DNA from: Calditrichia bacterium
GTDB taxonomy: Bacteria; Calditrichota; Calditrichia; RBG-13-44-9; J075
Assembly (NCBI GenBank): GCA_028284905.1
Contig: JANQQU010000080.1
Coordinates: 1 to 46,207, forward strand
Length of the DNA stretch: 46,207 bases
Reading direction: 5' to 3'
The notes under the pieces were generated by a model. That model saw only the letters and a list, made by a program, of their open reading frames with translations. It searched no databases and was not told the DNA's origin. Position 1 is the stretch's first letter. Each line of letters begins with the position of its first letter. Of this stretch, positions 1 through 46,207 are shown in pieces. The position numbers and the translations under genes are program-made.

Positions 1-24
1 TCGCTTAGGAGCATTTAATGCTAC

Positions 25-52
25 TTCAGGCAACGGGAAGTCGCTGCCTGAA
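25..52. repeat. inverted repeat at window edge
   Basis: TTCAGGCA (25-32) and TGCCTGAA (45-52) form a perfect 8-bp stem with a 12-nt loop. No T-tract follows directly, so this is either the end of an upstream transcription unit or an intergenic repeat. The rest of 1-138 shows no gene, apart from a 'GGGAACGAG' word that recurs near 5841. Confidence 0.4.
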
Positions 53-138
53 CTTTCAACGATAGACTTTTTACACAGTCTCTGGAGTTTGGGAACGAGG
101 TTTCAGGGAAGTGTTAAAAAAATTAACGGAGGGTTTTA

Positions 139-612
139 ATGAAGCTATTGCAGAAGATACTTCTCATCCTAATTATGCTATCTACGATAGTTGTATCCCA
201 ATCCGCAGCTGATACTGCCGCAGTTCTCAAAATACTCGATTCCTGGAATCGTGGTTGGGCGGAAAAGGATGTGGACCTCGCTATCCAAGCCTATTCGGAG
301 GATACCGATTGGACCAACGCATTCGGCGATCGCTTTCAGGGAAAAGCCGCATTAAAGAAAGGACTAACCTTTATCTTTAGCCTGGATTTTGTTATGGCTG
401 GCAATTCCGGAGGGAACGAATTTAGCGATGTCACTTTTTTGGCAGCGGATGTCGCCCTGATTCGCAGCAAACTGGTGCGAGTTGGTCAGCTAATGTCTTC
501 CGGGGATAAAATGCCCGATCGTCATATCAATCACCTGCGGGTGCTCCACTTACGGGATGGTGAATGGCAAATCGTCAGTCACATGATCTCCCAGGCCCAC
601 CCAAAGCGCTAA
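139..612 (+). CDS. secreted SnoaL/DUF4440-like protein
   Basis: The 157-residue product has a signal peptide at about 1-23 (MKLLQKILLILIML, cleavage near SQSAAD). An NTF2-like fold of the SnoaL/DUF4440 type follows at about 25-145, recognised from the N-terminal helix with 'LDSWNRGWAEKDVD', then 'YSEDTDWTN' and the closing 'EWQIVSHMIS'. The start is fixed by a strong site (GGAGGG, 7 nt before ATG). Proteins of this family bind or convert small molecules, but no specific substrate can be read here. It is transcribed alone, with the convergent MerR gene downstream. Export suggests a periplasmic role. The family call is fairly safe; the function is unknown. Confidence 0.75.
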   Translation: MKLLQKILLILIMLSTIVVSQSAADTAAVLKILDSWNRGWAEKDVDLAIQAYSEDTDWTNAFGDRFQGKAALKKGLTFIFSLDFVMAGNSGGNEFSDVTFLAADVALIRSKLVRVGQLMSSGDKMPDRHINHLRVLHLRDGEWQIVSHMISQAHPKR

Positions 613-636
613 ATCATCAGATTCAACTAAATATGA

Positions 637-670
637 GCAGTTGGCAGCCAAGTTATTGACTGCCGACTGC
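637..670. repeat. hairpin between convergent genes
   Basis: GCAGTTGGCAG (637-647) pairs with CTGCCGACTGC (660-670) with one G-U type mismatch and a 12-nt loop. It lies between the convergent SnoaL-like and MerR genes. There is no clear T-run on either strand. Its words (GCAGTTGGCAG, ACTGC) resemble the CAGT-rich repeat at 8823-8926, so it may be a repeat remnant rather than a terminator. Confidence 0.4.
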
Positions 671-694
671 TACTGCAATTGCCACTGGAAGATT

Positions 695-1462
695 TTATTC
701 AGCGACTGTCATACCATTATCACAGTACACTTCAATCGCCTGGTGAATGAATACCGCTAAACCGGCCCGGTATTGTTCATAATGGGCAGTAAAGCGCGCG
801 TCTTCGGTATACATCTTACCTAATCCACGATACCGTTCTTCAGTAACTTCGTAGAAATGATTGAGTAATTTATGATGCATTGCGATTGCTTTCTGAACAT
901 GGCGATGATCAGGAGCGCAGTCCATTAGGTCTGCCAAAAGCAGATTCACTTCCTCGGTTTTCTGCTTATGATCATCCCAACCTTCCAGACCCATCGCCCG
1001 AATGCGCGCTTCCGTATCTGTTAGCGCTTTGTTACCCCAGCGGTCGCGTACTTCCTGGCGCATCGCCTCAATATCCTGATTTTCAAACCCTTTATAAATG
1101 TCCTGATCTTTCATGAGATCTTCCTTTCTATTTTCCAATTCATCAATGGTTTTATCCAGGGTGACTAATAACTGTTTTAGCCGCCCCAGTCTTTGCTGCA
1201 AAGCGTTTTTGTGAAATTGCAAGGCCTCCTGCAGATCGAAGTCGGGGTTGTTTACAATCTCCCCAATTTCCTGCAGGGAAAAATCCAGTTCCTTATAAAA
1301 AAGAATTTGTTGCAACTTCAGCAGTTCCGCTTTTCCATAATAGCGATAGCCTTTTTCTGAACGAAAAGAGGGATTAAGTAAACCAATCCGATCATAATGA
1401 TGCAGCGTGCGCACACTGATCCCGGCCATTTTCGCTAATTGTTTCACCGAATATTTAGTCAT
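695..1462 (-). CDS. MerR-family regulator with TipAS-like ligand domain
   Basis: The 255-residue protein has an N-terminal MerR winged helix (about 1-70: 'YSVKQLAKMAGISVRTLHHYDRIGLL', 'RYYG'), a long dimerisation helix (about 75-125) and a C-terminal TipAS-type domain (about 135-250, 'ALTDTEARIRAMG', 'RYRGLGKMYTEDARFTAHYEQ'). TipAL-type proteins bind thiopeptide or other drug-like ligands through this domain and twist a promoter with an over-long spacer into an active form. The start has GGAG six bases upstream. The gene diverges from the phasin operon. A promoter with a 19-bp spacer sits just upstream and suggests autoregulation. The ligand is not predictable. Confidence 0.88.
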   Translation of the reverse strand: MTKYSVKQLAKMAGISVRTLHHYDRIGLLNPSFRSEKGYRYYGKAELLKLQQILFYKELDFSLQEIGEIVNNPDFDLQEALQFHKNALQQRLGRLKQLLVTLDKTIDELENRKEDLMKDQDIYKGFENQDIEAMRQEVRDRWGNKALTDTEARIRAMGLEGWDDHKQKTEEVNLLLADLMDCAPDHRHVQKAIAMHHKLLNHFYEVTEERYRGLGKMYTEDARFTAHYEQYRAGLAVFIHQAIEVYCDNGMTVAE

Positions 1463-1484
1463 GACGTTCTCCAGCTTGAAAGAT

Positions 1485-1515
1485 AAGGTAAGCTATGACG
1501 TAAGGTGAGAGTCAA
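1485..1515 (-). promoter_or_regulatory. MerR-type promoter of the TipAS regulator (19-bp spacer)
   Basis: Read on the minus strand: TTGACT (1515-1510), a 19-bp spacer, then TACCTT (1490-1485). A 19-bp spacer is the hallmark of promoters activated by MerR proteins, so autoactivation is likely. The dyad expected inside the spacer is weak. What is clear is a direct repeat TAAGGT (plus strand 1484-1489 and 1501-1506, period 17). Confidence 0.5.
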
Positions 1516-1668
1516 CAGGAAAATTGAGAATTGCTAAAAAAGTTGAGATGAGCATTTGAAATAACATGTCGTGTCAGAAATAGATGACGCGTTGCATAAA
1601 AATTTTGCACTAGTTAAGATATTGTTAATGTTTGTCTTGTAGTTTTGAGTGCAAGGTTTTTTAATGCT

Positions 1669-1685
1669 TTTGACGCAGTGCGTTA
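1669..1685. promoter_or_regulatory. upstream operator copy O1 of the PHA operon
   Basis: TTTGACGCAGTGCGTTA, identical to the copy at 1703-1719 and 34 bp upstream of it. The core TGACGCA-G-TGCGTTA is a palindrome with one mismatched pair and contains the TGC/GCA words reported for PhaR targets. It lies upstream of the -35 box. Confidence 0.7.
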
Positions 1686-1694
1686 AAATTTTTC

Positions 1695-1723
1695 TTGACA
1701 AATTTGACGCAGTGCGTTATATT
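1695..1723 (+). promoter_or_regulatory. sigma70-type promoter of the phasin-phaR-phasin operon
   Basis: TTGACA (1695-1700), a 17-bp spacer and TATATT (1718-1723) give a near-consensus housekeeping promoter, with transcription expected to start near 1730. The spacer is almost entirely occupied by the operator copy at 1703-1719, so a protein bound there would exclude RNA polymerase. Confidence 0.8.
1703..1719. promoter_or_regulatory. operator copy O2 inside the promoter spacer
   Basis: Second exact copy of TTTGACGCAGTGCGTTA, lying between the -35 and -10 boxes and overlapping the first two bases of the -10. PhaR, encoded as the second gene of the same operon, is the obvious candidate ligand. 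That is inference from family knowledge: PhaR represses phasin genes and binds TGC-rich DNA. Confidence 0.72.
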
Positions 1724-1777
1724 GCTTGTGGATGTTAAAACAAGACAATGACAATAAAAAATATTAAGGAGAACAAC

Positions 1778-2170
1778 ATGGCAACTCAAACCAAAACCGC
1801 CCCGACCGCATTTGAAAATTTACAAAAAGATGTAACCAGCAAGACCCGTGAAGTATGGCTGACCGGCCTTGGCATTCTTGCAACTGTAGAAGAAGAAGGT
1901 GGTAAGCTATTAAATAGTCTGGCTGAAACCGGTAAATCCCTCGTCGCGAAAGGCGAAGCTTTCGAACAGCGCGGTAAAGAATTTACCAACGACACTCGGG
2001 AAGATGTTTCCAGCAAAATGAATGAAACTGTCGAATTTGTCGAGCAAAAAGTTGGCGACGTCATGCACAATATCGGCGTGAATCCGAAAGAAGATGTAAA
2101 AACACTTTCCGACAAAGTTGACAAGCTGACCGCAACTGTTGAGAAATTAATCAAGAAAATGGATAAGTAA
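1778..2170 (+). CDS. phasin (PHA granule-associated protein), first copy
   Basis: A 130-residue protein of the PhaI/PhaF-type phasin family that coats polyhydroxyalkanoate granules. Supporting segments: 'KTREVWLTGLGILATVEEEGGKLL' (about 22-45), then an amphipathic, charged region, 'VEQKVGDVMHNIGVNPKEDV' (about 88-107) and a C-terminal leucine-zipper-like coiled coil 'LSDKVDKLTATVEKLIKKM'. An in-frame ATG exists at 1748, but AAGGAG (1766-1771) six bases before 1778 decides the start. It is the first gene of the operon, followed 45 bp later by phaR, and is a clear paralog of the third gene. No PHA synthase is present in the window. Confidence 0.85.
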   Translation: MATQTKTAPTAFENLQKDVTSKTREVWLTGLGILATVEEEGGKLLNSLAETGKSLVAKGEAFEQRGKEFTNDTREDVSSKMNETVEFVEQKVGDVMHNIGVNPKEDVKTLSDKVDKLTATVEKLIKKMDK

Positions 2171-2215
2171 GCGGCAATAGCAGATTCCCTACGAACGGAG
2201 ATTTAGGAGCGCATC

Positions 2216-2656
2216 ATGAACAGGCTGATCAAACGTTATGAAAATCGCAAATTATACGATACGGAAACCCGGAAATATGTCTCGCTGGAAGGTATTGCCG
2301 TGCTCATCCGGGAAGGTGTAGATATTCGCGTCATCGACAATACTAATGATGCAGATATTACCACCCAAATTCTTACCCAGGTGATTTTCGAAGAAGGCAA
2401 GCGCGGCCGCAATCCGCTCTCACAGGAAATGCTTCACGAAGTGATCCGCTGGGGAAATAACGTCCTCGATGATGGATTACAACAAGTCCGCCGCGGACTG
2501 GATCAACTGATACCCGCATCTCTCAGCGATATTTTTAGCGGAACGCATCAGGCGGAAATCAGTCGATTAAAGGATCGCATCGCTTCTTTGGAATCGGTGA
2601 TTGTAAAGCTGGGGGAGCAGTTAGCCGCCGATGATAATTCCGGTAAAGATAAATAA
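2216..2656 (+). CDS. phaR: PHA accumulation regulator PhaR
   Basis: The 146-residue protein begins with the PHB/PHA accumulation regulator DNA-binding domain (about 1-63: 'IKRYENRKLYDTETRKYVSLEGIA', 'VIDNTNDADITTQILTQVIFEE'). A variable middle and a C-terminal coiled coil follow (about 115-140, 'AEISRLKDRIASLESVIVKL'). In known systems PhaR represses phasin genes, binds nascent polymer or granules and thereby derepresses them. Ribosome site AGGAG is 7 nt upstream. It lies between two phasin genes in one operon whose promoter carries twin palindromes, which fits negative autoregulation. The family assignment is firm; the regulatory circuit is inferred. Confidence 0.92.
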   Translation: MNRLIKRYENRKLYDTETRKYVSLEGIAVLIREGVDIRVIDNTNDADITTQILTQVIFEEGKRGRNPLSQEMLHEVIRWGNNVLDDGLQQVRRGLDQLIPASLSDIFSGTHQAEISRLKDRIASLESVIVKLGEQLAADDNSGKDK

Positions 2657-2686
2657 AACATTTTATATATGATTAAGGAGAACATC

Positions 2687-3088
2687 ATGTCTACAGAAAA
2701 CACTAAAGAAAAGACTCAAAATGCTCAGGATGTTATCAGCGAAAAAGCCCGGGAAATCTGGCTGGCTGGTTTAGGCATTTTTTCTACTATCGAAGAAGAA
2801 GGTTCGAAACTTTTTAATAACTTTATGGAAAAAGGCAAAGAGCTGGAAAATAAAGGCGAAGAGTTCGAGAAACGCGCCAAAGAAAAAGCCGAGAAACTGC
2901 CCAGTCTGGAAGAAATTGGCAAATTCGTTGAAGACAAAGTAAATGTTGCTTTCGGTAAAATTGGCATCACTTCCCAGAACGAAGTTAGTGACCTTTCCGC
3001 GAAAGTTGATAAGTTGACCGACACGGTTGAGCAATTGGTGAAAAAAATGGAAGATGCTGCGAAATCCAGCAGTAAAACCAGCAAGTAA
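2687..3088 (+). CDS. phasin (PHA granule-associated protein), second copy
   Basis: A 133-residue phasin paralogous to the first one. It shares 'KAREIWLAGLGIFSTIEEEGSKLF' (about 22-45), the Lys/Glu-rich middle (about 50-75), 'VEDKVNVAFGKIGI' and the C-terminal coiled coil 'LSAKVDKLTDTVEQLVKKM', and ends in a Ser/Lys-rich tail. The true start is the ATG at 2687 with AAGGAG (2675-2680) six bases upstream, not the in-frame ATG at 2669. It is the last gene of the operon, 30 bp after phaR, and is followed by a strong terminator. Two different phasins in one operon may set granule number and size. Confidence 0.85.
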   Translation: MSTENTKEKTQNAQDVISEKAREIWLAGLGIFSTIEEEGSKLFNNFMEKGKELENKGEEFEKRAKEKAEKLPSLEEIGKFVEDKVNVAFGKIGITSQNEVSDLSAKVDKLTDTVEQLVKKMEDAAKSSSKTSK

Positions 3089-3114
3089 TTTTTGAGCGTA
3101 AAAAACGATTTAAG

Positions 3115-3147
3115 AAAACAGCGGCATTTTGTCGCTGTTTTTTTATG
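3115..3147 (+). terminator. intrinsic terminator of the PHA operon
   Basis: AAAACAGCG (3115-3123) pairs with CGCTGTTTT (3133-3141), followed by a run of T. It lies 27 bp after the second phasin stop. Confidence 0.85.
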
Positions 3148-3208
3148 CCTGGTCAAAAGATTAATAATAATTCTTTCGACATAATTAGGGGTAAACTACT
3201 CTTTTGAA

Positions 3209-3306
3209 CCACAGATTTACACTGATACACACGGATAAATAGAATCTTTAGAGAGAAATGATCAGAAAGTATTGCTAAATCCGTGTTAATCTGTGCGTAT
3301 CAGTGG
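3209..3306. repeat. intergenic inverted repeat, family A copy 1
   Basis: The left arm at 3209-3236 begins CCACAGATTTACAC and ends CACGGAT. The right arm at 3279-3306 is its imperfect reverse complement (ATCCGTGT ... CAGTGG). The 42-bp centre is not repeated. The arms are made of the words CAGATT, CTGAT and CACGGAT. A second member with the same words is at 33373-33461. The rest of the 367-bp gap 3089-3455 holds only the terminator and the leader of the next gene. Confidence 0.7.
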
Positions 3307-3455
3307 CGAAATTAATAAGTTTTCAGATTCCAGGTGTATATCAGGCATTATACCTAAAGTATTAAAAAACATTTTGGGGGAACGATTTTTTTTGATAATC
3401 TGTAGTAGTTACAAGCGCTTGTGAAACGCTGTTAAAGAGAAAGCTATCCATCGCA

Positions 3456-5096
3456 ATGAAAATGAAGGTTACCTACAACACTTTCGCCATTTATAAAGGC
3501 GTCCCGCTGCGCTTGTATTTGCTCTACAAGCATGTCGCCGGTTTGTTAATAGGGGGATTGGTAGCCTATGTGCGTGGCCTGCCGCCATATCGCAAAAAAT
3601 GGTTTCGTTCTTTAATTCCCCGCCTCTCCGCTTTCTTCCTGCGTTGGTTTATCAAGCGGGAATTTCGTAAACAACCTTTTGAAGTCCAGTTACGCCGTCG
3701 CCTGGAAATGCTTGGCCCTACCTATGTAAAACTTGGGCAAATTATGGCGATTCGCGAGGATATTCTCCCGAAAAATGTCACCGAAGAGCTAAAGCAGCTA
3801 CTGGACAGTCTCCCCGAAGTGCCTTTTGAGGTGATCCGGGAAACGATCGAGAAGAGCCTGGAAAAACCATTAAAGACCCTTTTTCTCGATATCAAGAAAA
3901 AACCGTTGGGGTCTGCATCCATCGGGCAGACCCATCGCGCGACCAGCTATCACGGTAAACCGGTTGTTATAAAAGTGATTAAACCGGGGATACGGGATAC
4001 GATTTTGTCCGATCTGAAACTACTGCAGATTCTCGGCGGTTTTCTGGAAATGATTCTCTCCCGTTATCAACCGAAAGTCATTATCGAGGAGTTCTGCCGC
4101 TACACCCGGAAGGAAATCGATTTAACCTACGAAGCGGATCATGCGGAAATTTTTGCCGCGAACTTCCGGGATCATCCTAATGTCGCTTTTCCGAAAATTT
4201 ACCGGGAACTAAGTTCTACCGATGTTCTCTGCATGGAATTCTTCGACGGATTTAAGCCGAATACGCCGCAGATATTCGAATTAAGCGATGCCGAACAGCA
4301 ACAGGTGATCGATGTCGGGGTGGAAACGATTATTAAGATGCTTTACGAAGACGGCTTCTTTCATGCGGACCTGCATGCCGGGAATTTGATCATTCTGCCC
4401 GGACCGAAAATCGCATTTATTGATGTTGGTATGGTTGGCCGCTTTGAAGAAAAAGTAAAAAAGCACATGTTTTACTATTTCTACTCACTGGTCAATGGGG
4501 ACATTGAGGGTGTTTCTAAGCATCTCCTCTCGATGGCGAAAGTAACCAGCCAAAGCGATGTGCCCGGCTTTAAGCGGGCGGTCAGCGAGCTTTTTCGCCG
4601 CTATTTGATTATGTCTTCCCACGGCACATTTAGCCTGGCGGAATTGATACTTCATTCCCTCTCCATTGGTGGCGAATTTCGGATCTTTTTCCCGGTAGAA
4701 ATGACCTTGATGGTAAAAGCACTGGTAACCTTTGAAGGTGTCGGACAATATCTCGCACCGCATCTCGATATACCGGAACTCTCCCGTAAGCATATGCAAA
4801 ATATATATTTACGCCGCTATCACCCCAAGAACCTCATCGAGCAAATCATTCGCGGTATGCCGGAGCTGGTAGATACACTGGTTCAAATGCCCAAATTAGT
4901 ATCGGATGGTTCCCGCTCTCTGGAACAGTTCCTCACCGAAGGCACCGGGGAAAATCCCCTGGCCGGTCTAAAAAGCAGCATTATGGCCGGCGCTATGGTC
5001 ATTGCCGGTGTGTTGGCTTTTGTACAGGATGCGCATCCGATTATGTGGATTGCGCTCTTTGTTTCCAGTCTAATTTTTTACTTTTGGGGAAAATAA
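3456..5096 (+). CDS. UbiB/ABC1-family atypical kinase (AarF-like)
   Basis: The 546-residue protein shows all hallmarks of the UbiB family: the KxGQ motif (KLGQ, 92-95), the Ala-rich nucleotide loop 'LGSASIGQ' (151-158), Lys173, the catalytic 'HADLHAGN' (303-310) and 'FIDVGMVG' (321-328, metal-binding Asp). Two hydrophobic C-terminal segments (about 505-545) anchor it in the membrane, as in UbiB/Coq8. Family members support ubiquinone or other isoprenoid-lipid metabolism through ATPase activity. No quinone biosynthesis genes are adjacent. It follows the PHA operon but is separated from it by a terminator and a repeat. The ribosome site is weak (AAAGAGAAAG). The family is certain; the substrate is not known. 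Confidence 0.9.
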   Translation: MKMKVTYNTFAIYKGVPLRLYLLYKHVAGLLIGGLVAYVRGLPPYRKKWFRSLIPRLSAFFLRWFIKREFRKQPFEVQLRRRLEMLGPTYVKLGQIMAIREDILPKNVTEELKQLLDSLPEVPFEVIRETIEKSLEKPLKTLFLDIKKKPLGSASIGQTHRATSYHGKPVVIKVIKPGIRDTILSDLKLLQILGGFLEMILSRYQPKVIIEEFCRYTRKEIDLTYEADHAEIFAANFRDHPNVAFPKIYRELSSTDVLCMEFFDGFKPNTPQIFELSDAEQQQVIDVGVETIIKMLYEDGFFHADLHAGNLIILPGPKIAFIDVGMVGRFEEKVKKHMFYYFYSLVNGDIEGVSKHLLSMAKVTSQSDVPGFKRAVSELFRRYLIMSSHGTFSLAELILHSLSIGGEFRIFFPVEMTLMVKALVTFEGVGQYLAPHLDIPELSRKHMQNIYLRRYHPKNLIEQIIRGMPELVDTLVQMPKLVSDGSRSLEQFLTEGTGENPLAGLKSSIMAGAMVIAGVLAFVQDAHPIMWIALFVSSLIFYFWGK

Positions 5097-5187
5097 AAGA
5101 CTAAAAGGTCTTAAAATAAAAGAATTGTTGATAGGCATTTTTTCCATCGCTACTTTGGGGTAGTCAAATAAACCAGAGGAGCGTATT

Positions 5188-5757
5188 ATGAAGAGTCGTT
5201 ACTTGCATTTTGTGTGTCTGTCAGTACTGGTCGTTTTTCTGTTTAGTGCCTGCGTCAGCAGCGATCAACAATCGGATGCCGCGGCATCGGGAACGTCGGA
5301 ATTTGCGAATAATCATGGCCAGGCCGGCGTTGTTGATGATGTTTCCGAAAAGAATATTTTGCAGATAGCTGCCGGCTCTGCAGATCACACCACTCTTGTG
5401 GCGGCAGTAAAAGCAGCCGGTTTGGAGAACGTGCTGGTAAATCCTGGTCCGTTAACCGTTTTTGCCCCAAATAATGCTGCATTTGCGGCGCTACCCGCGG
5501 GCACTGTGGAAACACTCCTAAAGCCGGAGAATAAAGGGAAATTAGCCAGTATTGTCACTTCGCATGCATCTCCGGGAACTTTTAAGGGGGACTTGTTAGC
5601 GGATGGTACTAATTTATATCTGGCTACCGGGCAATACGTCAAAGTGGAAGTTAAGGACGGGGATACTTATGTGCATGGCGCTAAAATCTTAGGGTCAATT
5701 GATGCTTCCAATGGAGTAGTGCATGTGGTAGATAAGGTCTTCCTGTTTTCTGAATAA
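5188..5757 (+). CDS. fasciclin (FAS1) domain lipoprotein
   Basis: The 189-residue protein has a lipoprotein signal peptide ending in the lipobox FSAC (Cys22). A low-complexity linker follows, then one FAS1 domain (about 55-188). The two FAS1 signature stretches are visible: 'LTVFAPNNAAFAALP' and the terminal 'NGVVHVVDKVFLF'. FAS1 domains mediate adhesion or binding at the cell surface. The start has GAGGAG upstream. The gene is monocistronic and ends at a terminator hairpin at 5792-5824. Family confidence is high; the ligand is unknown. Confidence 0.9.
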   Translation: MKSRYLHFVCLSVLVVFLFSACVSSDQQSDAAASGTSEFANNHGQAGVVDDVSEKNILQIAAGSADHTTLVAAVKAAGLENVLVNPGPLTVFAPNNAAFAALPAGTVETLLKPENKGKLASIVTSHASPGTFKGDLLADGTNLYLATGQYVKVEVKDGDTYVHGAKILGSIDASNGVVHVVDKVFLFSE

Positions 5758-5791
5758 TATCGCTGAGGGCTAAATCCATTAATGATCTATT

Positions 5792-5824
5792 CAAGTGCCA
5801 GGACGCTGTTTTGGCACTTGTTTT
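5792..5824 (+). terminator. intrinsic terminator after the fasciclin gene
   Basis: CAAGTGCCA (5792-5800) and TGGCACTTG (5812-5820) form a perfect 9-bp stem followed by TTTT. Confidence 0.8.
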
Positions 5825-5875
5825 ATGAAATTTTTCTTCGGGAACGAGTTTTAACCAATTCCGAACTCTGAACTT

Positions 5876-5918
5876 ATAAAAACGAAAACCGCGAGGCTTC
5901 TTGCGAAGCCCCGCGGTT
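5876..5918 (-). terminator. intrinsic terminator of the SpoIIE phosphatase gene
   Basis: The stem is AACCGCG-x-GGCTTC (5887-5900) against GAAGCC-x-CGCGGTT (5905-5918) with a TTGC loop. On the minus strand the right side reads TTTTCGTTTTTAT, a good U-tract. It lies 54 bp after the minus-strand stop at 5972. Confidence 0.85.
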
Positions 5919-5971
5919 CCCTCCTTAAATGGTAAACAGAGCACTACAGTACTCGTTCACCTCCCGTTATT

Positions 5972-7303
5972 TTAATTACGCTTCAGTATTATTAAAGTCA
6001 TATCATCCGGGTAATTCGCCGATCGGGAGAACATCCGCACCTGGTTTAGGAGCATTTTTCCCAGCTCTTTCGGAGGCAGATGGGAATTCTGGGCAATCAC
6101 TTCCCGCAGTCGATTTTTACCAAATTGCTCGTTGCGTTGATTAGTCACCTCGGTAATGCCATCGGTGAAAAGCAGCATTGTATCGCCCCGGGAAAGCTTG
6201 ACTTCCGATTGCTCATATTCGAACTCATCAACGATGCCGATCGGTAGTCCACCTGATTTTAGTTTGCTCATCGTGCCGTCTTTTTTGATAATGATCGGCG
6301 GAATATGCCCCGCATTCACATACTTGAAGCGGTGCGTTTGATGATTCAGATTCGCCCAGAAAAAAGTCGCAAACATATCCGAGGCGGTATAGAGGTAAAA
6401 GTGATTATTAATCTTCCGGACGATCTCCTTACAGGTGTTAATCTCGCTGGCATACGCGTGCAGCGACGCATGCAGGTTTGCGGTTAACAAGGCTGCCGGA
6501 ACCCCTTTTCCGGAGACATCTGCCATTACGAAAGACATCGTGCGCGGAAACGGGAAGAAGTCATAATAATCGCCGCCAACAAAGGTCGAGGGCTGGTTGA
6601 AGGCAAACATCTCGTATCCCGGTAATTGCGGCACTTTTGCCGGTAATAATTGACGCTGGATATCTACCGCCCGGCTAATTTCACTCTCAAGGCGCCGACA
6701 TTCATCTGCTTTGCCATTCATCAAATTTCCCTGAATCGCCAGCGCAATCAGATCGGCGACAACCATCAGGCATTGTGTATCTTTCTGGTCGAATGCGCCC
6801 TGCCGTTTATTGATGACCTGTAAGCAACCGCTGATCTTGCCATTTCTGTTGGTAATCGGAACAATCAGAAAGGAGCGGATCGGCACCTGTCCCAGTTTGG
6901 CGATTTCCGTACGATAACGGGGATCGTTATAAGCATCCGCGACATTAACGGTTTTGCCATGTTCCAGAACGTATTCTGCAATGCTGTTTCCCAGCGGCTG
7001 GCGAAGCTGCATCAGCTTGCCTTCCCAGAGAAAATGCGGCCAGATCTCTTTCCGGCGATCGTTGAGCAGATAAAAAACGGAGAAATCCGCATCGAGAATG
7101 CGATTGGTCTCATTTAATATCATCGTCAACTGACTGTCCAGTTTCTGGCGGGAGTTGAGCAAGCGAGTCAAGCTGTAGATCGTGCTGATCTGTCGGTTGA
7201 GCTGCTGCGAATAGGCCAGATTCGCCTTGAAGGCCGGGGCCACTGTCGGTTGCGTATGGTTGGCGATGTTTTGCCCTCTATCGAGTGATAATTGATATTC
7301 CAT
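5972..7303 (-). CDS. GAF-SpoIIE (PP2C-type) serine phosphatase, RsbU-like
   Basis: The 443-residue protein has an N-terminal coiled segment, a GAF sensor domain (about 45-195, 'RSFLIVPITNRNGKISGCLQVIN') and a SpoIIE/PP2C phosphatase domain (about 235-443). The metal-binding motifs 'GGDYYDF', 'ADVSGKGVPAAL', 'LFTDGITE' and 'PDDMTL' are all present. Such proteins dephosphorylate STAS anti-anti-sigma factors in partner switching. An RsbW-like kinase lies at 19904-20317, but no STAS protein is visible. An upstream receiver-histidine kinase gene (188 bp away, same strand) could act in the same pathway. The start is supported by AGGA 7 bases upstream. Confidence 0.9.
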   Translation of the reverse strand: MEYQLSLDRGQNIANHTQPTVAPAFKANLAYSQQLNRQISTIYSLTRLLNSRQKLDSQLTMILNETNRILDADFSVFYLLNDRRKEIWPHFLWEGKLMQLRQPLGNSIAEYVLEHGKTVNVADAYNDPRYRTEIAKLGQVPIRSFLIVPITNRNGKISGCLQVINKRQGAFDQKDTQCLMVVADLIALAIQGNLMNGKADECRRLESEISRAVDIQRQLLPAKVPQLPGYEMFAFNQPSTFVGGDYYDFFPFPRTMSFVMADVSGKGVPAALLTANLHASLHAYASEINTCKEIVRKINNHFYLYTASDMFATFFWANLNHQTHRFKYVNAGHIPPIIIKKDGTMSKLKSGGLPIGIVDEFEYEQSEVKLSRGDTMLLFTDGITEVTNQRNEQFGKNRLREVIAQNSHLPPKELGKMLLNQVRMFSRSANYPDDMTLIILKRN

Positions 7304-7429
7304 CTTGAAATCCTGTCGTTTACTGGGTTCATCTATTAAGAGGGAAATGGGCGCGGGTTTTTCTCATGAACGGTAAACTTTTTAAAAAAAACTCGGAAGT
7401 TGGGGGGCGGGTAAAAAATCAACCGGGCG

Positions 7430-7444
7430 GCCGGGAAACCCGGC
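7430..7444 (-). terminator. possible weak terminator or attenuator hairpin
   Basis: GCCGGG-AAA-CCCGGC is a very strong small hairpin after the histidine-kinase stop (minus strand). The T-run in that direction begins only about 13 bases later, so termination may be inefficient and allow read-through into the phosphatase gene. Confidence 0.35.
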
Positions 7445-7491
7445 GCGCCTGGTGATGTGCTGTGAGAGGAGGTAAGTACTGTATAGGTGTT

Positions 7492-8724
7492 TTATGCTGA
7501 CACGAGTTCCCGGGCATAAAACTGTTTTTCGGATACCGGGATCATCTCCGTATTGGTACGGTAGCTGGGAAGTTTGAGAAAAAGTGTGCTGCCAAGACCT
7601 TCACCATCACTTTCTGCCCAAATGCTTCCCCGAAAGGCAGAAACGATGCTTTTACAGTAAGAAAGTCCCAAACCGGCGCCACTGCCGAGATAGTCAAACT
7701 GACTGCTGTGATGCTTCATGGTATCGCCCAGTTGGTAAAAATCCTTAAAGATATTCTCCAACTCTTCAGTGGGAATGCCCACGCCTTTATCTTTCACGGC
7801 GATTAAAACCTCGTCGCCGATCTCCTGGGCGCTGATGGTAATTGTGGCGCCATCCGGTGAATACTTGATGGCATTGCTGATCAGATTGAGAAAAACCTGA
7901 TACATTTTGCTATAGTCTGCACTGATTGACAGATCGCCCGGACTGTAAACGTTCAGGGTGATATCGCGTCGCTGTAAATGCGGTTCAATTTCCTGGCGGA
8001 TTGTTGCCAGCTGATTGTTTACATTTACCGCTTCCCGATTCATGGCCGATAGTTGCTGGTTATATTTAAGAATGCCGCAAAATTTTTCCAGCAGCTCATT
8101 TAAGCGACGGGCGCCTCCCAGTGCATTGGTGACAAACTTTAACTGGCTCGCATTGAGATGTTCTTTTTGCGAGGCAAGAATATCCAGCGAAGCGGTGATG
8201 ATAGTTGCTGGAGTGCGTAATTCGTGATTGGCAATCATCATAAACTGCTTCTTTAAGCTGTCAAAATTATCAACCGTTTTTGCCTGCTGGCGAATTAGTC
8301 GAATTTTTTCAGCCATCTCTTTTGCCAGCGCTGCCTTTTCTGCCTTCAGGCGGAAATGTTCAAATGTATTTCGGACAGTGATTAACATCGCCTGCGGATG
8401 CCAGGGTTTGGGAATAAATTGCTGCACGATGCCAGTTGCATACGCTTCCCGAATCAGTGAATCATCCGGATAACCAGTCGTGATAATACGAATTGTCTCC
8501 GGTGCGATCTCCTGCATTTTGGCGAGCATATCCAGGCCAGACATCTGCGGCATATGATGATCGCTAATAATAAGATCAATCGCTTGTTCATTAAGAATTG
8601 CAAGGGCATGTTCCGGATCAGTGGTTTTAATAATTTCGTAATCATCTTCCCGGCCAAGCGTTTTTTCCAGCAGAATAAGATCATACATCTCATCATCGAC
8701 GATAAGAATTCGCTGCTTGTTCAT
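7492..8724 (-). CDS. receiver-histidine kinase (REC-HisKA-HATPase)
   Basis: The 410-residue cytoplasmic protein has a receiver domain at about 1-125 (phospho-acceptor Asp55 in 'IISDHHMP', Thr83, Lys106 in 'IPKP'). A coiled linker leads to a HisKA domain with phospho-acceptor His167 ('ANHELRTP') and a HATPase_c domain with N box 'LISNAIKYSP', G1 'KDKGVGIP' and G2 'GSGAGLGLSY'. No transmembrane or other sensor region is present, so the signal probably arrives by phosphotransfer to the receiver. The start at 8724 is chosen for its excellent GAGGTGA site; an in-frame ATG at 8772 has none. It probably forms a signalling unit with the SpoIIE phosphatase downstream. Confidence 0.9.
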   Translation of the reverse strand: MNKQRILIVDDEMYDLILLEKTLGREDDYEIIKTTDPEHALAILNEQAIDLIISDHHMPQMSGLDMLAKMQEIAPETIRIITTGYPDDSLIREAYATGIVQQFIPKPWHPQAMLITVRNTFEHFRLKAEKAALAKEMAEKIRLIRQQAKTVDNFDSLKKQFMMIANHELRTPATIITASLDILASQKEHLNASQLKFVTNALGGARRLNELLEKFCGILKYNQQLSAMNREAVNVNNQLATIRQEIEPHLQRRDITLNVYSPGDLSISADYSKMYQVFLNLISNAIKYSPDGATITISAQEIGDEVLIAVKDKGVGIPTEELENIFKDFYQLGDTMKHHSSQFDYLGSGAGLGLSYCKSIVSAFRGSIWAESDGEGLGSTLFLKLPSYRTNTEMIPVSEKQFYARELVSA

Positions 8725-8822
8725 GAAATCACCTCTTGCTAAAATTCTCTTGTTTTTCATCCTTTTCATCACATAAGAGCGCAGCCATTGTCAATTATTC
8801 TCATGAAGCTCTAAATATTTTT

Positions 8823-8926
8823 CAGTTTACAGTTATCAGTGATCAGTTTACAGTTATCAGTTAACACTTTAATGCTATTGAAAACTGCTAGCCGTACAGT
8901 GACAACTGTTCACTGTCAACTGTAAA
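8823..8926. repeat. CAGT-rich intergenic repeat, family C
   Basis: CAGTTTACAGTTATCAGT occurs twice in tandem (8823-8840 and 8844-8861, period 21). About 40 bases later the same words return inverted (ACAACTG, CACTGTCAACTGTAAA, 8901-8926). The whole fits into the 288-bp space before the next gene and would fold into imperfect stems. Related words are seen at 637-670 and 28300-28325. Confidence 0.65.
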
Positions 8927-9012
8927 AAAGTTTTTCCGAATCTCGCTGCCCATTTATTATTTACCATAGGTTTTTCGGATAATATTTCGTATTTCTAGCG
9001 TAAGAGACTTTA

Positions 9013-9675
9013 ATGAAATTCTGGAGCGGAATGAAAGTTTTTTGGCTGTGGGGAGTTGGGTGCGCATTCTTTTTGTTGAGCTGCCAAACTCAAGTATCGA
9101 TAGAAAATATCAGTTCCCCACCAATAATGGTGCCTGAAGATACCGTCTATGCCAATGTCTTTCAAATGTTGGATGGTCACTGGCAGGGAAACTTCGCTAT
9201 TTATGAAGATACCAGTAAAACCCGGCAAGGAACGGCGCAACCGGAAAATTTGGATGAGAATTTCTTTAACACATTACCATTGCAATTGATGCAGACAATC
9301 GAAGTTACCCAGAATTACACCTCGGAAACACCATATTTTCAGCGGGTTAAGATCATCGATACGTATCAGAAACCTAACGGAGAAAAGCAGCAAGTTGTAA
9401 GTGCCGGGGTAAATAAAATACAAGATGGGCAATTGTGGTGTGTGGTTATTAAGCCGGATGATACGGTCATTCACCAGGGAATATTAGCTGATAAATCCAC
9501 AATTATTTGGTCCCGTGACAAGAGAACGCCATTAAAAATTGAACGATTTAGGGAAACCGTTCAGGCAGATGTATATACTATCTATGGCTGGGGATATTAT
9601 GGAGATGATGACCCGAATTTGCCCCCCAGGATGTGGTTTCGAGGTGTGTATCATCGCCTGAAAAAGGAAAAATAA
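9013..9675 (+). CDS. lipoprotein of unknown function
   Basis: The 220-residue protein has a lipoprotein signal (WLWGVGCAFFLLSC, Cys24). The mature part begins with a disordered stretch. A beta-rich domain follows with 'MLDGHWQGNFAIYED' and ends with 'GVYHRL', reminiscent of single-domain beta-barrel or lipocalin-like proteins, but I cannot name a family. An internal ATG at 9031 (residue 7) has GGAG close upstream and could be the true start; both keep the lipobox. It stands alone, with a repeat before it and a promoter right after its stop. Confidence 0.65.
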   Translation: MKFWSGMKVFWLWGVGCAFFLLSCQTQVSIENISSPPIMVPEDTVYANVFQMLDGHWQGNFAIYEDTSKTRQGTAQPENLDENFFNTLPLQLMQTIEVTQNYTSETPYFQRVKIIDTYQKPNGEKQQVVSAGVNKIQDGQLWCVVIKPDDTVIHQGILADKSTIIWSRDKRTPLKIERFRETVQADVYTIYGWGYYGDDDPNLPPRMWFRGVYHRLKKEK

Positions 9676-9676
9676 A

Positions 9677-9706
9677 TTGACTATTTGCGTGCTTCTTAGT
9701 TAAAAT
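9677..9706 (+). promoter_or_regulatory. promoter of the DUF350/transglycosylase operon
   Basis: TTGACT (9677-9682), an 18-bp spacer and TAAAAT (9701-9706) match the sigma70 consensus well. It directly follows the stop codon of the preceding lipoprotein gene. A start near 9713 would give a leader of about 280 nt before the DUF350 gene. Confidence 0.6.
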
Positions 9707-9712
9707 ACACGC

Positions 9713-9991
9713 GAAAAAGTGAGATAATGCACGAACCGGTACCTATTATTAACAATATTATGTTGCCAATCTAGTTAAGATTGGGGAGCGAATCTGATTA
9801 GACAAAAAGGGCGCAGCACCTGTATTTAAGCCGTTTCACCACCAGCTGCACCCCAAAGTTAAACGATCTATGGCATAATTAACCCGAAAGTTGTTGATAG
9901 TAAGGTGCTTGCTTTACCTGCAAATGAAGATGAATAATTCTGTTACGCGTAAATAACCTGCGGTTGTAACACACGGGAAAGGAAATCATCT
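9713..9991 (+). other. structured 5' leader or unannotated small RNA region
   Basis: The 280-nt stretch contains no credible ORF but has clear pairing potential. CCAATCT-AGTTA-AGATTGG (9766-9784) is a perfect 7-bp hairpin. GGGCGCAGC (9809-9817) pairs with GCTGCACCC (9845-9853) around a 27-nt loop. AGGT...ACCT (9903-9919) can form a third small stem. I do not recognise a known riboswitch, 6S RNA, SRP RNA or tmRNA. It precedes a DUF350 membrane-protein gene. Confidence 0.4.
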
Positions 9992-10228
9992 ATGTATAAG
10001 GTATGGTACGAGTCGCCAATGTTCCTCAACTTTTTGTACGCCATCATTGGGGTTGCTATTGGTGTAATTGCTGCAATGGTCACTTACCGATTGTTTAGCA
10101 AGGTAACCAATTTTGATATCGCTTCTGAACTCGAAAAAGGGAACCTTGCGGTTGGTGTCGTCGTTTGTGGTATATTCATAATGATCGGGTTGATTGTTGG
10201 CGTAATCATTGGAATGAGCTTGAACTAA
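9992..10228 (+). CDS. DUF350-family small membrane protein
   Basis: The 78-residue protein has two transmembrane helices (about 10-33 and 51-76) joined by a short cytoplasmic loop, with the family feature 'FSKVTNFDIASELEKGNLAVGVVVCG'. This matches one repeat of the DUF350 family (two-helix membrane unit, function unknown). GGAAAGGA lies upstream of the ATG. The stop is 7 bp before the lytic transglycosylase start, so the two are probably translated from one mRNA. A role in the envelope is suggested by the partner gene only. Confidence 0.8.
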   Translation: MYKVWYESPMFLNFLYAIIGVAIGVIAAMVTYRLFSKVTNFDIASELEKGNLAVGVVVCGIFIMIGLIVGVIIGMSLN

Positions 10229-10235
10229 TTAGAAA

Positions 10236-11039
10236 ATGAAACGGATTTTATTACATTGGGGAGGGGCAGTCCTGGTAATAGGGATGTTGTCTACCGGTTG
10301 CGAGACTGGTGCGGTGCCTTCAAATTCCTCTCTTGCTGAGCAAGATAGTCTTTTGAATATGGTGAAAGGCGAAATTGCTCAAAAGAAACTGCGTGAGCAA
10401 GAAGTTGAGAACTTCCGCCGGCGCCAGTTGCCTCGTAACTATTCGGAGCAGCTGAAGAAGTACTTCCCGATTATTCGTAAGTACAGTAAACGATATGGGA
10501 TGGACTGGCGGTTGATTATTTCCCTGATTCTCAAGGAGTCTCACTTTAAAGAGAATGCCCGCAGTCATGTCGGGGCAATGGGATTAATGCAAATTATGCC
10601 CCGCACTGCCCGGGAAATTACCCGCGAACTAGACATAGCCTACATTAGTAAAGATCCGGTCGAAAACATTACTGCCGGCATCTATCACCTCTATAAACAA
10701 TTACAATACTTCCCGGAAGCCGATCCTGTCAACCAGATGAAACTGGCCCTGGCTGCTTACAATTGTGGACCCGCGCGAGTGTTTGATGCGCAGGACATCG
10801 CCCGCTTCCGTCGACAGAATCCCAACACCTGGGAGCCAGTGCGCCAGGCATTGCAGGAATTAACCAGCGACGACTGGAAGCTTCACCTGGAAGTATGGGA
10901 GCAGGGTGTGCCGAGATACGGTTATTTCTACGGCTACAATGAAACCGTCAACTACGTCGATGATATTTTTACCAAATACGACATCATGCAACACATGTAC
11001 AAGTTTGATCCTAATCAGATCGACTTCGAAGGTTTATAA
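10236..11039 (+). CDS. lytic transglycosylase lipoprotein (SLT domain)
   Basis: The 267-residue lipoprotein (lipobox LSTGC, Cys22) has a short coiled segment (about 45-65) and a SLT/goose-lysozyme-like domain (about 80-230). Catalytic Glu101 is in 'LILKESHF'. It is followed by 'GAMGLMQIMP' and 'LALAAYNCGPARV', the standard active-site motifs of MltC/Slt-type transglycosylases. It cleaves peptidoglycan glycan strands to 1,6-anhydro ends at the outer membrane. It sits 7 bp after the DUF350 gene and has no good ribosome site, so translational coupling is likely. Confidence 0.92.
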   Translation: MKRILLHWGGAVLVIGMLSTGCETGAVPSNSSLAEQDSLLNMVKGEIAQKKLREQEVENFRRRQLPRNYSEQLKKYFPIIRKYSKRYGMDWRLIISLILKESHFKENARSHVGAMGLMQIMPRTAREITRELDIAYISKDPVENITAGIYHLYKQLQYFPEADPVNQMKLALAAYNCGPARVFDAQDIARFRRQNPNTWEPVRQALQELTSDDWKLHLEVWEQGVPRYGYFYGYNETVNYVDDIFTKYDIMQHMYKFDPNQIDFEGL

Positions 11040-11103
11040 TACCTACCCAATAACATCATTTCACAAAATCTTTTTGATTTCTGCGCGAATGTCTTAAATT
11101 TGC

Positions 11104-11131
11104 TCTCTTTGGCGGAACTCAGGCCGCCAGA
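11104..11131. repeat. hairpin upstream of exported protein gene
   Basis: CTC-x-GGCGG pairs with CCGCC-x-GAG around an 8-nt loop. It lies about 27 bases before the ATG at 11158 and could influence the mRNA leader or end the preceding transcript, though a T-run is missing. Confidence 0.35.
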
Positions 11132-11157
11132 GCATGTTCAAATTTTGAGGACGAATT

Positions 11158-11997
11158 ATGAAACGCATTTTTTATACGATATGGATAATGATAGCTGCCG
11201 TATCTTCCGCTTACTCCCAGGATGAATTGGTAGATTTTGTACAGAAAGCTGACAGCTACTATCATTACTGGATGGCGGACAAAGAAATTAAAAACTTTAC
11301 CTTTCAACTGACTTCCGATCGCTACATTAATTATGTTGCTGCTTATGGAGATAGTAGCCATTACTATCCGATAAAAGTTTTCTGGATGCCTGGAATCAAA
11401 CCGGATTATTCCCTGATTACTCTACCGGAAGGGCCGGATTCTATTCGCCATCAGTTGCGTGCGCAGGCTCAGGAACTGCGCAACCTCTTTAATGATCTGA
11501 TTTTCCCGGATATGTTTAATTACCTGGTCGACTCTCCCATGGGGGGCATTCCCAAAACTGCCGATACAAAATTTGGTCAGGATACAGTGAGTATCGCCTA
11601 TATATACACTCAAGGCGATCAGAATGTGTCCATTAAGCATAAATATACCAAGGCTGGGCAGCTCTACATGTCCGAGTGGATTAACACGGATCGTAAAGTT
11701 GTAAACAACCTGCTTTTTCGTGGCGTTGAAGAAAAATGGCTTTGTATGGGATGGCAAAAGCAGGAATCGATTAAAGATGAAGTGATTAACGGAGTTGTGG
11801 TTCAGATAGAATACCAAAAAATGGGAGAAGATAAATACATCCCAATCCGCATGGATATTGGTGCTCAACAGCGCGATCCCGCCAGTGGAGAGATTTTTTC
11901 CGGCACCTATATCCTTTTTATTCGGGATTTCACCTTTAACGCGAATGTGCAAATTATTACCCAGAATCCGGATTCGACCGGAAGCGCTGCGCAATAA
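11158..11997 (+). CDS. exported protein of unknown function
   Basis: The 279-residue protein has a Sec signal peptide (about 1-20, cleaved near AYSQ). The mature part is rich in aromatic residues and predicted beta structure ('YTKAGQLYMSEW', 'VVVQIEYQKMGEDKYIPIRMDI', 'FTFNANVQII'). The pattern of a lipid- or lipoprotein-sorting (LolA-like) fold is possible, but I cannot assign it. TGAGGA precedes the start by 6 bases. It is downstream of the transglycosylase gene (118 bp) with an intervening hairpin and is likely its own unit. Confidence 0.65.
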   Translation: MKRIFYTIWIMIAAVSSAYSQDELVDFVQKADSYYHYWMADKEIKNFTFQLTSDRYINYVAAYGDSSHYYPIKVFWMPGIKPDYSLITLPEGPDSIRHQLRAQAQELRNLFNDLIFPDMFNYLVDSPMGGIPKTADTKFGQDTVSIAYIYTQGDQNVSIKHKYTKAGQLYMSEWINTDRKVVNNLLFRGVEEKWLCMGWQKQESIKDEVINGVVVQIEYQKMGEDKYIPIRMDIGAQQRDPASGEIFSGTYILFIRDFTFNANVQIITQNPDSTGSAAQ

Positions 11998-12020
11998 CTA
12001 AAGATGTAATTATTGGGAGA

Positions 12021-12070
12021 ACAGTCCTGAATATTTATGAAAACTCTCTGTTGAAGATGCTCAGGACTGT
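12021..12070. repeat. perfect 10-bp inverted repeat
   Basis: ACAGTCCTGA (12021-12030) and TCAGGACTGT (12061-12070) are exact reverse complements, 30 bp apart. They lie between the convergent exported-protein gene and the small minus-strand ORF. There is no T-run, so it is either a repeat or a weak bidirectional end signal. Confidence 0.5.
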
Positions 12071-12082
12071 CGAACAGGAAAG

Positions 12083-12292
12083 TTAGTTACGGAACCAAAA
12101 GAAATATTGATACATCGCCTGCCGGTAAACACTGATGCGTGGTGGTGGGAAAAACTTAACAAAATAATTCTTCATATATATCGGGCTGAGGAATTCTCCC
12201 CAGGTAAGGCGGGCGATAACCAGTAACGCAGCCATTTTCAGGCGAATAGGGAGCTTGGCTTTCTCGGTATTTCTCAAACCATTTTGAATCAT
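12083..12292 (-). CDS. small basic aromatic-rich protein, hypothetical
   Basis: The possible 69-residue protein is rich in Lys/Arg and aromatic residues ('YMKNYFVKFFPPP', 'YRQAMYQYFFWFRN') with one short hydrophobic stretch (about 20-30). AAAGGG lies 5 bases before the ATG. It occupies an otherwise empty 400-bp space. I do not recognise it. Coding potential is supported only by the ribosome site, so it may be spurious. Confidence 0.4.
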   Translation of the reverse strand: MIQNGLRNTEKAKLPIRLKMAALLVIARLTWGEFLSPIYMKNYFVKFFPPPRISVYRQAMYQYFFWFRN

Positions 12293-12399
12293 TTCTACCC
12301 TTTCATTTTACTACAGTTACTCCTCCTTCTGCAATATAGTTGCTACCTATCCTTAAATCAAGATAACAGCCGGGCAAAATTCAATCCCTGTTTAAAGGC

Positions 12400-13644
12400 T
12401 TATTTATTCTCCCGAAAAACCATGCTACCGTAGGTAACCATCGATTGGGTATCTTCCTGAAAATTTTGATCGTAATTCACTAATTCACCATGGCAGTTTT
12501 CAATCAGATGCATAAATGTGAAAACTGCTGAACAGGCATCCACCCGGCGTGGAATAAGATCTCCCGGCATAATCTCTAAAAACGCCTCTGCGTCGTATTG
12601 TTTCAGGGTGTCGAACATTCGATGATCGGCATCGTGCATTTCCTGGGCCTTGGCTTTATCAATTGGAAAGCTATCCCCGAACTTTGGACCGACGTGAGCG
12701 AGATCGACACTGAGGATAAAAACCGCATTGGGATAATTCGCCAGGGTCTTTTTCAAACTGCTTAACAGGCGGGAAATATTCGGGTACGTCTCAGGCTTTC
12801 GTCCATTTGCGAGATAAGGATCCATTGCCCCGCAGAGAATCGGTACAATTTTAAATGGCTTGTTCATACCGTGCTGCAGAAATGGTAATTGAAATTCTAT
12901 GGAATGCTCAATGCGATGGGCCCAGTCTTCCCGGGTCAATTTTTCCCCGGCATGCTTTTCCCAGGTGCGAATGAATGTTCTGTCGGTCTCGACAAGTCCC
13001 AATGGCGTTTCAAAATCTTTTTCGGTAGCGATAAAAAAACCGCCTCCGCCATAATGGGCGATGCCGAGGATGATAAACAGGTCTGTATCATGCTCCTCGA
13101 ACAGGGGTTTGTAGGCATGGGTGTAGGAGGCCGCCCCGACCCGCAAATCGATATGCGGTGTAAGAATACCGCGGATTTTTGTCTGGCCGTTCAACTGCTT
13201 TTTTTCCGGTAGTCCAGCACCGCTCGGCAGTTGATAGAAACCGGCAATTTGTTCTTTAAGCTCGGCGGCATCTTCCGCATATGCACTGCCGGCATGCCAG
13301 GCAGGTCGCACCGTGGATTCCCGATATTCTGCCATCAGCGCTTCGGAATGTTGATGATAGCGTTCATTGGCAAGATAGTAAGATTCGTCAAGCATCTCGA
13401 TAATTTCCCGGATGCGCGTTTGCGTCAGTCGAACCTGGGGAAACTGCTTGTGAAAAAGAGACTGTATCTCTTCAAGGGAATGCAGTCCATCAAAGTGGGT
13501 AACAATGAAAAATTCCATGTGGCTCATAATGAGCGGCGAGGAAGCAATTTCCAGTGGGTCACGAATGTAAATATAGCGTTTGCCTTCCCGGACAAAGGGA
13601 ATAACATCAATATAGCGAAGTTCAGGGTAGTTATAGTCATCCAT
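12400..13644 (-). CDS. Memo-family protein (AmmeMemoRadiSam system B) with N-terminal extension
   Basis: The 414-residue protein has a Memo domain at about 115-410. The conserved metal-site residues are recognisable: His164 in 'LTPHIDLRVGA', His197 in 'LGIAHYGG', 'RIEHSIEFQLPFL' (244-256) and Cys271 in 'VPILCGAMD'. The first 110 residues form a separate helical, PqqD-like module ('FDGLHSLEEIQSLFHKQFPQ', 'EIIEMLDESYYL'). In AmmeMemoRadiSam operons Memo is accompanied by AMMECR1 and a radical SAM protein; neither is nearby, so this is an orphan. Its reaction is unknown. The start lacks a strong ribosome site. Confidence 0.85.
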   Translation of the reverse strand: MDDYNYPELRYIDVIPFVREGKRYIYIRDPLEIASSPLIMSHMEFFIVTHFDGLHSLEEIQSLFHKQFPQVRLTQTRIREIIEMLDESYYLANERYHQHSEALMAEYRESTVRPAWHAGSAYAEDAAELKEQIAGFYQLPSGAGLPEKKQLNGQTKIRGILTPHIDLRVGAASYTHAYKPLFEEHDTDLFIILGIAHYGGGGFFIATEKDFETPLGLVETDRTFIRTWEKHAGEKLTREDWAHRIEHSIEFQLPFLQHGMNKPFKIVPILCGAMDPYLANGRKPETYPNISRLLSSLKKTLANYPNAVFILSVDLAHVGPKFGDSFPIDKAKAQEMHDADHRMFDTLKQYDAEAFLEIMPGDLIPRRVDACSAVFTFMHLIENCHGELVNYDQNFQEDTQSMVTYGSMVFRENK

Positions 13645-13721
13645 AGTGCAATTATCTGTCGTCAGTTGATGGTAGTGTTGGCCCGAAAACGGGCTGGTAT
13701 GTATAAGATCGTCCCCTAAAT

Positions 13722-13764
13722 AAAAGGATCGGTAACACTTATAATAGTGATTACCGATCCTTTT
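13722..13764 (-). terminator. terminator hairpin after the aminotransferase gene
   Basis: AAAAGGATCGGTAACACT (13722-13739) pairs with AGTGATTACCGATCCTTTT (13746-13764) with one bulged A. On the minus strand TTTTATTT follows. It is among the most stable hairpins in the window and separates the aminotransferase from the Memo gene. Confidence 0.8.
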
Positions 13765-13802
13765 GTAAACATTCTTTTTTAGAAAATTATCTTCACTCGA
13801 TC

Positions 13803-15059
13803 TTAGTGCAATTTCTCCAGGGCGTTCTCCAGGCTGGACATAATCAGTTCAACTTCTTCCAGGCGGCAGGTGCCCACGGACAGGCGATACCAGGAAGAGG
13901 TTTCCGACGCGCCAAAATAAGAGAATGGGACCAAACCGACTTTAGCTTCATCGAGAATATAGCGATGTACATCGTGGTTGGTTTGCAGCAGAGTGCCGTC
14001 TGCGGTCTTCTTCCCACTTAAGTCCAACTGAACTGTTAAATACATCGCAGCCTGCGGTTCGATCGCATCTACCTGATACCCTTTTGCTTTCAGGTTGCTA
14101 AAGCCTTTGTAAAAGCCATCCAGGCGGCGCTGTATCTGATCGCGAAAATAATTGAGATACTCTTCTACATCTTCAGTACGATCGAGAAAGTTGCCGGTTG
14201 CTACCTGTTCGGATTTTGGCGCCCAGGCGCCCATATGCGCAACGATTGTCCGCATTTTTGCCATGACATCGGAAGGACCGTATGCCCAGCCAACCCTCAC
14301 ACCGGTGCCGGCAAATGCCTTGGAAATACCATCCATGCAGATGACATAATCGCGCATTTCCGGGCGCACGTCCACAACATGATAATGCTCGGTGCTGCCA
14401 AAAGTAAGCAGCCAGTAAATCTGATCGAAGAATAAGTAGACCGGTTTCTGATCCTTACCTCTTCGCTGGTTTTCTTCCAGAATCAAGTCACAAATTTCTG
14501 CCAGCCCTTCCCGGCTTAAGGCGGTTCCCGTAGGATTAAGTGGGGAACAAAGGGAAATTAAAGCAGCCTCTTTAATGTGTGGCGCGATATCCGATGCTTT
14601 CGGCATAAAATTTTCTTCCGGGAGTGTTTCCAGCATTACTGGCTTAGCATGGGTGAGATGGGTATAATAATCATTATTCCAGGAAGGAACCGGGAAGATC
14701 ACTTTTTCTCCGCTATTCACCACTGCCTGGTAAACACTGTAAATTAAGGGGCGTCCGCCGCTGGCGATAAGAATGTCTTTGGGATTATAAGAAACACCGG
14801 CTTTACGCTCAACGAATTTTGCGACTGCTTCCCGTAAGTTTAGGGTGCCAAATGCGCCGGGATAATTGGTATGCCCATCGTTATAAGCGTTAAAAATTTC
14901 CTCTTTCAATACTGTCGGAATCGGGAATATCTGTGGATTAAAATCTCCGATAGTCAGATTGTAAAATTTTTCTCCCTGCTGAATTTTTTCATTGATCTCT
15001 GCAGCCAGGGTAATGATCGGAGAGGTTTGGATTTCTGCCGCTAGTTGGGAAACACGCAT
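13803..15059 (-). CDS. PLP-dependent class I/II aminotransferase (aspartate aminotransferase-like)
   Basis: The 418-residue fold type I enzyme has the typical residues: 'NYPGAFGTLNLREAVA' (65-80), Asn175 in 'PLNPTG', Asp212 and Tyr215 in 'FFDQIY', Schiff-base Lys247 in 'DGISKAFAGTGVRVGW' with phosphate-binding Arg255, and the terminal Arg in 'WYRLSVG' that binds the substrate carboxylate. It transfers an amino group between an amino acid and a 2-oxo acid in the cytoplasm. The exact substrate (aspartate, aromatic or branched) cannot be read safely. CGGAG lies 6 bases before the ATG. The gene is monocistronic. Confidence 0.9.
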   Translation of the reverse strand: MRVSQLAAEIQTSPIITLAAEINEKIQQGEKFYNLTIGDFNPQIFPIPTVLKEEIFNAYNDGHTNYPGAFGTLNLREAVAKFVERKAGVSYNPKDILIASGGRPLIYSVYQAVVNSGEKVIFPVPSWNNDYYTHLTHAKPVMLETLPEENFMPKASDIAPHIKEAALISLCSPLNPTGTALSREGLAEICDLILEENQRRGKDQKPVYLFFDQIYWLLTFGSTEHYHVVDVRPEMRDYVICMDGISKAFAGTGVRVGWAYGPSDVMAKMRTIVAHMGAWAPKSEQVATGNFLDRTEDVEEYLNYFRDQIQRRLDGFYKGFSNLKAKGYQVDAIEPQAAMYLTVQLDLSGKKTADGTLLQTNHDVHRYILDEAKVGLVPFSYFGASETSSWYRLSVGTCRLEEVELIMSSLENALEKLH

Positions 15060-15206
15060 GGTTCACTCCGTTTTTATTGTTGAGGTGGAATTTTGCCAAC
15101 ATCATTTTGAACTGCCGGATAATGCGCTTTAGCCGCCTGGCAGTGACGGTATTATCGGAAAAAGATAAGTACAGTGCAAATGCATTTTAACTTTATGCGG
15201 ATAGGT

Positions 15207-15220
15207 TTTTACCGGTAAAA
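15207..15220. promoter_or_regulatory. palindrome upstream of the peptidase gene
   Basis: TTTTACCGGTAAAA is a perfect 14-bp palindrome 70 bp before the DPP-IV gene, between two divergent genes. It is a possible operator. No regulator is adjacent. Confidence 0.35.
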
Positions 15221-15289
15221 TTTTCTTCATATTTTCATATCCCGACTGCCGTTGATATATTGACCTCTTGACACAGAAAAGGAGGTAGT

Positions 15290-17515
15290 ATGACACGTTA
15301 TCAGCAGCGAGGTCTGTGGATTTGGTCCGGCGTAATCGTTCTTTTACTTAGCACATTGGCATTACCGCAGGAGCCGCTTAAAAAACTGACATTTAGGGAT
15401 GCAACTTCTTTCCGATCATTTTTTAGAATGCCTTCTGGCGTAGAATGGCTGCCGGATGGCAAACAATTCTCCCATATCAAAAGAAACCGGAAAACACTCG
15501 GCAGTGAGTTATGGGTGTACAATCCCACGGACGGCAGTGAGAAGCTCTATGTTGCCGCGGAAAAGTTATTGATGTCCGGGAAAGATGCGAACTCAATGGG
15601 AGGCAGTAGTGCCGGTGCCGTGACACTGGACGGTTACCAGTGGCTACCGGACGGCAGTGGGCTTATTCTAAATAGCGGCAGTAATCTCTGGCATTACGAT
15701 CATAAAACACGTCGCCTTAACCAGCTGACGGAAACGGAAGATGCCGAGGAGTTATTTGATGTATCCCCCAATGGCCGTTACATCTCCTTCGTACGCGGGC
15801 ATAATCTTTACGTCTATGACCGGGAACGACAGCGGGAAACGCAGCTGACCAATGACGGCAGCGATGTCATTCTGAACGGGAAATTTGACTGGGTTTACCA
15901 GGAAGAACTGGTTGGCAGAGGGCAATATAAGGCTTATTTCTGGTCCCCCAATTCCGATCGTATCGCATTTCTGCGGTTCGATCAAACTAATGTGCCGGTT
16001 TATCCTTTGGTGGACACGACCCCGGTGCATCCTAAGGTTACCTATCAGCGCCACTCAAAACCGGGAGATCCGAACTCGCTTGTTACCCTCGGCGTAATAA
16101 CGCTGGAAAATCGGGACATCAAGTGGATCGATACCGGCGAAGAAACCGATATTTATTTACCCCGGGTATATTGGCTGCCATCCGGGGAAGAAGTCGCTTT
16201 TATGCGTCTGGATCGCCGCCAGCAAAATTTGGAATTCCTTTTCGCTGATGCTGCCTCGGGAAAAAGCCGGGTTGTTGTGAAGGAAAGTGATAAGCATTGG
16301 GTAAATATCGGCGACTATGTGCACTTCTTTCAGAAAAAGAAGCAATTCCTTTGGGGGGCCGAACGGGAAAACGGATATAATCACCTTTATATTTATGATT
16401 ACAATGGAAAACTGGTGAAACAAATAACCAGCGGAGAATGGTTTGTCGATCAGCTCAGTGCTGTCGATGAAAAAAATGGTGAAGTGTATTTTACCGCGAC
16501 GGAAAAAGATATTCGCGAGCGTCACCTTTACCGGGTAAAAACCAATGGACGTGGTTTCAAGAGAATTTCCGATAACGACGGCATGCATCGTATAAATATG
16601 GCGCCGGGCGGCGGTTACTATCTGGACACCCACAGTAGTATTAATGAACCGACAGGCGTAATGGTGCGGGATCGTAAGGGGAAAGCAAGCGGCGAACTTA
16701 TGACCCGGGATACCAGCATACGGGATAAATTTGACCTTCCCAGCAGAGAACTTTTCACCTTTACCGGGGATAATGGGTTGGAGTATTATGCTTCTATCAC
16801 CAAACCGGCGGATTTTGATCCCAATAAAAAATACCCGGTAATTGTTGCCGTTTATGGCGGCCCCCATGCGCAGACCGTGCGCAATTCCGCGAGCCGGGGG
16901 AACTGGAATCTTTACCTGGCCCAAAAAGGTTGCCTGATTTTCCGGATGGATAATCGCGGCGCAGCCGGCCGTGGCCATCATTGGGAGACCCCGGTGCACA
17001 AAAACATGGGGGCGATTGAACTGGAAGATCAACTGCGCGGTGTCGCCTATTTAAAGAGCCTGCCGTATGTTGATGGCGATCGCATTGCCATTACCGGCGG
17101 CAGTTACGGTGGCTATATGACCTTGTATGCCATGACCAACTCCGACGCTTTTTGCGCCGGTATTTCCGTTTCCCCGGTAACCGATTGGCGCTTCTATGAT
17201 ACCGCTTATACCGAGCGCTATATGGGATTACCAGCAGAGAATCCGGAAGGCTATAAGACCAGTGCGCCAACCAATTCTGCGGCAAATTTGTCCGGCGAAT
17301 TGCTCTTGATACATGGCGATGCCGATGATAACGTGCACATACAAAACGCCATCGAGATGGTCGATGCGCTAATTGATGCCGGTAAACAATTTCAATTGAT
17401 GATCTATCCCGATCAGGGACACGGGATTCGCAGTCCTGCCGATCGTCGCCATTATTTCGAGATGCAGGAAGCTTTTTGGGATCGGCATTTGTTTGGTGTT
17501 GATAGTGCGGAGTGA
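15290..17515 (+). CDS. dipeptidyl-peptidase IV family serine peptidase (S9B)
   Basis: The 741-residue exported protein has a signal peptide at about 1-27. The N-terminal eight-bladed propeller (about 50-470) contains the Glu-Glu pair that anchors the substrate N-terminus (Glu205-Glu206 in 'WVYQEELVGRG'). The C-terminal alpha/beta-hydrolase domain has Ser605 in 'GGSYGGYM', Asp679 in 'HGDADDNVH' and His711 in 'DQGHGI'. It removes Xaa-Pro (or Xaa-Ala) dipeptides from peptides in the periplasm or outside. The ribosome site AAAGGAGGT is excellent. It is a single-gene unit ending in two terminators. Confidence 0.95.
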   Translation: MTRYQQRGLWIWSGVIVLLLSTLALPQEPLKKLTFRDATSFRSFFRMPSGVEWLPDGKQFSHIKRNRKTLGSELWVYNPTDGSEKLYVAAEKLLMSGKDANSMGGSSAGAVTLDGYQWLPDGSGLILNSGSNLWHYDHKTRRLNQLTETEDAEELFDVSPNGRYISFVRGHNLYVYDRERQRETQLTNDGSDVILNGKFDWVYQEELVGRGQYKAYFWSPNSDRIAFLRFDQTNVPVYPLVDTTPVHPKVTYQRHSKPGDPNSLVTLGVITLENRDIKWIDTGEETDIYLPRVYWLPSGEEVAFMRLDRRQQNLEFLFADAASGKSRVVVKESDKHWVNIGDYVHFFQKKKQFLWGAERENGYNHLYIYDYNGKLVKQITSGEWFVDQLSAVDEKNGEVYFTATEKDIRERHLYRVKTNGRGFKRISDNDGMHRINMAPGGGYYLDTHSSINEPTGVMVRDRKGKASGELMTRDTSIRDKFDLPSRELFTFTGDNGLEYYASITKPADFDPNKKYPVIVAVYGGPHAQTVRNSASRGNWNLYLAQKGCLIFRMDNRGAAGRGHHWETPVHKNMGAIELEDQLRGVAYLKSLPYVDGDRIAITGGSYGGYMTLYAMTNSDAFCAGISVSPVTDWRFYDTAYTERYMGLPAENPEGYKTSAPTNSAANLSGELLLIHGDADDNVHIQNAIEMVDALIDAGKQFQLMIYPDQGHGIRSPADRRHYFEMQEAFWDRHLFGVDSAE

Positions 17516-17552
17516 TTTTGGAAAGCCCCTGGATGAATCCCGGGGGTATGAT

Positions 17553-17583
17553 AAATAGCCTGATAAATTGGGCTATTTTTTGC
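17553..17583 (+). terminator. intrinsic terminator of the peptidase gene
   Basis: AAATAGCC (17553-17560) and GGCTATTT (17571-17578) with T-rich tail, 37 bp after the stop. Confidence 0.8.
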
Positions 17584-17608
17584 ATAATGAAATGATGCCT
17601 GAATATAG

Positions 17609-17628
17609 CTTGGCGATTCATCGCCAAG
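17609..17628. repeat. palindromic hairpin
   Basis: CTTGGCGATTCATCGCCAAG is a self-complementary 20-mer lying between two terminators of convergent genes. It probably adds to termination. Confidence 0.5.
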
Positions 17629-17630
17629 TA

Positions 17631-17657
17631 AAAAAGCCCGGAAATTCCGGGCTTTTT
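17631..17657. terminator. bidirectional terminator between peptidase and sigma-factor genes
   Basis: AAAAAGCCCGG (17631-17641) pairs with CCGGGCTTTTT (17647-17657). A T-run leaves the stem on both strands, so it can end the plus-strand peptidase mRNA and the minus-strand sigma-factor mRNA. Confidence 0.85.
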
Positions 17658-17690
17658 TATGTAAAAAAATAATGTCGTCGTGGGTGTAGC

Positions 17691-18539
17691 TTATCCCAGG
17701 AAAGCGCGCAAGGTGCGGCTTCTGGAAGCGTGGCGTAAACGGCGAATCGCTTTTTCTTTAATTTGTCGTACCCTTTCGCGGGTCAGGTTAAAGCGTTCTC
17801 CGATTTCTTCCAGGGTTAAAGGATGTTCTTGTCCCAAACCGAAATACAAACGAACAACTTCCGCTTCTCGCTTGGTGAGTGTCGCCAGTGCACGTTCGAT
17901 CTCTATTTTCAGAGATTCACTCATCAAGTCGGAATCCGGGGGCGGTTGGTGGTCATTCTGTATAACGTCCAGCAAACGATTGTCTTCGCTATTGCTGAAA
18001 GGGGCATCCATCGATAAATGCCGTCCGGAAATTTTCAGGGTGTCGGCGACTTCAAAGTCGGTCATCTCTAACTGCTCGGCGATTTCGCTGGCGCTCGGCT
18101 CTCTTTCAAACTCCTGCTCCAGGGCGGAGTATGCTTTTCCAATTTTATTGAGCGCGCCAACGCGGTTCAGGGGCAGACGGACGACACGAGACTGTTCGGC
18201 CAAAGCCTGCAAAATTGACTGACGAATCCACCAAACTGCATAAGAGATAAATTTAAACCCGCGGGTTTCGTCAAATCGTTTCGCTGCTTTAATCAATCCC
18301 AGATTACCTTCATTAATCAGATCGCCTAAAGAAAGTCCCTGGTTTTGATACTGCTTCGCAACACTGACCACAAAACGCAGGTTTGCTTTGGTCAACTTCT
18401 CCAATGCATCCTGATCATTCTGTTTAATGCGCTGCGCCAGTTCAATTTCTTCAGCCGGTGTTAATAAAGGCACCTCTCCAATTTCCTGGAGATATTTATC
18501 GAGTGATTGGCTTGCACGACTTACAGATCCTCTTGCCAT
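17691..18539 (-). CDS. rpoD: primary-type RNA polymerase sigma factor (sigma70/RpoD)
   Basis: The 282-residue protein contains regions 1.2 ('[19 protein letters not shown]'), 2 ('[30 protein letters not shown]', '[16 protein letters not shown]'), 3 and 4.2 ('[24 protein letters not shown]'). It lacks region 1.1 and the non-conserved insert, which is the usual size for primary sigma factors of Bacteroidota and relatives. It directs RNA polymerase to housekeeping promoters, such as the TTGACA/TATATT boxes in this window. It lies 43 bp downstream of the CapA-like gene and may be partly co-transcribed with it. Confidence 0.93.
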
Positions 18540-18582
18540 GTATTCAGATCCCTTCTGTGTGCTATTTATAGATTTATAATTG

Positions 18583-19698
18583 CTATGATTTTATTAACGT
18601 TACAAATCCATCGTTACTGATACCGAGTGAATCCGCATTCAGTTCCGAGGACAAACGACGGACATGATCAAACAATGCCGTCTTTGCGGCGCCTTCCAAT
18701 GGCACCGGGCGAAACTCGACTACTTTATTATAGACGCTTATAGGTAGTATTTGAGTCACAATTTTTTTATTTTTTCTTAACTTAAATTTCGCCAGAAAAC
18801 TATCCCGGGCATTTTCGCTGTAAGAACCAAAAATAAAATTACCCAAAGAATAGATAATCGGCTTCTCTTTGTAAATTTCTATTCCCTGCACAATATGGGG
18901 ATGATGACCAAGAATAATGTCTGCACCATTGTCGATCAGGCGGTGTGCCATCTTGGTTTGATACGGCTTCGGGGTTTCCCGAAGTTCCTGTCCCCAATGG
19001 CAGGAAACGATGAGAAAATCGTTACTGTCGCTGGCAGCGCGCACGTCGTTAAAGACGTATTCCTCATACGGAAAGCAAGTTCCGCCGGTAGTGTCGCTGG
19101 CCCAAAATTCTTCCGGAAAAGTCATGGTGTAGGATAAAAAGCCGACGGACATTCCATTGACCGTCATCTGTGCCGCTTTCCGGGCAGTTGCAAGATCCAA
19201 CCCGGCGCCAGCAAAAGCTATGTTGTTTTCTGTTAAAATCTCTAATGTTTGCTGAAGGCATTCCGGGCCATAATCCATGGTATGATTATTTGCCAGGCTA
19301 ACCAGATTGATACCTCCGGCAAGCAGCACTTTTACCAAATCCGGTTTCACCCGAAAATTAAATTTTTTATCAAACGGGGTGCCGCCGGTACCAAAAGGTG
19401 CTTCCAGATTCGTGAAAAATATATCCGAGCCTTCGATATATTCCTGAATATAGCCGAAAGGATAACCATAGCCACTGTCGATCATTACTGTTTCTGCCCA
19501 GGAGCCTAGCATCGTATCCCCGGATGATAAAAGCGTCAGCGTAGAGTCGGTAGTTTCAGAATATGCAATCGAATATGGAAGTGACAGAAATAAAACTAAC
19601 AGTACTGCGGGAAAAAATGTGCTTTTGGTAAAGGTGTCTCTCTGAACAGCTGATCTTTTAATAAGACTATCCCCGGGATATTTTATGGAAAACCACAT
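18583..19698 (-). CDS. CapA-family (poly-gamma-glutamate synthesis-like) metallophosphatase
   Basis: The CapA/PGA_cap domain carries the metal-site motifs 'SSGDTMLG', 'FTNLEAPFG', '[11 protein letters not shown]', 'SCHWGQE' and '[14 protein letters not shown]', followed by '[10 protein letters not shown]'. A hydrophobic signal or anchor segment precedes it ('[20 protein letters not shown]'), so the enzyme works outside the cytoplasm. The start is uncertain: the frame is open back to a TTG at 19797, with ATGs at 19734 and 19698, none with a good ribosome site. I use 19698, which leaves 33 residues before the hydrophobic segment. No other capsule genes are near, so poly-glutamate synthesis is doubtful. 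Confidence 0.8.
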
Positions 19699-19903
19699 GC
19701 CAAATAGCTGATTATATCTATCAAAAATTAACATCCTGCCAGCGATGCAGAACGATTCCGAAAAAGCTTTAAGCTTTTGGGAGTTCAATTTTCCCAAAGC
19801 CTTACAATTTAACCTTTTCGGGAAAAAAATTCCAATAAAAAATAATTTACCTGGTGCAAATAATAGTAGTTGAGGGAAGAAAAAGAATGATAGAGGTCAA
19901 CTT

Positions 19904-20317
19904 TTACGGAATATATTCTGTTAAGGTAACCTTTGTGCCTGTTGGCGTTGATTCAATCTCGACTTCATCGATGAGATTTTTGACCAGAAAAACGCCCCGT
20001 CCGCTTTGTTTCCAGAGATTTTGCGGGTCTGTGGGGTTGGCGATATCTTTCGGATCAAATCCTTCCCCTTCATCCTGAACGGATACGATGATGCGGTCTT
20101 CTTCGTACTGCACATGTATAGTCACATTTTTTGATGTATCTTGCTTGTGTGCATGAATAATACCGTTGTTGACCAACTCGGTAACAGCAATAGCCATGTT
20201 ATCACTTTGATCTTCGGTGAGCTTTGCTTTCTTGCAAAAAGAGGCGATGAACTTTTCCACTTTGGGCAGGTGCTTAAAATCGCTGGGGATAACGAGTTCC
20301 TCATGATCAGGATGCAT
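19904..20317 (-). CDS. RsbW-like anti-sigma factor / ATP-binding serine kinase
   Basis: The 137-residue GHKL ATPase domain has the N box 'AVTELVNNGIIHAH', G1 box 'VQDEGEGFDP' and G2 'GRGVFLVKNLIDEVE'. This is the HATPase_c_2 architecture of RsbW/SpoIIAB proteins, which phosphorylate STAS anti-anti-sigma factors and can hold a sigma factor. GGAGGAG lies about 9 bases before the ATG. It is on the same strand as the AI-2E-type permease gene, 110 bp upstream of it. Its likely opposing phosphatase is of the SpoIIE type encoded at 5972-7303. No STAS gene is in the window. Confidence 0.9.
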   Translation of the reverse strand: MHPDHEELVIPSDFKHLPKVEKFIASFCKKAKLTEDQSDNMAIAVTELVNNGIIHAHKQDTSKNVTIHVQYEEDRIIVSVQDEGEGFDPKDIANPTDPQNLWKQSGRGVFLVKNLIDEVEIESTPTGTKVTLTEYIP

Positions 20318-20427
20318 TTCTGGTGACTCCTCCGTGTACCATCTCAGTTTTTATTGATAAAGTATTAGAAATAAGAGCATTTTCTGGGAAATAAACAAGC
20401 CCTTTTGCTGAATCTTTTCTATGCTGC

Positions 20428-21465
20428 TTAAGAAAAATTATACTGCTTGTAAGTGGTATAACCCTCCACTAAAAAAACTTTTAAAACGGCCGTCAGGGGC
20501 ACGGATAGAAGCATGCCGAGAATACCAAAAAATTTCCCGCCAATAATAACAACGAGTAGCACAAGCAGCGGAGGTAGATTTACATTTTTAGCGACCACTG
20601 TAGGCTGAACGACAACATTGTCAAGAAGTTGCACAATAATGAAAGCAATTGCGATATAGAGCACCAATCCCATATCTCCCGTTTCCAGCAAAGAAAGAAC
20701 AATGGCGATGACCGCTCCGCAAATCGGCCCGATGTAGGGAATCACGTTGGCAATGCCGGCGACGGTGCCAATTAAAATAGCATTTTGCACCTGCAGTAAG
20801 CTGAGCGCCAGGATTGAAAGGAGGCCAATGATTGAGGCATCTATTACCTGTCCGCGTATATAATTACCGAGCTGTATATCCATTTTGTAAAGGAGATTGC
20901 AGGTTAACTCGAAATAGCGGTTGGGGACCAGGCTCACCAGGTATTTTTTGATTGTACGGCCATCCTTAAGCAGGAAAAATGCGATAAAAGGAATAAGCAC
21001 TAAATTTGTGAAGAGGGAGACAACGCTGAGTAAATTGCCGAAAATATCATTCCCGTACTGCACGACCATATCCACCAGGGTGGTTGTCAGGTTTAGATCC
21101 GGCACGCCGAGAAATGCAGTAAAACCGGCTAGGAATGATTCCAGTTGGGCAAATGCCGCCTGGGCCTTTTCCGGGTCGATACTTCGGCTAATGCTGACAA
21201 TCTCCGAACTGATCACCGGGAGTAGCAGGATCATTATCAAGGCAAAGAATAGCGTCATTACGGAAAAAAGGATTGCGGTGGCCGGGGTGCGGTTGAGCCC
21301 GTTCGCTTCGATCATGGTAACCAATGGATCGAGGACATAAGCGAGGATGGCGGAGATGATCATTAATTTTACGAGATCGCCGATAGCGATAAGAAAATAG
21401 AGCAGCCCAAGGAGGACCGCAAAAATTATCAGGCTTTTTACCCAACGGCGAATGGTTGCTTCCAT
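20428..21465 (-). CDS. AI-2E/PerM-family permease
   Basis: The 345-residue membrane protein has about seven to eight transmembrane helices. A central cytoplasmic or periplasmic loop region (about 95-150) follows the first pair ('IIFAVLLGLLYFLIAI', 'MIISAILAYVLDPLV'). The conserved C-terminal block includes 'VIPYIGPICGAVIAIVLSLLE' and 'LLDNVVVQPTVVAKNVNLPPLLVLLVVIIGGKFFGILGMLLSVP', which is diagnostic for the AI-2E family transporters (PF01594). Members include exporters and Na+/H+ antiporters, so the substrate is open. Its start overlaps the stop of the cNMP-binding gene by one base (TAATG), so the two are translationally coupled. Confidence 0.9.
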   Translation of the reverse strand: MEATIRRWVKSLIIFAVLLGLLYFLIAIGDLVKLMIISAILAYVLDPLVTMIEANGLNRTPATAILFSVMTLFFALIMILLLPVISSEIVSISRSIDPEKAQAAFAQLESFLAGFTAFLGVPDLNLTTTLVDMVVQYGNDIFGNLLSVVSLFTNLVLIPFIAFFLLKDGRTIKKYLVSLVPNRYFELTCNLLYKMDIQLGNYIRGQVIDASIIGLLSILALSLLQVQNAILIGTVAGIANVIPYIGPICGAVIAIVLSLLETGDMGLVLYIAIAFIIVQLLDNVVVQPTVVAKNVNLPPLLVLLVVIIGGKFFGILGMLLSVPLTAVLKVFLVEGYTTYKQYNFS

Positions 21466-22001
21466 TATTCGTCACCTGCCGGGGTTTTGCGTCGCTGCTT
21501 CATATTGTAGAGTTTAATCTGTAAGGCCTGTACCTGGTCGTTGGATTTTTTCAGACGTTCCCCGATAACACTAAGCAGGCGCATCACAATTTTAACACCA
21601 AGGCGGGGATTTCTCTCGATCAGATCCAGCAAATCGGATTGAAAGAAGCCGAGCATTTTACAATCGAGGCGGGCGACAACCGTTGCCGAGCGCGGGGATT
21701 CGTCCATTAAGGCTAGCTCTCCGAAAAAATCGCCATCATATAATTCGGCAATTACTTGTTGAGTCGGTTCGAAAACAACCTGCACTTTTCCCTTTTCGAT
21801 AATGTACATGCCCGCAGCAGGATCACCCTGATTTAATACGATTTCTCCCGCCTTGTATTCCCGCCGGTAAAGAATTCGTTCTACCGCTGCCAATTCTTTG
21901 CGGCGTAATCCCTCAAAAATCGGAATTTTCTTCAGGATATTGCGAATGCCCTCCGCTTCCTCGTCCTTCTGACGAAAAATATTGCCCCAGAAACTATCCA
22001 T
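21465..22001 (-). CDS. cyclic-nucleotide-binding domain protein
   Basis: The 178-residue protein has a cNMP-binding beta-barrel at about 25-140, with the phosphate-binding cassette 'FGELALMDESPRSATVVA' including its Arg. A C-terminal helical and coiled tail follows (about 145-178) without a DNA-binding domain. It is therefore a sensor or adaptor rather than a CRP-type regulator. The start at 22001 is preferred; the frame also has a TTG at 22037. Coupling by the TAATG overlap with the permease suggests cyclic nucleotide control of that transporter. This is inferred from gene order only. Confidence 0.82.
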   Translation of the reverse strand: MDSFWGNIFRQKDEEAEGIRNILKKIPIFEGLRRKELAAVERILYRREYKAGEIVLNQGDPAAGMYIIEKGKVQVVFEPTQQVIAELYDGDFFGELALMDESPRSATVVARLDCKMLGFFQSDLLDLIERNPRLGVKIVMRLLSVIGERLKKSNDQVQALQIKLYNMKQRRKTPAGDE

Positions 22002-22036
22002 GAAAAAGACCTGTTTTGTATTGTGAAAAGGCGCCA

Positions 22037-22066
22037 ATCATATCGATTAGCCGTTAATTTACACAA
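22037..22066 (-). promoter_or_regulatory. possible promoter of the cNMP-binding/permease operon
   Basis: On the minus strand TTGTGT (22066-22061), an 18-bp spacer and TATGAT (22042-22037). The -35 is weak and the -10 good. It would place the start about 30 bases before the ATG at 22001. Confidence 0.35.
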
Positions 22067-22180
22067 AAGAACCCGGATCTGAAAACCGAAAGTGTTTTCC
22101 GGACTAGATTTACACAAAACCTTCCTCAAGTACATTGATGAAATTGGCGGAATGCGATTTTGGAAAGTAAAAGCTGTTGT

Positions 22181-22292
22181 AATGTCCAATTTCCAATATC
22201 CAACTTTCAACGTAGAAGTGTAATTTCCTGAATATAATATCGATACATACCTGGAAATTGAGAATTGAGGATTGGACATTGGACATTGAAAG
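22181..22292. repeat. CCAAT-rich intergenic inverted repeat, family B copy 1
   Basis: The left arm (22181-22210) consists of repeated words: TGTCCAAT, TTCCAAT, ATCCAACT, TTCAA. The right arm (22252-22292) carries the reverse complements (GGAAATTGAG, GATTGGACATTGGACATTGAA). The arms are about 40 bp apart. The same words reappear at 41744-41783. The rest of the 699-bp gap 22002-22700 shows no gene: a weak promoter at its left end and unremarkable sequence to the right. Confidence 0.65.
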
Positions 22293-22700
22293 AAACTCAC
22301 TCGGGCTTGTAGCAGATATTTCATGTCGGTTTATGCTCCTGCTTCCCGAAAATGTGCAAAAATTGCAAGCTGGAACGGTTACCACTATTTCTCACGCCAG
22401 TCTTTACGCGGCTTTTAATTCAGGCACACTCTTTGCAATATAGTCTAACGAACGCGGTCAATCTATAATAAGCAATAGAATTTCTCGCATTATCGATTGG
22501 CCGGCTCTTTGGAAAAACGTATGGGAAATTTTCACAGGATGTGGATGCCTCACCTAAATATCCGCCTTTTCATAAATCCCATTTTCTATCCGGTGCCGCT
22601 TTTGCAGGATTGCCTGCGGACGGGACCATCTATTCGCCAGAAACGAATTGAATTTTTAGATAACTTTAGCTGTTAACATAATACACCAAGAGAGGTTGTT

Positions 22701-24773
22701 ATGTTCTGTCCACAATGTTCAGAGTATCTCGGAGACGGCCGCAGCCACTGCCCAAATTGCGGTCATAATGCATTAAACGATCAGGAAAACCAGGCCAGCA
22801 AATATTATTGCCGGCGTTGCAAGCGCTATTTGCGTTCGAAAATTTGTTCCATGCACGGGGTCGATCCCGTCGTTATTACCAAGCCGGCAACTGCCGCAGC
22901 ACCAGCTGCCGCGGCCAGTAATGGTCAGCAAGCGTTTGTTGATGAAGGCCGCGCGCTGCCTTTGCCCGGAGGATTTGTTGAAGCGCCGGTGACATCAACA
23001 CCGGACGGCGCCTGGGAAGCACCCGCTGCAGCGAATTATCAGCAAGAAGCCCCACCCCGGGAAGATAGTTTCCACTATATCGAAGAAAACACTCCCAATA
23101 ATGATTCACCCTTTCAATCGGTTGATCTGGATGATGATGACGTCCGCGCCCCCTGGGAACAGCCAAAGGTGAGCCCGACGCCGCAACCGGCAGCACAAGC
23201 GGCTCCCCAGCCAGCAGCTAAAACAGCGAAAAAATCTTCAAAAGCAAAAAAAACATCACAAGGGCCAAGCATCTTCTCCGTATACTGGATGAAGCTGAAA
23301 AAGCTGATAGAAAAAGAGTGGACAGATCATCTGGCCGCACGTCAACTCAGAGATTCCGCACGTAAGCAGGCGGCAAAAGCACAAGCCGCTCGCAAAGCGA
23401 ATGCCGCAAAAACCCCCCTTACTGCAACGATCCCAACGCCTCCAACCGCGCAGAAACCGAAAGCGCAGGGGACGCCCAACAAGAAAAATCCCCGGAAATT
23501 TTCCTGGGCATTTGCAGCAGTTCTCTTCCTTACTTGTGGCGGCGTTGCGACCATTATCCTCAATGATGTCTATCCGGAATATGCCCGGAAAGCGCTGTAT
23601 GCAAAAGCGGCAGCATCTTATGAAGATGGCAAATATGAAGATGCCTGGAGCCTCTACCGGGATTACGTCGGGCAGCATCCGAATAGTGAAAATGCCGATG
23701 AAGCGCGACAGCGCATTGAAGATATCCAACGCATCACTGAAGAGTTGCGGCAAGAGGAAATCGCGCTTTACAGCCTGATGGAAAAGGCCGCCCAGGCGTT
23801 TAACAATGGCAAATTCATTAGTCCGGAAAGCGATAATGCCTACTTCTATACATCGGCAATTTTAAGCAATCAGCCAACATTCGCCCCGGCGCTTGAGTTG
23901 GAAAAGCGTATCGTAAGTCGCTTCTTTACCGAAGCAGAGGCGGCATTTGATGAAGAGCGTTTTGAAGATGCGGTTAGTGCTTTTCAAAATATTCTGAAAA
24001 TCAAGCCGGATGATCCGGAAGTGCTCGAGCAACTCGATCGCACATTGAAAGTAAAAAATGTCAATGAAATGATGGGAACGCTCGGACAATTGGCCCAGGC
24101 CAAAGAAGATGTGAAGAAGCTTCAGAAAGAGAAGTATAAGCTGAAGCGACAGATCAAGCTGGAACAGCGGAAGCTTGGCGGCATCAACAAGAATACCTCG
24201 GCCGGAAAGAAATTCGAATATGAGGTGCCGAAAAATGTTGCCAATCGTCAGAAAGTCTTCGATGCCGGTAAACGAACCGCCAGCAGTAGCCAAAATGGTT
24301 TACTGACCAAGCCGAATCGTAAGCGGGAAAAAGATATTATCGCCACCACCAGCAAGGCCATTCGCCCCAGCGACACCATCGATGATGCGCCGATTAATGA
24401 AAGTAAAGACCTCGGGGAAGCGCTAGGGATTCAGTTGCTGCAACCGAACAGCACCGGCAATGTCGATGAAGCAGCGAAGGCCGCTTCCAAGCTGGTTGAG
24501 GAAACATTAATCGACGGCGGTAAGAAGGAATACGTCCATCGGGAAAGCCCCCGCGTATCCGAGAAGAATGATAATGCTGAAATTACCATGATCCTTGCCG
24601 AGTGTATTGTTGGACTGGACGGAAATGTAGAAACCGTCAATATCGTTTCCCCGGCGGATGATCAGCAGCTGAATCAATTAGCACTGGAATCTTTCAAAAA
24701 GTATCAGTTTAAGCCTGCGACCTTCAATGGTGAGCCGGTAAAATTTAAGTCGATCGAAGTTATTTCTTTTTAA
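22701..24773 (+). CDS. zinc-ribbon / TPR / TonB C-terminal fusion protein
   Basis: The 690-residue protein begins with two zinc-ribbon-like units (Cys3, Cys6, Cys17, Cys20; then Cys37, Cys40, Cys49, His52). A long Ala/Pro/Lys-rich linker (about 60-265) leads to one transmembrane helix (about 268-288). Periplasmic TPR-like helices follow (about 293-345, 'AAASYEDGKYEDAWSLYRDYVGQHP', and 395-450) with a coiled coil (about 455-490). The end (about 630-690) is a TonB C-terminal domain ('GLDGNVETVNIVSPADD', 'ALESFKKYQFKPATFNGEPV'). The topology suits an inner-membrane protein linking a cytoplasmic metal-binding head to an outer-membrane partner. AGAGAGG precedes the start. No ExbB/ExbD genes are near, so energising is unproven. 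Confidence 0.85.
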   Translation: MFCPQCSEYLGDGRSHCPNCGHNALNDQENQASKYYCRRCKRYLRSKICSMHGVDPVVITKPATAAAPAAAASNGQQAFVDEGRALPLPGGFVEAPVTSTPDGAWEAPAAANYQQEAPPREDSFHYIEENTPNNDSPFQSVDLDDDDVRAPWEQPKVSPTPQPAAQAAPQPAAKTAKKSSKAKKTSQGPSIFSVYWMKLKKLIEKEWTDHLAARQLRDSARKQAAKAQAARKANAAKTPLTATIPTPPTAQKPKAQGTPNKKNPRKFSWAFAAVLFLTCGGVATIILNDVYPEYARKALYAKAAASYEDGKYEDAWSLYRDYVGQHPNSENADEARQRIEDIQRITEELRQEEIALYSLMEKAAQAFNNGKFISPESDNAYFYTSAILSNQPTFAPALELEKRIVSRFFTEAEAAFDEERFEDAVSAFQNILKIKPDDPEVLEQLDRTLKVKNVNEMMGTLGQLAQAKEDVKKLQKEKYKLKRQIKLEQRKLGGINKNTSAGKKFEYEVPKNVANRQKVFDAGKRTASSSQNGLLTKPNRKREKDIIATTSKAIRPSDTIDDAPINESKDLGEALGIQLLQPNSTGNVDEAAKAASKLVEETLIDGGKKEYVHRESPRVSEKNDNAEITMILAECIVGLDGNVETVNIVSPADDQQLNQLALESFKKYQFKPATFNGEPVKFKSIEVISF

Positions 24774-24803
24774 AATATCTCCAAACATCTCCTCCACAAC
24801 GCG

Positions 24804-24837
24804 AACACCGGCTGCATTAGTAGCCGGTGTTTTTTTA
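24804..24837 (+). terminator. intrinsic terminator of the TonB-C fusion gene
   Basis: AACACCGGCT (24804-24813) and AGCCGGTGTT (24822-24831) with an 8-nt loop, then a run of T. Confidence 0.9.
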
Positions 24838-25048
24838 GGCTTTTTATAGGTTAATAATTGTTTAAATTTTAGCAGTGTCGAGTTGGTTTTGATGCTGCCA
24901 GTTAAAAAAAATGGCTGAGCGTCGACTGAACTTTGCCAGGGTTGGATGGTTAAACCCCAATCGATAATTCAATGCGCATAAAAATAGTTGCGGCATTGAA
25001 ATTATTGTATGATCTGTGAAAATAACAAAAATTAAGAGGAGATATATC

Positions 25049-26656
25049 ATGTTTCGAATACTTGTTGCGGATAATTTGCCTGCTGCCGTGCTGGACCGCT
25101 ATCAAGATGCGGATGATTTGATGATCGATAACAAGGCGGGAATTTCCAAAGATGAGTTGATGGAGATTCTCCCGCAGTATCAAGGGTTGATCGTACGTAG
25201 CCGGACCAAGGTAAAAGCTGATGTGCTGGCGCAGGGTCAAAATTTGAAGATCATTGGCCGGGCCGGTGCCGGCGTAGACAACATCGATACTGCCGAAGCA
25301 ACCCGTCGAGGAATTATCGTGATGAATACGCCGGGCGGAAACACGGTTGCTGCCACCGAGCACACCATCGCCCTGATGCTTTCCATGTTGCGGAATATTC
25401 CCCGGGCAAACAGTTCTATGCGCGAGGGAGAATGGAACCGGAAAGCTTTTTTGGGGCAGGAGCTTTTCGAAAAAACCGTCGGTGTGGTCGGACTGGGTAA
25501 AATTGGCCGGGAAGTTGCCAAGCGCCTGCGAGGCTTCGGCGTGAAACTGCTCGGTTACGATCCGATTTTGACTCGTGATTTGGCCAATCGGATTGGCGTC
25601 GAACTGGTAGATCTGAAAACGCTTTTTCAGCAGGCGGACATTGTTACCCTGCACGTACCAAAAATGCCGGAAACGATTAACATGGTGAATAGCGAAAGTC
25701 TGAAGCTATTCAAAGATGGGGCAATTATCGTTAACTGTGCACGGGGTGGCATTATCAACGAGCAGGATCTGATCGCCGCTCTTGACAGCGGCAAAATCGC
25801 CCGGGCAGCCATCGACGTTTATGAAAGTGAACCGCCGGAAAATTGGGATCTGGCAAAGCATCCGAAAGTGTTGGCAACCCCGCATCTCGGTGCATCTACG
25901 GAAGAAGCCCAGGCGAAAGTGGCCGGACAAATTCTTGATCAAATTCAGGAATATGTCCGCAAGGATGTGGCATTAAACGCGGTGAATTTTGTTTCGGTGG
26001 ATGAAAAGATTCAACCGATTATCGCCCCGTATTTTCAACTGGCTCATCGTTTGGGTCGTTTATACAGCCAGATTCAAACTGAGCGCCTGAAAGAAGTATC
26101 GATCCGTTTTTACGGCGAAGCGGCAGCATTACCGTTGGAGCCGATGGCTTCGCACCTGATGGCCGGTGCATTGCAGCGGAAAAAGGGAGAGCATTCCGGC
26201 GGCAATGTCGATTTCCTCAATATGGTTAACTCGATGGCCCTGGCCCGGGAAAAGGGCGTTTCCATTGAGCTGAGTAAAAAGGATACGCCGCTGACCAGCC
26301 ATACCAACCTGATTGCCTGCGATTTCTTTACCGAGCATGGGAAAATACATTTGGCCGGCACCGTTTATGCCCGCGACCTTTATCGCCTGGTCGAATTCGA
26401 TAAATTCAGAATTGATGCGGATCTTTCCGGTAAGCTGGTAATGGTCAAGAATAATGACGTGCCTGGTATTATTGGTCACGTTGGGACAATTCTTGGCGTC
26501 GATCATATTAACATTGGCCAGGTCTCTTCCGGGCGAAACAAAGATGACAAAACAGCTATGAACATCTTTAATGTGGAAGGAGAATTCGCGCGGGGATTGC
26601 AGGATAATATCGTCGCGGAAGATCAAATTCTACGAGTATGGTTGATTGAACTTTAA
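25049..26656 (+). CDS. serA: D-3-phosphoglycerate dehydrogenase
   Basis: The 535-residue enzyme oxidises 3-phosphoglycerate to 3-phosphohydroxypyruvate with NAD+, the first step of serine synthesis. The NAD-binding 'VGLGKIGREVAKRL' lies near 150. The catalytic residues are Arg232 ('NCARGG'), Glu261 (before PP) and His279 ('TPHLGAS'). An intervening ASB-type domain (about 315-450) and a C-terminal ACT domain (about 460-535, 'NNDVPGIIGHVGTILG') follow. The long three-domain form is subject to serine feedback in related enzymes. The ATG at 25049 with AGAGGAG upstream is the start, not the in-frame ATG at 25016. It is monocistronic. Confidence 0.94.
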   Translation: MFRILVADNLPAAVLDRYQDADDLMIDNKAGISKDELMEILPQYQGLIVRSRTKVKADVLAQGQNLKIIGRAGAGVDNIDTAEATRRGIIVMNTPGGNTVAATEHTIALMLSMLRNIPRANSSMREGEWNRKAFLGQELFEKTVGVVGLGKIGREVAKRLRGFGVKLLGYDPILTRDLANRIGVELVDLKTLFQQADIVTLHVPKMPETINMVNSESLKLFKDGAIIVNCARGGIINEQDLIAALDSGKIARAAIDVYESEPPENWDLAKHPKVLATPHLGASTEEAQAKVAGQILDQIQEYVRKDVALNAVNFVSVDEKIQPIIAPYFQLAHRLGRLYSQIQTERLKEVSIRFYGEAAALPLEPMASHLMAGALQRKKGEHSGGNVDFLNMVNSMALAREKGVSIELSKKDTPLTSHTNLIACDFFTEHGKIHLAGTVYARDLYRLVEFDKFRIDADLSGKLVMVKNNDVPGIIGHVGTILGVDHINIGQVSSGRNKDDKTAMNIFNVEGEFARGLQDNIVAEDQILRVWLIEL

Positions 26657-26678
26657 TCAATGATGTTTGTACAGATTT

Positions 26679-26717
26679 AAAAACCGCTTTCCGTTTCGGA
26701 GAGCGGTTTTTCTTTTT
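26679..26717 (+). terminator. intrinsic terminator of serA
   Basis: AAAAACCGCT pairs with AGCGGTTTTT, with an inner CCG/CGG pair, and TCTTTTT follows. Confidence 0.9.
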
Positions 26718-26792
26718 ACGAAAACCAATACATTTTAGGAGAGGTCACCAGGGCCTGCCGGAGCAGACCCCGGTATCCCTCCAGAGAGCGAT

Positions 26793-28109
26793 CTACTTCA
26801 GCAGGGTCATTTGTTTTACCTGCCGGGTATTATCCACTTGAATAGCGTAAAAGTAGGTGCCGGAAGGCATTGCTTTCCCCCGCGTGTCTTTTCCGTTCCA
26901 GCGAACAGTATACTCCCCGGCCGGCTGCATCTCCTCAACGAGAGTGACTACCGGCTGGCCGAGAAGGTTGTAAATGGTTAACCCGACATCGGCCGTTTTA
27001 TCCAGGCGATAGGCGATGGTTGTTGCCGGGTTAAATGGGTTGGGATAGTTTTGCATCAGTTGGAATGAATTGGGATGATTCTCAGAATAGTTTTCGATGC
27101 TAACACTGGAAAGTCGATAAGATTTAAAGAAGTTCCAAATCACCGAGCTGCCATTGATATCGTAATTGGTGTTACCAAAAATATTCGGTCCGCCTGGCCG
27201 TGGCCAGCCATGCCCACCATTATTGACCCGATAAAAATGAACGTTGGATAAATTGCCATTGTAGGGCTCACAGCTAGTGTATTTGATGAGAGTAACCGTG
27301 CAATCGTCCTCCGGTACAGTATCTGGTAAATCTGTAATTGTTGAATCGAGGCATTGATTCGCGTCAACCCAGAAATCGACAGTTGCCGGTTCAGCCGGGA
27401 ATAAGCCCGGAATGCCGCTGTAGGGAACATAAGGGTCTGCAGTACCGCGAATGAGTAGCACTGGTTTTACCGGCGGTGCCGTGCAGGAGTCGATCATATC
27501 GTAATGGATTGGCGCGGAAACACCGGCAACGGCGGCAAATACATTCGGACGTTCACAGGCGAGATATAGCGCCATTTGTCCACCATTTGAGTAGCCTGCT
27601 GCGTAAACTCGGCTCAAGTCAACCGCAAAATCTGCGTTAACGTGGGCAATCAGGCTATCGGTAAAATCCACATCATCCTGGCCGGCAAAGGGAGTAAAAC
27701 CGGGCACTGCCCAGCCGGTATTTGTACCAGTACCGGGAAAGGTAACCGGCCCGCCGCGCGGATAGGCTACTAGAAACCTGGCGGTATCAGCAACGAAATT
27801 CATTTGAGAATGAATATTCATTTGGTTGATATCGCTGCTGCCAAAAACATGGAAGTTGATGACCAGTGGTAAAGGCTCACCGGCATAATCGGATGGTATG
27901 TAAAGCTGGTAGCGCCGGTTAATATCATCGTGCATTAAAAATCTTTCCAGGACAGTATCCTGTGGTGCCTGGGCGGAGAGTGTGGTCAGGAAGGCGGTTA
28001 ATATCAGGAAGATGGTGGTTAGATACTTCCTGATAACATCTAAATATGCGTTTTCTGATCGCTGTGCAGGGGTAAGGCTGAATTTTGTTTGGTCGAGCTT
28101 TGCTGACAT
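26793..28109 (-). CDS. secreted PHB-depolymerase-family esterase with type IX-like sorting tail
   Basis: The 438-residue protein has a long N-terminal signal (hydrophobic segment about 31-48). An alpha/beta-hydrolase of the PHB depolymerase/feruloyl esterase family (LpqC-like, about 55-325) has catalytic Ser174 in 'GYSNGGQ', Asp225 in 'GTADPYVP' and His300 in 'NGGHGWP'. A C-terminal sorting domain (about 350-438) has 'QNYPNPFNPATTIAY' and 'SGTYFYAI', as used for type IX secretion or cell-surface anchoring in FCB bacteria. Substrates of this family range from polyhydroxybutyrate to acetyl- and feruloyl-xylan, so the polymer is uncertain. The ATG at 28109 has a perfect AAGGAGG; the upstream ATG at 28127 does not. 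Confidence 0.88.
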   Translation of the reverse strand: MSAKLDQTKFSLTPAQRSENAYLDVIRKYLTTIFLILTAFLTTLSAQAPQDTVLERFLMHDDINRRYQLYIPSDYAGEPLPLVINFHVFGSSDINQMNIHSQMNFVADTARFLVAYPRGGPVTFPGTGTNTGWAVPGFTPFAGQDDVDFTDSLIAHVNADFAVDLSRVYAAGYSNGGQMALYLACERPNVFAAVAGVSAPIHYDMIDSCTAPPVKPVLLIRGTADPYVPYSGIPGLFPAEPATVDFWVDANQCLDSTITDLPDTVPEDDCTVTLIKYTSCEPYNGNLSNVHFYRVNNGGHGWPRPGGPNIFGNTNYDINGSSVIWNFFKSYRLSSVSIENYSENHPNSFQLMQNYPNPFNPATTIAYRLDKTADVGLTIYNLLGQPVVTLVEEMQPAGEYTVRWNGKDTRGKAMPSGTYFYAIQVDNTRQVKQMTLLK

Positions 28110-28342
28110 ATAATCCTCCTTAAACATGGTTTTTATCGCTAAATGTTGAGATCGATTCCCCGGTGTTTTCTCCGGGAGCAGCGGTACCGGCTGTTAAAGG
28201 AAAATTAGTAGAAAGCGGTCTTTTACGTTAACGCTCGCGGGACAAATGCTGTTGATGGGGTGACAAAAGTAGGAATAAGTGGCCCCAAAGGGATGTCCAG
28301 CTGGCAGTGGCAGTTGACAGTCACTAAAAAAGAAAACTTACC

Positions 28343-31300
28343 TTAATCGCTCGACTGGTGTTTCGCTAAATATTCGGAAGGGGAAGACCCAAATTGTTCT
28401 TTAAAGGCTTTGGAAAAATAGGAGAGATTACCGAAACCGGTGGCATAGGCGATGTCGGCAACAGTGCCGCCTTGATTTTTGAATAACTGGGCGGCACGTT
28501 TCAAGCGGGTTGTCCGGATGAAATCCCGCGGCGTCAGGTTGGTTAGTGCTTTTAATTTCCGATGCAAATGTTTGCGGCTCAAGGCCATCTCACTGGCGAA
28601 TTGCTCGACCGTAAATGATTCATCCTGCATATTTTTTTCGACGATATCCGTTGCTCGCTGTAAAAATTGTTCATCTACGGGAGTGGTGGTGATTTCACTA
28701 AGGGGGATGTCGATAACTTCTTTGCTGTAGCGCTTGCGCATAATCTCACGCTGGTTCAGGAGATTACGAAGGCGCACGAGCAACTCCCGGGTGGAAAAGG
28801 GCTTGGTGAGATAAGCATCCGCATGTTTTTCCAGGCCTTCGATCTTATGATCCTGGGAGGATAATGCGGTTAAAAGAATTACCGGAATGTGGCTGATGCG
28901 TTCGTCCGATTTCACCCTTTCACAAAATTGATAGCCATCCATCTCCGGCATCATAATATCGCTGATGATGATATCGACATCGGTCGCCTGTGCTTTTTCC
29001 AGGCCTTTAACGCCATCCACAGCTTCGATGATATTAAAATCATCGTGGAGAATATCCCGGATTAACAGGCGCATATCCGGATTGTCTTCGACGATAAGCA
29101 CCGTTTGAGATGGTGAAGGTGAGGGGGCAGATGCTGGAGGAGGATCTGAGGCCGGCGATTTTAGAAACTGGGCCTCGTATTCGGAAATGTGATCGCTTGG
29201 ATCCGGGAGTGATTCCTCCGAAGTAGGCGCTAAAATTTCTTCCGGACGTAAATGTGCTTTTCCCAAAGGCAGGAAAATCGTAAATGTGCTGCCCTTGCCG
29301 GGATCGCTCTGAACTGTAATACCACCATAATGCAATTCTGCCAGCTCTTTGCTTAACGCCAACCCAATACCACTACCTTTGGATTCCTGATAAGTGGTGT
29401 TCTCTGCCCGGTAAAAACGGTCGAATATATGAGGTAATTGCGCAGCGGAAATACCAATGCCGTCATCATTGATTGAAATCTCAACGAATGCATCAGCACT
29501 TGCCGGCAGGGAAATTCCCGGAATTTCCTTTTCCGGATGGCGTTCATGCTTTTGACAGTCAACCGTAATACTTCCTCCGCCAGGCGTAAATTTCAAAGCA
29601 TTGTGAATGAGATTGTTAATGATCTTTTCATAATGTTCCCGATCCAGATAGGCCATAATTGCTGTTTCCGTGCCCTGAAATGTGAGGGTTATCTTCCGCG
29701 CGACGGCCAGCGAGTAGAACGCTGCAGTCAGCTGACGGGTGATTAGCATGACGTCTTGCTCGCGGGCTTGTAATTGCATTTTCCCGGACTCCAGGCGGGA
29801 AAGATCTAGCAGCTGATCAATAAGCCTTAGCAGGTGTTTGCAGTTGCGGTTAATCAAGGCATATTGTTGATGAATGTCTCCCTTGAACGTCCCGGAACGG
29901 AGCTGTTCCAGCGGCGCGCTGATCAGCGTGAGTGGCGTACGAAATTCGTGGGAAATACCGGCAAAAAAGCGGGACTTGGACTGGTCCAGCTCTTGCAGCT
30001 TTTCCTTCTCGATTTGTTCCAGCTTTAAATTGTGTTTTAAGTGCTGGCGATTCAATTCATATGTACGCAAAAAATAAAGCAATCCGAGCGCAGATAAAAT
30101 ATATGCCAAATATGCCCAGTTGGTGCGCCACCAGGGTGGTGTAATAATAATGTCAATTGATGCGCCTTCGTTATTCCAAATGCCATCATTGTTCGAACCC
30201 TTGACATGCAGCTGATATTTTCCCGGGGACAGATTACTAAAAGTGATACTGCGTTGATGGCCGAGGTAAGTCCATTGATCATGCGCGCCGATAAGTTTGT
30301 AAGCATACTGGTTTTCTTCCGGGCTTCGATAATTTAACGCTGCAAATTCGAAGCTGAAAGCCGGATCGCCGTAGGAGAGAACGACTTCTTTTTGATGAGA
30401 TATATGATCATCAGTTACGGGAAGAGATTCGCGATCGGTTTGGTAACGAATAAAGCGGGTAAATACAATTGGAGGAATATGCGGATTATCGCGGAGGCTG
30501 TCCGGATGGAAAAAATCGATACCGCCGTCACCACCGAAGAACATTCGCCCATCACTGCTCCGGCAAAATTCACCATATTTCCACCAGGTGTTGATTAAAC
30601 CATCCTGATTGGTAAAGCTCCGAAGCGTTTCGCTTTGCGGATCGAAACGGGTGATCGAATTTCGAACATTCAGCCATAAATTGCCATGGTCATCTTCCAG
30701 TGCGCCATAAACGAGGTTATCGCTCAGTCCGTCTGCAGCGGTATATCTTTTGAAAGTTTCGCTCGTCGGATCAAATCGGTTTAATCCCCCTGATGTTGTT
30801 GCCCAAATCGTCCCTTCATGATCGCAAAAAGCCCGCCAGAGTCTATTATTGCTGATGCTCTGGGGATCCTTCGGATCATGGATGAACTGCCGGAATTTTC
30901 CGCTTTCCGGGTCGAAACGGTTAATACCATTTGTATTTGTCGCCACCCAGAGTAAGCCGGAGCTATCCTCAATAACCGCGCTGAGGTGATTGGCACTCAA
31001 GCTTTCCTTGTCGTCCGGATCATGGAGATAACGAAGAAACGTTCCGCTTTCCCGATTAAGTTGGTTGAGGCCGCCGCCATAAGTGCTGATCCATAAACGT
31101 TTTTTACTATCCTCAAAGATATTCGTCACCAGATTATGGCTTAAGCTGGTTGAGTCCCCTCGTTGAAGTTTGTAATGCTTAAAACGACCGGTGTTCCGAT
31201 CAAAGCGATTCAAGCCATTTCCGCGGATGCCAATCCAGAGCATCTCTTCGCTATCCTCATGAATGGCCATAATTTTATTCCCGCTAATACTCTGTGGGTT

Positions 31301-32593
31301 CTGCGGATTATGGAGATAGCCTGTGATCGCTTTGCGGGAGAGATCGACACTGTACAGTCCGCCCTCGGAAGTACCGACCCATAATAATCCATTACGATCT
31401 TCAATTATCGTATGAACGGAAGTTTTGCTTTCTCCTGCCGCTGGCTCATAATAGAGATGCGAAAACTGATTTTGCCGAAAATCGATTCGATTGATGCCGT
31501 AAGGACCACCGTTCCCTCGTTCCCACAAGCTGCCACTTGCAATCCATAATGTACCGGTGTTATCTTTATAGATATCGGTGATGTCATTTTCGAAAATATT
31601 CTGCGGATCATCCGGATGATAACGGAGGTTTTGAAAGCGGCCGCTAAGCGGGTCAAGTATGTTTACGCCACCCTCGGTGCCAATCCAGATCCTCCCTTTA
31701 TCATCTTCGTTAATCGCCCATACGGTATTATTACTGATGCTGTTGGGGTTATTGGGCTGATGCACGTAGCGGATGGCACTATTCTGCTGTGGATGAAAAC
31801 GATTGACACCCCCGGTAATTGTGCCGACCCAAAGATGTCCTGAGCTGTCTTCAAAGAGCGCGCTGATGTAATTGCTGCTAAGGGTATGGAGACTGTCAGG
31901 AGAGCTGGTGTAAGTCGTAAACGTTTCCCGTTCGCGATCGAAGCGATTCAACCCATTATTTGTACCAATCCAGAGAGTGCTGTCCCGACTTTCTAGAATG
32001 ACCCGGGAAACTTTATGACTGATTGCCCCGGAGACTGTCGAATCCGGCAAAAATCGAGTGAATTTTCCTGTTTTATGATTGAGGCGATTAAGTCCATTGG
32101 TAGTGCCGACCCAGAGGAATCCCCAGGAATCTTCGAGGATTGAGTGCACCTGATTATGGCTTAAACTGGCCGGATTATCCGGGTTACGCAGGTGGCGGGT
32201 AAATTTACCCGTGGATTTATTGAAGCGGTTTAGCCCTTTAGAGAGTGTGCCGATCCAAAGCGCCCCGGCGCGATCTTCATAGATGCTTAATATATGATCA
32301 CTGGAAAGAGAAGTCGTATCTACTGCGCTATATTTATAGACCTTAGTAGTATACCCATCATATTTTACCAATCCCCGCGCGGTGCCGAACCAAATAAATC
32401 CTTCCCTGTCCTGAATCAGGCACTTGACTGTGAAGCCATCCAGTTCTTGACCAAAGGATAGTCTTTCGACTCGCGGCTTCGGCTCAATGTCAAAATGGAA
32501 TTTTCCATTCTGCGCCATCAGCAAAAACGGTAGCAGCCAGCAGAAAAGCAATTTACCGACATCGCGTGTTTTAAACACACTGGATATATTCAT
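28343..32593 (-). CDS. hybrid two-component system protein (propeller-HK-REC-AraC)
   Basis: The 1416-residue one-protein signalling system begins with a signal peptide (about 1-27). About 13-14 two-component-regulator propeller repeats follow ('LWIGT', 'LWVGT', spaced about 45-50, residues 45-700), which fits two seven-bladed propellers. A Y_Y_Y domain comes next (about 755-830). Then come one transmembrane helix ('NWAYLAYILSALGLLYFL'), HisKA with His882 ('SHEFRTPL'), HATPase_c, a receiver with Asp1212 ('ISDIMMPEMDG') and a C-terminal AraC HTH ('YATGFGNLSYFSKAFKEQFG'). In Bacteroidota such proteins sense oligosaccharides in the periplasm and activate nearby degradation genes. The secreted esterase gene 233 bp downstream is the obvious candidate target. 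No SusC/D pair is present. Confidence 0.93.
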   Translation of the reverse strand: MNISSVFKTRDVGKLLFCWLLPFLLMAQNGKFHFDIEPKPRVERLSFGQELDGFTVKCLIQDREGFIWFGTARGLVKYDGYTTKVYKYSAVDTTSLSSDHILSIYEDRAGALWIGTLSKGLNRFNKSTGKFTRHLRNPDNPASLSHNQVHSILEDSWGFLWVGTTNGLNRLNHKTGKFTRFLPDSTVSGAISHKVSRVILESRDSTLWIGTNNGLNRFDRERETFTTYTSSPDSLHTLSSNYISALFEDSSGHLWVGTITGGVNRFHPQQNSAIRYVHQPNNPNSISNNTVWAINEDDKGRIWIGTEGGVNILDPLSGRFQNLRYHPDDPQNIFENDITDIYKDNTGTLWIASGSLWERGNGGPYGINRIDFRQNQFSHLYYEPAAGESKTSVHTIIEDRNGLLWVGTSEGGLYSVDLSRKAITGYLHNPQNPQSISGNKIMAIHEDSEEMLWIGIRGNGLNRFDRNTGRFKHYKLQRGDSTSLSHNLVTNIFEDSKKRLWISTYGGGLNQLNRESGTFLRYLHDPDDKESLSANHLSAVIEDSSGLLWVATNTNGINRFDPESGKFRQFIHDPKDPQSISNNRLWRAFCDHEGTIWATTSGGLNRFDPTSETFKRYTAADGLSDNLVYGALEDDHGNLWLNVRNSITRFDPQSETLRSFTNQDGLINTWWKYGEFCRSSDGRMFFGGDGGIDFFHPDSLRDNPHIPPIVFTRFIRYQTDRESLPVTDDHISHQKEVVLSYGDPAFSFEFAALNYRSPEENQYAYKLIGAHDQWTYLGHQRSITFSNLSPGKYQLHVKGSNNDGIWNNEGASIDIIITPPWWRTNWAYLAYILSALGLLYFLRTYELNRQHLKHNLKLEQIEKEKLQELDQSKSRFFAGISHEFRTPLTLISAPLEQLRSGTFKGDIHQQYALINRNCKHLLRLIDQLLDLSRLESGKMQLQAREQDVMLITRQLTAAFYSLAVARKITLTFQGTETAIMAYLDREHYEKIINNLIHNALKFTPGGGSITVDCQKHERHPEKEIPGISLPASADAFVEISINDDGIGISAAQLPHIFDRFYRAENTTYQESKGSGIGLALSKELAELHYGGITVQSDPGKGSTFTIFLPLGKAHLRPEEILAPTSEESLPDPSDHISEYEAQFLKSPASDPPPASAPSPSPSQTVLIVEDNPDMRLLIRDILHDDFNIIEAVDGVKGLEKAQATDVDIIISDIMMPEMDGYQFCERVKSDERISHIPVILLTALSSQDHKIEGLEKHADAYLTKPFSTRELLVRLRNLLNQREIMRKRYSKEVIDIPLSEITTTPVDEQFLQRATDIVEKNMQDESFTVEQFASEMALSRKHLHRKLKALTNLTPRDFIRTTRLKRAAQLFKNQGGTVADIAYATGFGNLSYFSKAFKEQFGSSPSEYLAKHQSSD

Positions 32594-32726
32594 TCGTCTG
32601 CAAATGTTCGTTATTCAGAAATTGGGAAATCAATTAATATTGAGACCGATTTCAAAAAGTAAGAAAAAGTCGGGAGAAATCCACAAAATAAATTGGTGGA
32701 AATGAGAATGAAAACGACAGGGTGAA

Positions 32727-33329
32727 TTAACCAATGGATTGTCTCGCAATCCATTCGATTGCACTGAGAAGGTTTGAACTAATATGATCTGGCTGAGGGA
32801 GTGAAGGATTATCTTTCTTTTCCTGATATTGCTGCAATCCTTCCCCGGTTTCCAGGAGAATCGTAGTTAGTCCGAGACGATGTCCGGCGCCAATGTCGCT
32901 GTATTTATCGCCGATCATAAAGGATGCAGAAAGATCGATATCATGTTCCCGGGCAGCCACTTGCAGCATACCAGGCGCTGGTTTGCGGCAATCGCAGACC
33001 TGCCGGAAAGCGGCTACTTTTCCTTCAGGATGATGTGGGCAATAGTAGTAGGTATCAATGCGGGCATTTTCCAGGGCGAGCAGCTGATCCATCCGTTGAT
33101 GCGTTTCCGGCACGCGCGCTTCTTCGAAATAGCCGCGAGCAATACCACTCTGGTTGGTTACTACAATCACTTTGAAGCCGAGTTTATTTAGCTGCCGAAT
33201 CGCTGATCCCGCGTAGGGATAGAGGCGCAGCTTTTCCGCGCTATCCATATAACCGATATCTTCGTTAATGGTGCCGTCCCGATCGAGGAAAACTGCCGGT
33301 TGTAAGTTCTTTTTGCTGTTTACAGTCAT
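32727..33329 (-). CDS. gmhB: D-glycero-manno-heptose-1,7-bisphosphate 7-phosphatase (HAD family)
   Basis: The 200-residue HAD phosphatase has the nucleophile motif 'FLDRDGTINED' (Asp16, Asp18), 'VVTNQSGIARGYF', the zinc-binding loop 'YYCPHHPEGKV...CDCRKP' and 'MIGDKYSDIGAG'. This matches GmhB, which removes the 7-phosphate during ADP-heptose synthesis for lipopolysaccharide. Histidinol-phosphate phosphatase is the sister activity; the zinc loop occurs in both. It stands alone on the minus strand after the hybrid sensor gene, with a repeat upstream. The start has no clear ribosome site. Confidence 0.85.
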   Translation of the reverse strand: MTVNSKKNLQPAVFLDRDGTINEDIGYMDSAEKLRLYPYAGSAIRQLNKLGFKVIVVTNQSGIARGYFEEARVPETHQRMDQLLALENARIDTYYYCPHHPEGKVAAFRQVCDCRKPAPGMLQVAAREHDIDLSASFMIGDKYSDIGAGHRLGLTTILLETGEGLQQYQEKKDNPSLPQPDHISSNLLSAIEWIARQSIG

Positions 33330-33372
33330 CAGTCTTGTTGCTTTGTTTTAGTAAATTCTGGAAAATGTTTTA

Positions 33373-33461
33373 GCCACTGATTTTCACGGATTAACACAGA
33401 TCTAATATAAGGAGGGGACAACGAAAACCGCTATCTGTGTGTATCCGTGTGAATCCGTGGC
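33373..33461. repeat. intergenic inverted repeat, family A copy 2
   Basis: The left arm at 33373-33401 (GCCACTGATTTTCACGGATT...) and the right arm at 33433-33461 (...GAATCCGTGGC) are complementary at about 24 of 29 positions. The centre is 31 bp. The words CACGGATT and ACACAGAT are shared with the copy at 3209-3306, more than 30 kb away. Confidence 0.7.
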
Positions 33462-33494
33462 AAAATAATGATTCTTAGATAGATTGAGATTTTT

Positions 33495-34217
33495 TTATTT
33501 ATTCAAGGCAACATCTCCCCATCCCAGCTCCTGAAAGAGCGTGCTGACTGTGCTATCCGGTTGGGCAGCAATCGAAACTGCTTCTCCGCTAAAAGGATGG
33601 ATGAAGCCAATATTTATCGCCAGTAATAACAAACGATGCACATTAAATTTTTCCCGAAAGAGGCGATTGTGGCGTCCATCTCCATAGCGGGTATCTCCGA
33701 TGATATGATGGGAAATCGCTGAAAAATGTTTGCGCAGCTGATTCTTCCGACCTGTTTTCGGGAAAGCGGAGACCAGCGAATAGCGGGCGGTGTTAAACTT
33801 TCCCACTGGAAAAGGCAACTCGACCGTAGCGCGGCGTTGAAAATGAGTTATCGCTACTGCCGGTGATTTATGCTTTTCTTCCCGTAACGGCCGCTCAATG
33901 CTGCCCTTTTCCTCAATGTATCCACGAACTACTGCCCAGTATTCTTTTTCGACTTTCCGTTCGCTGAACAGATTGATCATCGCTGCCGCTGCTTCGCTGC
34001 TTAAGGCAAAAATCAACACGCCGGAGGTTGCCCGGTCGAGGCGATGGACGGTGTAGACCCAGCGATCGAGCTGATCCCGCAAAATACGCATGCAACTATC
34101 TTCCCCCCGGGAAAGCTGGGTGGGATGAACGTGAATCCCGGCGGGTTTATGAACAGCGATATACTGCTCATCCTGATAGAGTATCTCCAGCTGTTCGACA
34201 GGCTGATTCTCGCTCAT
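33495..34217 (-). CDS. truC: tRNA pseudouridine synthase TruC-like (RluA family)
   Basis: The 240-residue RluA-type synthase has catalytic Asp61 in 'VHRLDRATSGVLIFA', 'KEYWAVVRG', 'TGRKNQLRKHFSAISHHIIGDTRYG' and 'DGRHNRLF'. The last motif and the short length point to TruC, which makes pseudouridine-65 in tRNA. The start lies only 3 bp after the stop of the CCA-adding enzyme gene, so both are likely translated from one mRNA, which joins two tRNA-maturation functions. Confidence 0.88.
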   Translation of the reverse strand: MSENQPVEQLEILYQDEQYIAVHKPAGIHVHPTQLSRGEDSCMRILRDQLDRWVYTVHRLDRATSGVLIFALSSEAAAAMINLFSERKVEKEYWAVVRGYIEEKGSIERPLREEKHKSPAVAITHFQRRATVELPFPVGKFNTARYSLVSAFPKTGRKNQLRKHFSAISHHIIGDTRYGDGRHNRLFREKFNVHRLLLLAINIGFIHPFSGEAVSIAAQPDSTVSTLFQELGWGDVALNK

Positions 34218-34220
34218 TTT

Positions 34221-35582
34221 TTAATCCGTCCCGGAGTGCTCAGCGAGCCATTGCAGCGCGCCATTCAGGTCATGAAAGCGGCCATCGAGCTGTGCTTCAT
34301 AGGCGGACTTTAGAATGGCGCCCATGTGAGGGCCTGGTTTTATCCCATTATCCATCAGATGGCGACCCATGAGAATCGCCGCCGGTTTGCTTCTTTCCAG
34401 CGTCAACCTTTCGGCAACTGCCTGCCAATGAGATACCGGATTGTTTTTCGGCAAGGGAGGCCGTCCGCTGGCATCCGCTTCACAGAGTGCTGCCCATAAA
34501 CGGATGTTCGCCGGGGAAAGCCGGTTAGCCAGCCGGCGCACGGCACGATCGCTGGGAGGCTCGTCTGCCGGTAAACTCATATGGGCCATATGTTCGGCAA
34601 CCAGCGGTTTAACCAATTCTACAACCCAACCCGGCGCTTTTATACTTTTGAAAAAGTTCACTGCCAGCTTCACACCTGCCTCGGCATGGCCGGGAGAGAC
34701 CCAGCGTCCCTCTGTGCCTTTCTCAGTTGTTTCCGCTTTACCAGCATCATGGAGCAGGGCAGCGAATAACAATACTGTGCGTTCCTTCACCGTGAAATTC
34801 TCCCGTTGTGCAATATCTGCAGCAGCGTCGCAAACGTAACCGGTGTGCAGAAAGACATCTCCCTCCGGATGCCATTGCGGCTCCTGCGGCGTTTCCGGTA
34901 ACGCTGCCAATTCGGGAAATTGTGCAAGCCAGCCGGTTTCCTGTAAAACGGTTAATCCACGGGAGGGATATGCCCCTTTTGTCCATTTCTGCCATTCTTC
35001 CCAGATGCGTTCCTTGGAAAGCGTCGGAAACTCAATAGAAACTTCCCGGCACATGGCAATAGTATCCGCATCCATCCGAAAACCGAGACGGGCAGCGAAT
35101 TGCATTCCGCGTAATACCCGCAGGGGATCTTCTTTAAACGCTGGAGAGGTTGCCCGAAGAATTCCCTTTTCAATATCGCCCTGCCCATCGTACGGATCGA
35201 TAATGCGATCATCAAAACTGAGTGCAATACTATTGATGGTGAAGTCCCGCCGTAAAGCCGCTTCTTTGTAACTCATGCCCGGATCGGGCTTCACATCAAA
35301 CCCTTTATGCCCGATGCCCTGCTTGTTTTCCCGGCGGGGAATACCGACATCAATGGCATTGTCGATCTTCACGATGCCAAAGGATTTCCCGACCAGGTCG
35401 ACCTGAAAATGATCTTGCAGTGCAGCAACGATCTCATCGTAGTCGAGGCCGTACACTTCCAGATCGATATCCTTACTGTCGATCCCCATTAGCCGGTCCC
35501 GTACATAACCACCGACCATCAGGCAGTCGCGTGCGCCGGATTGGTATAACAGTTCGGAGATTTTTTTTGCTTTATCGAGCAT
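34221..35582 (-). CDS. cca: CCA-adding enzyme / tRNA nucleotidyltransferase with HD domain
   Basis: The 453-residue protein has the class II nucleotidyltransferase head 'LMVGGYVRDRLMG' and metal-binding 'DIDLEVYG' (Asp38, Asp40), 'RRDFTINSIAL' and 'DPLRVLRGMQFAARLGF'. A C-terminal HD domain follows with 'LLHDAGKAE' (His278-Asp279). It adds or repairs the 3' CCA of tRNAs; the HD domain may give phosphatase or phosphodiesterase activity. Poly(A) polymerase is the alternative within this family. The start lacks a clear ribosome site. It is the first gene of the cca-truC pair. Confidence 0.88.
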   Translation of the reverse strand: MLDKAKKISELLYQSGARDCLMVGGYVRDRLMGIDSKDIDLEVYGLDYDEIVAALQDHFQVDLVGKSFGIVKIDNAIDVGIPRRENKQGIGHKGFDVKPDPGMSYKEAALRRDFTINSIALSFDDRIIDPYDGQGDIEKGILRATSPAFKEDPLRVLRGMQFAARLGFRMDADTIAMCREVSIEFPTLSKERIWEEWQKWTKGAYPSRGLTVLQETGWLAQFPELAALPETPQEPQWHPEGDVFLHTGYVCDAAADIAQRENFTVKERTVLLFAALLHDAGKAETTEKGTEGRWVSPGHAEAGVKLAVNFFKSIKAPGWVVELVKPLVAEHMAHMSLPADEPPSDRAVRRLANRLSPANIRLWAALCEADASGRPPLPKNNPVSHWQAVAERLTLERSKPAAILMGRHLMDNGIKPGPHMGAILKSAYEAQLDGRFHDLNGALQWLAEHSGTD

Positions 35583-35655
35583 GGGAAAATGGGATTTTGG
35601 TGTTTCAATTTAGGTCTTGCTAATTTTCACTGAATTGTGTTTTTAGGCAGCTCTG

Positions 35656-35776
35656 AGTAATATGGCTCAGCTTCGCTAATTGTTCCGCTCCCTGTGGTCG
35701 CTAATGGTTATATATTTGGGAGAGCCCAATCTTTTAACCATTAGCGACCAAAGGTAGCGGAGCCATACTACTTAAG
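35656..35776. repeat. large imperfect hairpin element
   Basis: The core is a perfect 16-bp inverted repeat: TGGTCGCTAATGGTTA (35695-35710) and TAACCATTAGCGACCA (35735-35750). It extends outward as CCGCTxCCTx (35685-35694) against xAGGxAGCGG (35751-35760), with two mismatches. The outer words GTAATATGGCT (left) and AGCCATACTAC (right) also pair, leaving an extra 18-bp stretch in the left arm. The element fills the gap between cca and recQ and codes for nothing. Confidence 0.7.
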
Positions 35777-35843
35777 AGTACATACGATCATATTCCCTGA
35801 AATGATTACCAGCCATTCGGCCGCCAAAAAGATATCCCCCCCA

Positions 35844-37286
35844 TCAATAACACCCATCGCAGTTACCACAGGGCTTCTCATTCGGAAAACCGAAGTAGGT
35901 GGAAATAAATACCCGCCGGCAAGTTTCCGCCCGAAAGTATTGCACCATGGATAAGAGTTTCTTTTGATCGTTCAGTAGTTTTTCCTGAAAATGATCTTCG
36001 TCGAGCAGAATATCCGGCACTTCGTCGAGGAATTGAAAATTCTTCTGTTCCACGCTGCCTTCGGTAACGCCATAACGATCGAGCATATTCAAGGCAGTTT
36101 CCAGGCGGAAATCGTGGCGATTCTTAAAATTGAGTTGTTCCCGTAGATAGTCCATCCCCATGGAGTTTGCCATTCCTTCATTCTCATAAAGCAGGGCATA
36201 AAGGCGGTCGTAGAAATGTGGCTGAGGATTCGACCATTTAATAAACTCCATTTGCGTTGCCAGATCATTCTGATCGAAGAGCAATAAACATAGTGACGGT
36301 TTTCCATCGCGACCGGCCCGGCCGATTTCCTGATAGTAGCTTTCCAGCGAGCCGGGAATTTCCGCATGCACTACGCAGCGAATATCCGGTTTGTCGATGC
36401 CCATGCCAAACGCATTGGTCGCCAGCACCAGACGGTCATCGCCCTCGAGAAACCAGCGCTGTGCGCGTTTTCTTTCCCGGGCATCCATTTTACCATGGTA
36501 GATGCCGTGCTCGATTCCCCGTTTATTCAGCAATTCCGAATACCGCTCAAGGGATTTGATCAGGGAAAAATAAATGATGCCGGAACCGGGATACTGCCCG
36601 ATAGCATAATCAATCGCTTTCAAGCGTTCTTCTTCATTGATGACGTCGGTAACTTCCAGGCGTAAATTCGGACGTTCGATGCCCTGATGAAAGATCTTGA
36701 TATCGCCTTTATCGACTCCCAGCTTGTCGACAATATCCCGCTGTACTTCCGGGGTTGCTGTCGCAGTTAGCGCTACGGTTAAAGGATTACCAAGCAGCTC
36801 CCGAAATTCGCCAATGCGGGAATAATCCGGGCGGAAATCGTGACCCCACTCAGAAATACAGTGGGCTTCGTCGACTGCCAGCAAGGAGATCTCCACCTTG
36901 CGGACTGCTTCCACAAACTCCGGTTTGCGAAAGCGTTCCGGGGTAACATAAAGCAGCTTGATTTTACCATTGAGAAACTGCGCCATGCGCCGTTCGCGTT
37001 TCTCACCCAATACCGTCGAGTTGATGAACGTAGCGGGAATGTCCTTTTTACGCAGGGCATCAACCTGATCCTGCATCAAGGCAATCAATGGACTGATGAC
37101 AATCGTGCAACCTTCCATACAAAGCGCCGGCACCTGGTAGCAGAGTGATTTCCCTCCACCAGTGGGCATTAACACCAGGGCGTGATCATTACCTGTGGAA
37201 TTAACCAGGCGATTGATGATCGCTTCCTGAGAGCCGCGAAAGGATTCAAATTTGAAATATTTATGTAAAGCGTCTATTGGTTTCAT
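35844..37286 (-). CDS. recQ: RecQ-family DNA helicase, short form without HRDC
   Basis: The 480-residue helicase unwinds DNA 3' to 5'. Walker A 'MPTGGGKS' (Lys46), DEAH box 'VDEAHCISEWGHDFRP' (139-154), 'TATATPEV', 'GMGIDKPDIRCVVH' and 'QEIGRAGRDG' are present. The C-terminal zinc-binding module has Cys456, Cys473, Cys476 and Cys479, and the protein ends one residue after it. It therefore lacks the winged-helix part of RQC and the HRDC domain of a typical 600-residue RecQ. I see no downstream continuation in the same frame. It works alone in the window, next to a hairpin element. Confidence 0.92.
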   Translation of the reverse strand: MKPIDALHKYFKFESFRGSQEAIINRLVNSTGNDHALVLMPTGGGKSLCYQVPALCMEGCTIVISPLIALMQDQVDALRKKDIPATFINSTVLGEKRERRMAQFLNGKIKLLYVTPERFRKPEFVEAVRKVEISLLAVDEAHCISEWGHDFRPDYSRIGEFRELLGNPLTVALTATATPEVQRDIVDKLGVDKGDIKIFHQGIERPNLRLEVTDVINEEERLKAIDYAIGQYPGSGIIYFSLIKSLERYSELLNKRGIEHGIYHGKMDARERKRAQRWFLEGDDRLVLATNAFGMGIDKPDIRCVVHAEIPGSLESYYQEIGRAGRDGKPSLCLLLFDQNDLATQMEFIKWSNPQPHFYDRLYALLYENEGMANSMGMDYLREQLNFKNRHDFRLETALNMLDRYGVTEGSVEQKNFQFLDEVPDILLDEDHFQEKLLNDQKKLLSMVQYFRAETCRRVFISTYFGFPNEKPCGNCDGCY

Positions 37287-37360
37287 AAAGCCTTATTTCT
37301 ATTCGTTAAGTTCGGTTATTCCCGGAGATGGTATTTCAGAGACCGATTTTTCCGCTCACA

Positions 37361-37388
37361 AAATTGCGGATTTGCAAATTTGCAATTT
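37361..37388. repeat. AAATTGC inverted repeat
   Basis: AAATTGC (37361-37367) and GCAATTT (37382-37388) flank the palindrome TTTGCAAA (37371-37378). It lies in the 231-bp divergent gap between recQ and the flippase gene, so it might be an operator. No regulator can be linked to it. Confidence 0.35.
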
Positions 37389-37517
37389 CCTTCGGATGTT
37401 AAACCTGCTTCAAATATAGTATCTCAGGTTTCATTCTCAAATACTGAGCGTATGCTGCATTTTTTCCGGGCGACCACTATTATACGTTCATTTGGCTGGA
37501 ATTCAAATCGATTTTAA

Positions 37518-38753
37518 ATGCGGCAATCCTTTGTAGATGGCTTAATAACAGGCGTAATCGTGAATAATAAACTGCTGAAACGTTTTCAAATTATTCTGGC
37601 AAACTCTGCCCATACCCTGTTGTTGCCGGCATTTAATCTGCTTATCTCATTGTTGGTGATTCGCCTTGCTTCCCGCACTTTATGGGGAGAGTTTGTTGCG
37701 GTGCTGATTTTTATGAACCTGGCGATTCACATTATGCATTGGGGAAGCAAAGAATACTTGTTGCGGGAATTTAGCCGTTCTCCAAAACGCCAAGGGACGG
37801 ATTGGCAGCGTGTTTTGCTCAGTCGTTTTTTACTCGCTGGCCTTTTTCTGTTATGTGTGCTTTTTTGGCCGGGGAGTACTTTTCAAAAAGGTTGGCTGGC
37901 TCTATGGGGAATCGGCGCCTTGCTGTATAAATCCTGTGATGTGCTGGTGCTCTATCATCGGCGTTTCCTGACAGCACTACTCCTGGAAATAATTGCAATA
38001 GGAATGGTTGCCGGCATTATCTGGTTACAACTGTCCTCACTGGATGTCGATTTATTGATCATGTTATTTGCTTTATCTGCCTGGTTGAAAGCGGTCGGAT
38101 TGCTCTGGATGTTTCGTCGGGAAATTAACCGAGGTGAAAACGGGAGATTCGACAGCACATTTTTTCTGAAGGCCTTGCCTTTCTTTCTTCTGGGATTCAG
38201 CGGCATGTTACAATCGCAAACCGACCTTTATTGTGTCGTCTGGTTTTTGACCCGGGAAGATGCCGGATTTTACCAGGTATTCATCAATATGATGATCTAT
38301 TTACAAGTAATCGCCAGCCTGATTTTGCAACCTTTTCTGAAGAACATTTATCGGCTGGCAGAACAATCGATCCGGAAAATTTCCACGAAGTTATTTCTAC
38401 TCGGAATTTCCATGATTCCGCCCGCTTTAGCTGCTGTTTGGGTGTTGCTTACTTATTTCTATCAATTTTCACTGGGCGAAGAGCTCTTGGTATTAGGGGG
38501 CTTGTTTGCATTACCGATCTATGCTTACTTGCCGATTGTTTACCAGCTTTACAAGGCTGGGCAGGAAGGGCAGGTGCTCTGGGTTACTGTTGGGGGAATT
38601 GTCATCAATTTTATACTGAATTTACTGCTGATTCCGCAATGGGAGGTCGTTGGTGCATTGGCGGCCAGCGCTTCTGCCCAATGGGGAATGCTGCTTGCTT
38701 ACATCATTTTTGGAAAAAAATGGACGAGTGCCGATGAAACTAATTTGCCCTAA
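37518..38753 (+). CDS. polysaccharide/lipid flippase-like membrane protein (MOP superfamily)
   Basis: The 411-residue integral membrane protein has about 12 hydrophobic helices, starting with 'LLLPAFNLLISLLVIRLASRTLWGEFV', the N-terminal signature of Wzx/MurJ-like MOP transporters. Helices continue to the end ('INFILNLLLIPQWEVVGALAASASAQWGMLLAYIIFG'). It probably translocates a lipid-linked sugar across the inner membrane. The start is uncertain: ATG at 37518 without a ribosome site, or GTG at 37560. The methyltransferase gene overlaps its end by 20 bp. No glycosyltransferases are present in the window. Confidence 0.82.
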   Translation: MRQSFVDGLITGVIVNNKLLKRFQIILANSAHTLLLPAFNLLISLLVIRLASRTLWGEFVAVLIFMNLAIHIMHWGSKEYLLREFSRSPKRQGTDWQRVLLSRFLLAGLFLLCVLFWPGSTFQKGWLALWGIGALLYKSCDVLVLYHRRFLTALLLEIIAIGMVAGIIWLQLSSLDVDLLIMLFALSAWLKAVGLLWMFRREINRGENGRFDSTFFLKALPFFLLGFSGMLQSQTDLYCVVWFLTREDAGFYQVFINMMIYLQVIASLILQPFLKNIYRLAEQSIRKISTKLFLLGISMIPPALAAVWVLLTYFYQFSLGEELLVLGGLFALPIYAYLPIVYQLYKAGQEGQVLWVTVGGIVINFILNLLLIPQWEVVGALAASASAQWGMLLAYIIFGKKWTSADETNLP

Positions 38754-39591
38754 CTGCGAAACGCCACTGAATGAAGATTGGGTGTGCGGCAATAATCATC
38801 GCTTTAGCGAAGTAGATGACGTTTTGATATTGTTGACGGAAACCTTCCGGGAACGGCTACAGAATTTCGAAAAGCATTTGGCAAAAATGCGGGAAAAGGA
38901 AACAGTCAGAAGGGTTAGTGACCCCGCAGCATTTCCGGAGTTGCCTTTCGGTAAAGCCGTTGCCAATGATGGCGAATGGCGATTACGGCAATATGATCTG
39001 AAGATTATCGGGAAATTAATCCCCGATCGTTCACCACAAAAAATTCTGGAAGTCGGTGCCTGGAATGGCTGGTTGAGCCACCGCCTTACTTTGCAAGGCC
39101 ATCAAGTGGTGGCGATCGACTACTTCAGCGATGAATTTGAAGGGCTGAAGGCGCGGAAATTTTATCCTGCCCAGTGGTCGGCAATACAAATGGATATCAG
39201 TAATCTTAATCCCCTGGGCGAAGAAAGATTTGATATAATTCTCGTGAATCGCTGCCTGCAATTTTTTTCCGATCCGGTAGACTACCTGCTATCAGCAGCG
39301 AAGTTCTTGAGACCGGAGGGGAGAATAATCCTCACTGGCATTGAATGCTTTCCCAATCCCCGCAAAAAAATAGCACAGATTGCCATCGCCCGGGAAAACT
39401 TTCAGCAGTCCTATGGTGTTGATCTGTTCCTAAACCCCACCCGCGGCTATCTCGATTGGGCAGACCGAAAACGGCTGTTAACCGCCGGCTGCCGTTTGAT
39501 GCCTTATCCGCAGCTATTCCGCAATAATTTGAAAGCACGTCTGCGCCGCTTTCTGCCAGTTAATTTTTATGGCGTTTTTTGTAGGCCGTAG
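38734..39591 (+). CDS. class I SAM methyltransferase with N-terminal zinc ribbon
   Basis: The 285-residue protein starts with a single zinc ribbon ('CPNCETPLNEDWVCGNNH', residues 5-22), like that of small rRNA or tRNA methyltransferases. A Rossmann methyltransferase core follows with motif I 'ILEVGAWNGWLS', acidic 'VVAIDYF' and 'FDIILVNRCLQFFSDP'. The true start is the ATG at 38734; the open frame reaches back to 38650 inside the flippase gene. It overlaps that gene by 20 bp and is likely coupled to it. The substrate is unknown: an RNA base or a polyprenyl-linked sugar is possible. Confidence 0.82.
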   Translation: MKLICPNCETPLNEDWVCGNNHRFSEVDDVLILLTETFRERLQNFEKHLAKMREKETVRRVSDPAAFPELPFGKAVANDGEWRLRQYDLKIIGKLIPDRSPQKILEVGAWNGWLSHRLTLQGHQVVAIDYFSDEFEGLKARKFYPAQWSAIQMDISNLNPLGEERFDIILVNRCLQFFSDPVDYLLSAAKFLRPEGRIILTGIECFPNPRKKIAQIAIARENFQQSYGVDLFLNPTRGYLDWADRKRLLTAGCRLMPYPQLFRNNLKARLRRFLPVNFYGVFCRP

Positions 39592-39669
39592 GCGATAGAC
39601 TATTAGGCTTTAGGTAACTAATCCTGAGGGGAATAGTCTAAAGTCTAATGGCCCTAGGCCTAAAGCCTA
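39582..39669. repeat. TAGGC/TAAAG-rich intergenic inverted repeat, family D
   Basis: The left arm 39582-39614 is built from TAGGC, TAGAC and CTTTAGG words. The right arm 39632-39669 carries the reverse-complement words (AGTCTAAAG, GGCCTAAAGCCTA). The spacer is about 17 bp. It lies between the methyltransferase stop and the TetR promoter. Confidence 0.6.
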
Positions 39670-39692
39670 TTTCTCTTTCCGAAGAAAAAAAC

Positions 39693-39721
39693 TTGACAAA
39701 CAGAAATCTAAAACGTATTAT
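39693..39721 (+). promoter_or_regulatory. promoter of the TetR-SRPBCC-SDR operon
   Basis: TTGACA (39693-39698), a 17-bp spacer and TATTAT (39716-39721) are close to consensus. Transcription would begin near 39728, inside the adjacent operator, so a bound repressor would block initiation. Confidence 0.85.
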
Positions 39722-39738
39722 TAGACCGAACGGTTTAA
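39721..39738. promoter_or_regulatory. TetR-type operator O1
   Basis: TTAGACCGAACGGTTTAA is a near-perfect palindrome (AGACC half-sites separated by 4 bp). It starts at the last base of the -10 box and covers the transcription start. It is probably bound by the TetR protein encoded 12 bp downstream. Confidence 0.75.
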
Positions 39739-39750
39739 TAAAGGTTTCTC

Positions 39751-40335
39751 ATGCGAAAGAAATATGACATTGATGACATCCTGGAAAAAGGCGAAGAGCT
39801 GCTTCGCCAGCAGGGGTATAACAATACTGGCATCGAGGATATTTTAAAAGCATGCGGCATCCCGAAAGGCTCTTTCTATAATTTCTTTAAGAGTAAAGAA
39901 GATTTCGGGGTGAAAGCGTTGGACCATTATGGCGATAAGCAATATGAATTCGTGTCGTCAATTTTAATCAATCCGAATCTCTCTCCTTTACAAAGACTGA
40001 AACAATTTTACAATACAGTTATTGGTGTTAATGTCTCTGAAGATTGCAAATACGGTTGTTTGGTTGGTAATCTTTCCCAGGAAATGGGCGGGATTAATGA
40101 CAACATCGGCCTGGCGGCGGATCGTAATTTTAAGCGGATTATCAAGTTGATCGAAGCCTGTGTCGCAGAGGCGCAGGAAGCAGGGGAAGTTCGGAATGAT
40201 TTTCCCGCCGGAGAACTAGCTGATTACCTCCATACCAGTTTTTATGGTGCATTAGTACGGAGTAAAGCCGGGCAAAACCCGCAACCATTTACGCATTTTT
40301 CCAAAATGGCTTTTGAATTCCTGGAAATTAAATAA
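39751..40335 (+). CDS. TetR/AcrR-family repressor with cysteine-bearing ligand domain
   Basis: The 194-residue protein has an N-terminal TetR HTH (about 5-50, 'TGIEDILKACGIPKGSFYNFFKSKEDF') and an alpha-helical ligand domain. The ligand domain contains 'CKYGCLVGNLSQEM' with Cys99 and Cys103, which resembles a redox- or electrophile-sensitive pair as in NemR-like TetR proteins. The promoter -10 and operator O1 lie directly upstream, so it represses itself. A second palindrome follows its gene. The downstream SRPBCC and SDR genes are the probable regulon. The redox role is inferred from the cysteines only. Confidence 0.88.
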   Translation: MRKKYDIDDILEKGEELLRQQGYNNTGIEDILKACGIPKGSFYNFFKSKEDFGVKALDHYGDKQYEFVSSILINPNLSPLQRLKQFYNTVIGVNVSEDCKYGCLVGNLSQEMGGINDNIGLAADRNFKRIIKLIEACVAEAQEAGEVRNDFPAGELADYLHTSFYGALVRSKAGQNPQPFTHFSKMAFEFLEIK

Positions 40336-40350
40336 AAATTTTTATCATGA

Positions 40351-40374
40351 ATTAAACAGACCGGTCTAATTAAT
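40351..40374. promoter_or_regulatory. second palindrome O2 between tetR and SRPBCC genes
   Basis: The perfect core AGACCGGTCT (40358-40367) is embedded in AT-rich arms that are also roughly symmetrical (ATTAA...TTAAT). It shares the AGACC half-site with O1 but with no gap between halves. It may be a second operator of the same repressor. Confidence 0.6.
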
Positions 40375-40389
40375 AATTGAAAGGATTTA

Positions 40390-40866
40390 ATGATGCATCG
40401 AGCCTCAGTCAGTAAAAACATGCAAGTAACCCCGGAACAAGCCTGGGATGCATTAAATGATTTTGGCGGCATTCATAAGTATCATCCGCTGATAAACACC
40501 TCTCCGATTGTAAACGGCAAAAGCAGTGGATTGGGCGCAGAACGGGTGTGCAACTTCCATGATGGGAATGAAATAAAAGAGCGCATTGTCGATTACACTG
40601 AAAACCAGGGATACAGCGTCGATATTATTGATCCCGGTAAATTCCCGCTAAAATCTGCGGTTGCTCACATCACCATCACTCCTGCCAGTGATAACACTAC
40701 CGACATCAGTTTTGCTATGGAGTTTCAACCGAAATTTGGCCCGATTGGCTGGGCGATGGGAAAGCTGATCATGGAAAAGCAGTTTGAAAAAATTCTCGGC
40801 AATGTTGTGGATAACATGGAAGCAGTAATCATTAATGAAAATAACAAATTGGCAGAAGCCATATAA
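40390..40866 (+). CDS. SRPBCC-family (polyketide cyclase/START-like) protein
   Basis: The 158-residue protein has the helix-grip fold of the SRPBCC superfamily: 'SVSKNMQVTPEQAWDALNDFGGIHKYHPLI' at the start, 'VCNFHDGNEIKERIVDYTENQGYSVDII' in the middle and a long C-terminal helix (about 115-150). Such proteins bind hydrophobic small molecules, sometimes with cyclase or hydrolase activity. Start codons at 40390 and 40393 are both possible; AAAGGA lies upstream. It is 55 bp after the TetR gene and 32 bp before the SDR gene, so the three form an operon, probably for handling a toxic small molecule. Confidence 0.82.
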   Translation: MMHRASVSKNMQVTPEQAWDALNDFGGIHKYHPLINTSPIVNGKSSGLGAERVCNFHDGNEIKERIVDYTENQGYSVDIIDPGKFPLKSAVAHITITPASDNTTDISFAMEFQPKFGPIGWAMGKLIMEKQFEKILGNVVDNMEAVIINENNKLAEAI

Positions 40867-40898
40867 ACTAATCAGAAAAAATTAATAAGGAGTATATA

Positions 40899-41648
40899 AT
40901 GAGTAAGCTAAAGAATAAAGTCGCTGTTATTACCGGTGGAAATAGTGGTATCGGTTTTTCGATTGCAAAAACTTTCCGCGATGAGGGCGCCAATCTGGCG
41001 ATCTTCGGGCGGAACCAAACGACACTGGATGAAGCGCAGCGTACTTTGGAAAATGGCACCCTCGCTGTTCAGGGAGATGTCCGTGAACTGAGCGATCTCG
41101 ACACCTTCTATGACGGTATCAAGGAGAAGTATGGGAAGATCGATGTGCTGGTTGTAAATGCCGGTGGGGCAAAGATGCGTCCGCTGGAAGCAACTGATGA
41201 AGCGTTATTCGACGAAATCAGCGATATCAATTTTAAAGGCGCTTACTTCACCATTCAAAAAGCGTTGCCGTTGTTGAGCGAAGGCGCTTCGATTATTTTG
41301 ATGTCTTCTGTGGCAAACGTGAAAGGGATTGCTGGTATGTCGGTATACGGTGCGGCGAAAGCAGCGGTTCGTTCTCTGGCGCGCTCCCTGGCAGCCGAAC
41401 TGGCACCGAAAGGTATTCGGGTGAATTCCCTCAGTCCCGGACCGATCGACACGCCAATTTTTAATCGCATCGGTATTCCGGAAGAAGCTGTTGGAGAAGC
41501 AAAAGAAGGATTCAAGAGCATGGTGCCGCTGCAGCGGATTGCTGCGCCGGAAGAGATTGCCAGCGTAGCTTTGTTTTTGGCTTCTTCGGAGTCCTCTTTC
41601 ATCACCGGTGCGGACATCGCCGCGGATGGTGGTCTGGCACAGGTTTAA
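40899..41648 (+). CDS. short-chain dehydrogenase/reductase (SDR)
   Basis: The 249-residue classical SDR has the cofactor motif 'TGGNSGIG' (12-19), 'VNAGG' (86-90) and catalytic Asn111, Ser137, Tyr150 and Lys154 ('YGAAK'), followed by 'NSLSPGPIDTP'. It reduces or oxidises a carbonyl/alcohol with NAD(P)H; the presence of Arg38 suggests NADP(H) preference. AAGGAG lies 6 bases before the ATG. As the last gene of the TetR operon it is likely to detoxify a reactive aldehyde or ketone; the substrate is inferred from context only. Confidence 0.92.
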   Translation: MSKLKNKVAVITGGNSGIGFSIAKTFRDEGANLAIFGRNQTTLDEAQRTLENGTLAVQGDVRELSDLDTFYDGIKEKYGKIDVLVVNAGGAKMRPLEATDEALFDEISDINFKGAYFTIQKALPLLSEGASIILMSSVANVKGIAGMSVYGAAKAAVRSLARSLAAELAPKGIRVNSLSPGPIDTPIFNRIGIPEEAVGEAKEGFKSMVPLQRIAAPEEIASVALFLASSESSFITGADIAADGGLAQV

Positions 41649-41665
41649 TTTTGATTATGTCGCTC

Positions 41666-41711
41666 CCCGGGACTTTGCGTCCCGGGTTGGCTTATGTCGC
41701 CCTTGCAGGGC
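41666..41711 (+). terminator. twin GC-rich hairpins after the SDR operon
   Basis: CCCGGGAC-TTTGC-GTCCCGGG (41666-41686) and GCCCT-TGC-AGGGC (41699-41711) are two perfect stems after the SDR stop. The words 'GTCGC' and 'TATGTCGC' precede both stems, so this may be a repeat family rather than a plain terminator. T-runs are absent. Confidence 0.5.
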
Positions 41712-41743
41712 TGATTCTGTTCATCTAGTCGTTTGTTGTAGTT

Positions 41744-41783
41744 ACTTTGAAATTGGACATTGAGTGCTGGTTATTGGATATTT
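41744..41783. repeat. CCAAT-rich repeat, family B copy 2
   Basis: The words TTGAAATTGGACATTGAG and GGTTATTGGATATTT match the right arm of the repeat at 22181-22292. It lies just before the Tag-like gene; the open frame upstream of 41825 is made of this repeat and is not coding. Confidence 0.55.
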
Positions 41784-41824
41784 ACTTTTGCTATGAAATA
41801 CATAAAATAAATCTGGAGAAAAAT

Positions 41825-42280
41825 ATGGATCATAATTGTCATGTCGGAAGTAAGCCGGCAGATGATAATGGTTATTTTGAGGAAATGACCAAAGCGGTTT
41901 TTCAATCCGGCTTTAACTGGCAGGTGATTGAAAATAAGTGGGAGAACTTCCACGCCGCATTTGCCAATTTTTCCATTCCGGCAGTAGCCGCTTTTGGATC
42001 GGAAGAAATGGCCCGCCTGGAAAGTGATGTCGGCATCGTGCGTAACTATCGGAAGATCGAGGCAACCCTGAAAAATGCCCGGGAATTCGTTTTTGTTCAA
42101 CAGGAATTTGGCTCTTTCGAGAAATATTTGGAAGCAATTTCCGTGGATGGGGAAGAGAAGATGTGTAAGACGCTCTCAAAAAGATTCGCACATTTGGGGA
42201 AAGCGACCAGCATGTTCTTCCTCCGAAAAGTCGGCTGGGAAATGCCGGAAACCGTTAAGCAGTGGGCGGAAAAGAGGTGA
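41825..42280 (+). CDS. Tag-like DNA-3-methyladenine glycosylase-family protein, shortened
   Basis: The 151-residue protein aligns by eye to the core of Tag (3-methyladenine DNA glycosylase I): 'FEEMTKAVFQSGFNWQVIENKWENFHAAF', 'ARLESDVGIVRNYRKIEATLKNAREFV', 'LSKRFAHLGKATSMFFLRKVGWEMP'. The N-terminal part with the Tag zinc ligands and the 'HDxEWG' stretch is missing, and the C-terminal zinc His/Cys pair is absent too. It may have lost the zinc snap or changed function. The start at 41825 follows GGAG by 7 bases; the frame opens further upstream only across a repeat. Confidence 0.8.
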   Translation: MDHNCHVGSKPADDNGYFEEMTKAVFQSGFNWQVIENKWENFHAAFANFSIPAVAAFGSEEMARLESDVGIVRNYRKIEATLKNAREFVFVQQEFGSFEKYLEAISVDGEEKMCKTLSKRFAHLGKATSMFFLRKVGWEMPETVKQWAEKR

Positions 42281-42289
42281 TACGTGCAG

Positions 42290-42309
42290 AGAAAGTTCAT
42301 GAACTTTCT
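42290..42309. terminator. palindromic hairpin between convergent genes
   Basis: AGAAAGTTCATGAACTTTCT is a perfect 20-bp palindrome between the Tag-like gene and ligA. A short T-run (TTTCTTT) continues on the plus strand. It may act as a weak terminator for both. Confidence 0.5.
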
Positions 42310-42340
42310 TTACGACGAAATGACATCACTCAACAACACC

Positions 42341-44416
<2,076 letters not shown>

Positions 44417-44539
44417 TTACACCGAAGAATATTTCCGGCCCGATTTTGATTTGAGAGATTCTAGCCTCAAATTGTCTGTTTTTTTTGATGTTGGCTATTT
44501 ATTACTGGCAATAAATTCGTCTCTGCTGTAACTTGTGTT

Positions 44540-45145
44540 ATGATGAAAAGAAGTTTCTTTACACTCTTAGTATTACTGACCGCCCTGATAATGCACTGCA
44601 CCAATCCCTTTACAACGCGCACTCCGGAAGCGCCGGAAGGCGATAATACGCTCTCCCGTAATCTGCAAACGGATCCCAATACAATTTTAACGAAGATTCA
44701 GCAGTCATTTCAGCAGCGTGATACCCAAAATTATTTTGACTGCCTGGCAGATACAGTGCAGTTTCGCAATGGATTTAATTTTGTACCGGAACAGGCCGAG
44801 GCAGACCGGCTAAATAACTGGCAGCGGGAAGAGGAGCGCACTTATTTCTTTAATCTGATTAATGCTGATGAGCTCGATCGCCTGCAGGTGGACATTTTGG
44901 AACAAACTTTTCCAGCACCCGTTACTACATCACCAGATACCCTGGAAATGGACTTCGCCTACTTGATAACGGTCAAATTTAGAACAAAAACCGAACGGTA
45001 TCAAGGAAGAAGTATCCTGAAAATTTTGAAATCGACCGGAGAATTGTGGTTTGTCTATGAGTGGCTCGATTTGCAGGATACCGATGGGGATGTCAGTGAC
45101 AGCACCTGGTCTACTTTAAAGGCAAACTATCGAATTTCCGGATAA
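44540..45145 (+). CDS. NTF2-like lipoprotein, paralog 1
   Basis: The 201-residue putative lipoprotein has the N-terminal 'LLVLLTALIMHCTNPF' with Cys20, but the residue before Cys is His, so the lipobox is unusual. The mature domain (about 45-195) has 'ILTKIQQSFQQRDTQNYFDCLADTVQF' and ends 'LWFVYEWLDLQD', the alpha-beta-wrap of NTF2-like folds. It is paralogous to the next gene (shared CxNPF start, matching helix and 'W-D' ending), 37 bp apart. The function is unknown; such tandem surface lipoproteins are frequent in FCB genomes. Confidence 0.72.
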   Translation: MMKRSFFTLLVLLTALIMHCTNPFTTRTPEAPEGDNTLSRNLQTDPNTILTKIQQSFQQRDTQNYFDCLADTVQFRNGFNFVPEQAEADRLNNWQREEERTYFFNLINADELDRLQVDILEQTFPAPVTTSPDTLEMDFAYLITVKFRTKTERYQGRSILKILKSTGELWFVYEWLDLQDTDGDVSDSTWSTLKANYRISG

Positions 45146-45181
45146 GAAAGTTTGCGCGTATTCAGAATTGCTGGGAGCTAC

Positions 45182-45718
45182 ATGATCAATAAAATTAGTT
45201 GCTTATGTCTGTTCTTTTTAATGAGCGGGCTCTTTTTAACCTGCAATAATCCTTTTGCGCCCGGCACTGCAGCTGGCGATGAAACCGGGACTTTGCTGTT
45301 AACCTCCCAGCTAACTCCGGATGAAGTATTACAAAATTTTCAATACGCCTACACTTTTAAAGATTCCCTGGTATACAGCGACCTCTTCGACTCTTCTTTT
45401 ATCTTTTTAAGCACAAATTTTAACGTCTCTCCTCCGGAACCATTGGGATGGAATCGGGATCAGGAATTACGGATTGTCGGAAGGATGTTTCGCTTCTTCA
45501 ATACGCTGGACCTCACTTTCAATTCGGTACTTCGGCGGGATACGCTGGCAATTAGCGTGGATGACAGCCTTCCGGAGCGCATCGAAGATACCATTACCTT
45601 TACCTTAACGCTGGATGGCGGCAGCGGTATACCAACGCTTCTCGGAGAAGTCATTTTTACCTATTTCCGGAAAGAAACAACCTGGCGGATTGTGCGCTGG
45701 GAAGATAAACAGATATAA
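45182..45718 (+). CDS. NTF2-like lipoprotein, paralog 2
   Basis: The 178-residue lipoprotein has a signal 'LFFLMSGLFLTC' (Cys21) followed by NNPF. The mature part has 'LTPDEVLQNFQYAYTFKDSLVYSDLFDSSFIF' and finishes 'TWRIVRWEDKQI', as in the upstream paralog. The start at 45182 is preceded by GGGAG; the in-frame ATG at 45152 has no such site. The two genes form a small operon. The charge and aromatic patterns suggest a binding protein exposed in the periplasm or on the outer membrane. The ligand is unknown. Confidence 0.75.
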   Translation: MINKISCLCLFFLMSGLFLTCNNPFAPGTAAGDETGTLLLTSQLTPDEVLQNFQYAYTFKDSLVYSDLFDSSFIFLSTNFNVSPPEPLGWNRDQELRIVGRMFRFFNTLDLTFNSVLRRDTLAISVDDSLPERIEDTITFTLTLDGGSGIPTLLGEVIFTYFRKETTWRIVRWEDKQI

Positions 45719-45917
45719 GCAGGCATTCGCTTCTTTAGTGAGATTTTTTCATTTTGGTTTGTGTTGCAGATCAGAATAATCCGGAGAAAGGGAACTATTT
45801 TCTATCTACCATAGCACATAAATTTTCGCTATATTGGATAAATCTGATACAAAATAGAAAAAATATACCTCTTTTCAATTCCCGCGTAGAATTGGCGAAT
45901 CTCAGGAGAATACGATT

Positions 45918-46207
45918 ATGAAACGGCTGACGGTGTCTATAGATGATGTGGCGACCCTGCGATACATATTGAATGATAGCGATTTTGACCCGGTGCAGTA
46001 TGCCATGATGTGCGAAATTTCCGGTGCCAACGGTATTGTTTTAACCCTGGCAAATACTGAACATGGCGTTCAGGAGCGGGATGTGCAGCTGCTAAAAAAA
46101 TTATCGAAAACTTTTTTGAATGTTCACATTCCGCCGGATCCGCAATCGGTGAAGCAGGCATTAACCTTAAATCCGGACATGGTAACTTTTGTGGAAATTT
46201 CCAAGTC
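45918..46207 (+). CDS. PdxJ-like protein, 5' part, active-site residues changed (partial)
   Basis: The gene runs off the window end; 96 residues are visible. The start follows AGGAG by 9 bases. The overall pattern follows pyridoxine 5'-phosphate synthase PdxJ: 'MKRLTVSIDDVATLR', 'DFDPVQYAMMCEISGANGIVLTL', 'VQERDVQLLKKL', 'NPDMVTFVEI'. The catalytic and phosphate-binding positions differ, however. The usual 'NIDHVATLR' reads 'SIDDVATLR', the 'VHLREDRRHI' segment reads 'LTLANTEHGV', and the Glu of 'LEM' is not evident. It is therefore a divergent paralog, possibly without PNP synthase activity. Confidence 0.7.
   Translation, partial: MKRLTVSIDDVATLRYILNDSDFDPVQYAMMCEISGANGIVLTLANTEHGVQERDVQLLKKLSKTFLNVHIPPDPQSVKQALTLNPDMVTFVEISK

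Follow-up and report, generated by a model that had tools for sequence, protein, structure and literature searches.

A known PhaR regulator is that of Sinorhizobium meliloti (PhaR/AniA), for which repression of phasin genes and titration of PhaR by the inclusion have been demonstrated in that species (PMC12542648). Its DNA motif, WNWD2NYGCRNYGCRNH2WNW, is backed by gel shifts and mutation, and phaP1 and phaP2 each carry two copies of the PhaR box that flank the -35 element (PMC12542648). In Ralstonia eutropha H16 the PhaR sites are palindromes of degenerate sequence built around one central base, and in Ralstonia PhaR can also act as an activator, as it does for phaP3 (PMC12849132). A regulator of similar logic is found in Rhodococcus jostii RHA1, where the droplet-held protein MLDSR controls both itself and the coat protein MLDS (PMC5504291). 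Our search of the open-access literature returned nothing relevant on phasins or PHA in Calditrichota, or on PhaR without a synthase. An initial reading of the locus made from the DNA letters alone (the sequence-only reading) had placed this type of control in a lineage where it is not commonly described, and we likewise found no report of it for Calditrichota.

The window analyzed here is a 46,207-nucleotide stretch from a Calditrichia bacterium. It contains a phasin-phaR-phasin operon on the forward strand that encodes a phasin of 130 amino acids (1778..2170; PF05597, E 6.8e-21), a PhaR-like regulator of 146 amino acids (2216..2656; PF07879 PHB_acc_N, E 2.9e-25) and a second phasin of 133 amino acids (2687..3088; PF05597, E 1.2e-24). 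The operon is followed by a likely intrinsic terminator on the same strand (AGCGGCATTTTGTCGCTGTTTTTTTA; 3120..3146), beyond which lies an ABC1/UbiB-like kinase gene (3456..5096, forward strand; PF03109). Upstream, a gene assigned by Pfam to a MerR-TipAS regulator is divergently oriented (695..1462, reverse strand). The host genome encodes one PhaR and two phasins, all at this locus. Both phasins match strongly to the PF05597/PHA_granule_1 family of PhaI/PhaF-type phasins (75.1 and 87.2 bits; cut-off 28.8), yet both stay under the TIGR01837 cut-off (61 and 68 vs 94.7 bits) and no PHA synthase was found in the genome.

Two exact copies of the 17-mer TTTGACGCAGTGCGTTA are located at 1669-1685 and 1703-1719, 34 bp apart from start to start with a gap of 17 bp, as the sequence-only reading had noticed. 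The palindrome itself, TGACGCA-G-TGCGTTA, measures 15 bp and has one arm mismatch, and the arms of the two sites are self-complementary at 8-9 of 10 positions across 21 bp. Accordingly, the predicted distal and proximal PhaR operators are taken as 1668..1688 (palindrome centre 1678) and 1702..1722 (centre 1712), neither being assigned to a strand. When the window was simulated 200 times with a second-order Markov model, no run contained a 17-bp repeat within 100 bp. Besides the operators, the real window has one such direct repeat, at 8822-8845 in a stretch with a period of 21 bp (8822-8865; TCAGTTTACAGTTATCAGT), which is unrelated to them. The best sigma-70-like match between 1400 and 3500 (11/12) is the promoter formed by TTGACA (1695-1700) and TATATT (1718-1723) with a spacer of 17 bp; it is placed upstream of the operon at 1695..1723 on the forward strand, also on the alignment of relatives. 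The second palindrome fills this spacer as originally described, except that its end overlaps the start of the -10 element by two bases (1718-1719) and it is not wholly between the hexamers.

Both sites fit the S. meliloti PhaR box WNWDDNYGCRNYGCRNHHWNW at 21/21 positions. Elsewhere in the 46-kb window, this consensus has one further match at 1582-1602 (AGATGACGCGTTGCATAAAAA; no strand assigned), a weaker PhaR-box-like site and imperfect palindrome, missing from the sequence-only reading, whose centre is 86 bp upstream of that of the distal site. As in S. meliloti, the sites are palindromes with a single-base centre and a YGCRNYGCR core, and occur as paired copies at a phasin promoter (PMC12542648). 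Unlike S. meliloti, the genes are arranged as a phasin-phaR-phasin operon, no PHA synthase was found in the genome and PhaR has no detectable PHB_acc domain. The half-site is TTGTGCA/TATTGCA-like in S. meliloti and TRACGCA here (flanking T 90%, A 83%, C 88%); because of these differing flanks, the operator seen here is, as far as its letters can tell, a lineage 'dialect' of the same PhaR box. The sites also resemble those of R. eutropha H16 phaP1 in being palindromes with a single-base centre near a phasin sigma-70 promoter, but the latter are situated upstream of the -35 element and around the start rather than in the spacer, and R. eutropha is a PHA producer (PMC12849132). The window sites need three mismatches to fit the R. 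eutropha consensus YTKNTGCRNYGCANMAR, and at that tolerance the consensus is uninformative in the window (63 matches vs 61 expected).

The predicted PhaR operator pair is real and deeply conserved. A set of 60 genomes yielded ten PhaR-positive relatives, plus two distant ones, and paired palindromes are present upstream of the phaR/phasin operon in 10/10 of the PhaR-positive relatives. In an alignment anchored at the proximal site, the arrangement TTGAC-N5-[TRACGCAnTGCGTYA]-TAT is shared by nearly all (9/10 Calditrichota loci, in which the second site is 33-34 bp upstream). The distance up to the distal site is generally 32-34 bp, in one case 43 bp, and the flanks between and around the sites show no visible conservation. 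Within a relative the two copies are not identical, but the palindrome, the spacing and the promoter position are kept. A further scan covered 41 named PhaR loci from Calditrichota, KSB1, Rhodothermia/Balneolales, Acidobacteriota, Planctomycetota and Methylomirabilota; 42 PhaR loci were scored, counting as near-matches sites that agree with TRACRCAnTGYGTYA at 13/15 positions or more. There are 82 near-matches in 30,140 positions up to 750 bp upstream of phaR vs 11 in 374,985 positions elsewhere, an association that is partly by construction since the loci were selected by PhaR, a bias from which the genome-wide scans below are free. A -35 element at the exact offset is found in half of the loci (21/42, compared with 0.4% of random positions), including 9/10 in Calditrichota, 4/5 of KSB1 type and 5/7 in Acidobacteriota. 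The commonest pair spacing is 33 bp, and the logo from 54 core matches reads T-[GA]-A-C-G-C-[AG]-N plus its complement. Rhodothermia keep the palindrome, mostly outside a TTGACA/TATAAT spacer. Three KSB1-type loci (L069, L072 and L075) have extra operator copies about 160-230 bp upstream of phaR, which make up a complete pair in both L069 and L072 and adjoin a divergent acyltransferase-like gene in L075. Altogether, sites occur at phaR or phasin promoters in nearly all 42 loci, which bears out the clean operator sequence proposed by the sequence-only reading and places the site at the very genes of relatives where its absence was to have counted against that proposal.

The window PhaR has a clear PHB_acc_N DNA-binding domain (PF07879; 88.6 bits, cut-off 25), which is found in 35/35 members of our PhaR alignment. 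It scores under the cut-off of the NCBI PhaR equivalog TIGR01848 (90 vs 109.45 bits), as do two PhaR copies from synthase-positive genomes (106.9 and 70.7). The C-terminal PHB_acc domain (PF05233), which is part of canonical PhaR and is taken as polymer-binding, was not detected in the window PhaR and is present in 3/35 relatives, weakly. AlphaFold predicts the N-terminal domain (window 2216-2400) confidently, with a pLDDT of about 90, as beta-beta-beta-alpha-beta-alpha. A PDB fold search with this prediction gave no match at E <= 0.001, and a PhaR profile search for solved relatives returned only chance coiled-coil-like matches. Comparison of the PhaR tail with the phasin by hhalign found a common C-terminal heptad segment only (probability 68%), which is suggestive of possible hetero-oligomers but too weak to use.

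Phasins and PhaR are classically linked to PHA, and the sequence-only reading had called the locus a PHA granule operon. However, neither a class I/II nor a class III PHA synthase was recognized above cut-off by PF07167 and TIGR01836 in the host and ten PhaR-positive Calditrichota relatives, and PF07167 found none in five KSB1-type genomes; the host genome is rated 100% complete, and many of the compared genomes are incomplete MAGs. The class III profile gives a short, generic alpha/beta-hydrolase match in the host (E 2.9e-4) and only short generic hydrolase matches in the other PhaR-positive Calditrichota, against E < 1e-140 in two synthase-positive genomes used as positive controls. A synthase-like match is present in 6/44 PhaR-positive genomes. 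Five of these genomes, all outside Calditrichota, carry class III-type synthases, and the sixth match (G081) is haloarchaeal in look. Among the genomes without a synthase match is that of a cultured isolate, Longimonas halophila KCTC 42399, which does have PhaR and an identical copy of the 15-bp site. In genome G081, a Salinivenus MAG, the PHA synthase lies beside haloarchaeal-looking phasin/PhaE-like genes (L106), and the region is probably archaeal contamination of the MAG.

The conserved neighbors of phaR, grouped by clustering over all loci, are patatin-like phospholipase (20), ABC1 kinase (18), PlsC-like acyltransferase (11), HMG-CoA reductase (8 loci), LCAT/lipase-like esterase (8) and GMC oxidoreductase (5). 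The ABC1/UbiB-like kinase gene, which adjoins phasin or phaR in about 18 loci, is a conserved neighbor; kinases of the ABC1 family also occur in plastoglobules. WS/DGAT (wax-ester synthase) is encoded by 17/44 PhaR-positive genomes, the only genomes in which it was counted. Its distance from phaR is 2.3 kb in G007, and in G074 it is about 4.5 kb; WS/DGAT was sought in the host genome and is absent. The neutral-lipid-like character of the relatives' neighbor genes suggests a neutral-lipid inclusion. As no PHA synthase was found, the granule coated in the host is probably not bioplastic (PHA), with a neutral-lipid droplet as the likeliest alternative. As long as neither a polymer nor a synthase has been demonstrated, the host genome should not carry the PHA label.

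The alternative that survives best accepts the operators and the regulator as proposed and takes the inclusion to be ordinary PHA made by an unrecognized or unassembled synthase, so that the locus would be a standard PHA switch. The class III-type synthases of the five PhaR-positive genomes speak for it, as does an operator pair in Methylomirabilota that has a phasin gene on one side and a class III phaC on the other. Given the completeness of the host genome, the performance of the positive controls and the neutral-lipid neighbors, we regard it as unlikely, though it deserves to be kept in mind.

Scans of whole genomes bear on which protein recognizes the sites, for which we favor the PhaR-like protein. 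In the 8.55-Mb host genome, a search for the 17-mer proposed by the earlier reading found the exact sequence at this locus only; matches with up to three mismatches are at chance level (15 vs 20 for the reversed control), and the promoter-plus-site pattern with 2 mismatches revealed no convincing additional target. The two best 3-mismatch matches (contigs C19 and C73) fall within long reading frames of unrelated genes. A scan of 33 PhaR-positive genomes for the exact pattern TRACRCANTGYGTYA gave 33 occurrences, against none for the reversed control. Twenty-eight of the 33 sites are at phaR or phasin genes: 20 in phaR promoters, 7 at phasins away from phaR, with Rhodothermia among those having sites at phasin genes unlinked to phaR, and 1 in a phasin/phaC-type intergenic region. 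Two precede thiolase/FadB genes and 3 are elsewhere. In one KSB1 genome (G064, contig C444, L139), an operator pair with a TTGATT promoter is found ahead of a thiolase/FadB-like operon, whose FadB-like gene encodes an enoyl-CoA hydratase/3-hydroxyacyl-CoA dehydrogenase. Genome G053 has two further exact sites (L141, L142) near neither phaR nor phasin, one of which is a 34-bp pair with TTGACA ahead of a small membrane-protein-like ORF.

That 2/3 of the exact sites in G053 are away from phaR or phasin, and that PhaR binding at the sites is itself a prediction from sequence, would fit a different arrangement in which another, unlinked transcription factor for storage genes binds the sites and PhaR is merely a target. 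We consider this decidedly improbable. The core of the sites equals the proteobacterial PhaR box tested by gel shift and mutation (PMC12542648, PMC12849132), and phaR is the sole DNA-binding gene conserved across the PhaR loci. In the 60-genome set, PhaR-negative genomes of the same class show the site at chance level, with 3 exact matches that are all within unrelated genes (DnaJ-like, P-type ATPase-like and outer-membrane-protein-like).

MerR proteins act from promoter spacers, with operators between -35 and -10, and the adjacent, divergent merR-tipAS gene therefore offers another candidate binder. We rejected it as very unlikely: other PhaR loci have no merR and the sites persist there, the spacer of the phasin promoter is 17 bp whereas MerR targets typically have 19-20 bp, and merR has its own promoter (TTGACT-19-TACCTT; 1463-1520, minus strand) without the palindrome, which is consistent with MerR autoregulation. 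Least credible of all is that copy 1, the upstream one, represents a hairpin of terminator type, as which it does score with its T-run, or that the repeats, identical in the host, are a functionless local duplication, for the stem has a loop of 3, no forward-strand gene reads into this copy, and the copies of relatives diverge under a persisting architecture.

It is therefore the PhaR-like protein that we consider, with high confidence, to be the likely partner of the two palindromes, which would form an operator pair controlling the operon that encodes it. PhaR dimers would bind both sites, which are on nearly one face of the DNA (32-34 bp, about three helical turns) and would probably cooperate. 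A dimer within the -35/-10 spacer would block RNA polymerase, and both phasins and phaR itself would be repressed (autoregulation). When a hydrophobic inclusion forms, PhaR would be drawn to its surface, repression would be lifted and phasin would be made. Completion of the coat would then let free PhaR rise again. Binding, repression and titration are inferred by analogy with PhaR of S. meliloti and R. eutropha, and build on what was computed here: that the two sites are identical, where they lie in the promoter, how they are conserved, that they are confined to phaR/phasin promoters, and that they match the proteobacterial box. The surface-titration step is extrapolated, since the window PhaR is below the equivalog cut-off and lacks a detectable PHB_acc domain. 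Of the PhaR-controlled autoregulated switch originally suggested, the operator and autoregulation reading stands and the PHA part is not supported. The proposed logic is paralleled by MLDSR-MLDS (PMC5504291), purely as an analogy in function.

What remains puzzling is a conserved repressor-phasin switch in bacteria that are seemingly unable to make the polymer it supposedly senses. We tentatively propose, at somewhat less than an even chance, that Calditrichota, KSB1, Rhodothermia and some Acidobacteriota use a PhaR-phasin switch without PHA, in which PhaR senses neutral-lipid inclusions (wax ester, triacylglycerol or isoprenoid ester), the phasins coat them, and the TRACGCAnTGCGTYA operator can extend to fatty-acid oxidation genes (thiolase/FadB, as in KSB1 genome G064). 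This motif provides a sharp putative PhaR operator outside Proteobacteria that is usable for finding regulons in uncultured phyla. If the proposal is true, the control of PHA in Proteobacteria would be just one of the roles of a more ancient inclusion-sensing regulator. Should the inclusion prove to be a lipid droplet, phasins and PhaR would be a general inclusion-coating machinery rather than one specific to PHA.
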